DNA of 64,000 bases, from positions 558,001-622,000 of the forward strand of contig NZ_VYQF01000001.1 of the NCBI RefSeq assembly GCF_008710285.1, in the 5' to 3' direction. The notes under the pieces are model-generated. The model was not told the origin of the DNA and searched no databases. It saw only the letters and a program-made list of their open reading frames with translations. A program made the translations under genes and the position numbers. Shown here one piece after another: positions 1-64,000 of this stretch; within the stretch, counting starts at the first letter, position 1, and every line of letters begins with the position of its first letter. Source of the DNA: Ginsengibacter hankyongi. Its GTDB lineage: Bacteria; Bacteroidota; Bacteroidia; Chitinophagales; Chitinophagaceae.

Positions 1-974
1 ACTTCTCTTGCTCTTTTAAAAGCACGTGCAGTGGAAAGATTAGTAAAGTTTACACAGGCAAGCAATAAAATAAAAATAGCCAGCGCAGAAAAAATATATA
101 CGTATTGAATGTCGCCGCCAGGCTCCAGCTCATATTTTGTATTAGAGTGTAGATGAATTCGTGTAAGCGGTTGCAATGAAAAAACAAATGTATTCACTGA
201 CTTCTGTACTTCTGCAAGGCTTACGCCCATATCATGCTGAACTTCGGGTACTACGTGTTCCGCTACGAGTTGCGGAAACTTTGCTTCCAGCTTTTTCGGA
301 TCAGCATTTTTATCTAAAAGAAGATAAGTATAAGGCCCAAGATTGCTCCATGTTTTATTGGTTATATGCCACGTTGAGAGACTTAAAAAAGCATCAAAAT
401 GAAAATGCGAATCATCAGGCACTTTGTCAATAACACCTGTAACCTTGTATGGATCTTTTCTTATACCTATGGCTAATGTTTTACCAATGGGATTTTCATC
501 GCCAAAATATTTTTTTGCCAGGGTTTTTGTTATCACTACACTGTTCGGCTCCACCAAAGCATCTGCATCATTTCCCTTAAGTAACGGGATAGAAAAAAAA
601 TGCAAGAAATTGGAATCAGCAAAGGCCATGTGATCTTCTTTGAATTGCTTATCATCATACTGCACAAAATCACTTGCTGCGGAAACTCTTGTTAAGGCTT
701 TTATTTCCGGATATGCAGCTTTCATTCCTTCGCCAACCCCCATATCTACATCAGGATATACCGCAACGTCGCCATTACCGGTAACAGATAAAATCACCCG
801 GTAAATATTTCTTGCATCAGCGGGATAACGGTCATAATTTAGTTCGTTATAAACAAACACCGCAATAAACATGAAGCAAGTAAGGCCGATAGCCAGCCCG
901 AAAATATTAATGAAGGAAAATGCCTCGTTCTTCCGGAGATTCCTCAAAGCAATTTTGAAAAAATTTTTTATCAT
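1..974 (-). CDS. FtsX/MacB-like ABC transporter permease, N-terminal part (cut by window edge)
   Basis: The minus strand reads open from an ATG at 974 to the window edge, so the C-terminus is missing. The protein starts MIKNFFKIALRNLRKNEAF and has one hydrophobic segment at about residues 20-40. A long extracytoplasmic MacB_PCD-type domain follows, and a second membrane segment begins close to the edge (VYIFSALAIFILLLACVNFT). This is the usual N-terminal half of the roughly 800-residue duplicated permeases of Bacteroidota, which work with a LolD-like ATPase in export or mechanotransmission. The substrate cannot be told. No ATPase gene is in view. A similar C-terminal fragment lies at the other end of the window, but the two are 62 kb apart and are separate genes. 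Confidence 0.88.
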   Translation of the reverse strand, partial: MIKNFFKIALRNLRKNEAFSFINIFGLAIGLTCFMFIAVFVYNELNYDRYPADARNIYRVILSVTGNGDVAVYPDVDMGVGEGMKAAYPEIKALTRVSAASDFVQYDDKQFKEDHMAFADSNFLHFFSIPLLKGNDADALVEPNSVVITKTLAKKYFGDENPIGKTLAIGIRKDPYKVTGVIDKVPDDSHFHFDAFLSLSTWHITNKTWSNLGPYTYLLLDKNADPKKLEAKFPQLVAEHVVPEVQHDMGVSLAEVQKSVNTFVFSLQPLTRIHLHSNTKYELEPGGDIQYVYIFSALAIFILLLACVNFTNLSTARAFKRARE

Positions 975-1244
975 CTGATTTTGGTTATAGACGTTTTAGG
1001 AAACATTATACCAGATGGCAGAAAAACATAGCTCCGCCATCCGGTAATTATTTTCAACCATCATACCAATGCTTTATTGCGTTGATAAAGAATAAGTAAG
1101 AAGATGGTCGTTATAACGAAAGTGTTCGAATATGAACAGTTTGATTTGAAAAAACGGACAGTTGAAATGAAAGTTGCAAGTTAACAGTCGATGATACTCC
1201 CAGCTAAGGCTACAAAAAATCGTTGAAAAAAAATTGAAAAAAAG

Positions 1245-1276
1245 TTTGCGTAGTTAAATAACTACATATATATTTG
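1245..1276 (+). promoter_or_regulatory. Bacteroidota-type promoter of the arsR operon
   Basis: TTTG at 1245-1248 and TATATTTG at 1269-1276 are 20 bp apart. They match the Bacteroidota -33/-7 consensus (TTTG, 19-21 bp, TAnnTTTG) exactly. Transcription should start about 7 bp after the -7 box, only some 10 bp before the arsR start codon at 1295, so the mRNA would have almost no leader. The start point itself is inferred. Confidence 0.75.
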
Positions 1277-1291
1277 TAGTCAAATAACTAC
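1250..1291 (+). promoter_or_regulatory. Tandem operators for the ArsR repressor
   Basis: Two 16-bp inverted repeats of the same design lie 26 bp apart start to start. GTAGTTAAATAACTAC (1250-1265) fills the spacer between the -33 and -7 boxes. GTAGTCAAATAACTAC (1276-1291) covers the expected transcription start and ends 3 bp before the ATG. Winged-helix ArsR dimers bind this kind of short AT-rich palindrome. The placement predicts direct autorepression by blocking RNA polymerase. That the adjacent ArsR protein is the binder is inferred from position. Confidence 0.72.
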
Positions 1292-1294
1292 ACA

Positions 1295-1618
1295 ATGAAT
1301 TTAAGACGAGATGTATTTCAAGCCATAGCCGACCCTACAAGAAGAGCAATATTGTTATTGGTTGCTTCACAATCGTTAACCGCCGGTGCAATAGCTTCAA
1401 ACTTCCATACGGCAAGGCCAACAGTTTCAAAACACCTGCAGATACTTACCGAATGCGAGCTGCTTAAACAAAAGCAAAGTGGCAGGGAAATTTACTATCA
1501 CATCAATGCAAAACAAATGAAAGAAATAGCCGACTTCATTGAACCGTTCCGCAAAATGTGGGACGAAAGGTTTAATAAACTTGAAACCATCATGAAGAAA
1601 TACAAAAGCAAAAAATAG
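1295..1618 (+). CDS. ArsR/SmtB-family winged-helix transcriptional repressor
   Basis: This 107-residue protein is one winged-helix domain beginning [20 protein letters not shown], a typical ArsR start, with the HTH around residues 30-60 ([20 protein letters not shown]) and the wing at residues 62-70 ([10 protein letters not shown]). It lacks the ELCVCDL metal-binding motif of ArsR/SmtB metal sensors and has a single Cys (in the TECELL stretch), so it is probably not a classical metalloregulator. It belongs to the ArsR group regularly encoded beside SRPBCC (AHSA1) genes, and the next gene, 4 bp downstream, is exactly that. It is expected to repress its own operon through the two operators immediately upstream. 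The ligand is unknown. Confidence 0.93.
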
Positions 1619-1622
1619 AATC

Positions 1623-2090
1623 ATGGAACAAAAAACTAAAATCAATGCTGAAGACGGTAAACAGGACTTGGTAATTACAAGGGAATTTGATTTGCCATTG
1701 GAATTACTTTTTAAAGCATATATAGAACCCGAAATATTGGAGCAATGGATGGGAACGAAAGTGCTGAAACTTGAAAGTAAGAAACATGGCAGTTACGAGA
1801 TCCAAACATCCGATCCAAAAGGAAATGTGGCTTTCAGTGCCAATGGTGTAATTCATGAGTTTATCCCGAACCGGAAAATCACGAGAACATTTGAAATGGA
1901 GAATACACCTTATGGGGTTCAGCTTGAGGTATACGAATTTGTACAACTTACCGACGACACCAGCAAACTCAATATGCACGTAATATATGAATCCGTTGCA
2001 CAAAGAGACCAGGTGTTGAAGTTACCATTTGCACAAGGCATAAACTGGGCTCATAACCGTTTGCAGGAAATCGTGAACAAATTAAAATAA
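1623..2090 (+). CDS. SRPBCC (AHSA1/START-like) domain protein
   Basis: This 155-residue cytoplasmic protein has the helix-grip fold pattern of the AHSA1 group. An N-terminal strand (LVITREFDLPLELLFKAY) is followed by the family motif around WMGTKVLKLESKKHGSYE, then beta strands and a long C-terminal helix (GINWAHNRLQEIVNKL). The fold makes a deep hydrophobic cavity, so a small lipophilic ligand is likely, but none can be named. It sits 4 bp after arsR, and ArsR-SRPBCC pairs are very common in bacteria. The pair probably forms a response module in which the SRPBCC protein binds or processes the inducer. Family assignment is firm; the role is not. Confidence 0.9.
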   Translation: MEQKTKINAEDGKQDLVITREFDLPLELLFKAYIEPEILEQWMGTKVLKLESKKHGSYEIQTSDPKGNVAFSANGVIHEFIPNRKITRTFEMENTPYGVQLEVYEFVQLTDDTSKLNMHVIYESVAQRDQVLKLPFAQGINWAHNRLQEIVNKLK

Positions 2091-2097
2091 ATATACA

Positions 2098-2484
2098 ATG
2101 GAAAAGAGAAGATTAATTATCTATTGGGGTGCCACTACTTTATTGGCTTTTGGCATGTTGGTAAGTGGCTTACAACAAATATTTCACGCAAGGGGAATGA
2201 TTGATATAGTTGTTCCGTTGGGCTACCCATTATATTTCCTATACATCATTGGTGTATGGAAAATACTTGGAGTAATAGCCATTATAATTCCGCGATTTAA
2301 GCTCGTAAAAGAATGGGCTTATGCAGGCTTATTTTTTGTAATGACCGGGGCCCTTATTTCGCACCTGGCCAGTGGGGACGATAGCTTGAAAGGAATTATT
2401 GGGCCATTTATGCAAACAATTTTTATTATTTTGTCGTGGTATTTCAGGCCTGCAAATAGAAAAATAATTTTAGCCGATCAATAA
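2098..2484 (+). CDS. DoxX-like small membrane protein
   Basis: This 128-residue protein has four predicted membrane segments (about residues 7-27, 40-63, 73-92 and 98-116). It carries the DoxX-like features LVSGLQQIFH, PLGYPLYFLYIIGVWKILG and a late conserved HL pair. The start lies 7 bp after the SRPBCC stop and the stop abuts the next ATG, so it is clearly part of the arsR operon. DoxX-like proteins are inner-membrane proteins whose biochemical activity is mostly unknown; some are linked to thiol or quinone redox stress. The order ArsR, SRPBCC, DoxX-like recurs in Bacteroidota. Confidence 0.88.
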   Translation: MEKRRLIIYWGATTLLAFGMLVSGLQQIFHARGMIDIVVPLGYPLYFLYIIGVWKILGVIAIIIPRFKLVKEWAYAGLFFVMTGALISHLASGDDSLKGIIGPFMQTIFIILSWYFRPANRKIILADQ

Positions 2485-3072
2485 ATGAATACAATGAATC
2501 CAAAGGTTGATTTTTATTTTGATAAAGAAAAAAAGTGGCAAAAAGAAATTGAGCAATTAAGAATAATTGTGCTTGATTGCGGGCTTACAGAAGAGTTGAA
2601 GTGGGGTTGCCCTTGTTACACCTTTGAGAACAGAAACATTGTTTTAATCCATGTATTTAAAGAATACTGTGCGCTGCTGTTTTTCAAAGGCGCTTTGTTA
2701 AATGATCCCGAAGGCATCCTGGTACAACAAACAGAGAATGTGCAGTCCGCACGCCAGCTCCGGTTCACCAATGTTCGTGAAATAACTACGAAAGAGCGCA
2801 TTATCAAAAGCTATATTTATGAAGCAATAGAAGTAGAAAAAGCCGGCTTGCAGGTAAAATTAAAAAAAACATCAGATTTCAAAATTCCCGAAGAATTTCA
2901 AAATAAATTAGATAAAAGACCTGCGTTGAAAAAAGCTTTCGAAGCACTAACACCCGGAAGACAAAGAACATACATTTTTCATTTCTCTCAACCCAAACAA
3001 TCCAAAACCCGTGAGGCAAGGGTTGAAAAATATATACCGCAAATTCTTGATGGGAAAGGTTTGAATGATTAA
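2485..3072 (+). CDS. DUF1801 / YdeI-OmdA-type protein
   Basis: The 195-residue protein has two parts. Residues 8-105 form a DUF1801 (YdhG-like) domain with the motif ELKWGCPCYTF and the strand IVLIHVFKEYCALLFFKG. Residues 125-190 resemble the YdeI/OmdA helical domain with RPALKKAFEALTPGRQR, a motif of bacteriocin-protection (OmdA-like) proteins. No enzyme activity is established. The ATG directly follows the upstream TAA, which implies translational coupling. A second ATG in frame at 2494 could also serve as start. Confidence 0.87.
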   Translation: MNTMNPKVDFYFDKEKKWQKEIEQLRIIVLDCGLTEELKWGCPCYTFENRNIVLIHVFKEYCALLFFKGALLNDPEGILVQQTENVQSARQLRFTNVREITTKERIIKSYIYEAIEVEKAGLQVKLKKTSDFKIPEEFQNKLDKRPALKKAFEALTPGRQRTYIFHFSQPKQSKTREARVEKYIPQILDGKGLND

Positions 3073-3169
3073 TAATTACAAATGAAATAAGACATCAACC
3101 TTTCAACTTCAGATATGAATTCCGGCAAAACTCTAGTCGGCATCAATATTCATAAAAGAAATAAAATGT

Positions 3170-3745
3170 ATGAAGAATATCTATAGTAATAAAAAGCAAT
3201 TATCACCGGAACAAGTTGACGAATTACTCAGTACGCTAAAAAACCGTTTTGAAAAAAACATCAACCGCCACAAAAGCCTTGCGTGGGCAGCGATACAATC
3301 AAAGCTCGAAGCCAATTCTGAAAAACTATGGTCGCTCAATGAAATGGAAAGAAGCGGTGGCGAACCGGATGTTATTGGCATTGATAAAAAAACGGGCGAA
3401 TATATTTTTATGATTTTTCACCGGAAAGTCCTAACGGGCCGCAGGAGCCTTTGCTACGATCATGAAGCGCTGGAATTAAGAAAGGAAAATAAACCGGGAA
3501 ATAGTGCAATTAAAATGGCAGCCAATATGGGCATTGAGTTATTAACCGAAGAACAATATCGCAGACTGCAGCAACTTGGAAATTTCGATACCAAAACGTC
3601 AAGCTGGGTGCAAACACCAGCCCACATTAGAAAACGCGGTGGCGCCCTCTTTTGTGACCGTCGCTATGACACCGTCTTCTTATATCATAATGGAGCAGAA
3701 TCGTATTATGCAGTCCGGGGTTTCCGTGGATCGCTCAGGATTTGA
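3170..3745 (+). CDS. DUF4256 family protein
   Basis: This 191-residue soluble protein shows the DUF4256 pattern: an N-terminal helix pair (SPEQVDELLSTLKNRFEKN), the block MERSGGEPDVIGID, the signature CYDHEALELRKENKP, and a C-terminal strand region (RGGALFCDRRYDTVFLYHNGA) ending RGFRGSLRI. Function is unknown. The gap of 97 bp to the previous gene is the largest in the cluster, but orientation and the usual co-occurrence with ArsR/SRPBCC genes suggest it is the last gene of the same operon. No terminator hairpin is obvious right after the stop. Confidence 0.88.
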   Translation: MKNIYSNKKQLSPEQVDELLSTLKNRFEKNINRHKSLAWAAIQSKLEANSEKLWSLNEMERSGGEPDVIGIDKKTGEYIFMIFHRKVLTGRRSLCYDHEALELRKENKPGNSAIKMAANMGIELLTEEQYRRLQQLGNFDTKTSSWVQTPAHIRKRGGALFCDRRYDTVFLYHNGAESYYAVRGFRGSLRI

Positions 3746-4095
3746 ATTGGAGTTAGAGCGCGTCAGCGCAACGTCATCTTATTTTTATTAAACCAAAGCA
3801 TTTAAAAACCTTCATTGTTTCTCCCAGGTTATTTTTTCGAATATGGTTTACCGTAAATCCCTCACCTGCCGGCAGAAAGCTGCCACAAAGTAATTTCAGA
3901 AAACCCGCGCTTTTTATTACAACCTTATATCCCGGTTTTAAATTTAAAGATTGAAAGAGCCCTCGTATAGTAGCTAAATATCACATTCACTTTTGTTTTA
4001 TCTTCATCACAAAACGGCATAAATTACCGTACTTCGCAATACTTCGTTTGTTGCCGGTAAATCAATAATTTTTTTTATTAAAAGTGATATTTATT
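3746..4095. other. 350-bp gap with a possible decayed ORF and a small hairpin
   Basis: No intact gene is visible. A perfect hairpin, GGCAG-AAAG-CTGCC, lies at 3871-3884, overlapping the palindrome CTGCCGGCAG (3866-3875). On the minus strand a stretch from about 3987 to a TGA at 3774 reads open for about 70 codons with plausible amino-acid composition (it includes LNLKPGYKVVIKSAGF and GEGFTVNHIRKNN) but has no proper start. It may be a gene remnant or chance. The upstream part must also contain the promoter of the GH20 gene, but I find no good -33/-7 match. Confidence 0.3.
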
Positions 4096-6423
4096 ATGAA
4101 TCGTCTTCTTTCAGTTTGTCTCCTGGTTATCGCATTCATATCGTTGCCCCGTAATAAGACAATGGCGCAGCAAAAAAATACTTCGGACAATTACCCCATA
4201 ATTCCGTATCCATCGCATTTACAACCAGCGAAAGGATCTTTCATCATTAATCAATCAACTGTCATTTCATACGCTAAACTCTTTACTAACGAGGCCGAAT
4301 ACCTGCAAAAGTTATTACAGAACGCAACCGGCTATTCCATTAAGGTCAATACAGGTAAAAAATCTCCGGCCGGCGAAATTATTTTTGAACAAAAAAATAC
4401 TATTATTTCAAATGAAGGCTACCAACTGAGCATCCATCCGGGGAAAATAGTATTGTCAGCAAAATATCCGGCAGGTATCTTCAGGGGCATTGAAACTATA
4501 AGGCAGCTATTGCCGGTTGCTGCGGAAAGCAAGGCTGTAAAGGCTCAAAACGTTTCTTTGCCTGCTGCAGACATAACTGATGCGCCTATGTATAGCTGGC
4601 GTGGAATGCATTTAGATGTAGCACGGCATTTCTTTTCGATAGCCTATTTAAAAAAATTTATTGATGTGATGGCTTTGTATAAAATGAATAAACTTCATCT
4701 TCATCTAAGCGATGACCAGGGCTGGCGTATAGAAATAAAAAAGTATCCCAAACTTACCGAAGAAGGCGCCTGGCGCACATTCAACAACCAGGATTCGGAT
4801 TGTGTAAAAATGGCCGAAACCAATCCTGACATGGCAATTGATACCGAACACATTATTCATAAAGATGGCAAAACATTGTATGGAGGTTTTTATACACAAG
4901 AACAAATGAAAGAACTTGTAGCCTATGCTGCCAAAAAATATATTGACATTATTCCTGAAATTGATATGCCCGGCCACATGATGGCAGCTATTCGTGCTTA
5001 TCCTTTTTTATCCTGCGACGGAGGAAGCAAATGGGGTGAATTATTTTCAACACCAATTTGCCCTTGCAACGAAAGCACATTCGTGTTTGCTGAAAATGTT
5101 TACAAAGAAATATTTTCCATCTTCCCATCTGAATATGTACACCTCGGGGCAGACGAAGTAGACCGGAAAGAATGGGCAAAATCAACAGCATGTAGAGAAC
5201 TAATGCAAAAAGAAGGGTTAAACAATGTGGATGAATTGCAGAGTTATTTTGTAAAAAGAATGGAAAAGTTTTTTAATGCAAACGGGAAAAAATTAATTGG
5301 CTGGGATGAAATATTGGAGGGAGGTGTAAGCAAAACGGCTTATGTAATGTATTGGCGAAGCTGGGTTCCGGATGCCCCGGTTAAAGCAGCAAAAAACGGG
5401 AACTATGTAATTATGACGCCCGGTAATCCACTTTATTTTGACGGCATGCCCGATGCGCAATCAGTAAAAGCGGTATATGATTTTAATGTGGTGCCGAAAG
5501 GCTTAACTGCTGCTGAAGCAAAATTTATAATAGGCGCACAAGCCAACATCTGGACGGAACATATTCCTTCAGAAAAGCGTGCCGACTTTATGTACATGCC
5601 CCGTATGACAGCATTGGCCGAAAGACTTTGGAGCAATACAAATGACTATGATAATTATCATTCAAGATTGCAACAACAATTCAAGCGACTGGATGCATTG
5701 AAAGTACACTACCGTTTGCCTGATATAACGGGCATCGCTGAACAAAATGTATTTACAGACAAAGCCATACTAAATGTTAAAAGTCCGTTACCAGGATTAC
5801 AAATACATTATACTACTAACGGTGGCATACCCGAAATCTCATCGCCGGTATTTAATAAACCAATTACCATAGAAAAGCCACTGGTTATTAAGCTCGCAGC
5901 TTTCACTAAGTCCGGGTCAAGAGGTGATATTTATACACTTCATTATAAAAAAGAACAATATGCAATTCCTATAATGCCTCCCGGATCATTAAAGCAAGGA
6001 TTGAATTGCAATTATTATAAACAGTTTTTTAAAACCAGTACGGCATTGGCCGGCACGAAACCTGACAGTGTGTTTATCGCAAAGAATTTTATAGTACCCG
6101 CTTCAATTAATGCACCTTCTTTCGGCCTTCAATACAAAGGTTATATTGATGTGCCGCAAACAGGAATTTATACATTTTATTTAACCTGCGATGATGGCGG
6201 CATACTCAACATTGCTAACCGCGAAGTAGTGAATAACGATGGCCTGCATTCTGCTATTCAAAAGACTGGGCAGGTTGCTTTAAAAAAAGGTTTACAGCCT
6301 TTCCTGCTCAATTTTATTGAAGGTGGCGGCGGTTTTAAATTAGACTTAAAACATAGCAGGGAACATGAAAAGCCGGCAGATATACCCGAAAGCTGGCTGA
6401 AATATGAACCGGTTAAAAATTAA
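4096..6423 (+). CDS. Exported GH20 beta-N-acetylhexosaminidase with C-terminal PA14 domain
   Basis: This enzyme removes terminal beta-GlcNAc or GalNAc from glycans. From the ATG at 4096 (preferred to a GTG at 4084 because the signal peptide then begins MNRLLSVCLLVIAF) it has 775 residues. A GH20b N-terminal domain covers about residues 35-150, and the catalytic barrel starts at YSWRGMHLDVARHFF and carries HLSDDQGWR. The catalytic pair is D353-E354 in HLGADEV, as required for substrate-assisted catalysis. A chitobiase-type C-terminal domain follows, then a PA14 domain at about 635-765, which in such enzymes is often carbohydrate-binding. It opens a run of five same-strand exported glycan-active genes. 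The next gene starts 37 bp later, suggesting one transcript. Confidence 0.95.
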   Translation: MNRLLSVCLLVIAFISLPRNKTMAQQKNTSDNYPIIPYPSHLQPAKGSFIINQSTVISYAKLFTNEAEYLQKLLQNATGYSIKVNTGKKSPAGEIIFEQKNTIISNEGYQLSIHPGKIVLSAKYPAGIFRGIETIRQLLPVAAESKAVKAQNVSLPAADITDAPMYSWRGMHLDVARHFFSIAYLKKFIDVMALYKMNKLHLHLSDDQGWRIEIKKYPKLTEEGAWRTFNNQDSDCVKMAETNPDMAIDTEHIIHKDGKTLYGGFYTQEQMKELVAYAAKKYIDIIPEIDMPGHMMAAIRAYPFLSCDGGSKWGELFSTPICPCNESTFVFAENVYKEIFSIFPSEYVHLGADEVDRKEWAKSTACRELMQKEGLNNVDELQSYFVKRMEKFFNANGKKLIGWDEILEGGVSKTAYVMYWRSWVPDAPVKAAKNGNYVIMTPGNPLYFDGMPDAQSVKAVYDFNVVPKGLTAAEAKFIIGAQANIWTEHIPSEKRADFMYMPRMTALAERLWSNTNDYDNYHSRLQQQFKRLDALKVHYRLPDITGIAEQNVFTDKAILNVKSPLPGLQIHYTTNGGIPEISSPVFNKPITIEKPLVIKLAAFTKSGSRGDIYTLHYKKEQYAIPIMPPGSLKQGLNCNYYKQFFKTSTALAGTKPDSVFIAKNFIVPASINAPSFGLQYKGYIDVPQTGIYTFYLTCDDGGILNIANREVVNNDGLHSAIQKTGQVALKKGLQPFLLNFIEGGGGFKLDLKHSREHEKPADIPESWLKYEPVKN

Positions 6424-6460
6424 AATTTACTTTGCACCAGGTTTTAAAAATCTATTTTAA

Positions 6461-8734
6461 ATGAAAATTTTCGAACGTTTCAACTTAGTATCCGGAAAGC
6501 GTCGCTTTTTTGGAAAATATCTTTTGCTGTTATTCTTTCTGGTAAATTTTTGTTTTCGGGTAGGCCTGTCGCAGAGTGCCGTTAGTTATGTAAATCCTTA
6601 CATCGGAACCGGTGGGCATGGACATGTTTTTCTCGGAGCCAATGTACCGTTCGGAGCTGTGCAATTAGGTCCTGTAAACATTTCCGAAGGATGGGACTGG
6701 TGTTCAGGTTATAATTATGCCGACTCTACTATCATTGGCTTTTCGCATACACATTTAAGCGGAACAGGCATCGGCGATTTAGGAGATATATTGGTAATGC
6801 CCACAACAGGTGAACTCATCATAAACAAAGGTTCTTTAAAAGCGCCCGGCAATTTTTCTTTGTTCAGCCATGCCGATGAAAAGGTGAGCCCCGGGTATTA
6901 TTCCGTTAATTTAAAACGTTATAATATTAAAGCGGAATTAACCGCCTCAACAAGAGTAGGATTTCATCGTTATACATTTCCCGCTTCCCAGCAATCGCAT
7001 ATCATCATTGATTTAGTGCAGGGCATTGGCTGGGACATGCCTGTATATGGTTACATAAAAAAAATAAACGATTCCACTATTGCCGGTTATCGTTTTTCAA
7101 AAGGTTGGGCACAGGATCAAAGAATTTATTTTGCAGCGGTTTTTTCAAAACCTTTTAAAAATATCCGGTTATTTAAAAATCGAGAAATACAACCCGGCGA
7201 TGTGGCGATGAGCGATAGCGTAAAAGCTGCGATAAATTTTACAACCAATGAAGGCGAAACGATTGACTTAAAAGTTGGCATATCACCGGTAAGCATGGAA
7301 AATGCAATGCTCAACATAAATACTGAAATACCTGGTTGGGATTTTGACGCGATTAAAAATAATGCTGCGGCAGCCTGGGACAGGGAATTGAGTAAAGTGA
7401 TTGTAAAAACCAATGACGCAAAAGCAAAAGAAATTTTCTATACAGCTTTGTATCATTCTTTTATTGCCCCTTCTGTTTTTAACGATGTAAACGGGGATTA
7501 TTATGGCACCGATAAAGAAGTACATCGCAACGCTTCCTTTACCAATCTTACCACATTTTCTTTGTGGGATACTTACCGGTGTGAAAACTCATTACTTACA
7601 ATGCTGCAACCGGAAAGAGTAAGTGATATTGTCAATTCAATGCTCGCGATTTACCAGCAACAAGGCAAGCTCCCGGTATGGCATTTAATGGCCAATGAAA
7701 CCAATACAATGCCCGGCAACAGTGCAACACAGGTAATTGCTGATGCTTATTTAAAAGGCATAAAAGGGTTTGATACAGCCCTTGCATATGAGGCGGTGAA
7801 GGCAACAGCCATACTCGATGAGCGGGGCATGAAATATGTAAAAAAATATGGCTTTATTCCTGCCGACAGCATGACAGAATCAGTAGCATCCGGTATGGAA
7901 TATGCCATTGCAGATGGATGCACGGCATTAATGGCAAAACGTATGGGCAAAGAAGATGATTACCAATATTTCATTAAAAGGGCAGGTTATTATAAAAATT
8001 ATTTCGATAGCACCACGCAATTTGTAAGGGGCAGGATTTCGTCTACGCAATGGCGTGAGCCTTTCAGCCCGTTCATTTCCCGCCACATGAAAGATGATTT
8101 TACTGAAGGCAATGCCTGGCAATATACCTGGCTTGCACCGCAGGACGTACATGGCCTTATACAATTATTGGGTGGCGATAAAAAGTTCATTAAAAAACTG
8201 GATTCCCTGTATGTTGTTAAAGGCGATATGGGTAAAGAAGCTTCCAATGATATTTCAGGATTGATAGGGCAATATGCACATGGGAATGAGCCAAGCCATC
8301 ACATTGCTTATTTATATGTTTATGCGGGGCAACCCTGGAAAACGGCAGATAAAGTGCGCTATATACTTGATAGTTTGTACACAGGTAAACCGGATGGATT
8401 GAGCGGTAATGAAGACGTGGGGCAAATGTCAGCATGGTATGTAATGAGTGCATTGGGATTTTACCCGGTACATCCCGCAGGAGGTATCTATGTTTTTGGA
8501 AGCCCTTTATTTGATGAAGCAACCATTAACATCGGTAACAATAAAACCTTTACAATTTTGGCAAAAAACAATAGTCCGAAAAATAAATATATCCAGCGGG
8601 TAATGCTCAATAATAAAAATTATACGAAGGCATATTTATCCTACGCGGATATAATGAACGGCGGCAGCCTGTTAATTGAAATGGGAAAAAAGCCTTCATC
8701 AAAATGGGGAGCGGCAGTTGCTGACAGGCCGTAA
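6461..8734 (+). CDS. Exported GH92 alpha-mannosidase
   Basis: This is a Ca2+-dependent exo-acting alpha-mannosidase; the family is best known for alpha-1,2-mannosidase activity on N-glycans. The 757-residue protein has an unusually long basic N-region before the signal-peptide core (YLLLLFFLVNFCF, about residues 21-33). The mature part starts with the family hallmark YVNPYIGTGGHGHVFLGAN and continues with FGAVQLGP and GFSHTHLSGTG. The (alpha/alpha)6 domain contains SLWDTYRCENSLL and TEGNAWQYTW, and the C-terminal region has GNEDVGQMSAWYVMSALGFYP. GH92 subfamilies differ in linkage (1,2; 1,3; 1,4; 1,6) and I cannot assign it. Neighbours suggest mannose removal from a glycoprotein glycan. Confidence 0.95.
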   Translation: MKIFERFNLVSGKRRFFGKYLLLLFFLVNFCFRVGLSQSAVSYVNPYIGTGGHGHVFLGANVPFGAVQLGPVNISEGWDWCSGYNYADSTIIGFSHTHLSGTGIGDLGDILVMPTTGELIINKGSLKAPGNFSLFSHADEKVSPGYYSVNLKRYNIKAELTASTRVGFHRYTFPASQQSHIIIDLVQGIGWDMPVYGYIKKINDSTIAGYRFSKGWAQDQRIYFAAVFSKPFKNIRLFKNREIQPGDVAMSDSVKAAINFTTNEGETIDLKVGISPVSMENAMLNINTEIPGWDFDAIKNNAAAAWDRELSKVIVKTNDAKAKEIFYTALYHSFIAPSVFNDVNGDYYGTDKEVHRNASFTNLTTFSLWDTYRCENSLLTMLQPERVSDIVNSMLAIYQQQGKLPVWHLMANETNTMPGNSATQVIADAYLKGIKGFDTALAYEAVKATAILDERGMKYVKKYGFIPADSMTESVASGMEYAIADGCTALMAKRMGKEDDYQYFIKRAGYYKNYFDSTTQFVRGRISSTQWREPFSPFISRHMKDDFTEGNAWQYTWLAPQDVHGLIQLLGGDKKFIKKLDSLYVVKGDMGKEASNDISGLIGQYAHGNEPSHHIAYLYVYAGQPWKTADKVRYILDSLYTGKPDGLSGNEDVGQMSAWYVMSALGFYPVHPAGGIYVFGSPLFDEATINIGNNKTFTILAKNNSPKNKYIQRVMLNNKNYTKAYLSYADIMNGGSLLIEMGKKPSSKWGAAVADRP

Positions 8735-8836
8735 CGATATTTTTGTAATGCCGAAATAGGGGAAATAAAAGCATAAATCGGAATACCTGCAAAAGTAATT
8801 TGGGTGTAATTTTGCAGTTTTTACTTTTTATATAAG

Positions 8837-9994
8837 ATGGCAATCATGCTTACTGTAAAAGGCGTTTACACTACGTCGTTATTACTTCTGTCAATGTCGT
8901 GCATTGCGCAGCACGCGCCTATAAAAAACACTTACACAAGCGAAGATGGAATTCCACATTTGATCATTGAAAGAAAAATGATCTATCACCCGGACACTGC
9001 ATGGCTCTATAACCATCATGCTTCAATCACACATTTGAAAAATCTGTTTATTGCAATCTGGAGTGATGGAATGATTGATGAAGATAAGCCCGGCCAGCGT
9101 GTATTTTTCGCTGTATCAAAAGATTTTTTTCATTGGTCAGCGCCGCAGGTATTCGCTAACCCTGGTGTTTATAAAAATGACACGTTGAATGTGTTGACAG
9201 CCGCAGGGTTTCACCAGTTTAACGATACAATCGTTGCTTATTACGGAGAATATTCTCCTCATAAAACCAACACTCATCTATGGGCTAAAACATCCACTGA
9301 TGGCGAGCATTGGAGCAACGCTATCAATATGCATGTTCCTGTTAATCCCAATCACGGGCCCGAAAAAATTGCCAGCGGAAGATTAATTATCAGCGGCAAC
9401 TTTACATTTCCGTATACAGACGATTATCGCGGGTTAAGCGGCTGGACTATGAGTAGTTTTTACGCAGACAGTTTATATAAAGAAGATAACCCTGCAACAT
9501 TTTATGCACCGGCTGAAAAAAATAATTTACCGCCACTTTGCGAAGGGTCTTTTTTTCAAACAGATGACAGTATTATTCACATGCTGCTGCGTGTAACAGG
9601 CAAAGGATGGAAAGGAAAATTATGGTTAACTGAAAGTAAAGACAATGGTGCACACTGGTCATTGCCGGTTGAAACAAATTTTACGGATAATGACAGCAAA
9701 TTTCATTTTGGCCGCTTGCCTAATCGACGTTTTTATTATGCAGGTATTCCGGATACCTTGCATCATTATGCCAGAACACCGTTAGTACTTTCAATTTCAA
9801 ATGACGGAAAATTGTTTGATAAAAATTATATCATTGCCGATGAACCCTATAATTTAAAGAAAGAAGGATTATGGAAAGGTGGCCAATATGGCTATCCGCA
9901 TACTATGATCTACAAAGGCGATATGTATGTGATTGTATCAAGAATGAAAGAAGCAATCGAAGTGATACGTTTTAAGATTGACCAATTAAAATGA
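8837..9994 (+). CDS. Exported sialidase-fold (BNR/Asp-box) protein, specificity unknown
   Basis: The 385-residue protein begins with a signal peptide (hydrophobic core about 10-24, ending CIAQ). It then shows the repeats of a six-bladed beta-propeller: a full Asp box SKDNGAHW near residue 268 and degenerate ones (TSTDGEHW, SKDFFHW, SNDGKLF). This is the fold of the exo-alpha-sialidase superfamily. I do not see a convincing FRIP arginine motif, so true GH33 activity is doubtful. Its place between GH92 and GH2 suggests an exo-glycosidase or glycan-binding role in the same pathway. An ATG three codons in (8846) is an alternative start. A -7-like TAATTTTG lies at 8807-8814, so it may have its own promoter. 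Confidence 0.72.
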   Translation: MAIMLTVKGVYTTSLLLLSMSCIAQHAPIKNTYTSEDGIPHLIIERKMIYHPDTAWLYNHHASITHLKNLFIAIWSDGMIDEDKPGQRVFFAVSKDFFHWSAPQVFANPGVYKNDTLNVLTAAGFHQFNDTIVAYYGEYSPHKTNTHLWAKTSTDGEHWSNAINMHVPVNPNHGPEKIASGRLIISGNFTFPYTDDYRGLSGWTMSSFYADSLYKEDNPATFYAPAEKNNLPPLCEGSFFQTDDSIIHMLLRVTGKGWKGKLWLTESKDNGAHWSLPVETNFTDNDSKFHFGRLPNRRFYYAGIPDTLHHYARTPLVLSISNDGKLFDKNYIIADEPYNLKKEGLWKGGQYGYPHTMIYKGDMYVIVSRMKEAIEVIRFKIDQLK

Positions 9995-10105
9995 TTTGAA
10001 AAAAATGTTATCCCGCAAAGAAACAACGGCACAAAGGGATTCTCTTAGTGTTGTCAGTGACTTTGTGGTAAAAGTTCAACCCATAAAAACTTAACTTAAC
10101 GCTAC
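9995..10105. repeat. Degenerate intergenic CACAAAG-type palindromic repeat
   Basis: The 111-bp gap holds short words GCAAAG and CACAAAG (10015-10036) facing ACTTTGTGGTAAA (10060-10072). This is a weak, decayed version of the clearer palindrome at 23538-23610. Similar CACAAAGACAC/GTGTCTTTGTG elements are common as scattered intergenic repeats in bacterial genomes. The mRNA could fold here between the sialidase-like and GH2 genes. Confidence 0.45.
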
Positions 10106-12730
10106 ATGAGAATTTTAAAATTATTACTCCCGCTTGTTTGTTTAATTTCTTTCAGCGCACATGCGCAGCAGTATGAACTAAATAAAGGCTGGCAATGCAT
10201 CAACATAAAAAAAACAAAGGATTACGGTGAAAAAATATCGCAGCCATCTTACCACCTGAAAGGATTTATGAACGCAACCGTTCCGGGCACAGTGCTAACA
10301 AACCTGCTTGATAACAAAATGATTCCTGATCCATTTTATGCATTGAACAACGAAAAAATTCCCGACATTTATAATACAGGAAGCGACTATTATACCTATT
10401 GGTTTGTAAAAGATTTCAATGAAAAAATCAATAAAGAGGGTGATCAGGTATGGCTCCACTTCAGGGGCATCAATTATAGTTGCGACATATTTTTGAATGG
10501 TCATAAATTAAACGAAAAGAGATTTTACGGAATGTTTTTGCGCCAGCAATATAACATTACGCAATGGCTGGCAAAAGATGGGAAGAACAGGTTGGCTGTT
10601 ATTGTTTATCCGCCGGATCCTGTCGGCAATCCAAATGGAGGCCAGGGCGGAGATGGTACCATCGCAAAAAATGTTTCGCACCAATATGTAGCAGGCTGGG
10701 ATTGGATTCAACCAATAAGAGACCGCAACACCGGCATCTGGGATAAAGTAACCATTGAAAAAACCGGTGCTATTAATATTCAAAACGTACACGTTATAAC
10801 GTTAGTGCCGGGCAAAAGATTTATTGAAGGAAACCAGGATCCTGCAACCATAAAAGTTTCCGCTGAATTATTAAATGCCGGAAACAAAACCATCGCAGGT
10901 GATTTGCAGTATGAATTAGGAGGGGAAAAAATTTCAACGCATATATCAGTAGCTGCGGGCGCTAATGTTACAGCATCATTACCCGATTTTGTTTTACAAA
11001 ATCCAAAACTCTGGTGGCCCAATGGTTATGGCCCGCAAAATTTATATAACATCAATGTAAAATTTATAAATGATGATGCTGCTGCAATAAGCGATGTGGA
11101 GCATATACAATTTGGTGTACGTGAAATAAATACCAACTGGAATACTGTAACACGCAGCCGCGAGGTATTGGTGAATGGCCAGAAAATATTTATTAAAGGT
11201 GGTAACTGGATAGTGTCTGATGAGATGCTGCGTTTATCGGGCGACCGTTATGATGCTGAGATAAGGTTTCACCGCGATATGAACCTAAACCTCATTCGCG
11301 TATGGGGCGGTGCACTAACAGAGCGACCTGAATTTTATGATGCCTGTGATAAATATGGTTTGCTTGTAATGCAGGATTTCTGGAACTCCGGCGATTGCAA
11401 TGGCCGGTGGCTTGATCCTATGAAAAAAGAAGATCAATGGACGAGAAGAAAATACCCCGACAGTCATCAATTATTTCTTGCTTCAGTTATTGACCAGGTA
11501 AAGATGATTCGCAATCATCCTTCCCTCGCATTGTGGTGCGGCGGAAATGAAATAACGCCTCCTGAAGATATATTAGTTGCCATGCGTGATTCAATAATAC
11601 CCCAACTGGATGGCACAAGATATTTGATTGAATATTCAAACTCCGATAGCATGTCGTACAATCCTTTCGGTGGGAATGGCGACGGGCCTTACCAGATTCA
11701 AAACATCAATACATTTTGGGAACATCAGACATTTCCTTTTAACTCCGAAGTGGGTTCTGTTGGTATGGGTGATTATGCTTCGCTGGAAAGATTTATTCCA
11801 AAAGAAAATATGATCATTCCTGATTTTACATCCAGGAAAATTGATAGTGTATGGCGATATCATAAATACATCGGCTACGATCATTACATTGATGCGTATG
11901 GCAAGCCAAAAGATGTAAAAGATTTTGCTGATAAGGCACAATTGGTTAATTATGATCAGTACCGTGCATTGATGGAAGGCTTCAGCGCCCACATGTGGGA
12001 ATGGTACACAGGTGTGATTATCTGGAAGACACAAAACCCTTGGACTGCCTTGCGTGGACAGATGTATGATTATTATCTTGACCCCAATGCCTGTTTGTAC
12101 GGTTTGCATAACGGCAGTGAGCCTTTTCATGTTATGTATAATCCTGCAGATGGTATGGTGATGATTGCTAATAATACTTTTACATCAAAACACAATATTA
12201 TGCTGCAGGTAAAAATGTATGATATGAATGGAAAAGATTCTTTACTTACGCAGGTGTTCTCAGAAATTGAGCCCACACGTTCTAAAAAATATCTTTCCGT
12301 AAAACCCTTGTTGGATAAATTAGTGAAGGATAAAGGGGCTTTTCTTTATTTATCTTTATCAGATGAAAATAAAAGATTGTTAAGTGATAATTTATACTGG
12401 TTACCCGATTCTACCGGAAATTATTCAGGGCTGCAGGAAATGAAGAAAGCAATAGTGAATGTTAGAGCAAATGAAAAAGCAAAAGGTAAAGTTGAAGTAA
12501 CCGTTAGTAATTCCAAAGACAATCCCGTTGCGTTCTTTAACAGATTATCGTTAGTAAATATTTTAACAAAAAAAAGAATATTACCAACATTTTATAGTGA
12601 TAATTATATTTCAGTTTTACCTGGAGAAGAAAGAAAAATTACTATAGATTACACACCCGTTGCAAATGAGAAAGCAGCGGTTGAATTATATGGCTGGAAT
12701 GTAGATAAACAATATATTGACATAAAATAA
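10106..12730 (+). CDS. Exported GH2 glycosidase, probable (endo-)beta-mannosidase type
   Basis: The 874-residue protein has a signal peptide (MRILKLLLPLVCLISFSAHAQ). A jelly-roll domain (about 25-210, with WLHFRGINYSCDIFLNGH) and an Ig-like domain precede a TIM barrel. The acid/base is E482 in LWCGGNEITPP. The nucleophile should be E548 in FNSEVGSVG, a motif I associate with plant-type mannosylglycoprotein endo-beta-mannosidases. The alternative in the same subfamily is exo-beta-D-glucosaminidase. The motif MWEWYTGVIIWKTQNPWTAL lies at about 633-652. Beside GH20, GH92 and GH29 the simplest reading is cleavage of the Man-beta-1,4-GlcNAc bond of an N-glycan core. Family is certain, substrate inferred. 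Confidence 0.9.
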   Translation: MRILKLLLPLVCLISFSAHAQQYELNKGWQCINIKKTKDYGEKISQPSYHLKGFMNATVPGTVLTNLLDNKMIPDPFYALNNEKIPDIYNTGSDYYTYWFVKDFNEKINKEGDQVWLHFRGINYSCDIFLNGHKLNEKRFYGMFLRQQYNITQWLAKDGKNRLAVIVYPPDPVGNPNGGQGGDGTIAKNVSHQYVAGWDWIQPIRDRNTGIWDKVTIEKTGAINIQNVHVITLVPGKRFIEGNQDPATIKVSAELLNAGNKTIAGDLQYELGGEKISTHISVAAGANVTASLPDFVLQNPKLWWPNGYGPQNLYNINVKFINDDAAAISDVEHIQFGVREINTNWNTVTRSREVLVNGQKIFIKGGNWIVSDEMLRLSGDRYDAEIRFHRDMNLNLIRVWGGALTERPEFYDACDKYGLLVMQDFWNSGDCNGRWLDPMKKEDQWTRRKYPDSHQLFLASVIDQVKMIRNHPSLALWCGGNEITPPEDILVAMRDSIIPQLDGTRYLIEYSNSDSMSYNPFGGNGDGPYQIQNINTFWEHQTFPFNSEVGSVGMGDYASLERFIPKENMIIPDFTSRKIDSVWRYHKYIGYDHYIDAYGKPKDVKDFADKAQLVNYDQYRALMEGFSAHMWEWYTGVIIWKTQNPWTALRGQMYDYYLDPNACLYGLHNGSEPFHVMYNPADGMVMIANNTFTSKHNIMLQVKMYDMNGKDSLLTQVFSEIEPTRSKKYLSVKPLLDKLVKDKGAFLYLSLSDENKRLLSDNLYWLPDSTGNYSGLQEMKKAIVNVRANEKAKGKVEVTVSNSKDNPVAFFNRLSLVNILTKKRILPTFYSDNYISVLPGEERKITIDYTPVANEKAAVELYGWNVDKQYIDIK

Positions 12731-12789
12731 AATAGTTTAAGTAGACCACTAATAGTTATTAAAGTACAATCAAAATTATCAATGTTATT

Positions 12790-14232
12790 ATGAAAAAAAT
12801 TTTTACTGCTTTTATTCTACTCATGTTTATAAAAGCACATGCACAGCAACATAATTTTTCTGATAAATATGTGGTGCCTTCCGATACACTCGTGCAACAA
12901 AAGTTAGCGCACTGGCAGGATATAAAGTTTGGGCTATTGATGCATTGGGGCACGTATAGCGAATGGGGCATTGTTGAAAGCTGGAGCATTTGTCCTGAAG
13001 ATGAAGGCTGGACACAGCGTCGCGGACCTTATGCAGCTAATTATTTTGATTATGTAAAAGCATACGAAAATTTACAAACCACCTTTAATCCAACAAAATT
13101 CGATCCTGACAAATGGGCCGCGGCTGCTAAAGATGCCGGAATGAAATATGTTGTGTTCACCACCAAGCATCATGATGGCTTTTGTATGTTTGATACCAAG
13201 CAAACAGATTATAAGATCACTTCACCTAAAACACCATTCTCAACTAATCCCAAAGCGAATGTGGCCAAAGAAGTATTTGATGCATTTAGAAAAGATGGCT
13301 TTATGATCGGCGCTTATTTTTCCAAACCTGATTGGCACTGTCCCTATTATTGGTGGCCCTATTTTCCGCCAAAAGACAGAAATGTAAATTATGATCCAAA
13401 GAAATATCCTGAAAGATGGAACGATTTTAAAAATTATACTTACAGCCAAATCCAGGAATTGATGACAGGTTATGGTAAGATGGATATTCTCTGGCTGGAT
13501 GGCGGATGGGTCCGTCCAAAATCTACTATTGATACAAGTGTGGAGTGGCAACGCGGCATTGTGTACGACCAGGATATTGACATGGCACGCATTGCAAAAA
13601 TGGCAAGACAGAATCAGCCGGGGTTACTTGTTGTTGACAGAACCGTTAGTGGGGAATTTGAAAATTATGTTACTCCCGAACAAACCATCCCAGCAACACC
13701 AATGGAACATCCATGGGAGAGCTGCATCACCATGGGTAATTCATGGAGCTATGTGCCGCATGATCATTATAAATCAACTAACGATCTCGTACACATGCTT
13801 TTAAAAATTATTTCACGTGGCGGTAATTTTTTATTGAACATCGGCCCTTCGCCTGAAGGCGATTGGAGCGATACTGCGTATAGCCGCCTGAAGGAAATTG
13901 GTGTGTGGATGAAAGTTCACGGTAACGGCGTGTACAATACTATTCCGCTGGCACCTTATGAAGATGGAAACATTGTTTACCTTCAATCGAAAGACAAGAA
14001 GAACATGTATGTATATGTGTTAAGTGATAAAACGAATGATGTTATATTGCCTGCAAGCATAACGTTAAGCAACATAGTCGTAAACAAAAAAAGTAAAATT
14101 GTTTTATTGGATTCACCAAAAGAAAAAATAAAATTCAAAAGTGAAGGTGGCTCAACCGTGATAAGTATTCCATCAAAACTACAAAATAAAGTTGCAGGAA
14201 ATTATGCGGTGGCGTTTAAGATAACTCAATAA
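12790..14232 (+). CDS. Exported GH29 alpha-L-fucosidase
   Basis: The enzyme releases alpha-linked L-fucose by a retaining mechanism. The 480-residue product has a signal peptide (FTAFILLMFIKAHAQ) and the GH29 opening FGLLMHWGTYSEWG. It also has the substrate-pocket motif VVFTTKHHDGFCMFD, and the nucleophile is D237 in KMDILWLDGGWV. A beta-sandwich closes the C-terminus. The acid/base residue of GH29 is poorly conserved and I do not assign it. The gene follows the GH2 gene by 59 bp and is the last of the glycosidase run; a hairpin with a T-stretch lies just downstream. Core or antennal fucose of glycoprotein glycans is the likely target. Confidence 0.94.
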   Translation: MKKIFTAFILLMFIKAHAQQHNFSDKYVVPSDTLVQQKLAHWQDIKFGLLMHWGTYSEWGIVESWSICPEDEGWTQRRGPYAANYFDYVKAYENLQTTFNPTKFDPDKWAAAAKDAGMKYVVFTTKHHDGFCMFDTKQTDYKITSPKTPFSTNPKANVAKEVFDAFRKDGFMIGAYFSKPDWHCPYYWWPYFPPKDRNVNYDPKKYPERWNDFKNYTYSQIQELMTGYGKMDILWLDGGWVRPKSTIDTSVEWQRGIVYDQDIDMARIAKMARQNQPGLLVVDRTVSGEFENYVTPEQTIPATPMEHPWESCITMGNSWSYVPHDHYKSTNDLVHMLLKIISRGGNFLLNIGPSPEGDWSDTAYSRLKEIGVWMKVHGNGVYNTIPLAPYEDGNIVYLQSKDKKNMYVYVLSDKTNDVILPASITLSNIVVNKKSKIVLLDSPKEKIKFKSEGGSTVISIPSKLQNKVAGNYAVAFKITQ

Positions 14233-14253
14233 AAAAAGGCATTCTGGTGATAC

Positions 14254-14302
14254 AATTTCCCGGGTTGGTTCCAAATAATGCAGGGAATCGATCCGGGAAA
14301 TT
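14254..14302. terminator. Bidirectional hairpin terminator between convergent genes
   Basis: AATTTCCCGG (14254-14263) pairs perfectly with CCGGGAAATT (14293-14302) across a 29-nt loop and runs into TTTTT (14301-14305). It separates the fucosidase gene (plus strand, ends 14232) from the acetyltransferase gene (minus strand, stop codon at 14304-14306). The loop is long for an intrinsic terminator, so efficiency is uncertain. Confidence 0.55.
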
Positions 14303-14303
14303 T

Positions 14304-14591
14304 TTACACATAATTTTTATCAATTAAATAATTATACTCCGGGCGCTTTTTTAAATAACTGCTCACAAAAGGACAATACACCATTACTTTTTTATTTTGA
14401 CTCTTGGCCCATTCCAAACCAAAATTTGCTAAGGCAGTTGCCAGGCCTCTACCCTTTAATCTTTCGGGGACATGAGTGTGCATGAGGGCTATATCATTTT
14501 TATAAAAACGATATTGAAGTGTGGCCAATTCGCCATCCATGGTTATTTCAAATTGCTGTTGAGTCGTATTATCTGAGATATCAATATTCAA
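14304..14591 (-). CDS. Small GNAT-type acetyltransferase (NATD1/YjdJ-like)
   Basis: This 95-residue protein is the mini-GNAT domain of the acetyltransf_CG family: strands at the start, the motif MHTHVPERLKGRGLATALANFGLEWA (acetyl-CoA-binding loop with GRG at about 53-55), then the C-terminal CPFVSSYLKKRPEY, the family's other hallmark. The substrate is unknown. The gene is 7 bp from the SemiSWEET stop, so the two are probably co-transcribed. A second member of this family lies at 45477-45779. Confidence 0.88.
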   Translation of the reverse strand: MNIDISDNTTQQQFEITMDGELATLQYRFYKNDIALMHTHVPERLKGRGLATALANFGLEWAKSQNKKVMVYCPFVSSYLKKRPEYNYLIDKNYV

Positions 14592-14598
14592 TTTTTGC

Positions 14599-14853
14599 CT
14601 ATTTATACTTTAGCTTATACGAAAGAATAATCGCTGCAAACAGAAACGTTACACTGTTTGCTACAGTAACCGGCAGGTTATGACTAAGTAGCCCATACAA
14701 CAGCCAAAACAAAGTACCGAATGTAAACAGCGCATACATGTATAGAGAAATACCACTGGTGTTTTTTGTCTGAATTGTTTTTAAAGCCTGCGGCAAAAAT
14801 GAAATTGTGGTACAAAATGCAGCCAGCATGCCAAGTAGGGTGATTGAATTCAT
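14599..14853 (-). CDS. SemiSWEET sugar transporter (PQ-loop/MtN3 family)
   Basis: The 84-residue protein forms one three-helix bundle (about residues 5-20, 37-55 and 60-79) with the PQ-loop motif in helix 1 (ISFLPQALKTIQTKNTSG). That is the whole size of a bacterial SemiSWEET, which works as a homodimer and passes mono- or disaccharides down their gradient. The substrate cannot be read from sequence. Its position between an exo-glycosidase cluster and the arabinose locus fits sugar handling. It would be transcribed from about 14.9 kb, together with the small acetyltransferase. Confidence 0.88.
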   Translation of the reverse strand: MNSITLLGMLAAFCTTISFLPQALKTIQTKNTSGISLYMYALFTFGTLFWLLYGLLSHNLPVTVANSVTFLFAAIILSYKLKYK

Positions 14854-15266
14854 TATAAACTTTTGGGACTTAATTTAATTAGTGCCGAAGGTAAATTATT
14901 TAATCACCCGCTGTTCTCTTATACATCAAAAAAAGACCCCGTAACTACCAATGCATTCAACGTCCGTTATTATCAACGGCGCATTTACAAGAATTAATAA
15001 GAGTCGGGTGAGGTAATCGCGGATTGAATTACTGCAAATATTTTATGTCTTATTTGTTTAATACATTGCGTTTATGGCTGGCCGATAGGTATGAACAGTC
15101 TGCTCATACCGATGTCTAATGCCCATGTTTGAAAATGTATTTTGGCGGGTTCAGTTCTCGCTTAATTAACTTACCCCGAAAAAAAATTAAAAAAAATATA
15201 TAGGATAAATAATACTTTTGAAAATCTTAAACCACAAACAGTTTTCTATTTTCAAAAAAAAATCTT
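14854..15266. promoter_or_regulatory. Divergent intergenic region with inverted repeats and a -7-like box before galM
   Basis: This 413-bp region carries no gene I can support. It holds GGTATGA-N9-TCATACC (15088-15110), with the arms matching at further positions outside the core; CCGTT-N6-AACGG; and a perfect 10-bp inverted repeat TTTTGAAAAT (15216-15225) / ATTTTCAAAA (15248-15257). TACTTTTG at 15213-15220 matches the Bacteroidota -7 box TAnnTTTG, but I find no -33 TTTG at the right distance. The word TTTGAAAAT also occurs at 15128-15136. Any of these could be an operator for the Nudix arabinose regulator encoded at 27 kb. That is inference. Confidence 0.4.
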
Positions 15267-16406
15267 ATGAAATCGATCAGCGGAACACTTGTCTTTGTTA
15301 TAATTTGTACTTTATTTACCAATTGTAATAACTCATCCGAAAAAAATAAAATGGCAGCAGCAAAAGATGCAATTAGTAAAAAAGATTGGGGCGAAGTTGA
15401 TGGAAAGAAAATTTACCTGTATACGCTGGAAAATAATAATGGAACTACGATGACGATTACCAATTACGGCGGCACTGTAACGTCATTTGTTACACAAGAT
15501 AAAAACGGGAATAAGTCCAGCATCATTATTGGTTTCGATAGTTTGCAACCTTACCTTCAGCACCCTCCCTATTTTGGTGCATTAATTGGCCGCTATGGAA
15601 ACCGCATTGGCAATGCAAAGTTTACACTGGATGGCACTACTTATAAACTTGCAGCTAATGATGGCAAGAATCATTTGCATGGCGGATTGAAAGGATTTGA
15701 TAAAGTAGTTTGGGACGCGACAATTCCTAATGACAGCGTGCCGTCGCTGACTTTAAAGTATTTAAGTAAAGATGGAGAAGAAGGTTACCCGGGCAACCTC
15801 AATGTTACGGTTCAATATACTTTAAACAATGATGATGGACTCGAAATTGAATATAATGCTGAAACCGACAAAGCCACTCCTGTTAATTTAACCAACCATA
15901 GTTATTTTAATTTAACGGGCGATGTAAGCAATACAATTCTTAATCATACGCTAATGATCGATGCAGATCATTACACGCCAGTTGATACCACATTAATTCC
16001 TACCGGCGAAATTAAACCGGTGAAAGGAACGCCTTTTGATTTTACTACGGCAAAAAAAATCGGTCAGGATATTGATGCTGTTAAAGGTGGTTATGATCAT
16101 AATTGGGTATTGAATAAAAAAGATACTTCATTGCAAAAAGTTGCAGAGCTTTCAGATTCGATAAGTGGAAGAACATTGGAAGTATATACAACCCAACCGG
16201 GACTTCAGTTTTATACAGGAAATTTTTTAGATGGAAAATTTGTAAACAGGGGTGGAAAACCGCTACAGGTTCATACTGCCTTATGTTTGGAAACGCAGCA
16301 TTTTCCTGATTCGCCTAACAAACCAAATTTCCCCACAACGATTTTAAAACCAGGAGAAAAATATCATGCCGTTACTATTTATAAAGTGAAACTTAATAAG
16401 TCATAA
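15267..16406 (+). CDS. galM: Aldose 1-epimerase (mutarotase), lipoprotein
   Basis: Mutarotases interconvert alpha and beta anomers of free sugars. The 379-residue protein has a lipoprotein signal with the lipobox ending at C20 (TLFTNC), so it should sit in the periplasm or at the outer membrane rather than in the cytoplasm. Family motifs are visible: GRYGNRIGNAKFTLDG, NDGKNHLHGG (first catalytic His), LTNHSYFNL (second His) and, near the end, ALCLETQHFPDSPN with the catalytic Glu. It is the first gene of the arabinose locus, where it would supply the anomer used by transporter or isomerase. The HAD gene follows after 49 bp. Confidence 0.93.
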   Translation: MKSISGTLVFVIICTLFTNCNNSSEKNKMAAAKDAISKKDWGEVDGKKIYLYTLENNNGTTMTITNYGGTVTSFVTQDKNGNKSSIIIGFDSLQPYLQHPPYFGALIGRYGNRIGNAKFTLDGTTYKLAANDGKNHLHGGLKGFDKVVWDATIPNDSVPSLTLKYLSKDGEEGYPGNLNVTVQYTLNNDDGLEIEYNAETDKATPVNLTNHSYFNLTGDVSNTILNHTLMIDADHYTPVDTTLIPTGEIKPVKGTPFDFTTAKKIGQDIDAVKGGYDHNWVLNKKDTSLQKVAELSDSISGRTLEVYTTQPGLQFYTGNFLDGKFVNRGGKPLQVHTALCLETQHFPDSPNKPNFPTTILKPGEKYHAVTIYKVKLNKS

Positions 16407-16455
16407 GGCAACTGGTATATTTCATCTTCAATATTGCTAAACCTTTTAAATATCC

Positions 16456-17118
16456 ATGATCACCAAAGCCTTTATTTTCGACTTAAACGGAACAATGATT
16501 GACGATATGCAGTATCACGCGGAAGCATGGTATCATATCCTAAATAACGACTTAAATGCAGGCCTGTCTTGGGATGAAGTTAAGGCCGAAATGTATGGGA
16601 AGAACGATGAATTGCTTGTAAGAATTTTCGGGGGTGATCATTTCACAAAAGAAAAAATAAAGGAGTTATCAATTGAAAAAGAAAGAAGGTATCAGAAAGC
16701 ATACCTGCCCAACCTTTCCCTTATTAATGGATTACGCGAATTTTTAGAAAAAGCAAAACAGCAGCGTATCCCGATGGCAATAGGCTCTGCAGCCATTCCC
16801 TTTAATATAGATTTTGTTTTGGATAATTTAAAAATCCGCCATTATTTTCAAGCAATTGTTAGCGCCGACGATGTAACAATAAGTAAGCCCGATCCTGAAA
16901 CTTTTACCAAATGCAGCGAGCTTTTAAATGTTTCCGCAAAGGATTGTATTGTTTTTGAAGATGCCCCAAAAGGAGTGGAAGCTGCGGCAAACGCTGGTAT
17001 GGAAACGGTAGTGCTTACAACCATGCACAGCCAAGCGGAATTTAAGAACTTCAAAAACGTAATAGCTTTTATCAAAGATTACTCAGCAGTTGGGCCGGGC
17101 GATTTTTTAAGAAACTAG
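16456..17118 (+). CDS. HAD-superfamily phosphatase/phosphomutase-like protein with Asn in motif I
   Basis: The 220-residue protein belongs to the beta-phosphoglucomutase-like HAD subfamily. Motif I is FDLNGTMIDD at residues 8-17, the helical cap follows, motif II is IGSAA, the motif III lysine is in ISKPDPETF, and motif IV is FEDAPKGVEAA. Motif I normally reads DxDGT; here the second Asp, the general acid/base, is Asn (codon AAC). The nucleophile Asp is kept. The change should weaken normal phosphatase or mutase chemistry unless another residue substitutes. The gene follows galM and precedes araB in the arabinose locus, so a sugar-phosphate substrate is likely but unproven. Confidence 0.9.
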   Translation: MITKAFIFDLNGTMIDDMQYHAEAWYHILNNDLNAGLSWDEVKAEMYGKNDELLVRIFGGDHFTKEKIKELSIEKERRYQKAYLPNLSLINGLREFLEKAKQQRIPMAIGSAAIPFNIDFVLDNLKIRHYFQAIVSADDVTISKPDPETFTKCSELLNVSAKDCIVFEDAPKGVEAAANAGMETVVLTTMHSQAEFKNFKNVIAFIKDYSAVGPGDFLRN

Positions 17119-17397
17119 CTATTACAGGAGATGAAAATATTGGCTGAATGCAGTTTTCACTTAAAAAATTTCTTTCAAAGAAAATTAATTGTCAAAAATA
17201 CAATTAATTTCCACTAAATTTATATCGCGATTTATTCTCTCAGTCGAAAGACTGTTTCCGGGAAATAATTCCTGATCTAAAATATTTTAGAAGATTGCTT
17301 GTCCCATTTGAAATAGTAGTCAATCTAAATAAATAATAAAACAGTTATTAACGCATTTAAAATATTTTTTGTTTTCTTTTAAAGATAGCTTTTAAAA
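17119..17397. promoter_or_regulatory. araB upstream region with a strong inverted repeat and stem-loops
   Basis: Three structures lie in this 279-bp gap. First, AAATTAATTG (17182-17191) and CAATTAATTT (17201-17210) form a perfect 10-bp inverted repeat with a 9-bp spacer; it has no T-run and looks more like an operator than a terminator. Second, CAGTC-GAAA-GACTG (17241-17254) is a hairpin with a GNRA-type loop, followed directly by TTTCC-G-GGAAA. Third, TAATAA-N5-TTATTA lies at 17334-17350, about 50 bp before araB. The first and third are candidate binding sites for the arabinose regulator. The second may end the galM-HAD transcript or fold in the araB leader. Confidence 0.45.
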
Positions 17398-19062
17398 ATG
17401 GCTGATAAATCATATGTTATAGGAGTTGATTATGGAACAGATTCTGTTCGCTCTGTAATTCTGGATGCAGCAAACGGGGAAGAAATCGCTTCATCCGTTT
17501 TTGCTTATCCGCGGTGGAAAGATGGATTGTACTGCAATCCTCTAATCAATCAATACAGGCAACATCCACTCGACTATGTTGAGGGGCTCGAATTTACTAT
17601 TAAAGAATGTCTGCGTAAAGCCGGTTCAATAGTTGCATCGGGTGTAAAAGCAATTTCTGTTGATACTACCGGCTCCTCTCCCGTTGCTGTTGATAAAACA
17701 GGTACACCGCTCGCCTTAACGCCCGGCTTTGAAAATAATCCGAACGCAATGTTTGTGCTGTGGAAAGACCATACATCAACCAAAGAAGCAGCAGAGATAA
17801 ATGAACACGCATTACGATTTGATATTAATTACCTGCAATACGTTGGCGGCATCTATTCCTCAGAATGGTTCTGGGCCAAGCTGCTTCATATACTTCGTAT
17901 AGACGACACCGTTAAAAATAATTGTTATTCGTGGGTAGAGCATTGCGACTGGATTCCCTTTTTATTAACGGGCGGAACTGATATACACCAAATGAAACGC
18001 GGCGTATGCTCCGCAGGGCACAAAGCCTTGTGGGCTGCTGAATACGGCGGTTTGCCACCTAATGAATTTTTCAACTCGCTGGATCCATTGCTTAATGGTT
18101 TTACTTCAAGATTATTTACTGATACTTATACCGCAGATAAACCTGCAGGCAATTTATCAAGAGAATGGTCGGAACGTTTAGGCCTGTCAACGAACGTTAT
18201 TATTGGCGTTGGCGCTTTTGATGCGCACATGGGTGCAGTTGGCGGGCAAATTGAACCTTATCATTTAAGCAAAGTAATGGGAACATCCACCTGCGACATG
18301 CTGGTTGCTCCGATGGCTGACGTAAAAAATATATTGGTAAAAGGTATCTGCGGTCAGGTACCCGGCTCCGTTATACCCGGCATGATGGGGATGGAAGCCG
18401 GCCAGAGTGCATTTGGAGATACTTACGCCTGGTTTAGAAATCTTATTACCAATTCAATAAAAAATCTTTTAAACAGCTCTGATGTTATAGATGCTGCAAC
18501 AGCAGATTTATTACAAAAGGAACTCAATAAAAAACTAATTAAAGAACTTTCAAATGAAGCTTTAAAAATTCCTTTACATGAAAATGATGAGCTTGCTATA
18601 GATTGGCTTAACGGAAGAAGAACCCCTGACGCCAATCAACTACTGGAAGCTTCCATAATGAATTTAAGCCTGGCAACGGATGCGCCGCACATATTTAAAG
18701 CGTTAGTTGAAGCAACATGTTTTGGCGCCAAAGCAATTGTTGACAGGTTTAACAACGAAGGTGTTCCCGTGAAAGGGTTGATTGGCCTGGGCGGAGTGGC
18801 ACGTAAATCCAATTATATAATGCAGGTGATGGCAGATGTGATGAATATGCCTATCCGGATTCATAAATCAGAGCAAACCTGTGCTACCGGGGCAGCGATG
18901 TTTGCGGCAACCGCAGCAAGGATTTATGATAAAGTGGAAAATGCCATGGCTGCGATGGGACAAGGATTTGACCGGGAATTTTATCCTGATAAGACTAAAG
19001 TTGAGTTGTATAATAAGCGCTACGAAAAATATAAAATGCTGGGAAGTTTTATCGATCAATAA
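17398..19062 (+). CDS. araB: Ribulokinase
   Basis: AraB phosphorylates L-ribulose with ATP to L-ribulose 5-phosphate, the second step of bacterial arabinose catabolism. The 554-residue length is normal. The FGGY-kinase fold is recognisable from VIGVDYGTDSVRSVILDA at the N-terminus, VEHCDWIPFLLTG in the middle, MGTSTCDMLVAP as the phosphate-binding segment, and the C-terminal GLIGLGGVARKSNYIMQVMADV ATP-site region. The DYGTDSVR variant is typical of ribulokinases. It is followed by an arabinofuranosidase 41 bp downstream. The ATG at 17398 is the only sensible start. Confidence 0.97.
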   Translation: MADKSYVIGVDYGTDSVRSVILDAANGEEIASSVFAYPRWKDGLYCNPLINQYRQHPLDYVEGLEFTIKECLRKAGSIVASGVKAISVDTTGSSPVAVDKTGTPLALTPGFENNPNAMFVLWKDHTSTKEAAEINEHALRFDINYLQYVGGIYSSEWFWAKLLHILRIDDTVKNNCYSWVEHCDWIPFLLTGGTDIHQMKRGVCSAGHKALWAAEYGGLPPNEFFNSLDPLLNGFTSRLFTDTYTADKPAGNLSREWSERLGLSTNVIIGVGAFDAHMGAVGGQIEPYHLSKVMGTSTCDMLVAPMADVKNILVKGICGQVPGSVIPGMMGMEAGQSAFGDTYAWFRNLITNSIKNLLNSSDVIDAATADLLQKELNKKLIKELSNEALKIPLHENDELAIDWLNGRRTPDANQLLEASIMNLSLATDAPHIFKALVEATCFGAKAIVDRFNNEGVPVKGLIGLGGVARKSNYIMQVMADVMNMPIRIHKSEQTCATGAAMFAATAARIYDKVENAMAAMGQGFDREFYPDKTKVELYNKRYEKYKMLGSFIDQ

Positions 19063-19103
19063 AGTCATATAACAACATTATAAAAAACCAAATTATAGGT
19101 AAT

Positions 19104-20687
19104 ATGAAAAATTCAGGTCGCCATCGCAAACTGGTTAGCTACAGGCAGCATATAAAAAAATTTTTATTCTTTTTCCTATGCATATTTGCCGCATCATCGT
19201 TATATGCGCAAGCTGTCCAGATAACTTTATCAGATACCTCGCATGAAAAAATCAGCAAATACATTTACGGGCAGTTTGCAGAACATTTGGGCCATTGTAT
19301 TTATGACGGCTTTTGGGTGGATGCTAATTTGAATGTCCCTAAAAAAGACCGTATACGCTTAGACGTTGTGGAAGCTTTGAAAAAGATTCAGATTCCTGAC
19401 TTGCGTTGGCCGGGCGGATGCTTTGCAGATCAATACCACTGGAGCGACGGTATTGGCGACCGAAGCAAAAGGCCGCAGCGTGTGAACACCTCCTGGGGAA
19501 TGGTTACGGAAGATAACAGTTTTGGTACTGACGAATTTTTGGAACTCTGTAAACTTATCGGCTGCGAACCATACATAGCAGGCAACGTGGGAACAGGCAC
19601 CCCGCAGGAAATGGAAGACTGGCTTGAATATTTAAACTTCAACGGCAAAAGCACGCTGGCTGATCTGCGCCGCAAGAACGGACATGATGCGCCTTACAAC
19701 GTTTCCCTTTGGGGTGTGGGTAACGAAAGCTGGGGCTGCGGCGGCAATATGACACCGGAGTTTTATGCCAATCTATATAAGCGTTATGCAGAGTTTTGCA
19801 AAAATTATCCCGGCACATCATTGAAGAAAATTGCCAGCGGCGCCAACTCCGATGATTACCACTGGACGGATGTGTGCATGAAAGATATTCCTTTGAGAGA
19901 CATGTGGGGCCTTTCAATGCACTATTATACAGTAGTGAACAACTGGCAGCATAAAGGTTCTGCTACTTCATTTGATGAAAGCGAATATTTTAAAGGATTA
20001 AAAAATTGCCTGCATATTGAAGATTTAATTAACAAGCACAGCGCAATAATGGATAAATACGATCCACAGAAAAAAGTTGCGCTTGCCGTAGATGAATGGG
20101 GAATTTGGACTGACCCTGAACCCGGTACTAACGGAGCATTTTTATACCAGCAAAACAGTTTACGCGATGCATTGATTGCCGCATCAACTTTAAATATTTT
20201 TAATAACCATTGTGATAGGATAAGGGTGGCAAACCTGGCTCAAACGGTAAATGTGTTGCAATCATTAATTCTAACTGACAAAGAAAAAATGCTGCTCACG
20301 CCCACTTATTATGTTTTCGATTTGTACAAAAAACACCAGGACGCTACGTTGCTGCCGTTGCAGTTTACAAGTCCACAATATACTTTTGGAAATGAAAGTA
20401 TACCGGCCATAAATGCGTCCGCATCAAAAGATAGCACGGGCGCTATTCATATTACTTTGGTAAACCTTGATGCCAGGAAAAAGATAACCGTGAACGCAGC
20501 TATGCCGGAATCATCAATGAAAAAAAGCAGTGGAGAAATTTTGACTTCTAAAAAATTTAATGATATCAATACTTTCGAAAAACCCTATAAAGTAAAGAAC
20601 GAAATATTTTCAGACTTCAAAACCAATGGAAAAACATTATCAGTTAATTTGCCTCCAATGAGCGTAGTGCTGATAACGCTTCAATAA
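19104..20687 (+). CDS. Exported GH51 alpha-L-arabinofuranosidase
   Basis: The enzyme removes terminal alpha-L-arabinofuranose from arabinan, arabinoxylan and related glycans. The 527-residue product has a long basic N-region, then a signal core (FLFFFLCIFAASSLYAQA, about residues 22-37), so export is likely. The GH51 fold starts at KYIYGQFAEHLGHCIYDG. The acid/base is E208 in GVGNESWGCGG and the nucleophile is E331 in VDEWGIW. A C-terminal beta-sandwich follows. It lies between araB and araD, 41 bp and 2 bp from them, so sugar release and use are encoded on one transcript. Confidence 0.95.
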   Translation: MKNSGRHRKLVSYRQHIKKFLFFFLCIFAASSLYAQAVQITLSDTSHEKISKYIYGQFAEHLGHCIYDGFWVDANLNVPKKDRIRLDVVEALKKIQIPDLRWPGGCFADQYHWSDGIGDRSKRPQRVNTSWGMVTEDNSFGTDEFLELCKLIGCEPYIAGNVGTGTPQEMEDWLEYLNFNGKSTLADLRRKNGHDAPYNVSLWGVGNESWGCGGNMTPEFYANLYKRYAEFCKNYPGTSLKKIASGANSDDYHWTDVCMKDIPLRDMWGLSMHYYTVVNNWQHKGSATSFDESEYFKGLKNCLHIEDLINKHSAIMDKYDPQKKVALAVDEWGIWTDPEPGTNGAFLYQQNSLRDALIAASTLNIFNNHCDRIRVANLAQTVNVLQSLILTDKEKMLLTPTYYVFDLYKKHQDATLLPLQFTSPQYTFGNESIPAINASASKDSTGAIHITLVNLDARKKITVNAAMPESSMKKSSGEILTSKKFNDINTFEKPYKVKNEIFSDFKTNGKTLSVNLPPMSVVLITLQ

Positions 20688-20689
20688 TT

Positions 20690-21391
20690 ATGAAGAAGTA
20701 CGAATACATCCGGCAAGCCGCATACGAAGCGAATATGCAATTACCAAAATTAGGCCTGGTGCTTTTTACTTTCGGTAATGTAAGTGCGGCAGACAGGAAT
20801 GAAAAAGTTTTTGCCATCAAACCAAGTGGTGTTCCCTACGACCAGCTTTCTGCCGAAAAAATGGTAATTGTAGATTTTGACGGAAATACTATTGAAGGCG
20901 ATCTGCGTCCTTCATCTGATACGCTGACGCACGCTGTGCTCTACAAGCATTTTGAAACGATTGGCGGAATTGCACATACGCATTCCTGTTATGCTACCGC
21001 ATGGGCGCAAAGTCTTCGGGACATTCCTGTTTATGGCACTACACATGCTGATCATACAACTTACGATATTCCGTGCGCAGCGCCTATGAGTGATGAAATG
21101 ATTAAAGGTAATTACGAGTACGAAACAGGTTTCCAGATTATTAGTGCGTTGAAAGAAAAAAATATTAGCTACGAAGAAATGGAAATGATCCTGGTAGGGA
21201 ATCATGCACCATTTACCTGGGGCAAAACTGCTGAAAAGGCGGTATATAACAGTGCCGTACTCGAAAATATTGCGCAGATGGCTTTTATAACAGAATCAAT
21301 AAAAGCAGATGCATTGCGGCTGAAAGATGCTTTAATAAAAAAACATTACGAGAGAAAGCACGGAAAAGACAGCTATTATGGACAGGGTTAA
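20690..21391 (+). CDS. araD: L-ribulose-5-phosphate 4-epimerase
   Basis: AraD converts L-ribulose 5-phosphate to D-xylulose 5-phosphate, linking arabinose to the pentose phosphate pathway. The 233-residue protein is a class II aldolase/epimerase: NVSAADRN and KPSGVPYDQL near the N-terminus bind phosphate. The Zn2+ ligands are the histidines of THSCYATAWAQ, together with a later His in the LVGNHAPFTWG block. TTHADHTTYDIPC is the usual AraD segment. The ATG begins 3 bases after the GH51 stop, implying coupled translation. Confidence 0.97.
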   Translation: MKKYEYIRQAAYEANMQLPKLGLVLFTFGNVSAADRNEKVFAIKPSGVPYDQLSAEKMVIVDFDGNTIEGDLRPSSDTLTHAVLYKHFETIGGIAHTHSCYATAWAQSLRDIPVYGTTHADHTTYDIPCAAPMSDEMIKGNYEYETGFQIISALKEKNISYEEMEMILVGNHAPFTWGKTAEKAVYNSAVLENIAQMAFITESIKADALRLKDALIKKHYERKHGKDSYYGQG

Positions 21392-21486
21392 AGCTTAAGA
21401 CAAAACGCAACGCAGAATCCGTTAGACGAAGAGAAACTATTAATAGAATATATTATGATGACCAGCTTCAATCAAAATAAATCTAT

Positions 21487-23520
21487 ATGAAAAATATTTT
21501 TCTCCCGGTATTTATCGGGCTCATCAGTTTATTTATTTCCGATATTATTCCGGCACAAAAAAGAGATTACTCCATAAAATCTGTTTCTTTTACCAATGTA
21601 AAACTTACCGATAAGTTTTGGCTGCCAAGAATCGAAACTAACAGGCTGGTAACAATTCCCGCGTCTTTTGAACGATGTGATAAAACAGGCCGCGTTAAAA
21701 ATTTTGTATTGGCTGCAACGCACACGGGCAAATTTTGCAGCATTTATCCCTTTGATGATACAGATATTTATAAAACAATTGAAGGTGCTTCTTACTCCAT
21801 AAGTTTGTTTCCAGACCCTAAGATGTCTGCTTATCTTGATTCATTGATTGCAATAATTGGCAAGGCACAGGAACCTGATGGTTATTTATACACGGCCCGT
21901 TCCATTGATCCTGCGCATCCCTTTTCATGGGCCGGTAGTGAGCGATGGATAAACGAAAGGCAGCTAAGCCATGAACTGTACAACGCGGGTCATTTGTATG
22001 AAGCAGCCGCTGCACATTACCTGGCAACAGGAGAAAAAAATCTATTGAATATTGCATTAAAAAATGCAGACCTCGTTTGCTCTGTGTTTGGCCCCGCTGC
22101 CAATCAAAGGCACACAGCGCCCGGACATGAAGTAGTTGAAATGGGGTTGGTAAAATTGTATCGCATTACGGGTGAAAAAAAATATCTTAATACCGCAAAA
22201 TATTTCGTTGAAGAAAGAGGCCATGATGTAAGCTACGATTCTACCAGTAAAGATGAATGGAAAAACGGCGCTTACTGGCAGGATAATATTCCTGTTGTCG
22301 ATCAAACAGAAGCAGAAGGCCATGCTGTTCGTGCAGGATATTTATATTCTGCAATGGCTGATGTGGCAGCACTTACTGGCGATACGCTTTTAGAAAATGC
22401 TGTTGATAAAATATGGAATAATGTAGTAAATAAAAAAATGTATGTACAGGGAGGAGTTGGCGCAATAGGTGATGGTGAACGCTTTGGTGATAATTATGAA
22501 TTGCCTAATGCAACGGCTTATAACGAAACATGTGCGGCCATTGCACAGGTGTTATGGAACGAGCGCATGTTTTTATTACATGGCGATAGTAAATATATCG
22601 ACGTACTCGAAAAAACATTATACAATGGATTGATATCAGGTATTGGCCTTGATGGAAAATCTTTTTTTTATACCAATGCCATGCAGGTTAAAAATAGTTT
22701 TTCCGGCGGAGACCTTGAAGCAACACGTTCTGGCTGGTTTCCGTGTTCATGTTGCCCCACAAATTTGGTTCGGCTCATACCTTCAATCCCCGGATATGTT
22801 TATGCTCAACAGGATGATAAAATCTTTGCCAATTTATTTATAAGCAGCAATACATCATTTAATATATCCGGCAAGCAGGTTGATATTGTACAACAAAATA
22901 ATTACCCGTGGGATGGCGACTTATTATTTAATGTCAATCCAAAATCAACTGTAAACTTTTCATTCTTAATACGCATACCGGGCTGGGCTAAGGGTGCTGC
23001 AATGCCTTCCGACCTGTATTCGTTTCAACAAAAATTAAATAAAAAAGTTACTATAAAAGTGAATGGAAAAGCTGTTGATTACAAAACAGAAAACGGGTAT
23101 GCAATTCTTAATAGAACCTGGCATAAGAATGATAAAGTGGAAGTAGAACTACCAATGGAAGTAAGAAAGGTAGTTGCAAATAATAACGTGAAAGACGATA
23201 TGGGCAAAATTGCTTTACAACGTGGGCCATTAGTGTATTGTGCAGAATGGATAGACAATAATGGGAAAGCAAGCAATCTTATTATTCCTTCAAACACAAG
23301 TTTTACTTCTGATTTTAATCCCAATAAATTAAATGGGATAGAAGAAATTAAAGCACAAGTTCCTGCGGTTGTTATCGGTAATAATGGTGATGGTATAAAA
23401 ACAGTTCAGCAATCATTTACCGCTATTCCATATTACGCGTGGGCCAACAGGGTCAAAGGAGAAATGATGATTTGGTTTCCTGAAAAAATTCAGGATGTTG
23501 ATTTAATTGCGGGTAAATAA
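21487..23520 (+). CDS. Exported GH127 beta-L-arabinofuranosidase
   Basis: GH127 enzymes release beta-L-arabinofuranose, for example from hydroxyproline-rich plant glycoproteins and some pectins. The 677-residue protein begins with a signal peptide (about residues 4-22). The metal/cysteine site of the family is complete: E347 and C349 in NETCAAIAQVLWNE, and the vicinal C422-C423 in WFPCSCCPTN, corresponding to the Zn2+-bound nucleophilic cysteine of HypBA1-type enzymes. The (alpha/alpha)6 barrel and C-terminal beta-sandwich are full length. With GH51 it lets the cell use both anomers of arabinofuranose. Confidence 0.94.
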   Translation: MKNIFLPVFIGLISLFISDIIPAQKRDYSIKSVSFTNVKLTDKFWLPRIETNRLVTIPASFERCDKTGRVKNFVLAATHTGKFCSIYPFDDTDIYKTIEGASYSISLFPDPKMSAYLDSLIAIIGKAQEPDGYLYTARSIDPAHPFSWAGSERWINERQLSHELYNAGHLYEAAAAHYLATGEKNLLNIALKNADLVCSVFGPAANQRHTAPGHEVVEMGLVKLYRITGEKKYLNTAKYFVEERGHDVSYDSTSKDEWKNGAYWQDNIPVVDQTEAEGHAVRAGYLYSAMADVAALTGDTLLENAVDKIWNNVVNKKMYVQGGVGAIGDGERFGDNYELPNATAYNETCAAIAQVLWNERMFLLHGDSKYIDVLEKTLYNGLISGIGLDGKSFFYTNAMQVKNSFSGGDLEATRSGWFPCSCCPTNLVRLIPSIPGYVYAQQDDKIFANLFISSNTSFNISGKQVDIVQQNNYPWDGDLLFNVNPKSTVNFSFLIRIPGWAKGAAMPSDLYSFQQKLNKKVTIKVNGKAVDYKTENGYAILNRTWHKNDKVEVELPMEVRKVVANNNVKDDMGKIALQRGPLVYCAEWIDNNGKASNLIIPSNTSFTSDFNPNKLNGIEEIKAQVPAVVIGNNGDGIKTVQQSFTAIPYYAWANRVKGEMMIWFPEKIQDVDLIAGK

Positions 23521-23537
23521 AATAAGTGGTGTATGAG

Positions 23538-23610
23538 TTTCCCACAAAGACACGAGGAGCACAAAGTTTTTTTAAATGATACTTAGTGGTCTTTGTGTCT
23601 TAGTGGGAAA
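23538..23610. repeat. Intergenic palindromic repeat (CACAAAGACAC type)
   Basis: TTTCCCACAAAGACAC (23538-23553) pairs with GTGTCTTAGTGGGAAA (23595-23610) at 15 of 16 positions, and the words CACAAAG and CTTTGTG extend the symmetry inside. The element forms a long imperfect hairpin in the 183-bp gap between GH127 and araA. It belongs to the type of scattered palindromes seen in intergenic DNA of many bacteria. A decayed relative is at 9995-10105. There is no open reading frame or insertion-sequence signature. Confidence 0.7.
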
Positions 23611-23703
23611 AATTTTCAACTGCAGACGCTTTCAATAAACAATAAAATAACATTTTCAGTAAAATAATTCTATTCAAAAAATTATCGCATAACAATAAAT
23701 GAC

Positions 23704-25206
23704 ATGATTAATCTTAAAAAATTTGAAGTTTGGTTTGTAACAGGCAGCCAGCATTTGTATGGTGAAGAAACATTAAAGCTGGTGGCCGAACATTCACAAA
23801 TTATTGCAACATCGTTTAATGCTTCGCCACAAATCCCCGTGCAGGTTGTGTTTAAGCCAACTGTAAAATCGGCCGAAGAAATTTATAAAATTTGTGAAGA
23901 AGCAAATGTTGCAAAAGATTGTATAGGAGTTATTGCATGGATGCATACTTTTTCCCCGGCAAAAATGTGGATTGGCGGACTAAAGATTTTACAAAAACCA
24001 ATGTTGCATTTGCACACACAATTCAATCGTGATATTCCATGGAATAAGATTGATATGGATTTTATGAATCTTAATCAAAGTGCGCATGGCGATCGTGAGT
24101 TTGGTTTTATAATGAGCCGTATGCGCATCAACAGGAAAGTTATTACAGGCCATTGGCAGAATAGTTCAGTTCTTGAACAAATTAATGCATGGACCAGAAC
24201 GGCCGCGGGTTGGCACGATTGGCAGAACGCTAAGTTTGCACGCTTTGGCGATAATATGCGCAACGTAGCAGTTACAGAAGGCGATAAAGTAGAAGCTGAA
24301 ATTAAATTCGGATATTCAGTAAATACTTATGGTATTGGCGATTTGGTAAAAGTGGTGAATGAAACTAGTGATGCAGCTATAGGTAAACTTGTTAAAGAAT
24401 ATGCGGATAACTATGCATTGTCTTCAACTTTATTGAAAGGTAAAAAACAACATCAGTCATTACGTGAAGCAGCAAGAATTGAAATAGGATTACAAACATT
24501 TTTAGAAGAAGGGAATTTCAAAGGCTTTACCGATACATTTGAAGACCTACATGGACTAGCACAACTACCCGGTATTGCATCGCAACGTTTAATGGCAAAG
24601 GGCTATGGGTTTGCAGCAGAAGGCGATTGGAAAACTGCAGCGTTAGTACGTGCTATGAAAGTAATGGGTAGTGGATTGAAAGGCGGTAATTCTTTTATGG
24701 AAGATTATACCTATCATTTTGAACCGGGCAATGAAATGGTTTTGGGTTCTCACATGCTGGAGATATGCCCGTCCATTGCAAATGCCAAACCTTCCTGCGA
24801 AATTCATCCGTTAGGTATCGGAGGCAAAGCAGATCCTGTGCGTTTAGTCTTTAACGTTAGTGGCGGCGCCGCGTTGAATGCATCCCTGATTGATATGGGT
24901 AATCGTTTCCGTTTGCTCGTAAATACTGTGGAGGCGGTGAAACCCAAACATCAATTACCAAAGCTGCCTGTTGCAAGGGTTTTATGGAAGCCTTATCCTG
25001 ATATGAAAACAGCCTGCACTTCATGGATATTGGCGGGTGGTGCTCATCATACTTGTTTCAGTCAAAATTTAACGGCAGAGCACCTGGAAGATTTTGCGGC
25101 AATGGCAAATATTGAATTTGTTTTGATTGATAAAGAAACCAAACTCCGTGAACTTAAAAATGAATTGCGGTGGAGTGAAGTGTATTACCAGTTAAACAAT
25201 AAATAA
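23704..25206 (+). CDS. araA: L-arabinose isomerase
   Basis: AraA interconverts L-arabinose and L-ribulose and needs Mn2+. The 500-residue length is standard. The N-terminus ([19 protein letters not shown]) is the AraA signature, followed by [30 protein letters not shown], the metal-site region around [43 protein letters not shown] and, near the C-terminus, [11 protein letters not shown] start at 23704 (ATGATTAATC) fits the family; a preceding ATG in another frame does not. It is separated from GH127 by 183 bp containing a palindromic repeat, so it may have its own promoter. Confidence 0.97.
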
Positions 25207-25301
25207 AATATACAACACGTAATTAATTTACATTAGGCACATATCAACTTTTAAATTAGGTTTATAAATTATTATACTAAAACCTCCAACCACGATTGCT
25301 T

Positions 25302-26987
25302 ATGAACAAGACGTTTGCATTTACCGACTATGCAATTTTTATTATTTATTTTATTATAGTAGCCGGCTACGGCTATTATATTTATAATAAACGCAAAAGG
25401 AACGAGCATGATGCCAAAGCATTTTTCCTTGCCGAAGGGACCCTTACCTGGTGGGCCATTGGCGCTTCGTTAATTGCATCTAACATCTCCGCAGAACAAT
25501 TTATCGGCATGAGCGGTGAAGGGTTTTTCCTGGGCATTGCGGTTGCTGCTTACGAATGGATCGCGGCCATCGCTTTGATTATTGTTGCTGTTTGGTTTAT
25601 CCCAGTTTATTTGAAGAATCATATTTACACTATGCCTCAATTTTTAAAAACGAGGTACAATGAAACGGTGGCATTAATCATGGCCATCTTTTGGTTATTC
25701 CTATATGTGTTTGTAAATCTCACCTCCATTTTATATCTAGGGGCCGTAGCGATCAATGGTATTACCGGCGGTGGTTACCTGCATGTGATCATGATAGGAC
25801 TGTCCGTTTTTGCATTAATCATTTCGTTGGGCGGAATGAAGGTAATCGGGTATACTGATGTTATACAAGTGGCAGTTTTAATTATCGGTGGATTAGTTAC
25901 TACTTATATAGCCTTGACTGTAGTAGGTGAAAAGTTCGGCTATGGCCCCGATGCTATTGCCGGGTTTAAGGCACTAATGCACAATGCGCCGGAACATTTT
26001 AAAATGATTATTCCCAGGCCAACAGCGGCATCTACACAAAATGAAGTGAACAAGTATCTTACTTTTCCCGGCCTTGCTTCTTATCTTGCCGGTATTTGGA
26101 TCATCAATCTTAATTATTGGGGATGTAATCAATATATTACGCAACGGGCTTTGGGAGCCGATTTACAGACTGCGAGAACCGGGATTTTATTTGCAGGATT
26201 TCTAAAATTATTAATGCCTCTTATTGTAATGTTGCCGGGCATAGCCGCATACGTTCTTTATTCAAAAGGCTATCTTCCTAAATTGGTTGGTGGTAAAGAC
26301 GGAGCCTACTCGGCCATACTCGAATTTCTGCCTACCGGGCTGAAAGGCCTATCTGTGGCGGCTTTAACAGCAGCAATTGTAGCTTCGTTAGCCGGTAAAG
26401 TAAATAGTATTTCAACAATTTATACGCTTGACATTCATAAAAAATATATCAACAAAGAAGCCAATGAAAAAAAGCAGGTGATCATTGGTAGAGTAACGGT
26501 TTTTGCTGCCATGATACTTGCTGTGCTTTTTACATGGCACGATTTGTTAGGCATCGGCGGAGTTGGAGGTTTCACATATATCCAAAAATATACAGGCTTC
26601 ATCAGCCCCGGTGTATTTGCCATGTTCTTACTTGGAATGTTTTGGAAAAGAACAACAGGTCTGGCGGCCATAGTAGGTGTTATAGTCGGATTTCTGTTCT
26701 CTGTTTTCTTTAATGAAATGGCGCCACAGGTGCTAGGCCACGAGAATTTTCTCTATACCGCCTATGCCAATGGAAACGGTGGTTATGAAATTCCATTTCA
26801 CATCTGTATGGGCTTATCATTCATGTTCACCATGATCATCATGATTGCCATAAGCTTGGGTGGCCCAAAGATAAATCCCAAAGCTTTTGAACTGGATAAG
26901 AGTATGTTTAAATTAAAACCACAAACCATCCTTTTAATTGTTCTTACCCTTTTAGTGCTAACAACTTTGTATGTTAAGTTCTGGTAA
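25302..26987 (+). CDS. Sodium/solute symporter (SSS family), probable L-arabinose transporter
   Basis: This 561-residue protein has the 13-14 membrane helices of SGLT-type Na+/sugar symporters. Recognisable parts are FTDYAIFIIYFIIVAGYGYYIY (helix 0/1), WWAIGASLIASNISAEQFIGMSGEGF, YTMPQFLKTRYNE, WIINLNYWGCNQYITQRALG and AALTAAIVASLAGKVNSISTI. I take the ATG at 25302 rather than a TTG two codons earlier. Bacteroidota arabinose loci usually contain such a symporter beside the Nudix regulator, which is the case here, so inward transport of L-arabinose across the cytoplasmic membrane is the best guess. Specificity is inferred from position only. Confidence 0.93.
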   Translation: MNKTFAFTDYAIFIIYFIIVAGYGYYIYNKRKRNEHDAKAFFLAEGTLTWWAIGASLIASNISAEQFIGMSGEGFFLGIAVAAYEWIAAIALIIVAVWFIPVYLKNHIYTMPQFLKTRYNETVALIMAIFWLFLYVFVNLTSILYLGAVAINGITGGGYLHVIMIGLSVFALIISLGGMKVIGYTDVIQVAVLIIGGLVTTYIALTVVGEKFGYGPDAIAGFKALMHNAPEHFKMIIPRPTAASTQNEVNKYLTFPGLASYLAGIWIINLNYWGCNQYITQRALGADLQTARTGILFAGFLKLLMPLIVMLPGIAAYVLYSKGYLPKLVGGKDGAYSAILEFLPTGLKGLSVAALTAAIVASLAGKVNSISTIYTLDIHKKYINKEANEKKQVIIGRVTVFAAMILAVLFTWHDLLGIGGVGGFTYIQKYTGFISPGVFAMFLLGMFWKRTTGLAAIVGVIVGFLFSVFFNEMAPQVLGHENFLYTAYANGNGGYEIPFHICMGLSFMFTMIIMIAISLGGPKINPKAFELDKSMFKLKPQTILLIVLTLLVLTTLYVKFW

Positions 26988-27032
26988 TTTATTTTTACTC
27001 CATCTAAAATTATAAGAACAAATTAAACAAGT

Positions 27033-27725
27033 ATGAAAGGTATTAACGAATATAAGGTACACGACAGAATGCTAATAGCAGTGGACTGTATCATCTTTGG
27101 CTTTGACGGAAAAGATTTAAAAGCATTATTGATAAAAAGAGGATTTGAGCCCGGCCTGGGAAAGTGGTCTTTAATGGGTGGATTTGTAAAGACAGAAGAA
27201 AGCATTGATAAAGGCGCATCCCGCATTCTCGAAATGCTTACCGGCCTTACCAATATTTATATGGAGCAATTGTATTGCTTTGGTGATGTAGATCGCGACC
27301 CTGCTGACCGCGTTGTTTCTGTGGCCTATTTTGCTTTAATAAAACTTGATGATTATAAGCCTGAGTTAATGAAAGAGCACAATGCGAAATGGTTTAATAT
27401 AAGGCACATCCCCACAATGGTTTTTGATCATAAGAAAATGATATTAATGGCTAAAGAAAGCCTTCGCCAAAAAGTAGCTACGCATCCTATAGGCTTTGAA
27501 TTATTGCCTGAAAAATTTACGCTTGCTCAATTGCAGAATCTATATGAAACGATTTATGAAACAACTTTTGACAAACGTAATTTTTTAAGAAAAATATTAT
27601 CATTAGATATCCTTAAAAAATTAAATGAGAAAGAAAAATTGCTTTCCAAAAAAGGAAGCTTCTATTATACGTTCGATCATAATAAGTATAAAAAACTTCA
27701 GCGTGAGGGATTAAAATTCATTTAA
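27033..27725 (+). CDS. araR: Nudix-domain transcriptional regulator of arabinose use (AraR/NrtR type)
   Basis: The 230-residue protein combines an N-terminal Nudix-like domain (about residues 10-140) with a C-terminal winged helix (about 150-225, with FTLAQLQNLYETIYETTFDKRNFLRKIL). In the Nudix box the G-x5-E motif is degraded, GGFVKTEESIDKGASRILEMLTGL lacking the catalytic REUXEE glutamates. It is therefore a sensor rather than a hydrolase. This is the architecture of NrtR-like regulators, and a Nudix-type AraR is known to control arabinose use in Bacteroides thetaiotaomicron, with L-arabinose as effector. It closes the locus it probably represses. Confidence 0.93.
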   Translation: MKGINEYKVHDRMLIAVDCIIFGFDGKDLKALLIKRGFEPGLGKWSLMGGFVKTEESIDKGASRILEMLTGLTNIYMEQLYCFGDVDRDPADRVVSVAYFALIKLDDYKPELMKEHNAKWFNIRHIPTMVFDHKKMILMAKESLRQKVATHPIGFELLPEKFTLAQLQNLYETIYETTFDKRNFLRKILSLDILKKLNEKEKLLSKKGSFYYTFDHNKYKKLQREGLKFI

Positions 27726-27795
27726 TTGATTTATTGGTTATTGTTCTTGATTGAATAAAATAGCATTGGGACGTTTTATACAATTGAAATTGCTT

Positions 27796-28254
27796 TCAAG
27801 ATTTAGCTTCTTTTTTTTCCATCTCTGTTTTTATTGCAGCTGCTTTTTCAGCAGCCAGCCTTTTCTTTTCGGCCGCATAAGCCGCTCGGCTCATTAAGGC
27901 TTCACCATACAAAATATTCCATCCGTTGTTTATATTTTCTTCTTTCAATGCACATTTTGCAGGGACATTGGTTTGAAAGATGGCGCCTTCCTTCGGACAT
28001 GCACGAACACATTCTGAACAATAAATACAAACGGCCCGGTTAAAATGATAAGTCTGCTTTCCATCCATAGCCTGCGAAAAAACAATAGCGCCCGGGGGGC
28101 AAGCCATTTCACACCGGCGACACCAGATGCACAAGTTTTCATTAAAACCAATCATTCCCCTGTAATCATCCGGTATAAAAGTTTGTTCAAACGGGTATTT
28201 AATTGTAACCGGCTTCTTAAATAAATTCAGGATCGCTTTAAAAAATGTTTTCAT
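27796..28254 (-). CDS. echF: Ech-type hydrogenase ferredoxin-like subunit EchF (NuoI-like)
   Basis: This polyferredoxin carries two [4Fe-4S] clusters, CIWCRRCEMACPPG and CIYCSECVRACPKEG, as in NuoI/EchF. In Ech enzymes this subunit takes electrons from soluble ferredoxin. I start at the ATG at 28254 (MKTFFKAILNLFKKPVTIKYP), which resembles the membrane-facing N-terminus of the family and leaves a 14-bp gap to echE; upstream ATGs up to 28293 would overlap echE. The product is 152 residues. The C-terminal 40 residues are highly charged and Ala/Lys/Glu-rich, probably helical, beyond the usual EchF end. It is the last gene of the six-gene operon and converges on araR. Confidence 0.93.
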   Translation of the reverse strand: MKTFFKAILNLFKKPVTIKYPFEQTFIPDDYRGMIGFNENLCIWCRRCEMACPPGAIVFSQAMDGKQTYHFNRAVCIYCSECVRACPKEGAIFQTNVPAKCALKEENINNGWNILYGEALMSRAAYAAEKKRLAAEKAAAIKTEMEKKEAKS

Positions 28255-28268
28255 CGTAAAATATTTAA

Positions 28269-29357
28269 TCATCTTGATGTACATGAAAGGCATGGATCAT
28301 AAGATGCAATAATAGCAGGAGCGCTCCCATACTCATTCCCTTTAAATGCTTCTACCATGGCAGGGATATTAGAAAATGTGGGCGCTTTAATTTTTAAACG
28401 TTCCAGTATTTGCGTCTTGTTTCCTTTAGCATAATAAAATAATTCGCCGCGTGGAGCCTCAAGTCTTGCAACCGCTTCACCATCAGGAAACGTTTTTGTT
28501 TCCGTAACAAGTGCCGATTCAGGTAACCCGTTTATAATATTTTCAATGATTCGCATTGATACATACAATTCACGCAAACGAACCATGTTGCGGGCATGAA
28601 CATCTCCTGCTTTATCTAACACCATTTCAAAACCAACTTCTTTCCACGGTAGCAGATCGTCGTATTCATTGCGAACATCAGCTGCAAGCCCCGTTGCTCT
28701 CGCAAAAGGGCCAACCACATTCAGTCTCAAAGCGTCTTCTTTTGTAATGAGTCCAACACCTTTGTTCTTTAAAGATAATGTCCAGTTATTTTGATAGATG
28801 TCAACCAGTTCATCTAATTGTGGTTTAAAAATTTTCAATCGTTCTAAAATCATTTTACCAACTTCCGGTTTTAAGTCCCGGGCAACTCCACCCACTATTG
28901 AAAAATCATATTGAATACGATTGCCGCACACCGCCTCAAGCAGTTCCATAGCAAACTCACGATATTGCATTGTTTTCATAAACAGAGCTTCAAAGCCCGA
29001 GTTTTCCGCCACATGACTTAAGCATAATAAATGCGAATGGATTCTATCCAATTCAATAACAAGCATTCTAAGATATTTGGCACGACGTGGAACTTCAATT
29101 TTAATTAATTTCTCCGCTACCTGCGAGTAGGCGGTTGTATGCGATACGGAACACAAGCCACAAACACGGCCTACGACAAAACTCACCTGGCGGAATTTAA
29201 ACTTTGAACAACACGCCTGCTCTATTCCGCGGTGTACATAATATACATTGGCAACTGTATCAACAATTTTTTCGTTTTCTGTTGTAAACTTAAAATGAAG
29301 AGGTTCTAGTAATGAAATATGCTGTGCGCCTAAAGGTATCTCGTATTGTTTTCCCAT
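28269..29357 (-). CDS. echE: Ech-type [NiFe]-hydrogenase catalytic large subunit EchE (NuoD-like)
   Basis: This subunit holds the NiFe active site. All four nickel-binding cysteines are present: C66 and C69 in GRVCGLCSVSH, and C356 and C359 in SYDPCLSCTSR. The motifs show a true hydrogenase and not a complex I subunit. The protein has 362 residues and ends exactly at the DPCxxCxxR motif, so there is no C-terminal extension to be cut off; the same is known for some group 4 enzymes such as CooH. A maturation endopeptidase should therefore not be needed for this enzyme. The gene is 3 bp from echD. Confidence 0.95.
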   Translation of the reverse strand: MGKQYEIPLGAQHISLLEPLHFKFTTENEKIVDTVANVYYVHRGIEQACCSKFKFRQVSFVVGRVCGLCSVSHTTAYSQVAEKLIKIEVPRRAKYLRMLVIELDRIHSHLLCLSHVAENSGFEALFMKTMQYREFAMELLEAVCGNRIQYDFSIVGGVARDLKPEVGKMILERLKIFKPQLDELVDIYQNNWTLSLKNKGVGLITKEDALRLNVVGPFARATGLAADVRNEYDDLLPWKEVGFEMVLDKAGDVHARNMVRLRELYVSMRIIENIINGLPESALVTETKTFPDGEAVARLEAPRGELFYYAKGNKTQILERLKIKAPTFSNIPAMVEAFKGNEYGSAPAIIASYDPCLSCTSR

Positions 29358-29360
29358 AAC

Positions 29361-29702
29361 TTATTTTTTCTTTCTTAAAGGACCACTTTCAAAATCAGGT
29401 TCCAATACAAAACCTTTTGCTGTATTTTGAATTTTAATATTCATCAGATCCACCAGTTCTGCTTCAGCTACCCACGAAGATTCAACAATATCCCTGATAG
29501 ATGGTATTTCCTCATCTGGATTAATCTGAACACAAAAAGCAATAATATTTGATGGGTTAGCATACTCGCAAAAAAACCATTGCACTTCAATTTTTTCTCC
29601 GAGGTCAACCGCATTGATAACCACAAAATGGTACAAATCCGGCTTGTAAAAATTACGGATGTCGTCTTTTACTTTATCAATTGATGTTTCAATTCTATTC
29701 AT
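29361..29702 (-). CDS. echD: Ech-type hydrogenase subunit EchD (NuoC-like)
   Basis: The 113-residue protein has the beta-rich core of the 30-kDa/NuoC family in short form: YHFVVINAVDLGEKIEVQWFF, then the motif IPSIRDIVESSWVAEAELVDLMNI, which corresponds to the conserved IPS..DI...W.E.E..D..GI of NuoC. It has no cofactor. In Ech it is a structural partner of the large subunit. Identification rests mainly on this motif and on its place between echC and echE (3 bp from each). The C-terminal tail GPLRKKK is basic. Confidence 0.88.
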   Translation of the reverse strand: MNRIETSIDKVKDDIRNFYKPDLYHFVVINAVDLGEKIEVQWFFCEYANPSNIIAFCVQINPDEEIPSIRDIVESSWVAEAELVDLMNIKIQNTAKGFVLEPDFESGPLRKKK

Positions 29703-29705
29703 GGA

Positions 29706-30227
29706 CTATGCAATTTCTTTAATTTCAGCAGCAATATCTCTCCTGTTCAACTGGGTATCTTCTTTTACAGGTTCTTTTTTTAATCGTATAGATTGTTCTA
29801 AATCCTTTGTTTTCTTCTCCAATATCGCAAGCGCTTCTATTACGCCATCAATAATCTGCTCCGGCCGGCTTCCGCATCCGCACACATATACATCCACCGG
29901 GATGTATTGATCTATCCCACCTTCACAATTATACATTCCCCTGAAAACACCGCCGGTACAGGCGCAGGCTCCACAACTAACTACAACCTTCGGTTCAGGC
30001 ATTTGCGCATAAATTTCGACTAACCTTTCACGTGAGCGTTTTGTAACGGGACCGGTTACCAGCAAAACATCTGATTGTTTTGGATTGCCGGTATTGATTA
30101 TACCAAAACGTTCTATGTCATATTTGGGAGCCAAACAGGCAAGTATTTCTATATCGCAACCATTGCAACTGCCTGCATTGTAATGCAGTATCCATGGCGA
30201 TTTTTTTCTAAAAGAATTTAATTTCAT
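29706..30227 (-). CDS. echC: Ech-type hydrogenase small subunit EchC (NuoB-like)
   Basis: This subunit carries the proximal [4Fe-4S] cluster (N2 equivalent) next to the NiFe site. The ligands are C21 and C24 (GSCNGCDIE), C88 (CGACACTGG) and C118 (VCGCGSRPEQI). The protein is 173 residues. The C-terminal 40 residues (from about LEKKTKDLEQ) are charged, probably coiled coil, and extend beyond the usual fold. The ATG overlaps the end of echB by 4 bp (ATGA type), showing tight translational coupling. Confidence 0.94.
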   Translation of the reverse strand: MKLNSFRKKSPWILHYNAGSCNGCDIEILACLAPKYDIERFGIINTGNPKQSDVLLVTGPVTKRSRERLVEIYAQMPEPKVVVSCGACACTGGVFRGMYNCEGGIDQYIPVDVYVCGCGSRPEQIIDGVIEALAILEKKTKDLEQSIRLKKEPVKEDTQLNRRDIAAEIKEIA

Positions 30228-31072
30228 AACTGCAGAAATAGAATGGTTATTAATAAATTAATGAAAGCAATGGGCAAAGCCACTACCAATGAAAATTTAA
30301 GCATCTGCTTATAATTTACTCTCGCTGAAGAATTATCAAGCCCATTAATAAAGAGAAAAACAAACAACACCAGGCCCATTCCCAACAAAGGATCATTAGC
30401 GCCGAAAAGATATGCCAATGTGTAGCAAAACACGCAATCCAGCCATTTAGCAATGTAAATCGCTTCATAAAAAATTCCGGAAAATTCAAGTTCAACACCG
30501 CCGGTAATCTCCTGGTGCCCTTCGGCAATATCAAACGGGGATTTTTTTAGTTTGATAGGCAACACCATCAATAATGCCACAAAAGCCAGTGGCATCTTGA
30601 ATAACAGAGACGCGCCATAATTGAAAATGGAAGACGTATCAAAACTGCCAGTAAGCATAAAGGCAGAGACAGCAATTAATATTAAAACGGGTTCATAACA
30701 GAGAATGCTAATCGCAGTTCTGTTTGCCCCAAGATGACTAAAGATGGAGCGTGTGCTATACCCCGCCAAAATCAATAACGAGGTAGACAAAAGATGTAAA
30801 AAAATAACGAGGATTAAATCTCCTCCAAGTAATAAAACAGCCAGGGCAAACCATAAAGAAACAAAATGCATAATGCCCAGGAATGCATGTGTTGAATGAA
30901 CAATCATCTTTCGTTTATCAGCGAGCTTTAAAAAATCGTAAAAGGGCTGCAACAGCGGCGGGCCAGTTCTTCTTTGCATACGAGCTTTAACGATTCTTTC
31001 GAAACCATAAACCAGGCCGCCTATAGCCGGGGCAAGGAGTATTAATAAAACCGGGATTAAAATATCTTTCAT
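30224..31072 (-). CDS. echB: Ech-type hydrogenase membrane subunit EchB (NuoH-like)
   Basis: The 282-residue integral membrane protein has about eight helices and anchors the hydrogenase module to the antiporter-like subunit. NuoH-family hallmarks are visible: GLVYGFERIVKARMQRRTGPP near the N-terminus (the family has E/R plus RxGP), LLQPFYDFLKL, and the loop KSPFDIAEGHQEITGGVELEFSG with the conserved acidic residues that link quinone- or hydrogenase-side charge to the membrane arm. It follows echA by 47 bp and overlaps echC by 4 bp. Confidence 0.95.
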   Translation of the reverse strand: MKDILIPVLLILLAPAIGGLVYGFERIVKARMQRRTGPPLLQPFYDFLKLADKRKMIVHSTHAFLGIMHFVSLWFALAVLLLGGDLILVIFLHLLSTSLLILAGYSTRSIFSHLGANRTAISILCYEPVLILIAVSAFMLTGSFDTSSIFNYGASLLFKMPLAFVALLMVLPIKLKKSPFDIAEGHQEITGGVELEFSGIFYEAIYIAKWLDCVFCYTLAYLFGANDPLLGMGLVLFVFLFINGLDNSSARVNYKQMLKFSLVVALPIAFINLLITILFLQL

Positions 31073-31119
31073 TATAATTTTTTCAGCCTTCTTAATTTTT
31101 ATTCATCTTATACATTTCA

Positions 31120-32985
31120 TTATAATATTGACACTACAATCAGTGTAATAAAAAATAAAATACCTATTACAGAAAAATAAGGTGTAGCCCTATCGGTAGC
31201 AAAATAGAATGATGAAAATGAATAGTTCGTTTTTTCGCCGCAGGCGTATTCCTTTACCCTGTCAACATTTTTAAAGCGTATAAACGTAGCCGTTATGATG
31301 GTTATCGGCAGCAGTAAAAAAGCAATCAGCAGCGGAACAACCGGCAACGCCATTGCCCCGACATGTAATTTCCATCCATAAATTGTTACTTCAATTGGCA
31401 AACTCAGCGTTTGAGAGGCAACCGGTACAAAATAATGGCTCATTAAAAACGGATAGCTTAAAACACTCAATATTATTAATCCCAACAAAATGGAGATAGT
31501 GGCGGAATACAAAGGCTTTGTTTTCTCAAACTTTACCCCATCATGATCTCCCGTTCGCGCAATTAAAAGACCAAGCACTTTAAAATATAATAAAGATAAA
31601 ATGGCGCCACCACAGGCTATAGCCACTATTACAAAAGCGCCAAGCATTTTTTGGTTGATAGCAAGGACGCCCAAAGATTCAATACCAAACCATTTTCCCA
31701 TAAAGGCACCAAACGGCGGAAGCAACAGCGACATAAACCCAATTGAAATTACCAATGAAGTGAAGGGTCCGGTTTCTGCCAACTTATCCATATCCGATGT
31801 TTGCTTAAAATGAAATATTCTTTCGAGTATGCCTGCATTTAAAAACAACATGCATTTTGATAAGCCATGAAAAAAAACGAGCGTTAACGCGGCAATTATG
31901 GTAACCGGCGTACCAACAGCGGCCATCATAATCATTAATGCAAGCAGGGCAATAGTTGAATGAGCCAGTATTCTTTTAAAATTATCTTGTGAAAGTGCAC
32001 CGATAGCTGCAGCCACAAATACAAACCCAGTCATTGCAATTACTACAGACGCAACAGGTGTTCCTTTTAACGCTGGCGATAATCGCAAAATGATGAAAGG
32101 AGCAATTTTTACCATAGTAGACGAATGCAATAATGCGCTAACCGGCGTGGGCGCTACCATTGCTCCTAACAACCATTTGCTGAACGGCATCTGCGCTCCT
32201 TTAACCAATGCAGCCACACATAATAATGCAAGTGGCAGCAAGATACCCGGTACTGATGAGTGCGCCAGCAAATTGCTGAATGTGGCTGTTCCATAACCGT
32301 TGTGTATTATAAAAAATATAGCGCCTAGAATAGCAAGTCCGCCAATTTGATTCATCCACAACGCAGTGAGCGCATTCTTACCTGAGATTTCATCTTTTCT
32401 AAACCCAATAAATAAGAAAGAAGCCAGGGTAGTTAATTCAAAAAACAGGAAGAAGCACTCCATGTTATCCGAAGAAACAATGATATTCATAACGGCAATG
32501 AACCAAAATAAGATTGACAAAAAATATTTTTTACGAAAGGCACTGCAATCTTCCCCATCAATGTATTGCAAAGAAAATATAGAGATGATGCCGCTGATAA
32601 CATTTATTAAAAGGAACATGAAGACGCTTAACTTGTCAACTGTAAACTGCGCCTGGTATTCTTCCGGAATAATTTTAAGGAGGTAGAGTAATGCCCCAAA
32701 TTGTAAAACAGTAAGCAGCCCAACAAGCCAGCTTTTTTTACGAATGGCTACACTTCCAAAATACAGAAGCAACAAAATATCCGCAACAGACACAACCTCA
32801 TTCATATAATGAGACACGCCGAAATGAAATGGTTCCTCTATACTTACCAGCAAATAAAATGATATAACAGATAAAATAGCAGCAGAAGCTATAACCAATA
32901 TCCGTGACAGGTTTTTAGGCAGTATCAGTACCAAAACGCTGACAGCAACCGGAAGTATAAACAGGCTAATTATAAGTGCATACAT
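31120..32985 (-). CDS. echA: Ech-type hydrogenase antiporter-like subunit EchA (NuoL/MrpA-like)
   Basis: This is the proton- or sodium-translocating subunit of the enzyme. The 621-residue protein has about 16 hydrophobic helices. It has the antiporter-core motifs: the conserved Glu region (MECFFLFFELTTLASFLFIG), the lysine helix (LVKGAQMPFSKWLLGAMVAPTPVSALLHSSTMVK) and the C-terminal part LPPFGAFMGKWFG. It is a single antiporter-like subunit, as in Ech, rather than the several of complex I. It is the first gene of the minus-strand echABCDEF set; its promoter must lie in the gap shared with hypC. Which ion moves cannot be read from the sequence. Confidence 0.94.
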   Translation of the reverse strand: MYALIISLFILPVAVSVLVLILPKNLSRILVIASAAILSVISFYLLVSIEEPFHFGVSHYMNEVVSVADILLLLYFGSVAIRKKSWLVGLLTVLQFGALLYLLKIIPEEYQAQFTVDKLSVFMFLLINVISGIISIFSLQYIDGEDCSAFRKKYFLSILFWFIAVMNIIVSSDNMECFFLFFELTTLASFLFIGFRKDEISGKNALTALWMNQIGGLAILGAIFFIIHNGYGTATFSNLLAHSSVPGILLPLALLCVAALVKGAQMPFSKWLLGAMVAPTPVSALLHSSTMVKIAPFIILRLSPALKGTPVASVVIAMTGFVFVAAAIGALSQDNFKRILAHSTIALLALMIMMAAVGTPVTIIAALTLVFFHGLSKCMLFLNAGILERIFHFKQTSDMDKLAETGPFTSLVISIGFMSLLLPPFGAFMGKWFGIESLGVLAINQKMLGAFVIVAIACGGAILSLLYFKVLGLLIARTGDHDGVKFEKTKPLYSATISILLGLIILSVLSYPFLMSHYFVPVASQTLSLPIEVTIYGWKLHVGAMALPVVPLLIAFLLLPITIITATFIRFKNVDRVKEYACGEKTNYSFSSFYFATDRATPYFSVIGILFFITLIVVSIL

Positions 32986-33345
32986 GCCATAGAGTTTTCT
33001 ATCTAAAAAGAAGTGCTATATTAAAGCAGAAACAATCTTAAAGAAATGATTACTATCAGTTGTAAACATGATTTACTCAACTTATTAACGGGATGGGCTT
33101 AAACGAAGAAGAAATTTCCAGCCACCGGATGAGGGATGATTTTAATCAATAGAATTTGTGATGCTTATCATTGCCTCGATACTAATTATATCTCAACTTG
33201 CATAGGCTTAAACATTGAATTAATACCTCTGAAATATTTCATCACTTGATTTAATATTTACAAAAATTATTATTCTGTTTGCTGAGTTATTTGCATAATG
33301 CAGTACATCGAAAGAATTATGTATAAAAAATCTAAAAATTAATTT
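32986..33345. other. Divergent intergenic region between echA and hypC
   Basis: This 360-bp AT-rich stretch must hold the promoters for echA (minus) and hypC (plus). I find no open frame, no exact TTTG/TAnnTTTG promoter and no convincing FNR-like palindrome. Confidence 0.5.
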
Positions 33346-33627
33346 ATGTGTTTAGCAATACCCGGAAAAGTTATTTCGGTTGAATCGGAAGACCAGGAAA
33401 TATTCCGCACAGGAAAAGTTTCTTTCGGCGGAATTATAAAACAGGTAAACTTAAGTATGGTGCCCGGTATAAATGTTGGTGAGTATGTGTTGGTTCATGT
33501 AGGAGTAGCCGTTGGCAAAATAGACGAGCAGGAAGCGATGTTGACGCTGGAGTATCTTGAACAAATGGGAGAAATGAATGACCTCAGCTCCATTGAAGAA
33601 AAGAAAACAATTCAACAAATTTATTAG
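33346..33627 (+). CDS. hypC: Hydrogenase assembly chaperone HypC/HybG
   Basis: HypC carries the Fe(CN)2CO unit with HypD and delivers it to the immature large subunit. The 93-residue protein starts MCLAIPGKVI, with the essential Cys2 and the family signature, and contains the SFGGIIKQVNLSMVPG and GEYVLVHVGVAVGKIDEQEA blocks. The C-terminal 20 residues are an extra charged tail. It is the only hyp gene in the window and points opposite to both hydrogenase operons, so hypA, B, D, E and F must lie elsewhere. The first ATG is fixed by the need for Cys at position 2. Confidence 0.96.
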   Translation: MCLAIPGKVISVESEDQEIFRTGKVSFGGIIKQVNLSMVPGINVGEYVLVHVGVAVGKIDEQEAMLTLEYLEQMGEMNDLSSIEEKKTIQQIY

Positions 33628-33683
33628 ATCAAATAAAAATAGGCTTGGCATTACCGTAGCGGTTAGACGCAAATTAGTTCTAC

Positions 33684-34181
33684 TCAGACTATCAATTTAT
33701 TTTCGATAGTTGGCAAAAAGCTTTTCGTAAAAACTATAAATGCCGACTCCAGGTTTTCCCCTGCATTTCTACTTAAAGAAGTCTCTAATTCCCAAGAATA
33801 TCCGGCTATCGCCAGGGTGTAAGCTTTAGGATGCTTATTGTAAAGACTATTCGCCAGGTAAAGAATAGTTTCCGGACTTTGAATATGCGAAGAGAAAAAA
33901 TAATGATTAGCAGCAGTACATGATTTTATTTCAAAACCATCTTCCAATTCTATATGTGATGCATCTGCAAAAATAACTGTATCATACGCCGAGATTAGCA
34001 CCGCATCTTCTATTTGCAATTGATAGCGGTATTCGTAATCCATGAAATCAAAATTATAACGCTTAAGCATTTCCGTAATCTCCCACCCCAGCCCGTCATC
34101 GCCCCGGCCGCAGTTACCCATGCCAATAAATAAAATCTTGTTTGATCCGGAAGTTACCGGATCAATCCTTAAATCTTTCAT
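33684..34181 (-). CDS. hoxW: [NiFe]-hydrogenase maturation endopeptidase (HoxW-like)
   Basis: This endopeptidase clips the C-terminal extension of the hydrogenase large subunit after nickel insertion. The 165-residue protein has the family opening ILFIGMGNCGRGDDGLGWEI, where the Asp following GRG is a nickel-sensing ligand. It also has the second acidic site in TVIFADASHIE and a C-terminal AIAGYSWELETSLS region matching the conserved HxxG/GxxP-type segment only loosely. The gene overlaps hoxH by 20 bp, so it should be made together with its substrate. It converges on hypC with 56 bp between. Confidence 0.9.
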   Translation of the reverse strand: MKDLRIDPVTSGSNKILFIGMGNCGRGDDGLGWEITEMLKRYNFDFMDYEYRYQLQIEDAVLISAYDTVIFADASHIELEDGFEIKSCTAANHYFFSSHIQSPETILYLANSLYNKHPKAYTLAIAGYSWELETSLSRNAGENLESAFIVFTKSFLPTIENKLIV

Positions 34182-35613
34182 CGATCAATTCTCCATGATG
34201 GTTATATAATTCAACTTTCAAAGCCATTTTACCTATTGCCTGGGTTGCACAGCTAAGGCAAGGATCGTAAGCCCTGATGGCGATTTCTACCTGGTTCAAC
34301 ATTCCATCGGTAATGGTGCCCTTGCGGCTGATTACATTATCAGCTACCCATCTTACCGCGTTATTCATCGCATCATTATTATGGGTTGTTGATACAATAA
34401 GGTTACAACGAATAATCATCCCCTTATCATCTACTTCATAGTGATGCGTGAGTGTGCCACGCGGCGCTTCAATTATTCCTATGCCCTTCAAACGTCCAAC
34501 GCCTTTACGCACAAGGTCATCTCCCATCAACTCCGGGTCATGCAAAAGTGCTTTCATTTCTTCAGCGCAATGCAGCACTTCAATTAAACGTGCCCAGTGT
34601 GAAAATAAAGTGCTGTTGTTAACTCTTTTGCCCGTAAAAGCTATATACTCCTGCCGTGCTTCTTCCGCTAATGGTGTCGGAATAAAATCACATATATTTA
34701 TCCGAGCAAGCGGCCCCACCCTGTTCCAGCCTTTTTCCCGTCCTATCTTTTTTAAGTACGGAAATTTCATATAAGACCATTTTGCTACTGCTTCTGAAAA
34801 ATAATCCTGGTATACGTCTGTTGAAATATCATCCAGCGTAATATTACCTTCGCTATCGATAGCTCTCAATTTTCCATCATACAATTCCAAACCTCCGTTA
34901 TCATTTACCGTACCGAGGTGACCGGATGGAAATGCTGCAAACTCATCCAAAAACTTTCTGTTCTTCTCATGATACTCTTTCATAAAATTTACCATAGACT
35001 GCGACCATTCTATCATCGTATCTACGTTTTCAATATTTTCCCCATCCAAAAAATATTCTCTTTCATCTTGCGTAAATGTTTTGTGTACCCCACCAGGCAC
35101 CGCAAGAATACCATGAATCCTTTTTCCTGCTACTGCTTTGATAATTTCCTGGCCGAACTTTCTCATGGTGATTCCTTTAATAGCAAGCGCCCTGTTTTCA
35201 ACAGCTACTGCTACAATATTTCTTTTTTCTACCGGGGCATCTACACCAAATAATAAATCAGGTGAAGCGAGATAGAAAAAATGAAGGGCATGTGATTGAA
35301 AAATCTGTCCATAATGCATCAAACGTCGAAGCTTAGACGCAGTTGGCGATAGCTCTTTTGGATCAACTCCAACTATCTGGTCGATGGCTTTAGCTGCAGC
35401 AAGATGATGACTAACCGGACAGATACCACAAAGCCTTTGAACTAACACAGGCGCCTCCCAATAAGGGTGTCCCTGGATAAATCTTTCAAAACCCCTGAAC
35501 TCCACAATGTGAAAAAATGAATCTTCCACTTTCCCGTCCTCATCAAGATGTATAGTAACCCTGCCGTGGCCTTCCACTCTTGTCACAGGATCAATAGTTA
35601 TTTTTCTGTTCAT
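34162..35613 (-). CDS. hoxH: NAD-linked [NiFe]-hydrogenase (group 3d) large subunit HoxH
   Basis: This is the catalytic subunit of a cytoplasmic bidirectional hydrogenase. The 483-residue protein starts with the family motif ITIDPVTRVEGHGRV. The nickel ligands are C62 and C65 (RLCGICPVSHH) and C452 and C455 (YDPCLSCAT). The residue at 458, where HoxW-type proteases normally cut after His (or Arg) in DPCxxCxxH, is Gln (codon CAG). A 25-residue extension (AIGKMALKV...ERFKD) of normal look follows, so cleavage is still expected. It is preceded by hoxUY 12 bp upstream and overlaps the protease gene. Assignment to group 3d rests on the hoxF and hoxU partners. Confidence 0.96.
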   Translation of the reverse strand: MNRKITIDPVTRVEGHGRVTIHLDEDGKVEDSFFHIVEFRGFERFIQGHPYWEAPVLVQRLCGICPVSHHLAAAKAIDQIVGVDPKELSPTASKLRRLMHYGQIFQSHALHFFYLASPDLLFGVDAPVEKRNIVAVAVENRALAIKGITMRKFGQEIIKAVAGKRIHGILAVPGGVHKTFTQDEREYFLDGENIENVDTMIEWSQSMVNFMKEYHEKNRKFLDEFAAFPSGHLGTVNDNGGLELYDGKLRAIDSEGNITLDDISTDVYQDYFSEAVAKWSYMKFPYLKKIGREKGWNRVGPLARINICDFIPTPLAEEARQEYIAFTGKRVNNSTLFSHWARLIEVLHCAEEMKALLHDPELMGDDLVRKGVGRLKGIGIIEAPRGTLTHHYEVDDKGMIIRCNLIVSTTHNNDAMNNAVRWVADNVISRKGTITDGMLNQVEIAIRAYDPCLSCATQAIGKMALKVELYNHHGELIDERFKD

Positions 35614-35625
35614 AATCGTTTTCAG

Positions 35626-36894
35626 TTAATCATATTTAAATTCAGAATAAAGAATGGAATACTCTTCACCCCACAAAATATTTTTTATGCTTTTCCAAAT
35701 AATGTTCGCATCAGGCGGGCAACCCGGTATGTAATAATCTATCTTAACAATCTCATTACAGGCATAGACGCGGTCAAGAATCTTTGGCAGATCTTCATCA
35801 TAAGGAACAATATTGTTACCGGGTTCATTGGTAAGGCAATTAAGATACGCTTCATCAAGACACTCACCAAGTGGAATGGAATTTCTCAAAGTAGGGAGGC
35901 CGCCCCATATCGAACATTCACCTATTGCAACCAACACATCACAGTTTTCCCTGAATTTTCTAAGTGTTTCTATATTTTCATCATTGCAACAACCGCCTTC
36001 AATGATACCAAGATGACATCGGGTTGTAAAATTTTTAAAATCAGTTAAAGGTGATTTATCAAATGAAACCAATTCGATCAAATCAAGAAGCTCTGCATCT
36101 ATATCGAGCATGGACATGTGGCAGCCAAAGCAGCCAGCTAAAGAAACGGTTGCAATTCTTTTCTTAGTTATTTGAGATTCTTTATGTTTTGGTATTTCTT
36201 CACTATACTTTTTTTGTACAGATTGCATATCAAACTTTCTATTTCCAAATGGTTCAGCAATGCTTACTCCCCTAACTATGATAGCACCCGTTGGGCAAAT
36301 TTTCATTGCATTGATAGCTTGTTCTTCCGTTAATTTGGCTTCCTGTTCGTAATCAACTCCTACGTACGTTTCATTACCCCTGTTTTGATAAGTAAATACT
36401 TTTTTACCTTCATCAGTAACCACATCCACAACGCATCTAAGGCATTTAATGCAACGGTTATGTTCCATTACCATCCTGGTTGGTTGAAAGTCGATAATGC
36501 GGTCTTTAAATAAATGCTGAAAACGCGTAGACGCAATTCCCAATTCATATCCCATGTGTTGCAGATCGCAGTTGCCGCTTTTTTCACAGGCCGGGCAGAT
36601 ATGATTTCCTTCAGCAAACATCATTTCTACCAATGCCTTTCTTGTGTCTTTTAATTCCGGATCATTCACTTCAACTTTAAGCCCTTCGCTAACTTTTTCT
36701 GTACAGGCCGGCCCAAATTTTCCATTTATTTTACAAGTACACACCCTGCAGGTTCCCAATGGGGGTTCTATGTGTTCAAAATAACATAGCGATGGAATAA
36801 AAATGCCATTCTCTTTTGCAACCTGCATAAGATTTTTACCTTCTTCAACAAGAAAATTTTTACCATCTATCGTGATATTAACCTTGCTTGCCAT
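35626..36894 (-). CDS. hoxUY: Fused HoxU-HoxY: diaphorase iron-sulfur subunit joined to hydrogenase small subunit
   Basis: One uninterrupted 422-residue frame contains two normally separate proteins. Residues 1-235 are HoxU (NuoG-like): [2Fe-2S] ligands C37, C49, C52 and C64; the His/Cys cluster H98, C100, C103 and C109; and [4Fe-4S] C148, C151, C154 and C200. After a lysine-rich linker (about 228-245), residues 246-422 are HoxY, the hydrogenase small subunit, with C255 and C258 (AGCFGC), C327 (GECSIWGG) and C392 (PGCPPD) for the proximal cluster. All expected ligands are present, so both halves look functional. The fusion fixes a 1:1 path from diaphorase to NiFe site. It lies 3 bp from hoxF and 12 bp from hoxH. 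Confidence 0.94.
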   Translation of the reverse strand: MASKVNITIDGKNFLVEEGKNLMQVAKENGIFIPSLCYFEHIEPPLGTCRVCTCKINGKFGPACTEKVSEGLKVEVNDPELKDTRKALVEMMFAEGNHICPACEKSGNCDLQHMGYELGIASTRFQHLFKDRIIDFQPTRMVMEHNRCIKCLRCVVDVVTDEGKKVFTYQNRGNETYVGVDYEQEAKLTEEQAINAMKICPTGAIIVRGVSIAEPFGNRKFDMQSVQKKYSEEIPKHKESQITKKRIATVSLAGCFGCHMSMLDIDAELLDLIELVSFDKSPLTDFKNFTTRCHLGIIEGGCCNDENIETLRKFRENCDVLVAIGECSIWGGLPTLRNSIPLGECLDEAYLNCLTNEPGNNIVPYDEDLPKILDRVYACNEIVKIDYYIPGCPPDANIIWKSIKNILWGEEYSILYSEFKYD

Positions 36895-36897
36895 TAT

Positions 36898-38661
36898 TTA
36901 TATTTTATATTCTTCATAATCTTTAGTTGCCGCATTCATATCAAACTTCAGGTTAAGCCCGTCAAAATTCTTATCCAGCTTAGTTTCAAAATAATCATGA
37001 AATTTATCCATCGCCATGATCAAACTGCTGGTAGCCGTTTTACCAAGACCGCAACGGCTGGTATTTCTCATGATAGTTCCCCAGCTTTTTAATTCTTCAA
37101 GATCAGCCTCATTGGCCAGTCCGTTATCCAATCTTTCCAATTTTCTTTGTATGATAAAGCTGCCGGCACGGCATGGCGTGCAAATACCGCAAGACTCATT
37201 TTTAAAGAATTCAGAAAAATTCAGCAGTACTTTTACAAGGTCTCTTTGTTTATTGAAGATCATAAAAGATCCGCCGCAACGTATATCCTTTTGGCCGAGC
37301 AAATCGAGCATTGATATGCGTCGAAATTTTTCCTCAACCGAAATACATTCACCGGATGGGCCGCTCACCTGCATATAATAAGGATCATCCGCCTTGCACA
37401 ATTGAAGTAATTCTTCTATGGTCATTCCCCATTCAATTTCGTATATACCTGGTAGTTGGCAATCACCGGAAACACTAATTAGTTTGGTACCGGGCGAACC
37501 GGCGATTCCTATCTTAATATATTGATCAGCGCTCATTTCAATTATTCGTGCAGCGGCGCAAAAAGTTTCTACGTTATTAATAATGGTAGGCTGTTGCAGG
37601 TACCCTCTTTCAACAGGGAAAAACCATTTGGTGCGTGGCTCTCCGCGCTTACCTTCCAATGATTCAAGCAATGCCGTTTCTTCGCCACATACGTAAGAAC
37701 CGGCTCCCATTTGTATCCTTATATCAAAATCAAAATCGTTTATACCACCGCAATTTTTTCCTAGCAACCCTTTAGAACGATAATCGTTTATCGCCTCATC
37801 CAGTTTATTTTTCAGCCACCAGTACTCTCCTCTTAAATAAACAATCCCATAAGCAGCGCCAATTGTGTAGCCGCAAATAATCATCCCTTCTATTAGTGAC
37901 TGCGCCTGTGTGTTCATCAGCACACGGTCTTTAAATGTTCCAGGCTCGCCTTCATCGGCGTTACACACAACATATTTGGGAGAGGCCGCCTGAACTTTTG
38001 CCGCATTCCATTTTTTCCAGGTAGGATAATATGCTCCGCCACGCCCGGCCAATTCCGATTTTTTTAATTCTTCGATTACGCCTAACGGTTGGATATCTGT
38101 TAATTTAGCAATTGCAGTTCCCGGAATAAATTCTTTGAAGAAAACAGACTTACCACTTGCGGGTGTATAGCGAATATTGTCAGCAGGTGCATCACAAATG
38201 GTTTCGGGGAGAACGCCATTTTTTAGCTTCGCAATAATATCCTTTACCCTACTAACGTTCAGGTTTATAAAAGGATAAAAATTAATTAATGCAGAAGGCT
38301 CCTGGTCGCTTAATCCAATGCACGGCGTAAGAAAAAGGCCGAATGTTCCTGTGCGGTCAACTGATTCAAACGTTGCGCTTGTTTCTCTTTCTAATGTTTC
38401 TTTAATGCGGTGAAACCCTTTTATATCAGCGATAATACTATTGTTGAGATAAATAGTGTACTTACCTGTTGGCTTGCGATGGAAAAAATGATAGAAGGAA
38501 ACAACGCCTTCCACTTCAACTGCGGAAAGATTAAATAAATGCGCAAGCTCTTTTATATCATCATCATGAATGTATCCATTGCTCTTTTGTAATTCCCACA
38601 GTCTGTTAAGCATTTGTGTTTGGGAAGGATCCGGAATTCTTTTTTCAATACCGTTATTCAT
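36898..38661 (-). CDS. hoxF: NAD-linked hydrogenase diaphorase subunit HoxF (NuoE-NuoF fused type)
   Basis: HoxF exchanges electrons between NAD(H) and the iron-sulfur chain through FMN. The 587-residue protein has a NuoE-like N-terminal domain (1-150) fused to a NuoF-like one (from about 175). The FMN/NADH site is seen in ELAGRGGAYYPTWKKW, VVCNADEGEPGTFKDR and GAGSYVCGEETALLESLEG. The [4Fe-4S] ligands are C491, C494, C497 and C537. In the NuoE part only one of four cluster cysteines remains (C114 in LTPCIGLSDQEP), so no [2Fe-2S] should form there; the same loss is, to my knowledge, seen in other group 3d HoxF proteins. It is the first gene of the hoxF-UY-H-W operon. Confidence 0.95.
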   Translation of the reverse strand: MNNGIEKRIPDPSQTQMLNRLWELQKSNGYIHDDDIKELAHLFNLSAVEVEGVVSFYHFFHRKPTGKYTIYLNNSIIADIKGFHRIKETLERETSATFESVDRTGTFGLFLTPCIGLSDQEPSALINFYPFINLNVSRVKDIIAKLKNGVLPETICDAPADNIRYTPASGKSVFFKEFIPGTAIAKLTDIQPLGVIEELKKSELAGRGGAYYPTWKKWNAAKVQAASPKYVVCNADEGEPGTFKDRVLMNTQAQSLIEGMIICGYTIGAAYGIVYLRGEYWWLKNKLDEAINDYRSKGLLGKNCGGINDFDFDIRIQMGAGSYVCGEETALLESLEGKRGEPRTKWFFPVERGYLQQPTIINNVETFCAAARIIEMSADQYIKIGIAGSPGTKLISVSGDCQLPGIYEIEWGMTIEELLQLCKADDPYYMQVSGPSGECISVEEKFRRISMLDLLGQKDIRCGGSFMIFNKQRDLVKVLLNFSEFFKNESCGICTPCRAGSFIIQRKLERLDNGLANEADLEELKSWGTIMRNTSRCGLGKTATSSLIMAMDKFHDYFETKLDKNFDGLNLKFDMNAATKDYEEYKI

Positions 38662-39059
38662 TATGGTTTGTTTGAAAATTTTATAAATACATTGCTGTTA
38701 TTTGCAGTTAGTAAGAAATTGCTGGCATTGGTTGTATATAAAATTTCTCCCGCCAAAATTTTGCTATGAAATTTAAGGAGAAAAAATAAAAAGTATTGAA
38801 TCAATTTTCTTCTTTTTAACCTTCAAAATTATTTATTAACCTCATTTTTTAACATGACGTATATCATATTACAGACCGAAGAAAATCATGCTTAATTAAA
38901 ATCAGCAGATGTATTCCAACCTCTCTAAAAATACTTTTCATTATTTTGATATTAACTTCGCCTGGAAATTCTAACATGTAACGGCGGTTGAAAAAAGTAT
39001 AAGACGCAGCAGGTACAAAGCCGACAATTATTCCCGGTTTTTCCTTTTAATTTATAACA
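38662..39059. other. Divergent intergenic region between hoxF and apbE
   Basis: The 398 bp must hold promoters in both directions. The only symmetry I see is a 7-bp pair, TTTCTCC (38744-38750) and GGAGAAA (38777-38783), too weak to name. No open frame or clear promoter match is visible. Confidence 0.45.
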
Positions 39060-39992
39060 ATGACGGAGCGCAAAGTATTTAAAAAAGGCCTGAGATTAAT
39101 GGGCAATCATTTTGAAATAAGCGTGGTATCCAACGATGAAGCTTGGGCCAACCTGCGCATCGATGAAGGAGTTCAGGAAATACAGCGTATTGAAAAATTG
39201 CTCACGACCTTTAATGAAGAAAGTGAAACAAGCCTTATCAACCGGTACGCAGGGATGGCGCCTGTTACAGTATCGCGGGAAACGTTTGATCTTATAGAAA
39301 GATCATTGCGTATTTCAAGGATAACGCAGGGATCGTTTGATATTTCCTATGGGTCAATAGATAAAAGATTGTGGAATTTTGATATAAATATGAAAGCATT
39401 GCCGGATAAAGAAACTGCGAAAAAAATGGTGCGCCGTATTAATTACAGGAATATTATTCTTAATGATGAAAATTGCACGGTATTTCTTAAAGAAAAAGGA
39501 ATGAGGATTGGTTTTGGCGGAATCGGGAAAGGATATGCTGCTGAAAGAGCAAGGTACATTATGAAATTGTCTGGTGTTGAAAGCGGGATTGTTAATGCAT
39601 CCGGCGATCTTACTACGTGGGGTTTGCAACCTGACGGCAAGCCGTGGACAATAGGCATTGCGAACCCAAATTCATCCAACGAATTGTTTTCTTACATTAA
39701 TGTTACAAATATGGCAGTTGCCACTTCCGGTAATTATGAAAAATTTGTAATGATCGATGGCAAAAAATATTCTCATACTATCGACCCGAGAACAGGGTTG
39801 CCGGTATCCGGGATAAAAAGTGTGACTATTATTACGCTTAATGCTGAAATTGCAGATGCAATGGCAACGCCTGTTATGATAATGGGTATCAAAGCCGGGA
39901 TGCACCTTATTAACCAAATGAAAGATATTGAAGCAATAGTGATCGATGATAACAATACAGTTTATGCATCGGACAATATCAGGTTCTCGTAA
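39060..39992 (+). CDS. apbE: ApbE-family FMN transferase
   Basis: ApbE proteins attach FMN covalently to Ser/Thr of target proteins using FAD. The 310-residue protein has the family landmarks: LMGNHFEISVV at the start, IEKLLTTFNEESETSLINR, FGGIGKGYAAERA, VNASGDLTTWG in the flavin pocket, and the Mg2+/FAD motif KYSHTIDPRTGLPV with DAMATPVMIMG. Unlike classical ApbE lipoproteins it has no signal peptide or lipobox, so it should act in the cytoplasm. No upstream in-frame start would add one. It begins a group with a thioredoxin-like, a DUF4266 and a DUF3570 gene. Confidence 0.92.
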   Translation: MTERKVFKKGLRLMGNHFEISVVSNDEAWANLRIDEGVQEIQRIEKLLTTFNEESETSLINRYAGMAPVTVSRETFDLIERSLRISRITQGSFDISYGSIDKRLWNFDINMKALPDKETAKKMVRRINYRNIILNDENCTVFLKEKGMRIGFGGIGKGYAAERARYIMKLSGVESGIVNASGDLTTWGLQPDGKPWTIGIANPNSSNELFSYINVTNMAVATSGNYEKFVMIDGKKYSHTIDPRTGLPVSGIKSVTIITLNAEIADAMATPVMIMGIKAGMHLINQMKDIEAIVIDDNNTVYASDNIRFS

Positions 39993-40349
39993 GGAATTTT
40001 TTGAACTTGTATCCATCTTTTAGCGTTGCCCCTATTGTATAATGTTAAACTAAAATAAAAATGTAACCGGTTTGGTTAAATATTAGCCAACGTATAATCC
40101 GTAACAATTTCTGGCTAAAAAATTGTTTACTCCACCAGCATTAGTTTCATTTTTTTCGATAAACAGAAATATTAGTTAATTAATAAGCTGTTGTGGCATC
40201 ACAAGAGACATGCAAATTAATTTCGGTTTTTATTACTTGCTATCGAAGCACATTGAAACAAATTTGTTAAAAAAAAGTTACCATCAATTTTATAACCCAA
40301 CCAAAATTTATAATCAGCATCTATAAATTATTAGTCTTAATTGTAACTC
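39993..40349. other. Intergenic region with palindrome AACAAATTTGTT
   Basis: This 357-bp AT-rich gap holds a perfect 12-bp palindrome, AACAAATTTGTT, at 40257-40268, about 90 bp before the thioredoxin-like gene. It could be an operator or chance in AT-rich DNA. I see no gene and no clear promoter. The gap means the three downstream genes may be transcribed separately from apbE. Confidence 0.4.
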
Positions 40350-40790
40350 ATGAATAAACTATTATTACTCGCTTTTAGTATTACCACAATGTCCTTTGCT
40401 AACTGGCAGCCGAATTTCGAAACGGCAAAAAAGATTGCCAAAGAAAAACATGAGCTCATTTTATTAAATTTTTCAGGATCTGATTGGTGTGGCCCTTGCA
40501 TGCGACTGAGAAGAGAAATTTTGGATAATGAAGTTTTTACAAAAATGGCAGACACTTCTCTTGTAATGGTTAACGCTGATTTTCCAAGAAATAAAAAAAA
40601 CCAGTTAGATGCGCAAACAAGGAAACAGAACGATGCTCTTGCGGATAAATATAACCCGGATGGAAAATTTCCATTTACACTTTTACTGAATGAAGATGGC
40701 AAAGTTTTAAAAACCTGGGATGGTTTTCCGGATGAAAGTGCACAACAATTTTCTGAAGAAGTGGGGAATATTTGTTACGCCAATAAATAA
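40350..40790 (+). CDS. Exported thioredoxin-fold protein with WCGPC active site
   Basis: The 146-residue protein has a short signal peptide (MNKLLLLAFSITTMSFA) and a thioredoxin-like domain of the DUF255/thioredoxin_7 kind: NFETAKKIAKEKHELILLNFSGSDWCGPC, with the redox pair C47-C50. The cis-Pro region is GKFPFTLLLNEDGKVL. It should act in the periplasm as a disulfide reductase or isomerase. The next gene, 69 bp on, encodes a small lipoprotein with a Cys-Gly-Cys tail, an obvious candidate partner. Substrate and direction of the reaction are inferred. Confidence 0.9.
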   Translation: MNKLLLLAFSITTMSFANWQPNFETAKKIAKEKHELILLNFSGSDWCGPCMRLRREILDNEVFTKMADTSLVMVNADFPRNKKNQLDAQTRKQNDALADKYNPDGKFPFTLLLNEDGKVLKTWDGFPDESAQQFSEEVGNICYANK

Positions 40791-40859
40791 ACATAAGTGC
40801 GTATCCTGATAATTAGTACAAATTGAACCTGCAAAACTAAAGGTTCAAATAAATTTTAT

Positions 40860-41084
40860 ATGAAATTACAAGCTCTGAAAAAAACATTTCTCGCACTGAC
40901 AGGCGCTATAATTTTAGCATCCTGTGCTAACGTGAAAGAATACCAGAAAAGCAGGATCAACGATTCTGAAATGATTTTAGGCAATCGGAAGGTGGAAAAA
41001 AACGAACTCAATTTTCAATCTTACCGGGAAGGAGCATCAGGTGTCAATGGCGGCAAAACCGGCGGTGGCTGTGGTTGTAACTAA
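40860..41084 (+). CDS. DUF4266 lipoprotein with GGGCGCN tail
   Basis: The 74-residue product has a lipoprotein signal with lipobox ILASC (C22) and a short mature part of about 52 residues. The mature part ends in a glycine-rich segment EGASGVNGGKTGGGCGCN, residues 57-74, with two cysteines at the very C-terminus. This tail is the hallmark of DUF4266. Function is unknown. The C-G-C pair could form a disulfide, bind metal or be the target of the neighbouring thioredoxin; the EGASG stretch loosely resembles the Dxx(S/T)GA(T) site used by ApbE for flavin attachment. It lies 30 bp before the DUF3570 gene. Confidence 0.88.
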   Translation: MKLQALKKTFLALTGAIILASCANVKEYQKSRINDSEMILGNRKVEKNELNFQSYREGASGVNGGKTGGGCGCN

Positions 41085-41114
41085 TTCTTTGATATTTCAT
41101 CCGTAAAAAAATTC

Positions 41115-42320
41115 ATGAAAAAAATTTGCTTAACTCTTGTTGGTATTTACATGATGGTCTTGCATTCGTTTGGCCAATATCAACAAGATAAGGATACCAC
41201 ATTTTATGTTTCCAAGCCATTAAAAATTGATGAAATTAATCTTGTTTCAAGTTATTATAAACAAAATGGAGATCATTCGGCTGTTACCGGCGGAATTGGT
41301 ACAGAAAAAGTAACTGATTTATCTAACGGGCTCGAAGTTAAATGGGTGGGATGGGACTATATGAATCGAAAACATACATTAACGGCGGGCCTTGGCATCG
41401 ATCATCATACGTCTGCTTCCTCTGCGTATGTAAACAAATCAGGAGCGTCTAAAACCGGTGGCAGCCGCATTTATCCTTCCCTTAACTGGAACATGGAAAA
41501 TGCAAAAAAAGGTACAGGAGTGGGGTTAGGAATTTATTTTTCAAAGGAATATAACTATACTTCATTTGGGCTAGACGCAGAAGTTTCTAAAAAGACAAAA
41601 AACAATGGCGAGTTCGGTGCAAAACTTAGAGGATATTTCGACCGTGTTAAATTAATTTACCCGTCAGAATTTGTTCAGGAAGTAACAGTAACATCGGCAA
41701 GCGGCGAAGAAAGCCGAAACCGGATTCCATCAAAGCCTCGTACAACTGGCACCTTGTCGTTATCCTTTTCACAGGTAATTAATAAAAGATTACAAGGTAT
41801 AATTCTTGTTGATGGTGTTTATCAAAATGGTTACCTGGGTCTACCCTTTCACCGGGTTTATTTTAATAACGGCACAGAGGCCATTGAGACTCTTCCATCG
41901 AACAGGCTAAAATTACCAATTGGCGTTAGGCTTAATTATTTCCTCGGCGATAAAATTATTCTCCGATCGTATTACCGGTATTATATTGACAGTTGGGGAT
42001 TGCAATCTCACACAGCAAGCCTTGAAGTTCCTGTGAAGATTACTCCTTTTGTTTCCGTAGCACCATTCTACAGATATTATACCCAAACGGCTGTAAAATA
42101 TTTTGCGCCGTATGAAACACATACTTCCGCGGATCAATATTACACGAGCAACTATGCATTGTCTGCATTTAACAGCCAGTTCTACGGAGTTAATTTTCGG
42201 GTAGCACCGCCCAAAGGAATTACAAAAGGATTAAGTGCGCTTGAGTTGCGTTATGGACACTATTCTCAAACAACCAATCTTGTATCGAATGTGATATCAG
42301 TGAACTTTACATTTAAGTAA
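41115..42320 (+). CDS. DUF3570 outer-membrane beta-barrel protein
   Basis: The 401-residue protein has a signal peptide (about residues 1-20, ending FGQ). Alternating hydrophobic/polar strands rich in Tyr/Phe and Gly follow, and it ends SVNFTFK, as expected of an outer-membrane barrel. Blocks such as GGSRIYPSLNWNMEN, LPFHRVYFNN and RLNYFLGDKIILRSYYRYYIDSWGL match DUF3570. It carries the closing role in the ApbE, thioredoxin, DUF4266, DUF3570 set and would present the lipoprotein's partner at the cell surface. Whether it is a pore, a receptor or a scaffold cannot be told. It converges on dctA. Confidence 0.88.
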   Translation: MKKICLTLVGIYMMVLHSFGQYQQDKDTTFYVSKPLKIDEINLVSSYYKQNGDHSAVTGGIGTEKVTDLSNGLEVKWVGWDYMNRKHTLTAGLGIDHHTSASSAYVNKSGASKTGGSRIYPSLNWNMENAKKGTGVGLGIYFSKEYNYTSFGLDAEVSKKTKNNGEFGAKLRGYFDRVKLIYPSEFVQEVTVTSASGEESRNRIPSKPRTTGTLSLSFSQVINKRLQGIILVDGVYQNGYLGLPFHRVYFNNGTEAIETLPSNRLKLPIGVRLNYFLGDKIILRSYYRYYIDSWGLQSHTASLEVPVKITPFVSVAPFYRYYTQTAVKYFAPYETHTSADQYYTSNYALSAFNSQFYGVNFRVAPPKGITKGLSALELRYGHYSQTTNLVSNVISVNFTFK

Positions 42321-42432
42321 AGAATTATTCAAATAGTAATTCGATTGTCTAATTTCTGTAATTCTATCAGGGAAAAAAAATTATTGCGTTATTCAAGTAT
42401 AGAAAAAATTATATACCGTTATTCAAAATAAA

Positions 42433-43719
42433 TTAATCGTTTATTGTAACAACCAAAGGCTCCGCAATTATAACAGGTTCTGTTTTTTCTACTACCCGTC
42501 GATAAACATCCATATCTATCGCCTTTTCACTTTTAGCAATTATAACGGTTGCAATGGTGTTACCGATAAAATTAATAACTGCTCTTCCTTCGCTCATAAA
42601 CCTATCGACACCTATTAACAATGCAAGCCCTTCTAACGGTATAACTTTTAAAGCGGTAAGTGTTGAAGCAAGAACTACGAAGCCGCTGCCGGTAACGCCC
42701 GCGGCGCCTTTACTGGTAAGGAGTAAAATTCCTATTATTATGAGTTGTTGTCCGATAGAAAGATCAATATGAAAAACCTGTGCAAGAAAAATAACACTCA
42801 TACTTAAATAAATGGTTGTACCATCAAGATTAAAACTATAACCTGCCGGGATCACTAAACCCACCACTTCTTTTTCACAACCGGCATCGGTGAGCTTTTT
42901 CATAACAGAAGGCAGCACCGCTTCGCTGCTACTTGCTCCCAGCACAATCAAAATTTCCTCTTTTACATAACCTAACAACTTCCACAAACTAAATTTATAA
43001 TAACGGCACACCATATTCAAAACAATAAAAACAAATAATATACTGGTAATATAAAAAGACACCAGGAGCTTTGCCAAAACACTTAACGTTGCAAATCCAA
43101 ACTTTCCAATAGTATATGCCATTCCACCAAATGCCCCGATAGGGCTCAGCTTCATAATAATTTTTAAAATATTGAAAAACACCTTATTTATTTTTTCAAA
43201 ATTTATGAGAAGACTGTTGCCTGCATCGCCCATCCATTTCAAACCAATAGCAAATAAAATACTGAAGAAAAGTACTTGTAAAATATCGCCTTTTGCAAAC
43301 GCATCAACCAAATGCGAGGGAACTATGTGAGAAAAAAATTCGCCCCAATTAAAGGCATTCGCCTGTGCAGCAATATCAGCCACCTTGGTATCAGCGGCGG
43401 AAGAATAATTTACACCTGCCCCCGGCTTTATGATGTTAGCCGTGATAAGGCCTATTATAAGAGCAAGTGTTGTTACAATCTCAAAATAAATGATAGCCTT
43501 CCCTCCTATTCTTCCCACCTTCTTCATGTTACCAGCACCGGTAATGCCGGTAACTATCGTAAAAAAGATTACCGGCGCAATTACCATTGTAATCATGTTA
43601 ATAAAAGTATCGCTGATAATTTTTGCTGTGGGTGCAAACGGAGGTAACTTCCAGCCCACAAGAACGCCGGCAACAATGCCTATCAAAACCTGCACGTATA
43701 GAACTCTTAAATACTTCAT
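42433..43719 (-). CDS. dctA: Dicarboxylate/amino acid:cation symporter (DctA/GltP family)
   Basis: The 428-residue protein has eight membrane helices plus the two re-entrant hairpins of the DAACS family. Recognisable parts are ISDTFINMITMVIAPVIFFTIVTGI, the serine-rich hairpin LGASSSEAVLPSVMKKL, PAGYSFNLDGTTIYLSMSVIF and FMSEGRAVINFIGNTIATVII. It imports C4-dicarboxylates (succinate, fumarate, malate) or glutamate/aspartate with H+ or Na+; the family motif does not decide between them. It lies alone between convergent DUF3570 and the stress operon. Confidence 0.93.
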   Translation of the reverse strand: MKYLRVLYVQVLIGIVAGVLVGWKLPPFAPTAKIISDTFINMITMVIAPVIFFTIVTGITGAGNMKKVGRIGGKAIIYFEIVTTLALIIGLITANIIKPGAGVNYSSAADTKVADIAAQANAFNWGEFFSHIVPSHLVDAFAKGDILQVLFFSILFAIGLKWMGDAGNSLLINFEKINKVFFNILKIIMKLSPIGAFGGMAYTIGKFGFATLSVLAKLLVSFYITSILFVFIVLNMVCRYYKFSLWKLLGYVKEEILIVLGASSSEAVLPSVMKKLTDAGCEKEVVGLVIPAGYSFNLDGTTIYLSMSVIFLAQVFHIDLSIGQQLIIIGILLLTSKGAAGVTGSGFVVLASTLTALKVIPLEGLALLIGVDRFMSEGRAVINFIGNTIATVIIAKSEKAIDMDVYRRVVEKTEPVIIAEPLVVTIND

Positions 43720-43820
43720 TCAGCTTTTTTTGCATCATAACCTTTAAGATCATGAATGTGTAAATTGATGAATAAGTTAAAAAGATTTTTGTAAAGAAAA
43801 AATTTTCTCTTGCCGCGTTG

Positions 43821-44465
43821 TTATTTTTGGGAAAAAACAATCGTATTGGCCATTTCAATTTCGTCCTGCGAAATCGTATGTGCCATGTCGTTATATAGCT
43901 TTTGCGAAACAACCGCGTTCATATTGCTTAAAACTTTTGTTGTTTCGTTAACCCTTTGCACCGGTACATGCGGATCGGGGTTGCTGCTCCCTATGAATAT
44001 GGATGTTTTATTAAAATCGCCGGTATAATTTTCTGTACGAACTCTATCGCCAATCAGGCCACCCGTAAATGCCACAACACCGCCATATTTTAGGGCATTT
44101 CGTGCAACAAACTCCAGTGTTAAACAAGCGCCCTGCGAAAATCCAAGAAAATAAATATTTTCAAAACTAATCCCCTTTGTATTTATATCATTCACCAAAT
44201 CTTTAATTAAGTTTAGGGCAGATGATAACCAAGGTTCATTTTGGGAAACAGGCGCCATAAAAGAATAAGGATACCATGTATTATTGGTCGCTTGGGGAGC
44301 AAGCAAAGCAAAATCTTTTACATTTAAATAATCAGCTAAAGAAATTATATCGCCCGCATTCGCACCACGCCCGTGAATCATGATTAAAACCTTCGAAGCT
44401 TCTTCGATCGGTTTACCTCCCGTAGTAATATTTTTTGTATGCAAATTATTTGGGTTGGTCAACAT
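43821..44465 (-). CDS. Alpha/beta-hydrolase, phospholipase/carboxylesterase (MhqD-like)
   Basis: The 214-residue cytoplasmic hydrolase has the oxyanion motif IMIHGRGANAGD and the complete catalytic triad: S110 in GFSQGA, D164 in SSNPDPHVP and H196 in DMAHTIS. It belongs to the abhydrolase_2 family. In Firmicutes the homologue MhqD is induced together with the dioxygenase MhqO by quinones and azo compounds. Both are encoded here in one minus-strand operon with OsmC, DsbA-like and YceI genes, which supports a role in electrophile detoxification. It lies 6 bp after the OsmC gene. Confidence 0.9.
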   Translation of the reverse strand: MLTNPNNLHTKNITTGGKPIEEASKVLIMIHGRGANAGDIISLADYLNVKDFALLAPQATNNTWYPYSFMAPVSQNEPWLSSALNLIKDLVNDINTKGISFENIYFLGFSQGACLTLEFVARNALKYGGVVAFTGGLIGDRVRTENYTGDFNKTSIFIGSSNPDPHVPVQRVNETTKVLSNMNAVVSQKLYNDMAHTISQDEIEMANTIVFSQK

Positions 44466-44471
44466 TTGTAT

Positions 44472-44897
44472 TTATGAAATTTTGGGTTGATCTAATTTTG
44501 AAATTATATGGCTCGGCTTAGAAAGAAGCTTGTGTAACGGGCATGAATTTGCAATAACTTCTAACCTCTTAAGTTGCTCATCGTCTAAATTTCCTGTAAA
44601 GCTCAGTTGGCAAATAAAAGTATTTTCCACAGACGCTTTTTCAGTATTTCTTATTAAATCGACCGTTACTTTTATCTCAGTTACGTTCCACGCTTTTCTT
44701 TGCGCATACATGCGTAAAGTGATTGCTTTGCACGAAGCGAGCGCCGCACATAAATAGTCACCGGGGGCTGGCCCCAAATCTTCACCGCCTTTTTCTATTG
44801 GCTCATCTGCTAAAAGTTCGTGCTGGTTTATTGTAACATTCGACGTGTACTGGTTACCGTTATTAATAACCTCGGCGGTCGCAATCACTTTGTCCAT
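44472..44897 (-). CDS. OsmC/Ohr-family peroxiredoxin
   Basis: The 141-residue protein reduces hydroperoxides using two conserved cysteines, C56 in ALASCKAITLRMYA and C119 in ANSCPLHKLL. The spacing and the LGPAPGDYLCAALASC block place it in the OsmC/YhfA branch rather than Ohr. It is part of the stress operon, 21 bp after the DsbA-like gene. The extra C50 and C96 are not family ligands. Confidence 0.93.
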   Translation of the reverse strand: MDKVIATAEVINNGNQYTSNVTINQHELLADEPIEKGGEDLGPAPGDYLCAALASCKAITLRMYAQRKAWNVTEIKVTVDLIRNTEKASVENTFICQLSFTGNLDDEQLKRLEVIANSCPLHKLLSKPSHIISKLDQPKIS

Positions 44898-44918
44898 GTT
44901 ATATTTTTAAAAGTCAGC

Positions 44919-45473
44919 TTAGGCCGCTTTCTTAATTTTCCTTTTCTTCAATGCATCACTAATAAACCGGCTTAACGATTTTGAAGTAATATTCCCTTCA
45001 AATTTTTCGCCATTAATAAAGAATGCAGGTACATCTCTTACGCCGAGATCTATACCATGTTTTAGATCATCCTGCACAAACCATCCATATTTACTATTGA
45101 TTAAATCATTTAAAAAAGATTTGCTGGTAACACCAACTTCTTTTGCATACGATTTAAGCGTAATAGTTCCCAGGTGCCTACGGTTCTTTAAAAGTGTTTC
45201 ATGCATTTCCAAAAACTTTCCTTCCTGCGCCGCGCCAATAGCAGCTTCCGCAGCTTTGTGCGCCCGTTGATGAATCTTCACCAATGGGAAATGACGAAAA
45301 TTAAAATTTATTTTTCCGCTAAAAGTTTGCATCACTTCTTTTACGATCTCATGCGCCTGCACGCATTTCTCGCTTTCATAATCTATAAATTCAGTTATTG
45401 TAACCGGTGCGTCTACATTACCAATTATTATATCTTTCGGCTCTATTACCGGTATTTCTTCTTTCTTATACAT
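44919..45473 (-). CDS. DsbA-like thioredoxin-fold protein with altered SxxC active site
   Basis: The 184-residue protein is of the thioredoxin_4/DsbA-like type: IIIGNVDAPVTITEFIDYESEKC, a helical insertion, the cis-Pro strand GVRDVPAFFINGEKFEG and a basic tail KKRKIKKAA. The usual CPxC active site is S34-E35-K36-C37: the nucleophilic first cysteine is Ser and only the second remains. Classical dithiol exchange is therefore impossible; a monothiol, glutaredoxin-like or glutathione-dependent role or a binding role is left. There is no signal peptide, so it is cytoplasmic. It lies 3 bp after a small acetyltransferase gene in the stress operon. Confidence 0.9.
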   Translation of the reverse strand: MYKKEEIPVIEPKDIIIGNVDAPVTITEFIDYESEKCVQAHEIVKEVMQTFSGKINFNFRHFPLVKIHQRAHKAAEAAIGAAQEGKFLEMHETLLKNRRHLGTITLKSYAKEVGVTSKSFLNDLINSKYGWFVQDDLKHGIDLGVRDVPAFFINGEKFEGNITSKSLSRFISDALKKRKIKKAA

Positions 45474-45476
45474 ACA

Positions 45477-45779
45477 TCATGTTTTTTTATTTTTCCATAT
45501 ATCACTATATTCATCGGGATGCAGTGAAAACTGCGCATGAACATAAGGGCAAAGCGCAATAACCTTTAAATCACTTTTCCTTGCATAATCAGCCATTGAC
45601 GTGAGTAATTTTTTTGCTAATCCTCTTCCTTCTGCTTTGGGCAGCACTTCTGTATGATAAACTGTAAGTTCGTTTCCAGACACGTCTATCGTCATTTCCG
45701 CAATCTTATGCTCTCCCTCATTAATATAAAAATATCCGCTGCCATTCTTATTCAAATTCAGTTCTACATCGTCCATCAA
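45477..45779 (-). CDS. Small GNAT-type acetyltransferase (NATD1-like)
   Basis: This 100-residue mini-GNAT protein has the acetyl-CoA loop VLPKAEGRGLAKKLLTSMADYARK and the C-terminal signature ALCPYVHAQFSLHPDEY. It is a paralogue in family, not a close copy, of the protein at 14304-14591. Its position inside the operon, 31 bp after the MhqO gene and 3 bp before the DsbA-like gene, suggests it is co-expressed under electrophile stress. Substrate unknown. Confidence 0.88.
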   Translation of the reverse strand: MMDDVELNLNKNGSGYFYINEGEHKIAEMTIDVSGNELTVYHTEVLPKAEGRGLAKKLLTSMADYARKSDLKVIALCPYVHAQFSLHPDEYSDIWKNKKT

Positions 45780-45810
45780 TTATTATTTACATTTAAACCT
45801 ATACGGATTT

Positions 45811-46746
45811 TCAAGCAAGCACCGGCAACACTTTCTCAATTTCTTTTCTTGATGCTTCGTATTGCTTTGGCAGCTTTAAATGAGTTCCCAATTCATTCAA
45901 AGGTTCATCTCTTGTAAAGCCCGGGTTATCTGTTGCCAGCTCAAACAATACACCGCCTGGTTCACGGAAATATAAAGAGAAGAAATAATCGCGATCAATT
46001 TTTGGGGTAATGTTTAACCCAAAACTTTCAATTTTTTCGCGGTAATTCATCAATATATTATCGTCCTTCACCCTGAAAGCCACATGATGATTGGTTCCTG
46101 CAGCATTTAGGCCATGAGCTAAACCCGGCGCTTCAATTATATCAACTATTGCCGCATTGTCAATTGCGTCGGTAATAAAACGGTATTGGTTTCCTTCCTG
46201 CTTTAATAATTTATACCCTAAGATATCAGTTAAAATTTTTGCGGTAGGCGCAACATTTCTAAGCGTTAATGTAACACTATGAAACCCTCTTGTTGCAACA
46301 CCTGCATTTACTTCGGAGGTCTGCCAGGGCTGTCTTTCATCAGGAGTTAACGAGGTAATTAATTTAATCTTTAACCCATCCGGATCGCTAAAAGAAACAT
46401 ATTGTTCGTCAAACATTTCCCGGGTGCTATCGTGCGTTACATTATATTGTTTAAAACGTTTCGTCCAGAAATCAAGGCTGTCTAACGGTACAGAATACCC
46501 GATTTCTGTCGCCATGCCGGTACCGATATGCCCCCGCCGCATTCCTTCCCACGGAAAGAAAGTAAGCACACTTCCCGGAGTTCCTTTTTCGTCGCCAAAA
46601 TAAAAGTGATACGTTCCGGGATCATCAAAATTTACCGTCTTCTTCACCAACCGCAACCCCAGAATTTTTGTATAAAATTCCAGGGTTCTTTTGGCGTTTC
46701 CGGCTATGGCCGTTATATGATGCAGCCCTAATATTCTGTCTTCCAT
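45811..46746 (-). CDS. mhqO: Ring-cleaving dioxygenase, MhqO-like (glyoxalase fold)
   Basis: The 311-residue protein has two vicinal-oxygen-chelate halves (about 5-140 and 150-270). Start motif: ILGLHHITAIAGNAKRTLEFY with the first metal His; second half: GFHSVTLTL, AGTNHHVAFRV and the Glu in REPGGVLFELATDNPGF. This matches Fe2+-dependent dioxygenases that open hydroquinone-type rings, called MhqO (or MhqA) in Gram-positive bacteria. It sits 18 bp after the YceI gene and with MhqD-like hydrolase and OsmC defines the operon as a quinone/electrophile response. Confidence 0.92.
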   Translation of the reverse strand: MEDRILGLHHITAIAGNAKRTLEFYTKILGLRLVKKTVNFDDPGTYHFYFGDEKGTPGSVLTFFPWEGMRRGHIGTGMATEIGYSVPLDSLDFWTKRFKQYNVTHDSTREMFDEQYVSFSDPDGLKIKLITSLTPDERQPWQTSEVNAGVATRGFHSVTLTLRNVAPTAKILTDILGYKLLKQEGNQYRFITDAIDNAAIVDIIEAPGLAHGLNAAGTNHHVAFRVKDDNILMNYREKIESFGLNITPKIDRDYFFSLYFREPGGVLFELATDNPGFTRDEPLNELGTHLKLPKQYEASRKEIEKVLPVLA

Positions 46747-46764
46747 CTTTTTTAATTAAACTTA

Positions 46765-47328
46765 TTATGCTAATTGTTCTTCTTCCACTAATGCTTCTAC
46801 CTGTTTTACTAATTGAATTTCCGCATTTATTTTCACTTCATCACCTAAAACTACATTGCCCGTTTCAGTAACAGCGCCCCAGCTTAATCCAAATTCTTTA
46901 CGGCTTATTTTACCGGTAACAGTAAAACCCGCTTTCGTTTGTCCGTAAGGGTCTTTTGCAACTCCGCCAAATTCCACCTTTAATGTTACAGGTTTTGTTA
47001 TACCATGCATAGTTAACTCGCCACTGATTGTTCCTTCACCATCAATTACCTCATATTTCTTTCCGGTAAATTTTAATTGCGGGTATTGCTCAGCATTAAA
47101 AAAATCTGCAGATTTAAGATGACCGTCACGTTGCTCATTATTGGTATCAACCGATTCAACATCGGCGGTAAACTCAATATTTTTAGCCGTATTAAAATCA
47201 TCTGTTCCGGTTTCTGCCACTACGTTAAATTTCTTAAACTGCCCGGTAACCGTTGAGATCATCAGGTGTTTGATTTTAAAAACTACTTCACTGTGGATTG
47301 GGTCCAGCGCCCATTTAATGTTTGTCAT
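46765..47328 (-). CDS. YceI-family isoprenoid-binding protein, cytoplasmic form
   Basis: The 187-residue protein forms the YceI/lipocalin-like barrel: WALDPIHSEVVFKIKHLMISTVTGQF at the start, FNTAKNIEFTADVESVDTNNEQRDGHLKS, and MHGITKPVTLKVEFGGVAKDPYG. YceI proteins bind polyprenyl chains such as quinones. There is no signal peptide, so this one stays in the cytoplasm, which fits a role as quinone carrier or scavenger beside MhqO. It follows the preceding gene by 24 bp. Confidence 0.93.
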   Translation of the reverse strand: MTNIKWALDPIHSEVVFKIKHLMISTVTGQFKKFNVVAETGTDDFNTAKNIEFTADVESVDTNNEQRDGHLKSADFFNAEQYPQLKFTGKKYEVIDGEGTISGELTMHGITKPVTLKVEFGGVAKDPYGQTKAGFTVTGKISRKEFGLSWGAVTETGNVVLGDEVKINAEIQLVKQVEALVEEEQLA

Positions 47329-47352
47329 TTTTTTTATTTTATTTGTTTATGT

Positions 47353-47853
47353 TTAAAATTTATTATTACTTAATTCGTCTACTGTCTCAGCCTGTTTTGA
47401 ATTGTTAAGAATTTCTAAAACTTCCTTTACTGCATTTTCGTCTTTACCGTGCAGCCATATTGTATTAGTAACTGCCAATGCATTGACTATTTTAGAATAC
47501 TTCAATTTATTTTGAAGTGCATCACTTTCAAATTGGTTTTTACCTTGCGAAAAGCTTACCACAATCTTTTGTACTGACACTTCCCGTATTAATTCTCCCA
47601 CTGCTTTTTCTTCTTCCTGTGGAATGTTAAGAATAATGATATCAGCTTCCCAACATCCGTCTTTCATGCAATCAACTATCTCAAATTCCGGGCCTGTATG
47701 TGCAGATTGTAACGAAACAGATAATTGTTCAAACTGATTCGGGTATTTCGACAATAAAAGCAAATGATAATTTGCAATAGAAATATTCTTTACAACTACT
47801 GTTGCTCTTTCATTTGTAGAAGCAATAACTGCTATCGTTTTTTTTTCGGCCAT
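47353..47853 (-). CDS. Degenerate NAD(P)-binding (F420-dependent oxidoreductase-like) protein
   Basis: The 166-residue protein has an alternating beta/alpha pattern like the Rossmann domain of F420-dependent NADP reductases (TIAVIAS, LLLLSKYP, ADIIILNIPQEEEKAVGELI, IVVSFSQGKNQFESDALQN). The glycine-rich nucleotide-binding loop is replaced by ASTNERATVVV, so cofactor binding is doubtful. I recognise the fold but not a function. It is the first gene after the FNR-like box and heads the stress operon; its ATG lies about 80 bp from the centre of that box. Confidence 0.7.
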   Translation of the reverse strand: MAEKKTIAVIASTNERATVVVKNISIANYHLLLLSKYPNQFEQLSVSLQSAHTGPEFEIVDCMKDGCWEADIIILNIPQEEEKAVGELIREVSVQKIVVSFSQGKNQFESDALQNKLKYSKIVNALAVTNTIWLHGKDENAVKEVLEILNNSKQAETVDELSNNKF

Positions 47854-47928
47854 AACTCCTCTTTTTTGCTACCACAAAGCTACGGCCATGCGAAGGAGTG
47901 CTCCATTGCGATAGGATAATAAATTACA

Positions 47929-47942
47929 TTGATCTATGTCAA
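47929..47942. promoter_or_regulatory. FNR-like binding site before the stress operon
   Basis: TTGATCTATGTCAA matches the FNR palindrome TTGAT-N4-ATCAA at nine of ten positions. Its centre lies 82 bp upstream of the ATG at 47853 on the minus strand, so an activator position at -41.5 would put transcription start about 40 bp before that gene. The regulator encoded next door has the recognition helix RETLSR, whose E-x-x-S-R pattern is the one that reads TTGAT in FNR proteins. Binding is inferred. Confidence 0.6.
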
Positions 47943-47947
47943 CAAAA

Positions 47948-48529
47948 TTATTTGCGGGCGGCCATTTGGCTGCGGATGCGGCTGAGTGTTTCGCGTGTAA
48001 TACCAAGGTAGGAAGCAATCATGTGTTGAGGAACACGCTGAAGGCAACCGGGAAAATTATTAACGAGGTTGGTGTATTTTTCTTCTGCGGTTTCGCTTAA
48101 CGTTCCCATTAATCTTCTTTGCGTAGCTATTAAATTATTTTGAATAAGAATGCGAAAATATCTTTCAAATGCAGGAACTTTTTCAAGCAATAAATCCATC
48201 GAAGGTTTAGAAATTAATAATAACTCGCATTCTTCTAATGCTTCTATATTAAACAAAGAGGGCTTTTCAGTAAGAAAGCTATAGATATCGCCTATCCACC
48301 AACCTTCAAAAGCAAACTGTAGTATATGCTCTGTTCCTCTATTATCGATAGTGAACGATCTTAATAAACCCTTAGATACAAAAGTGTTGTATTTACAAAC
48401 ATCTCCTTCCTGCAGCAGGTATTGTTTTTTTCTTAATTTCTTTGGCAGAAAAAGCGTTTTACAAAAATTAAATTCCGTCTCAGAAATAGTAATTAGTTCA
48501 GTAATTTTTTTATAAAAAAGTTCGTACAT
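47948..48529 (-). CDS. Crp/Fnr-family transcriptional regulator
   Basis: With the ATG at 48529 the protein has 193 residues: a cyclic-nucleotide-binding-type beta-roll (about 25-125, with KKQYLLQEGDVCKYNTFVSKGLLRSF) and a C-terminal HTH (RVPQHMIASYLGITRETLSRIR). The frame stays open up to 48802 but the extra part has no family similarity and overlaps the acyltransferase gene, so I reject it. There is no FNR-type N-terminal cysteine cluster, so it does not sense oxygen through [4Fe-4S]. Recognition-helix residues E-x-x-S-R predict an FNR-like TTGAT site, and such a box lies just downstream at 47929-47942. A weaker match, TTGATCTATTTCAC at 48623-48636, precedes the gene itself. Confidence 0.92.
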   Translation of the reverse strand: MYELFYKKITELITISETEFNFCKTLFLPKKLRKKQYLLQEGDVCKYNTFVSKGLLRSFTIDNRGTEHILQFAFEGWWIGDIYSFLTEKPSLFNIEALEECELLLISKPSMDLLLEKVPAFERYFRILIQNNLIATQRRLMGTLSETAEEKYTNLVNNFPGCLQRVPQHMIASYLGITRETLSRIRSQMAARK

Positions 48530-48666
48530 GAAATTTATTAAAGAAGCAAAGTAAAGAATTAATAGTGTTTTTACAGTCAGAATATTTACAGGTAAAAATG
48601 CAACACATTTTATATTGATTGGTTGATCTATTTCACAAAAAAAGCTACCTTTTAATGCTAACCGTT

Positions 48667-49695
48667 TTACCCGGCAAGAGATTTTACTAAGGGTATTTTT
48701 TTCATTAGTACAATCAAAGTGCAAGAAATACCGACGGTTGCAAAAGTAATTATTGGTATGCTTAACAGCGGATGAATAAAAACAAAACTGAGTCCGCACC
48801 ACAAAAAGATATTGAGAATAAGAAGGTGCGATAAGTAAATGCCATAGCTGTGTTCGCAGATTAAATCAATCACTTTGCGTAATAAAGGCCGAACAAAATA
48901 TTGCTCGTTTTTAAAAAACAAATACATACAGAAAGCCATCAGCAAAACATTGAGTGAAAGATTATCCATAAACACCTCGTTGTTTTCATTACCACTAATA
49001 GAAATGAAATAAGTTCGAAGAGCAGTATATAAAAATGCAGCCGCGAAAAAAACGATCAACCATACACCATTTATTTTTCTTGGGGCCTTAAAAAGATAAT
49101 TGCCCAAAATAAGATACCCTAAATAACCACTAAAATAACTAAAGTCAAAACTTGTGTCGTAATGGTCTAAATACGGATTAAGGAAGAGCAAGATTACCCA
49201 TATCGAAAGAAAATAAATGTATTCTTTTTCCACGGCTGCTCTTGTCCACTTCGATATGAATGGAAAAGTAAGATACAGGCATACGATAATATAGACATAC
49301 CACATATGCGAAGCTGTGCCACTTAATAATTGTTTAAGGATAAACGAAAATAATTGAGCTACCGTTTTATGTGGATCCATCAGATCATTCCATGAAAAAA
49401 AGAATAGATATACGACGCTCCAAAAAAGAAAAGGTAATATAATCCTGAGAAACATTTTACGAAAAAAATTCCCCATTCTTCCATCATAGTGCTCAAGGGC
49501 AAAAGAACCACTCAGCATTATAAATACAGGCACACACCACCTCATTGCCGAATCAAAAAATACACTTGTGAAAAAATAAGATTTGGGAATGGCCGGGTAT
49601 TGGAGCGACACGGTAGCAGCCACGTGAAGCACAATCACACCAATGGTTGCAAATGCTCTTAAATCGTTCGCCCATGGTAATTTCCCTGGTTTCAT
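48667..49695 (-). CDS. Membrane acyltransferase (acyltransferase-3 family, OatA/WecH-like)
   Basis: This integral membrane protein has about ten helices and transfers acyl (often acetyl) groups to carbohydrates. The motif WANDLRAFATIGVIVLHVAA contains the conserved R and the catalytic His of the family; RWCVPVFIMLSGSFAL and HSYGIYLSHLLILNIFLW follow. Starting at the ATG at 49695 (MKPGKLPWANDLRAF) gives 342 residues; an in-frame ATG at 49746 would add a 17-residue basic extension that I think unlikely. No polysaccharide gene is adjacent, so the acceptor is unknown. It ends 137 bp before the Crp/Fnr start on the same strand. Confidence 0.9.
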   Translation of the reverse strand: MKPGKLPWANDLRAFATIGVIVLHVAATVSLQYPAIPKSYFFTSVFFDSAMRWCVPVFIMLSGSFALEHYDGRMGNFFRKMFLRIILPFLFWSVVYLFFFSWNDLMDPHKTVAQLFSFILKQLLSGTASHMWYVYIIVCLYLTFPFISKWTRAAVEKEYIYFLSIWVILLFLNPYLDHYDTSFDFSYFSGYLGYLILGNYLFKAPRKINGVWLIVFFAAAFLYTALRTYFISISGNENNEVFMDNLSLNVLLMAFCMYLFFKNEQYFVRPLLRKVIDLICEHSYGIYLSHLLILNIFLWCGLSFVFIHPLLSIPIITFATVGISCTLIVLMKKIPLVKSLAG

Positions 49696-49746
49696 AATTT
49701 TTTTTGGCTTTGTATTTTTTAATTGGATTCTTTTCGTAAAGTACAA

Positions 49747-50147
49747 GTAATGTCAAGACCCAACATGTATTTTCCTTAGGGAGTAATTGATTTTAATAAT
49801 GTTTCCTGAATGCACTTTACCCGTCTGAATAAATTTTGTCAGCATATAATTATAAAATATTTCCTACCATCTCAACCGATTAAATCCATATTTAATGAAT
49901 GTAATTAATATTTATAAACTCATCAAGGTATTAGAGCAATTTATTAAAAAGTGAGGTCCTTCTAAAGTTGATCGAATATTGTTCAACATCATTATCTAGC
50001 CCCGGTATCCTCGTAATTTTTGTCATTATCGTGATTGTATGTCAATCATATATTTTGATGATCATAGTCATTTCCCCGAAAAAACCCCGCTGCTAATTTC
50101 ACATCGTCATTTATTGCATTTGTTCATCTCATTTAAAAATAAAAAAT
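49747..50147. other. Divergent intergenic region upstream of tonB
   Basis: This 401-bp AT-rich stretch separates the acyltransferase (minus) from tonB (plus). I see no gene, no exact -33/-7 promoter and no strong repeat apart from a short ATGATCAT palindrome around 50057-50064. Confidence 0.4.
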
Positions 50148-50972
50148 ATGCATGCTCATAGAATTTCAAAAGTTGACTGGCTCGATATCCTTTTCGCAGG
50201 AAGGAATAAAGAGTACGGCGCTTATGAATTAAGAAAGACGTACAACAAACGAATTATGGCTGCGCTCATAGTTACCCTGATATCAATGTCTGTAATATTT
50301 CTTATATCTGTCATTACTGAACGGCTTACCAAAAAAGATGAAAACACAATGATACAGGTAAGAGACATCTCGCTGACAGAGCCCATAAAACATGAAGAAC
50401 CGCCACCACCCCCGCCGCCTAAGCCAAAAACGATGCCGTTACCACCCGTGGCAACCATCGCGTTTACACCGCCGAAAGTTGTAAAAGATGAAGAGGTAAT
50501 GAAACCACCACCAGAAGTAAAGGAAATTGAAGAGGCTAAAGTTGATGTAAAAACTGTTGAGGGAACAAAAGATTTAGGCATAATTGCAGCACCAATAGTG
50601 AGCAAGGGAACCCAGGTTACGGCGGCACCTGTTGAGAGAAAAGATGATGAAGATAAAATATTTACGATAGTTGAAATAGATGCTGCTTTCCCCGGCGGGC
50701 CTTCGGCCTGGACTAAATATGTGCAAAAAGCTATAGAGGCTAACCTTGACGAATTTACAGAGGCCGACTATGGGACATGTATGGTAAAATTTATCGTGGA
50801 TAAAACAGGTAAGGTAAGTAAGGTAGAAGCCGTTACAATGAAAGGTAGCAAACTTGCTGAAGTGGCAACGAACATAATAAGAAAGGGCCCCAACTGGATA
50901 CCCGCAGAACAAAACGGAAGGCAGGTAAACGCTTACAGGCTGCAACCGGTGATTCTTAAAGACCCCGGTTAA
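50148..50972 (+). CDS. tonB: Energy transducer TonB
   Basis: TonB passes proton-motive force from ExbBD to outer-membrane receptors. The 274-residue protein has the Bacteroidota-type N-terminus WLDILFAGRNKEYGAYELRKTYNKR. One membrane helix (about 36-56) follows, then a proline-rich periplasmic span with EEPPPPPPPKPK and Pro/Lys/Glu repeats to about residue 140. The C-terminal TonB domain is at about 185-272 (FPGGPSAWTKYVQKAI, TCMVKFIVDKTGKVSKVEAV, WIPAEQNGRQVNAYRLQPVI). No exbB, exbD or receptor gene is adjacent. Confidence 0.95.
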   Translation: MHAHRISKVDWLDILFAGRNKEYGAYELRKTYNKRIMAALIVTLISMSVIFLISVITERLTKKDENTMIQVRDISLTEPIKHEEPPPPPPPKPKTMPLPPVATIAFTPPKVVKDEEVMKPPPEVKEIEEAKVDVKTVEGTKDLGIIAAPIVSKGTQVTAAPVERKDDEDKIFTIVEIDAAFPGGPSAWTKYVQKAIEANLDEFTEADYGTCMVKFIVDKTGKVSKVEAVTMKGSKLAEVATNIIRKGPNWIPAEQNGRQVNAYRLQPVILKDPG

Positions 50973-51110
50973 CTGTTAGCTTAGCTAATGTTTATCACTA
51001 CCAGGTTTTCTCAATAAATTTGAGAGTGCTCACAGGTGAAAATTTAAAACCATAATCCACACCTGTAAAGAATTGAATGCAGTTAATTTTGCTAAATAAA
51101 AGCTTTCAAT

Positions 51111-52451
51111 ATGGGTGTTATCATGCAGGCCTTTTACTGGGATTGTCCCAAGCTGGAAAACAAAGAATTTGAATGGTGGAATTTTATAACAGGAAAAATA
51201 AAAACGTTAAGCGACGCGGGCTTTACAGCACTTTGGTTACCTCCTGCCTGTAAAGCGGCCAACATGGGTGGAATGTCTATGGGCTACGATCCTTATGATT
51301 ATTATGACCTTGGCGAAGTTGACCAGAAAGGCTCTGTCCCTACATGGTTCGGCACAAGAACTCAACTTGAAAAATTAATTCAGGAAATACATACTAACGG
51401 CATGCAGGTATACGCCGATATGGTACTAAACCATACTAACGGCGCTGATGCAGAAGAAGTCAATGAGCTTGACGGGCAAAAGAGATGGACGAAATACAAT
51501 CCAGGGAGCGGAAAATTTCCGCGTGACTGGAAGTGTTATCATCCCTCTTATTTTGAACGCTGGGATGATGAAGTTTTTGAAGGAATGCCCGATTTGTGTC
51601 ACCGCAATCCTTATGTCTATTCCGAATTAACTGAATACAGCCGGTGGCTTATTGAAGATATCGGTTTTGACGGATTGCGGTACGACTTTGTAAAAGGTTA
51701 TGGCACGTGGATCATTACGGCCATACTGGAACGCCTATACGAAAAAGATAATAAAATAAATTTTTTCCCATTTGGCGTGGGCGAATATTGGGATACAGAC
51801 ACATATATCACCCAATGGTTAAAGGAAACTAATGCATTTACTGATAACCCGGTAAGTGCTTTTGATTTTCCACTTCGCGGCAGGCTTAAAGATCTTTGCG
51901 ATACTTATGGGTTTAGTTTAAAAACACTCACACAACCGGGTACTCTTGTTACTGATAATCTTGCACATTGGGCGGTAACTTTTATTGAAAATCATGACAT
52001 CGTTCGCACCGACCCTATATATAATGACAAAATGCTTGCCTATGCCTATATTCTTACCCACGAAGGCTATCCATGCATATTCTGGCAGGATTATTACAAC
52101 TATGATCTTGCAGAAGAAGGGTTAACCAGCGGCATAGCTGCGCTGATAAAAGTGCATGAGCAAAATGCGGGTGGTGCCACAGATATTCTTTATTGTGATG
52201 ACGACCTGTACATCATGCAGCGCCGCGGAACCAACAAGCAAAAAGGATTAATTTTTGTATTAAATAATGCAGCAAGATGGAACGGCCGGCTTGTATCTAC
52301 TCAATGGGCAAGCACGCATTTTACTCCCCAGGCATGGCGCGGAAAAGATAATATCGATGTACCGTTAGAGAAATATACTGATGGCTCAGGGGCGTCTGAA
52401 TTTTGGGCACCACCAAGAGGCTACGTCGTTTATACTCCTCAGGATGCTTAA
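51111..52451 (+). CDS. Intracellular GH13 alpha-amylase
   Basis: The 446-residue enzyme hydrolyses internal alpha-1,4-glucans. No signal peptide is present (MGVIMQAFYWDCPKLENKEFEWW), so it acts in the cytoplasm. The four GH13 regions are complete: DMVLNHTNG, GLRYDFVKGY (nucleophile D192), GVGEYW (acid/base E225) and FIENHDI (D296). The sequence style, with MQAFYWD and GYDPYDYYDLGEVDQKGSVPTWFGT, is that of the cytoplasmic/plant alpha-amylase subfamilies. It may recycle internal storage glucan. It stands alone, 138 bp after tonB. Confidence 0.95.
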   Translation: MGVIMQAFYWDCPKLENKEFEWWNFITGKIKTLSDAGFTALWLPPACKAANMGGMSMGYDPYDYYDLGEVDQKGSVPTWFGTRTQLEKLIQEIHTNGMQVYADMVLNHTNGADAEEVNELDGQKRWTKYNPGSGKFPRDWKCYHPSYFERWDDEVFEGMPDLCHRNPYVYSELTEYSRWLIEDIGFDGLRYDFVKGYGTWIITAILERLYEKDNKINFFPFGVGEYWDTDTYITQWLKETNAFTDNPVSAFDFPLRGRLKDLCDTYGFSLKTLTQPGTLVTDNLAHWAVTFIENHDIVRTDPIYNDKMLAYAYILTHEGYPCIFWQDYYNYDLAEEGLTSGIAALIKVHEQNAGGATDILYCDDDLYIMQRRGTNKQKGLIFVLNNAARWNGRLVSTQWASTHFTPQAWRGKDNIDVPLEKYTDGSGASEFWAPPRGYVVYTPQDA

Positions 52452-52453
52452 AT

Positions 52454-52495
52454 AATGCCATTATACATTCAGCAAAGCTCTTTGCGTGTGGCATT
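52454..52495. terminator. Nested stem-loop after the amylase gene
   Basis: Three bases after the amylase stop, AATGCCA (52454-52460) pairs with TGGCATT (52489-52495). Inside it GCAAA-GCTC-TTTGC (52472-52485) forms a second stem, giving a two-level hairpin. There is no U-tract, so it is more likely a 3'-end protecting structure or a factor-dependent terminator than an intrinsic one. Confidence 0.5.
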
Positions 52496-52724
52496 CGATA
52501 ACCTAATTAGTTAATCATTAAATTGTTTTATAAGAATAAAGCGCTTTTTATTAATGGGTGAAATATTTATTCTTTATCCCTTCCTTGAAATGGCTCTAAT
52601 TCCTATTGCTGATGAATTAATTATATTTAGCAAATAGTTATTATTATAGTAAACCCAACGGCCTTTATGCACATGCTAATCGATAACTGTGCATAGTGAT
52701 TCTTTACTTTTTAATAAATAAATT

Positions 52725-53909
52725 TTGAAATATATAACCCGTACAGTTTGGATCTTATCAATAGTGAGTTTACTTACAGACACGGCTAGTGAAATGCTCT
52801 ACCCTATAATGCCGGTTTATTTGCGATCAATTGGCTTTTCAATTTTGCTCATTGGAATTCTTGAAGGCGTTGCGGAAGCAACAGCAGGGCTGAGTAAAGG
52901 ATATTTTGGTAAACTTTCCGATTCATCGGGTAAACGGGTTCCACTTGTGAAAATTGGTTACGCATTCAGTGCTATATCCAAACCAATGATGGCATTTTTT
53001 GTTTACCCTCTTTGGATTTTTTTTAGCCGCACGATAGACCGTTTTGGAAAAGGTATAAGAACCGGTGCAAGAGATGCAATTCTGTCGGATGAGGCAACTC
53101 CACAAACAAAGGGAAAAGTCTTTGGGTTTCATCGTTCGATGGACACGGTGGGCGCCGTTATTGGCCCCTCCTTAGCATTATTATATTTATATTTTCATCC
53201 GAAACAATACAAGACACTTTTCTTTATCGCATTTATTCCCGGGCTCCTGGCTGTATGGGCTTCTTTTTATTTAAAAGATAAAAGAGCTTTAAAAAATAGT
53301 AGCCAAATAAAAACACAAATATCTTTTTTTTCTTTTCTAAAATATTGGAAAATCAGCCCTCCAGTGTATCGTAGAGTAGTTACCGGCCTTCTCATTTTTA
53401 CACTCTTTAACAGCTCCGATGTTTTTTTGCTTTTGAAGGCTAAACAAGGCGGATTTGATGACACCTCAATAATTGGCGTTTATATTTTTTACAACCTAAT
53501 TTATGCGTTATTTTCTTTTCCAATTGGCATACTTGCAGATAAGGTTGGGCTAAAAACAATTTTCATTTCGGGCCTTGCTTTATTTGCTGTCGTTTACTTT
53601 GGAATGTCAGTAAATAATAATCTTTATTTCTTCTTTGGTTTATTCTTTCTATACGGAATTTATGCATCTGCCACAGAAGGAATATCCAAAGCATGGATTT
53701 CAAACATCACCAATAAAAAAGACACGGCAACAGCCATCGGAACATTTTCAGGACTTCAAAGCATATGCTCTATGCTTGCGAGTTCGCTAACCGGCCTCGT
53801 TTGGTTTAATTTTGGTGCATCCGCCGCGTTTATTATAACCGGCATTGCAACCTTATTTGTAATAATTTATTTCCTGTCAATAACCCCAGCAGGCGAAAAG
53901 TCATTTTAA
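52725..53909 (+). CDS. MFS transporter
   Basis: The 394-residue protein has the 12 helices of a major-facilitator permease, with the N-terminal motif WILSIVSLLTDTASEMLYPIMPVYL and the loop 2-3 signature KGYFGKLSDSSGKR. The second half repeats it (FPIGILADKVGLKTIF). The start is a TTG at 52725: an in-frame TAA lies just upstream and the next ATG would cut into helix 1. The substrate is unknown; relatives are annotated as drug or small-molecule exporters. No regulator gene is adjacent. Confidence 0.88.
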   Translation: MKYITRTVWILSIVSLLTDTASEMLYPIMPVYLRSIGFSILLIGILEGVAEATAGLSKGYFGKLSDSSGKRVPLVKIGYAFSAISKPMMAFFVYPLWIFFSRTIDRFGKGIRTGARDAILSDEATPQTKGKVFGFHRSMDTVGAVIGPSLALLYLYFHPKQYKTLFFIAFIPGLLAVWASFYLKDKRALKNSSQIKTQISFFSFLKYWKISPPVYRRVVTGLLIFTLFNSSDVFLLLKAKQGGFDDTSIIGVYIFYNLIYALFSFPIGILADKVGLKTIFISGLALFAVVYFGMSVNNNLYFFFGLFFLYGIYASATEGISKAWISNITNKKDTATAIGTFSGLQSICSMLASSLTGLVWFNFGASAAFIITGIATLFVIIYFLSITPAGEKSF

Positions 53910-54143
53910 ACCGCACATCTGTTACGTTCAATTTTATTTACACTTCTAATCATTCATATAAATGATTAAGATCATCAATAATTTATTACGTTCACAGTAA
54001 ATTGAACTCCAGTGACTTTTGTGTATGAGTGAAAATAAAGATGAAGGTACTGTTTGAAAAAGATGTACACGTTACCGTTAGTCTTTTCGTTATGATTTCA
54101 TTTAGCGAGAACAACGTTTTATAAACTTTAAAACAATTTTATT

Positions 54144-54530
54144 ATGGAATATTATTTTAGCAGAACCGTTCCTGCATCTTTTGACGATGCCGTAAAAAAT
54201 GTAACTGAAGCGCTAAAAACAGAGGGTTTTGGCATTCTTACTGAAATTGATATGAAAGCAACGCTGAAGAAAAAGCTGGATGTAGATTTCTATAATTACA
54301 AAATATTAGGAGCCTGCAACCCGCCATTTGCCTATAAAGCCTTACAGGCCGAAGATAAGATCGGAACGATGCTCCCCTGCAATGTAATCGTGCAGGAAAA
54401 GGATGCAGGCGTGGTTGAAATTGCAATTATTGACCCGGTAGCCTCAATGACAGCGATAGAAAACGATGAGTTGCATGAAATTGCTGCGGAAATCGGCGCA
54501 CGGTTACGGAGGGTAATTGACAAGATATAA
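54144..54530 (+). CDS. DUF302 domain protein
   Basis: The 128-residue cytoplasmic protein matches DUF302 throughout: SFDDAVKNVTEALKTEGFGILTEIDMKATLKKK, YKILGACNPPFAYKAL, the LPCNVIVQE strand with the conserved Cys, and VVEIAIIDPVASM. DUF302 proteins have a simple alpha/beta fold and are often found near copper, sulfur or redox genes, but no activity is known. The gene stands alone. The two conserved cysteines (in GACNPP and LPCNV) are worth noting as a possible metal or redox site. Confidence 0.92.
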   Translation: MEYYFSRTVPASFDDAVKNVTEALKTEGFGILTEIDMKATLKKKLDVDFYNYKILGACNPPFAYKALQAEDKIGTMLPCNVIVQEKDAGVVEIAIIDPVASMTAIENDELHEIAAEIGARLRRVIDKI

Positions 54531-54660
54531 TTCAATTTTTTTAAAAGTGCATATTAACTGGGAAGAAGTAAGTCGGGTTATTAGAAAAAAGCTTTCACGA
54601 ATCACGTGTAACCTTTAAAGGTAGTAATGTTATGTCATTACCGCAAGGCACAAAAATGAC

Positions 54661-55872
54661 TTACGGGTACAAAAGATATTTTTTTCTCATGGCTTTATAT
54701 TTTGATAACGCAGGCTCCCATGAATCATGTATTTCCTTGACAGATTTTCCCTCCATAATTTGTTTTTTAAATTCAGCGTCGCCGGAGAGCCCGTCAATGT
54801 TGCCCATTTGCTTGCTTTGTGAGCGGTCGAAAAATTTATCTTTATAGGGATACGCTTTATACAATTCTATCATCCATTGCAGATTAATTCTTTTGGTTTT
54901 TCTAAGGTCGTTAATATTATAATTTCTAAGGTCAATGCCATAGCAGGCTTCGTTCATGTGCAATGGAGTTTCGCTCATGCCAGGTAAACTAACCGGCGTA
55001 AACGAAAAAGTGTACTTATCTTTTAACGCAGGTGCACCCAACACGGTAAATGGAAAATAAGTACCACGGCCCAAGTTAATTATGGTGCCTTCAAATAAAC
55101 AAACGGAAGGATACAGCATTACGCTTTGTTGTGTATTTAAATTGGGTGACGGTTTTACCGGCAGCGTGTACGGCATATCGTGAGTATAGTTGGCCACCGG
55201 GATAATTTTCAATTTACATTTCATTTTATTAGCCAGCCAACCTTCGCCATTTATCATTTGTGCAAATTCGCCAATCGTCATGCCGTGCGCTATAGGAATA
55301 GGAAACCTCCCGATACCAGAGGCTAAATGCATGTCAAGCACCGGGCCATCTACCAGGTAACCGTTAGGATTTGGGCGGTCTAATACCAATAATGGCTTAT
55401 CGTTTTCTGCGCATGACTCCATTACTTCCTTCAACACGTTTATATAAGTATAAAACCTGCAGCCCACGTCCTGTATGTCGAATATCATAACATCTACATC
55501 GGCAAGATCCGTAGCGGACGGCTTGTGCTTAGCTCCATATAACGAAATTATTTTTATACCGGTAGCAGAATCTCTCTCATCTCCTACCCTGGCGCCATTG
55601 CTGGCATTACCTCTGAAGCCATGTTCCGGGCCAAATACTTTTACAATATTTATTCCCCGCTTAATAAGGCTGTCTATTAAACTCCTTTTGCCAATGATGG
55701 TAGTGGGATTTGCTAATACAGCAACCCGTTTATTTTTCAGATAATCAATGTATTTTTCGGTTTGATCCGCGCCGGTAATTATCATTTTTTTATCGTGCTT
55801 TTGCGGGCCTTTATCAAAGCTTAATACCACGGCAGTTGCGGCTATCAACAGTAAGGCAATTAATATTTTCAT
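54661..55872 (-). CDS. namZ: DUF1343 / GH171 NamZ-type exo-beta-N-acetylmuramidase
   Basis: NamZ removes N-acetylmuramic acid from the non-reducing end of peptidoglycan fragments. The 403-residue protein starts with a signal or anchor helix (MKILIALLLIAATAVVLSF), so it acts in the periplasm. The family motifs are clear: VAVLANPTTIIGKRSLIDSL, the catalytic-site block VFGPEHGFRG, MIFDIQDVGCRFYTYI, VLDRPNPNG and LFEGTIINLGRGTYFPF. It points to recycling of the cell's own or foreign murein. It is monocistronic, with 220 bp including a terminator to the M1 peptidase gene. Confidence 0.93.
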   Translation of the reverse strand: MKILIALLLIAATAVVLSFDKGPQKHDKKMIITGADQTEKYIDYLKNKRVAVLANPTTIIGKRSLIDSLIKRGINIVKVFGPEHGFRGNASNGARVGDERDSATGIKIISLYGAKHKPSATDLADVDVMIFDIQDVGCRFYTYINVLKEVMESCAENDKPLLVLDRPNPNGYLVDGPVLDMHLASGIGRFPIPIAHGMTIGEFAQMINGEGWLANKMKCKLKIIPVANYTHDMPYTLPVKPSPNLNTQQSVMLYPSVCLFEGTIINLGRGTYFPFTVLGAPALKDKYTFSFTPVSLPGMSETPLHMNEACYGIDLRNYNINDLRKTKRINLQWMIELYKAYPYKDKFFDRSQSKQMGNIDGLSGDAEFKKQIMEGKSVKEIHDSWEPALSKYKAMRKKYLLYP

Positions 55873-56040
55873 AGATAATTTTATTTACAATAGTGTACTT
55901 AATTTTTTTATAAAAATTAAATATGAAAGAGCAAGTGATACAAAATATATTTTATCAGTATCAAATTTTAAATCTGGCTATTTCTTCAAACTTAACGCAT
56001 TTATTTTTCCCAATGATGAAGGCAACTAGTCATCTTCATA

Positions 56041-56074
56041 AAAAAAGAGGATACATTGCTATATCCTCTTTTTT
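56041..56074 (-). terminator. Intrinsic terminator of the M1 peptidase gene
   Basis: A 13-bp perfect stem, AAAAAAGAGGATA (56041-56053) with TATCCTCTTTTTT (56062-56074), has an 8-nt loop. It is flanked by A/T runs on both sides, so it works in either direction. It lies 17 bp past the stop codon of the minus-strand M1 gene. Confidence 0.9.
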
Positions 56075-56091
56075 TAATCGTTTAATAAATA

Positions 56092-58689
56092 TTATTTAAA
56101 ATCAGCATCGTTTAAACCACTGTTTATCTTTATATCTGTTATTTTCAGTGGAATGTCAACAGCCTGTGAAATGTTTTCTGAATAAGGAAACATAATTCCA
56201 TTTACTTCTTTATAATTAGAAAAGCTAATAGCGCTGGGTCCGTCACCCGAAGTAGATTCCTTGCGTATTTTTAAGCCGGTTGCTGCATCAAAATATTCTT
56301 TGGAGCTAATTCCTGAAGGTGATGTTATAGTTATTACATAGGCATCTTTATCATCGATATTTTCCATTACCGGCGCTAACGTTAACGTGTAACCGGGCTT
56401 TGAATAATCTACTTCAGGAAAAGGCATTGACTGTTCCATTATTCTTTTCTTTGTTTCATCATCTACCTGCCGTGACTGGCCCATTGAGGAAATGCTTACG
56501 CTATCGCCGTTAACCAATGTTTTTTGCACAACCATATTAGAAGACGACAAAGTAATTGCCTGCAGTATATGATCTGGCGCTTTGTATTTATAATCCAGTT
56601 TTATATCCTGTCCCTGCACACTTCCCGTAGCTGTGTAGGAGATATCTTTAAGGTCTTTAATTTTATCTGCGCCACCGATAGCTTTTAAATAGGAATTTAC
56701 TACATCATTCGCTGACATGCCCTGTGGTACAGGCTTAAGCGGTGCCCCCGACATTGTATTGTTGGAAGGATTAATATCCGGGAAATCATGGTCGGGATCA
56801 ATAGTAACCTTTTTTATTTTTGCCGTTGATGGGTAATGGAAAGTCCATTCACCACCACGTTGCCAGATTTCTACCGGCAATGTCAGAGAGTCTGTTTTAC
56901 CATTTTCCTGTTCAATAAGCAAGGGCACAGGAAGTACCATCTGCTCATGGTTTACCAAAGTAATTAACGCACCTTTTGCAGGGTCGTTGTCTACATATTT
57001 TATTTTAGTTATTCCCTGGTCAAGTTTTGAATTGGTAAAAAACCATCCACGCCAGAAATAAGAAAGATCTTCGCCACTTACATTTTCCATCGTTCTGAAA
57101 AAATCCCAGGGAGTAGGATGTTTAAAAGCCCAACGGCTAATATATGTTCTAAAAGCAGAGTCAAACCTTTCTTCGCCGAGGATATGATACCTGAGAATAT
57201 CCAGTCCGGCTCCAGGTTTTTCATAAGCGGCAATTCCCAGAAAACTTTGCTGGGTCACATCCGGAATCGTCATAATAGCATCGGCATCTTTCTTAAAGAT
57301 ATAAGGCGCCATGCGTTGTAAATTTGTTTTACTATTGAATTCCCCGTTATTAAAAACTTTTGTATCTACGCCATTAATAAAGGTGTTAAATCCTTCATCC
57401 ATCCACGGATATTTGCGCTCATTAGAGCCAACGATCATCGGGAACCAGTTATGCCCAAACTCGTGGTTAGTTACGCCCCATAAGCCACCAGCCTTGCTTT
57501 TCCAGGAACAAAAAACAATTCCCGGGTATTCCATTCCTCCAACTATGCCTGCAACGTTAGTAGCAGACGGATACGTAAATGGAAACCATTCTTTGGAATA
57601 TAATTCTATTGCGCCTTTCACAAATTCTGTTGATCTTTTCCATGCACTGTCACCAGCACTTTCAACGGGATAAACTGATTGTGCCAATGCCTTTTTTCCA
57701 CCGGGTAAATTAATGCGTGCAGCATCCCATATAAAAGCTTTAGAGGCAGCCCACGCTATGTCTCTCGTATTGTTACACACAAAATGCCACGTGAGGTTGG
57801 CCTTGGCCGGGTGATATGAGGTGCCACCTAATTCATTGGCGCCAATAAGAGTAATAGTCTTATCACTATTCTTTGCCTGTGCAAGTCGGCTTCTTACCGT
57901 TGAAGTAAGAACTTCTGCTGGATTTTGCAACTCGCCGGAACCTACTAATACGAGATCAGATGGTGCTGTAATTGTATAATCGATATTTCCATATTCAAGA
58001 TAGAATTCACCTGCGCCGAGGTAGGGCAAAGTATTCCAGCCTTCAATATCATCATACACGCACATGCGCGGATACCATTGCGCTATTTCATATATCCAGC
58101 CATTTTTAGTATCCAGCCTTCCCATGCGGTCAGTGCCATATTGCGGCACCGCAAAGGAATAATTAATCTTTAACTGTACGGTTCCTGATTTTGCAGGCAG
58201 TGTTTTAGGAAGCCATACCTGCATACGCGTATCCGAAACTTTATATTTTGCTTTGGTGGTGGCGCCATTCATTACCACTTCGACAGAAGATAATTCATCG
58301 CCGTTGGTAAATGACTTGTTAGCCCAGCGGCCGCCAGTGATCAATGAAGTAGCCTGCGCCCGGCTATCTTCCCTATAAATATTTTGATCAACCTGCAACC
58401 ATAAAAAGTTCATAGCATCGGGGCTATTATTTTTATAAGTTATCACCACAGAGCCTTTCAAAATTTTTTGGGCTGTGTCAAGCGTAGCCACAATTTTATA
58501 ATCAGCCCTGTTTTGCCAATAAGCAGGGCCAGGTTGCCCGCCAGCGCTACGGTATTCATTACCGTTAGATGGGTAGAACAGAGGAGCGAAAGCTATATGT
58601 TGGTCATAATGCGAAGCAGTGTCTGTTTGCGAATAGACATTGCTGCCAGCCAACATAAGCAAAAACAATACAAGAGTTAAATTTTTCAT
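56092..58689 (-). CDS. Exported M1-family metallopeptidase with C-terminal LolA-like domain
   Basis: This zinc aminopeptidase-like enzyme starts best at the ATG at 58689 (signal peptide [20 protein letters not shown]), giving 865 residues; the frame opens 15 codons earlier but that adds only a charged stretch. The substrate-anchoring motif is GGMEYPG (Tyr for the usual Asn) and the zinc site is HEFGHNWF with Glu 18 residues later in WMDEGFNTF. After the peptidase, about 645-865 form a separate domain ([23 protein letters not shown] through a beta-rich half-barrel) of the LolA-like type that Bacteroidota also attach to M16 peptidases. It is monocistronic and followed by a strong terminator. 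Confidence 0.92.
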
Positions 58690-58790
58690 ATATACATTAT
58701 AAGTTAAGGCGGCTAAGTTATTGGTTTTTCCCAAAGTTTTAAGTCAATTAATTCCTAATTGAATAATTAAAGGATAAATGGTTTTTTCTT

Positions 58791-59289
58791 CTAACACACC
58801 TTATTTTCCATGCTTTTAATCGAAACAAGCAGCACATTTATCTGCCCGAAATGGTAATAATCATGTTCAAGAATTCCATTAATAAGATACAGGAAGGAGT
58901 AACTACGAAGAGGAACAATTGAATGTCATCTTTCAACAGGAAAGTTTTGGATTGCGGTTAAAAGTTTTGGCGGCAAACTTCGAAATCGTTTTGTATGGTA
59001 GGCCAGTGCTGAGGTTCGGCCCAATCTTGCAGGGAATTATCTTCAATATCAAATTCATCATTGCCTGTTAACTTTTGCACGCAAAAATTTCTCCAAGCGA
59101 TGATGTGAACTACCAACTCCGCTACAGAATGTGAATGACCGGCAATTTTTTTAAACGCCACTGATTTTCTGCGTAAGAAAAAATATTTTCCCCAATTTTT
59201 TCCGTCACCCACGATTTGCCATTATATAAACCATCTAACTGCTGCAATAAGTTGTCAATTACACCTTTTATCTCTTTATTATCTTTCAT
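58791..59289 (-). pseudogene. DinB-family protein, broken by two frameshifts and a stop
   Basis: From the ATG at 59289 the minus strand reads MKDNKEIKGVIDNLLQQLDG and on to AENQWRLKK. In an A7 run (59146-59152) the frame shifts; one more A would continue into KIAGHSHSVAELVVHIIAWR, the DinB metal-His segment. Around 58960 a T4 run lacks one T: with it, RQNF continues as LTAIQNFPVER. A TGA (usually Trp here) follows, then HSIVPLRSYSFLYLINGI and LEHDYYHFGQINVLL, the DinB C-terminus, ending at a TAG at 58791. The reassembled protein has about 166 codons, normal for DinB. The longest intact piece, 59212-58958, is only the middle. Confidence 0.85.
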
Positions 59290-59326
59290 AATTAACTATT
59301 AATAGTCAGAAATGACATCTATAGCT

Positions 59327-60799
59327 CTATAATTTTTGTGCTTCTTCCTGGCTGGCATATTCTTCTTCAGGCTCCGGCAGCACTTTTACTACTGAATTTT
59401 GCAATGAAATAACCGATGATGCAGAATACAATCCAATAGCATTGCCTGAATAAGTATAATCCATTAACGTAAGCTTTATTACACCATCTATAGAAAGCTC
59501 GATATAACGGCCATACCGTATCAGTTTAAATTGAAAAGAATTTTTTCTATCGATATTAAACACGCCTGACTGTATATCGGTAAAAATAAAATTCTGCCGG
59601 TTGTTTAATGGGTTAAACCCCCAGGCTCGTATTTGCAATAATCCGTTAGCAACATCAAACGAAATAAAATAACCATTTCCATCCGGATCAATATCACTCA
59701 CCAATCCAAATTTACCCATACCCTCAACCGTTAATACCCCCTCCCAACTAAAACTTGGTGAAGGTTTTTGAAAACAAAATATTTCATAACCACTCCTTGA
59801 TCCGCAGGTCCATTTGGATGGCTCTATGCTTGAAGAGGCAGTAGAGTTTGAAAGTAAATGATCTACTTCCCCAAATTCGCTTTGGGTGATTATTTTCATT
59901 ACCATCGTCTCCCAGCGGTAATAGCTCTTTAAAACCAACCTGCCTTTCTTATCTGTATCCAGTTCTTTCGGCGGAGGCAATACACGGAGTGCATCAATTT
60001 TGCCGTAGGCATAGAAAAAATTATAGATTAATAAATGTTCTCCATCCTGCACAATACGGGCAGCATAATTTCCCTGTGGCAATAGTACATCTGCATGAAA
60101 GGAATGATACTCGCCAAAAAAGTCAGAAGCAAACCAGTAGCGAACTTTTATATCCTCCCTTATAGAACCAATAATGTAAAACCGGTCATTTAACTTAAAC
60201 ACGCAAGGGCATTCTATATCATCATATACCCTAGGGTATACTAACGGCGGCATCAGTTCAACTACGTCATTCGTGATCTTAACCAGTCCCACACAACCCC
60301 TGCGTGACACTGGTCCCGCAATACTTCGGGCACAAAGAAGCAGGTACACTTCACCGTTATATTCAAACCGGTAAGGATCCCGAAAGCTCAGCCATTTTCT
60401 CGGGTTTGTATTTTTTGTTTCATAAAAGATTCCTTTGGGTTCAATAGGATAAATATCTTTTTTGCTCTTTCTCCAGTCAATAAGATTGTTTGATTCTGCC
60501 AGTCCAATTCTCGAAATCACCCCACGATCCCTTCGTTGCAAGCCTGTATAATACATTTTAAATTTGCCCTGCGCTTTACACACGTCCATCGTCCAAAGCA
60601 TGTCATCGTCCCACTCCCCCGGGTTTCCGACAAACAAAGCATTGTTCACTCTTCTCCATGAAATACCATCTTTCGACACGGCATGCGCAATATAATCATG
60701 GTTTGGAATAATAAGATGAAACAAGTGATAAAATCCTTCGTGTACGAGCACCGTTATATCGCCAATTTCCCAATCACTGAATCCCGATCCTGAATACAT
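59327..60799 (-). CDS. GH32-like beta-fructosidase (sucrose/fructan hydrolase), cytoplasmic
   Basis: The 490-residue protein has a five-bladed GH-J-clan propeller followed by a GH32C-type beta-sandwich (about 335-475). Of the three GH32 catalytic motifs, RDP (R140-D141-P142) and EC (E196-C197-P198) are exact; the first, normally NDPNG, is changed to IGDITV with D14 as the presumed nucleophile. There is no signal peptide. Divergent pairing with a sucrose-phosphate synthase gene suggests intracellular sucrose cleavage. Because the first motif is atypical, a different fructoside substrate is possible. A -7-like TAATTTTG lies on the minus strand at 60826-60819. Confidence 0.82.
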   Translation of the reverse strand: MYSGSGFSDWEIGDITVLVHEGFYHLFHLIIPNHDYIAHAVSKDGISWRRVNNALFVGNPGEWDDDMLWTMDVCKAQGKFKMYYTGLQRRDRGVISRIGLAESNNLIDWRKSKKDIYPIEPKGIFYETKNTNPRKWLSFRDPYRFEYNGEVYLLLCARSIAGPVSRRGCVGLVKITNDVVELMPPLVYPRVYDDIECPCVFKLNDRFYIIGSIREDIKVRYWFASDFFGEYHSFHADVLLPQGNYAARIVQDGEHLLIYNFFYAYGKIDALRVLPPPKELDTDKKGRLVLKSYYRWETMVMKIITQSEFGEVDHLLSNSTASSSIEPSKWTCGSRSGYEIFCFQKPSPSFSWEGVLTVEGMGKFGLVSDIDPDGNGYFISFDVANGLLQIRAWGFNPLNNRQNFIFTDIQSGVFNIDRKNSFQFKLIRYGRYIELSIDGVIKLTLMDYTYSGNAIGLYSASSVISLQNSVVKVLPEPEEEYASQEEAQKL

Positions 60800-60998
60800 A
60801 TATCTCTTTCTGTTTAATCAAAATTAATTAATAAATATTTTGATGGTTTGTTAATAAAAATAATGCCTGAACTTAAAATACCATTCTACTAAAATGAAGT
60901 TTACCAACGGCAAACCGGCGTTTCAACTGATCTCGAAAAGCCGGTTAATTTGATTTTGTTATTTTTACACATACCTGACAATATGAAAAAAGATACTC

Positions 60999-63188
60999 AT
61001 GAATGGATATTATATACAACTATTCAGCCCCCATGGGCTTATACGGTCTACAGATCCCGAAATTGGAAGAGATAAGGATACAGGCGGCCAAGTTAAATAT
61101 GTTCTTGAATTAGTTGAAAACCTTTCACAGCATCCCGAGGTACGAAAGGTTGATCTTTTTACCCGCAGAATTATAGATAAACGTGTCTCTTCTTCTTATG
61201 AAAAAAGTATTGAAACCATAAACGAAAAGGCCCGCATAGTAAGGGTCTCCTGCGGGGGCAATTCTTATCGTCAAAAAGAAACCTTATGGGATCACCTGGA
61301 TGAGTTTATTGATAAAACAATTCGTTTTATAGAAAAAGAAGATGACTTTCCTGATGTAGTTCATGGCCATTATGCAGACGGCAATTATCTTGCCGCACAA
61401 ATTAGTGAAGTATTTGGAGTACCGTTTATTGCTACCGGGCATTCACTCGGACGTAATAAAAAAAACATATTATTACGGGAAGGACTATCCGAAGAAAAAA
61501 TAAATGAGAAGTTCAATATAGAACGACGCATAGATGAAGAAGAAAGCCTGCTGAAAAATGCGGATGTAATTATCGTAAGCACGCAACATGAAATTGATAC
61601 GCAGTACGGTTTGTATAACAATAAAACTGCAGGAAGGTTTGAAGTGATTCCGCCGGGAGTAAATACCGGGCTATTCTATCCCTTTTACAGGTATGATATG
61701 CCCTCTTTTAAAATGACCATAGAACAGGAGCAGGCATTGTACCGCATCAATTCAGATATAGAACGTTTCTTATTCAATCCTGCAAAACCATTGATTCTGT
61801 CCATTGGCCGTGCAGATAAACGTAAAAATTTTGAAAGACTTATTCAATCCTATGGTCAGGATAAAGAATTACAGGCAATGGCAAATCTTGCCATATTTGC
61901 CGGGGTAAGAAAAGACATTACACTTATGCCCCCTGATGAACAGGACATCTTAACGAACCTGTTATTGTTGCTTGATAAATATGACTTGTATGGTAAAATG
62001 GCAATTCCAAAAAAGAATGATCCAACACTTGAAGTGCCGGAAATATACCGTGTTGCCGCAAGAAAAAAAGGCGTTTTTGTAAATGCAACACCGGGAGAAA
62101 ATTTTGGTCTCACTATTGTAGAAGCCGCTGCCTGCGGACTCCCTGTAATAGCATCGCCCACGGGTGGCCCCAAAGAGATACTGGAACATTGTGATAACGG
62201 TTTACTCGTAGACGTAGAAGACCCTGCGGAAATTGCCAATGCGCTTAAAAAAATAATAGCCGATCAGGCCTTGTGGGAAAAATATTCTGGCAATGGAATA
62301 AAAGCCGTTGACCATTTGTATTCATGGTCTGCGCATACGAATAAATACATTGAAATTATTGAAAATCTATTTCGTCAAAAAAATACAGAAGCGTCAACTT
62401 TTATTCATAAAACTGCTTACGGCAGGAAACTGGCCAAAGCAAAACTTTTTATTATTTCAGATCTTGATGGCACATTAGCAGACGGAGAAAAATCTGATGG
62501 GTTAACCGAATTTAAAGAATGGATCGTAGCTAATAAAGAAAACGTAGTGTTTGGTGTGGCAAGCGGAAGAAACAAGGAAATTACTGAACAGGCTTTTAAA
62601 ACCTATGATATGCCGGTCCCCGATATTTTAATATGCTCGGCAGGTTCAGAAATTTATTATACCGAAAAATTTATACAGGATAACGGATATGAGAGTTACA
62701 TAGATTATCAATGGAAGCGTAATGAATTGCAAAATGCGTTATCAAAATTCCCGGGTATTCGTTTACAGGAACCGGCCGCCCAATGGCGGTTTAAACTTAG
62801 TTATTATGTAGATGATGATTTTACCCAGGATGACCTCGCGGATTTATATAAGTTCCTGGATGACCGTAAACTCCGGGTTAAAATGTTACTCACTGAAAAT
62901 CATTTCCTGGACCTCCTGCCATTCCGCGCCAGTAAAGGAAGTGCAGTGCGTTACCTGGGTTATAAATGGAAAGTGGACCTGGAAAATTTTATAACAGCAG
63001 GCAACAGCGGTAATGATATAGATATGCTAAAAGGAAAAGCGAAAGGAATTGTAGTGGCAAACTATAGCCCCGAGCTGGAAGAATTACGAAAGAACAAACT
63101 GATTTATTTTACCAAAGAGCCATTGGCAAAAGGCGTATTGGAAGGTATTAAATACCACATTTCGTCTATGGATTTAAATCTTAATTGA
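60999..63188 (+). CDS. Fused sucrose-phosphate synthase / sucrose-phosphate phosphatase
   Basis: The 729-residue protein joins both steps of sucrose synthesis. Residues 1-465 form a GT4 sucrose-phosphate synthase: FSPHGLIRSTDPEIGRDKDTGGQ at the N-terminus, GHYADGNYLAAQ, ATGHSLGRNKK, VIPPGVNTGLFYP, SIGRADKRKN, and the nucleotide-sugar motif ATPGENFGLTIVEAAACGLPV. Residues 480-729 form a HAD phosphatase of the SPP type: nucleophile D488 and D490 in SDLDGTLAD, VASGRNKEIT, and TAGNSGNDIDML as motif IV. Both active sites look intact, so it should make free sucrose from NDP-glucose and fructose 6-phosphate. It diverges from the GH32-like gene with a 199-bp shared promoter region. Confidence 0.93.
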   Translation: MNGYYIQLFSPHGLIRSTDPEIGRDKDTGGQVKYVLELVENLSQHPEVRKVDLFTRRIIDKRVSSSYEKSIETINEKARIVRVSCGGNSYRQKETLWDHLDEFIDKTIRFIEKEDDFPDVVHGHYADGNYLAAQISEVFGVPFIATGHSLGRNKKNILLREGLSEEKINEKFNIERRIDEEESLLKNADVIIVSTQHEIDTQYGLYNNKTAGRFEVIPPGVNTGLFYPFYRYDMPSFKMTIEQEQALYRINSDIERFLFNPAKPLILSIGRADKRKNFERLIQSYGQDKELQAMANLAIFAGVRKDITLMPPDEQDILTNLLLLLDKYDLYGKMAIPKKNDPTLEVPEIYRVAARKKGVFVNATPGENFGLTIVEAAACGLPVIASPTGGPKEILEHCDNGLLVDVEDPAEIANALKKIIADQALWEKYSGNGIKAVDHLYSWSAHTNKYIEIIENLFRQKNTEASTFIHKTAYGRKLAKAKLFIISDLDGTLADGEKSDGLTEFKEWIVANKENVVFGVASGRNKEITEQAFKTYDMPVPDILICSAGSEIYYTEKFIQDNGYESYIDYQWKRNELQNALSKFPGIRLQEPAAQWRFKLSYYVDDDFTQDDLADLYKFLDDRKLRVKMLLTENHFLDLLPFRASKGSAVRYLGYKWKVDLENFITAGNSGNDIDMLKGKAKGIVVANYSPELEELRKNKLIYFTKEPLAKGVLEGIKYHISSMDLNLN

Positions 63189-63308
63189 GAATTGGCTATT
63201 CTTGCAACAATTCAGAATTAAAACAGGAAGGTCTCGAACAAGCCTCGATATTTAACCGTTAGTATATCGTTTACAACTCATCATTCGCAAACACCATTCT
63301 AAAATCTG

Positions 63309-64000
63309 TTACTCCGATCTTAGACTCTTCACCGGATTTGCGATTGCCGCTTTAATAGTCTGAAAGCTCAATGTAAATAATGCGATAGTAACCATGATTC
63401 CAATGCCAAGCACAAAAATCCACCAACTTATATCAGTGCGATACGCAAAGTTGGCCAGCCACTTGTTCATTCCTATCCATGCCAGCGGTGCGGCAATTAT
63501 AAAAGCTATAGCAATCAGTAATAAAAAGTCTTTTGTAATTATAGCAACAATATCGGGTACCGAGGCGCCTAAAACTTTTCTTACTCCAATTTCTTTCGTT
63601 CGTTGCGAAGTTGTATAAATAACAAGGCCAAGCAGGCCGAGACAACTGATAAAAATGGCCAAGCTTGTTGCCCACATCAGCAGGCTTGAAATATGCTTTT
63701 CCTGGTCGTAGTACTTTGCAATGTCCTCGTCAAAAAACTTATAATCAAAATCATCGTCGGGAAAAATTTCTTTCCATGCTTTTTCAATTTGAGCGATAGT
63801 AGTCTTCCATGCCTTGCCATCTGCGCTCTGTGGCATCAGCGCTATATTAATTGTTCTTGCACGGTTAATACCGTTGGCTATCACCAACGGCTTAATTGGA
63901 TCATGGAGAGAATGTTGATTAAAATCTGCTATAACTCCGGTTATAGGAATTTTATTCAGAAGCTTACCTACCGCCTGATCTAATTTGTGGAAGCCCAAAA
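63309..64000 (-). CDS. FtsX/MacB-like ABC transporter permease, C-terminal part (cut by window edge)
   Basis: The minus-strand frame is open at the window edge and ends at a stop at 63309, so only the last 230 residues are seen. They comprise the end of a second extracytoplasmic domain (IPITGVIADFNQHSLHDPI) and the final three membrane helices of the FtsX domain. The signature CLGLLGLVIYTTSQRTKEIGVRKVLGA is present and the end is IANPVKSLRSE. This matches the C-terminus of the duplicated Bacteroidota permeases of about 800 residues. Function is export or envelope remodelling with an ATPase that is not in view. Confidence 0.9.
   Translation of the reverse strand, partial: LGFHKLDQAVGKLLNKIPITGVIADFNQHSLHDPIKPLVIANGINRARTINIALMPQSADGKAWKTTIAQIEKAWKEIFPDDDFDYKFFDEDIAKYYDQEKHISSLLMWATSLAIFISCLGLLGLVIYTTSQRTKEIGVRKVLGASVPDIVAIITKDFLLLIAIAFIIAAPLAWIGMNKWLANFAYRTDISWWIFVLGIGIMVTIALFTLSFQTIKAAIANPVKSLRSE

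Follow-up and report, generated by a model that had tools for sequence, protein, structure and literature searches.

The locus at 35626-36894 raises the question of whether HoxU and HoxY, two subunits of the group 3d [NiFe] hydrogenases, are encoded here as one polypeptide, and what such a union would mean for the enzyme. The locus lies within a 64,000-nucleotide stretch of Ginsengibacter hankyongi DNA, which is referred to below as the window.

The hoxUY gene and the class of its hydrogenase

On the minus strand, these positions form a single open frame of 422 codons, with HoxU at residues ~1-222 and HoxY at residues ~246-422; the plus strand is interrupted by stops. Pfam places Fer2_4 at residues 3-77, NADH-G_4Fe-4S_3 at 85-123, Fer4_Nqo3 at 143-205 and Oxidored_q6 at 255-404 of the product. 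The domains of both subunits thus occur in one frame, as the sequence-only reading had proposed, and the product of about 47 kDa that it expected agrees with the computed mass. The NCBIfam HoxU model matches residues 5-221 with 176 bits, which is under the model cut-off of 333. By comparison with solved structures, the HoxU half strongly matches HoxU of the Hydrogenophilus enzyme 5xf9 (2e-34), and the best match of the HoxY half is 5xf9_C, the HoxY of this NAD-reducing hydrogenase (5e-51); no PDB chain spanning both halves was found among the matches listed.

The cluster ligands of both subunits are retained. In HoxU these are C37, C49, C52 and C64; H98, C100, C103 and C109; and C148, C151, C154 and C200. 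In an alignment of 47 homologues, all 12 of these residues and all four HoxY ligands (C255, C258, C327 and C392) are invariant, so that every ligand listed in the earlier reading is accounted for. Redundancy of the fusion through a separate HoxU or HoxY copy was also considered and rejected: the search of the organism's own genome found no second HoxU or HoxY, and its only other match was a NuoG-like protein (5e-19).

The genes on the minus strand are arranged in the order hoxF, hoxUY, hoxH and maturation protease, with hypC on the opposite strand (Table 1). The best PDB match of HoxH is 5xf9_D, the Hydrogenophilus large subunit (E 2e-156). Several features of group 3d are present, namely the four NiFe Cys ligands of HoxH in the CGIC and CLSC motifs, a HoxY with four proximal-cluster Cys residues, and a NuoEF/G-like diaphorase (HoxF and HoxU) encoded alongside. 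Where described group 3d members have HoxU and HoxY as separate subunits, a single frame is present here and likewise in 87 homologues. Membership of group 3d rests on the large subunit HoxH, and the fusion is treated here as a variant architecture within group 3d, separate subunits not being taken as a class criterion. From homology, we infer that the window operon encodes a HoxFUYH-type H2:NAD+ oxidoreductase.

Table 1. Positions of the hox genes, the parts of HoxUY and the associated maturation genes in the window
Feature	Coordinates	Strand	Properties and evidence
hoxF, 587 aa	36898..38661	-	NuoE-like N-terminal domain + NuoF (FMN/NAD, 4Fe-4S); domain searches
hoxUY fusion gene	35626..36894	-	422 aa, 47.6 kDa; open frame, domain searches, ligand alignment
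HoxU half, residues 1-221	36232..36894	-	[2Fe-2S] and two [4Fe-4S] ligand sets
Linker, residues 223-246	36157..36228	-	24 aa, K/E/P-rich; AlphaFold confidence low at 227-240
HoxY half, residues 247-422	35629..36156	-	proximal [4Fe-4S] ligands C255, C258, C327, C392
hoxH, [NiFe] large subunit, 483 aa	34162..35613	-	C-terminal motif DPCLSCATQ
HoxW-type maturation endopeptidase	33684..34181	-	overlaps hoxH by 20 bp; TIGR00072 just under cut-off
hypC maturation chaperone	33346..33627	+	domain searches

HoxH deviates from its class at one position. The maturation cleavage site of the large subunit follows the rule DPCxxCxxH/R (PMC2670836), whereas residues 450-458 of the window HoxH read DPCLSCATQ, with Gln in place of His/Arg. 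The same motif is present in 48 aligned HoxH loci, the window included, and all of them belong to one subclade of the fused enzymes; the other fused enzymes, like every unfused group 3d enzyme tested, have a motif that ends in His. On a HoxH tree built without the Gln/His residue and the tail, the Gln motif requires two changes, the best reading being a single gain plus a single reversal (in L053) inside the fused clade. Because some other members of the fused clade have DPCxxCxxH/R, the Gln motif leaves group 3d membership intact.

Among known systems, the soluble hydrogenase (SH) of Cupriavidus necator H16 (HoxFUYHWI, group 3d) shares with the window operon its subunits and the order hoxF-hoxU-hoxY-hoxH-protease. 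On the other hand, its HoxU and HoxY are encoded by two genes, whose products are ~47-48% identical to the fused halves; its HoxH ends in DPCLSCATH; and no counterpart of its downstream hoxI, a gene with a cyclic nucleotide-binding domain, was noted next to the window operon. In the Hydrogenophilus thermoluteolus enzyme (5xf9), which gives the best or strong matches to the window HoxY, HoxU and HoxH, HoxU and HoxY are distinct chains of 242 and 189 residues. The bidirectional NAD(P) enzyme of cyanobacteria, HoxEFUYH, has HoxU and HoxY homologous to those of the window but is more distant, and it has separate hoxU and hoxY genes, with a spacing of 141 bp in Acaryochloris. The earlier statement that the two subunits are separate in known group 3d enzymes is thus supported by the two C. 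necator genes and by the solved structures listed. A complex I-type diaphorase part is also joined to a hydrogenase in one chain in [FeFe] HydA with a NuoG-like N-terminus, and the [FeFe] hydrogenase of Nyctotherus ovalis is fused to NADH dehydrogenase-like modules (PMC2216082). However, these fusions belong to a different catalytic class with an H-cluster, whereas the fusion partner in the window is a [NiFe] small subunit.

Distribution and origin of the fused gene

A scan of GTDB species genomes yielded 80 loci, taken as the best 80 of 140 candidates, a selection that favours full-length matches; all of them align along practically the whole fusion. Bacteroidota sensu lato account for nearly all of them (Chitinophagaceae, Cyclobacteriaceae, Saprospiraceae, Flavobacteriaceae, Balneolota and Rhodothermota). 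With whole-genome matches added, the fused loci number 87, a few species being counted twice, and three named isolates, Robiginitalea marina, Yeosuana marina and Maribacter arenosus, are included. The search for the same fusion in other genomes that had been suggested at the outset was therefore productive, and the stop or frame change between the halves that would have spoken against a fusion is absent from all 87. That 87 loci, taken from numerous independent assemblies and including isolates, show an identical join already refutes a sequencing or assembly artefact that joined two genes, the chance of which is practically nil. In every fused locus with enough flank, hoxF lies upstream and hoxH downstream of hoxUY.

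In a less biased sample of 395 genomes drawn evenly from Bacteroidota, the full-length fusion occurs in 7, and solely unfused relatives occur in 6 (E <= 1e-40). Among 398 Pseudomonadota and 237 Myxococcota genomes, the fused form was found only in the seed metagenome-assembled genomes (MAGs) titled Lysobacterales and Polyangia; these aside, the genomes with a Hox-type match have separate hoxU and hoxY. The reading that the fusion is unique to this genome is therefore rejected; it is the rule in one Bacteroidota-centred clade. The fused operon is also present in three MAGs titled Planctomycetaceae, Lysobacterales and Polyangia (L066, L081 and L088, respectively). L066 and L088 group together in the tree of HoxU plus HoxY (SH-aLRT 99), which suggests transfer or a binning error, and the fused operons of all three may be transfers or binning errors.

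The fused form constitutes one clade, with SH-aLRT support of 100 for HoxU plus HoxY, 98 for HoxU, 98 for HoxY and 95 for HoxH. All sampled unfused enzymes fall outside this clade in the HoxU, HoxY and HoxH trees, and one change explains the fused state in each of these and in the combined HoxU and HoxY tree. Several independent fusions are unsupported, as every tree needs one change; the pattern looks like a single ancient fusion. The C. necator SH adjoins the fused clade in the HoxU and HoxY trees with support of 95. Since these are quick trees in which C. necator and a few other rows sit on long branches, this sister position is less secure than the fused clade itself.

The arrangement of the genes in unfused relatives suggests how the fusion may have come about. 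The hoxU and hoxY genes of C. necator share a 4-bp overlap, as do those of Lichenicola, and in three Myxococcota (L132-L134), a single stop separates two genes that are otherwise in frame. This implies that the step to fusion is small. Probably, the ancestral hoxU and hoxY genes were neighbours or overlapped, in a C. necator-like arrangement, and the fusion would have arisen once and then been kept across Bacteroidota. By eye, the HoxU end in the window (RKFDMQSVQ) is similar to the tail of HoxU in C. necator (RRKYEIQSVR), and the linker therefore seems to consist of the old HoxU tail and part of an old N-terminal extension of HoxY. No fission inside the fused clade was seen in the 87 loci, at identities down to ~58%.

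The enzyme class is already known in this phylum from its large subunit: HydDB holds a Bacteroidetes group 3d large subunit from Phaeodactylibacter xiamenensis (PMC5037454), and three Phaeodactylibacter MAGs (L051, L056 and L061) fall in the fused clade. A description of the HoxU-HoxY fusion was not found in the open PMC papers, the literature searched, and the fusion is apparently undescribed. The wide prior record that would have weighed against novelty thus exists as sequences widely deposited in databases and not as a description in open papers.

The linker and the likely effect of the fusion

Between members, residues 223-243 of the linker show a mean identity of 15%, compared with 67% for HoxU and 72% for HoxY. 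Its length is nevertheless nearly constant, at 23-30 aa in 84 of 85 loci, the single outlier having 51 residues with N/D/G repeats. The sequence-only reading had described the linker as Lys/Glu-rich; over all homologues this holds (K 20%, E 8%), and proline is to be added (P 8%). AlphaFold confidence is below 50 at residues 227-240, in a model of moderate quality overall (mean pLDDT 68, pTM 0.50). Based on its low identity, near-constant length and low model confidence, the linker of ~25 residues looks like a flexible, disordered tether.

The explanation that we consider likely as a whole is that HoxUY is part of a group 3d H2:NAD+ enzyme, that it goes back to one fusion, and that this fusion has a stabilising or assembly effect. 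Electrons would pass from FMN in HoxF through the Fe-S chain of HoxF and HoxU to the proximal [4Fe-4S] cluster of HoxY and the [NiFe] site of HoxH, or in the opposite direction, and the joint between the two modules would be covalent through the disordered linker. The most likely effect would be that relay and small subunit assemble at a fixed 1:1 ratio and that the diaphorase side is lost less readily; a retained diaphorase would also limit superoxide from detached diaphorase. Such a stabilising role is reasonable because unfused enzymes dissociate, cyanobacterial HoxEFUYH, including that of Synechocystis, readily splitting into HoxEFU and HoxYH (PMC7363133), and because separated HoxFU, the diaphorase of C. 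necator, makes ~10x the superoxide of the holoenzyme (PMC3189943). By analogy with these enzymes, it is plausible that the fusion prevents dissociation of the modules. To say that the diaphorase is thereby locked to the hydrogenase, as the earlier reading did, goes too far: HoxF still binds HoxU, and HoxY still binds HoxH, through non-covalent contacts, at which the complex could part.

Other effects have to be weighed against this stabilising or assembly role. The fusion may be real and functionally neutral, a stop or frame break having been lost once and descent alone having kept the join, with HoxU and HoxY acting as in unfused enzymes. The adjacent or overlapping genes of unfused relatives, one stop apart in the three Myxococcota, are in line with this reading, as are the unconstrained linker sequence and the single origin, which gives no sign of repeated selection; however, the lack of fission in 87 loci and the narrow range of linker lengths point the other way, and we regard neutrality as a real possibility that falls short of even chances. 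Alternatively, the main benefit could lie in co-translational assembly and stoichiometry during maturation rather than in resistance of the finished enzyme to dissociation. HoxY has to come together with both matured HoxH and the relay at 1:1, a ratio that the fusion enforces, and many members carry the unusual HoxH maturation site in the same operon; yet the operon of unfused enzymes already couples the genes tightly, and assembly as the main benefit appears somewhat unlikely.

It is also conceivable that cleavage of the linker, or an internal start of HoxY, gives separate working subunits as in other enzymes. The linker is disordered and charged, a possible start codon is found in 63 of 85 linkers, often as a Met just ahead of the HoxY fold, and the window linker has an in-frame ATG at codon 223. 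Against this, ATG, GTG and TTG are all missing from 22 of 85 linkers, which makes a separate HoxY start at a common start codon impossible there, the Met positions are unconserved, and in the alignment of 47 homologues no protease motif stands out as conserved within the linker. We therefore consider separate subunits very improbable. A more far-reaching reading would make the fused enzymes a subtype of their own among soluble NAD-linked hydrogenases, one whose HoxUY core does not dissociate and which includes a subclade with the Gln site; in Chitinophagaceae, it would act together with the adjacent group 4 membrane hydrogenase to cycle H2 between NADH and an ion-pumping complex. This reading seems improbable as well, if less so.

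Neighbouring hydrogenases and implications of the fusion

Several other hydrogenase genes were observed beside the fused operons. Directly downstream of the hox operon in the window, at 27796-32985 on the minus strand, lies a cluster for a group 4-type membrane [NiFe] hydrogenase with NuoI-, NuoD-, NuoC-, NuoB-, NuoH- and NuoL/Mrp-like genes. Both Cys pairs are retained in its large subunit, which ends in DPCLSCTSR, and among solved structures Mbh and formate hydrogenlyase come closest. This pairing recurs in Chitinophagaceae loci, e.g. L018, L020, L023, L063 and L087. In L020, L021, L025 and L027, the fused operon is adjoined by a divergent second operon of hox type (locus start, minus strand), in which hoxU and hoxY are separate and whose HoxH, where the locus extends far enough to include it, is ~54-58% identical; L087 shows only the HoxF of this second operon. 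In the Flavobacteriaceae loci L089, L093, L094 and L095, a distant second [NiFe] large subunit (~22-33% identical, motif DPCxACA) is found upstream of the fused operon, at about position 640 on the minus strand.

For annotation, the fusion is a useful marker, and a pipeline built on one model for HoxU and another for HoxY will assign a name to just one half of the fused protein. There is demand for soluble NAD-linked hydrogenases in cofactor recycling, and the unfused members are known to suffer from dissociation into diaphorase and hydrogenase parts. A natural fusion that persists throughout a broad group of bacteria makes it possible to ask directly whether joining HoxU to HoxY brings a gain in stability or a drop in superoxide leakage.
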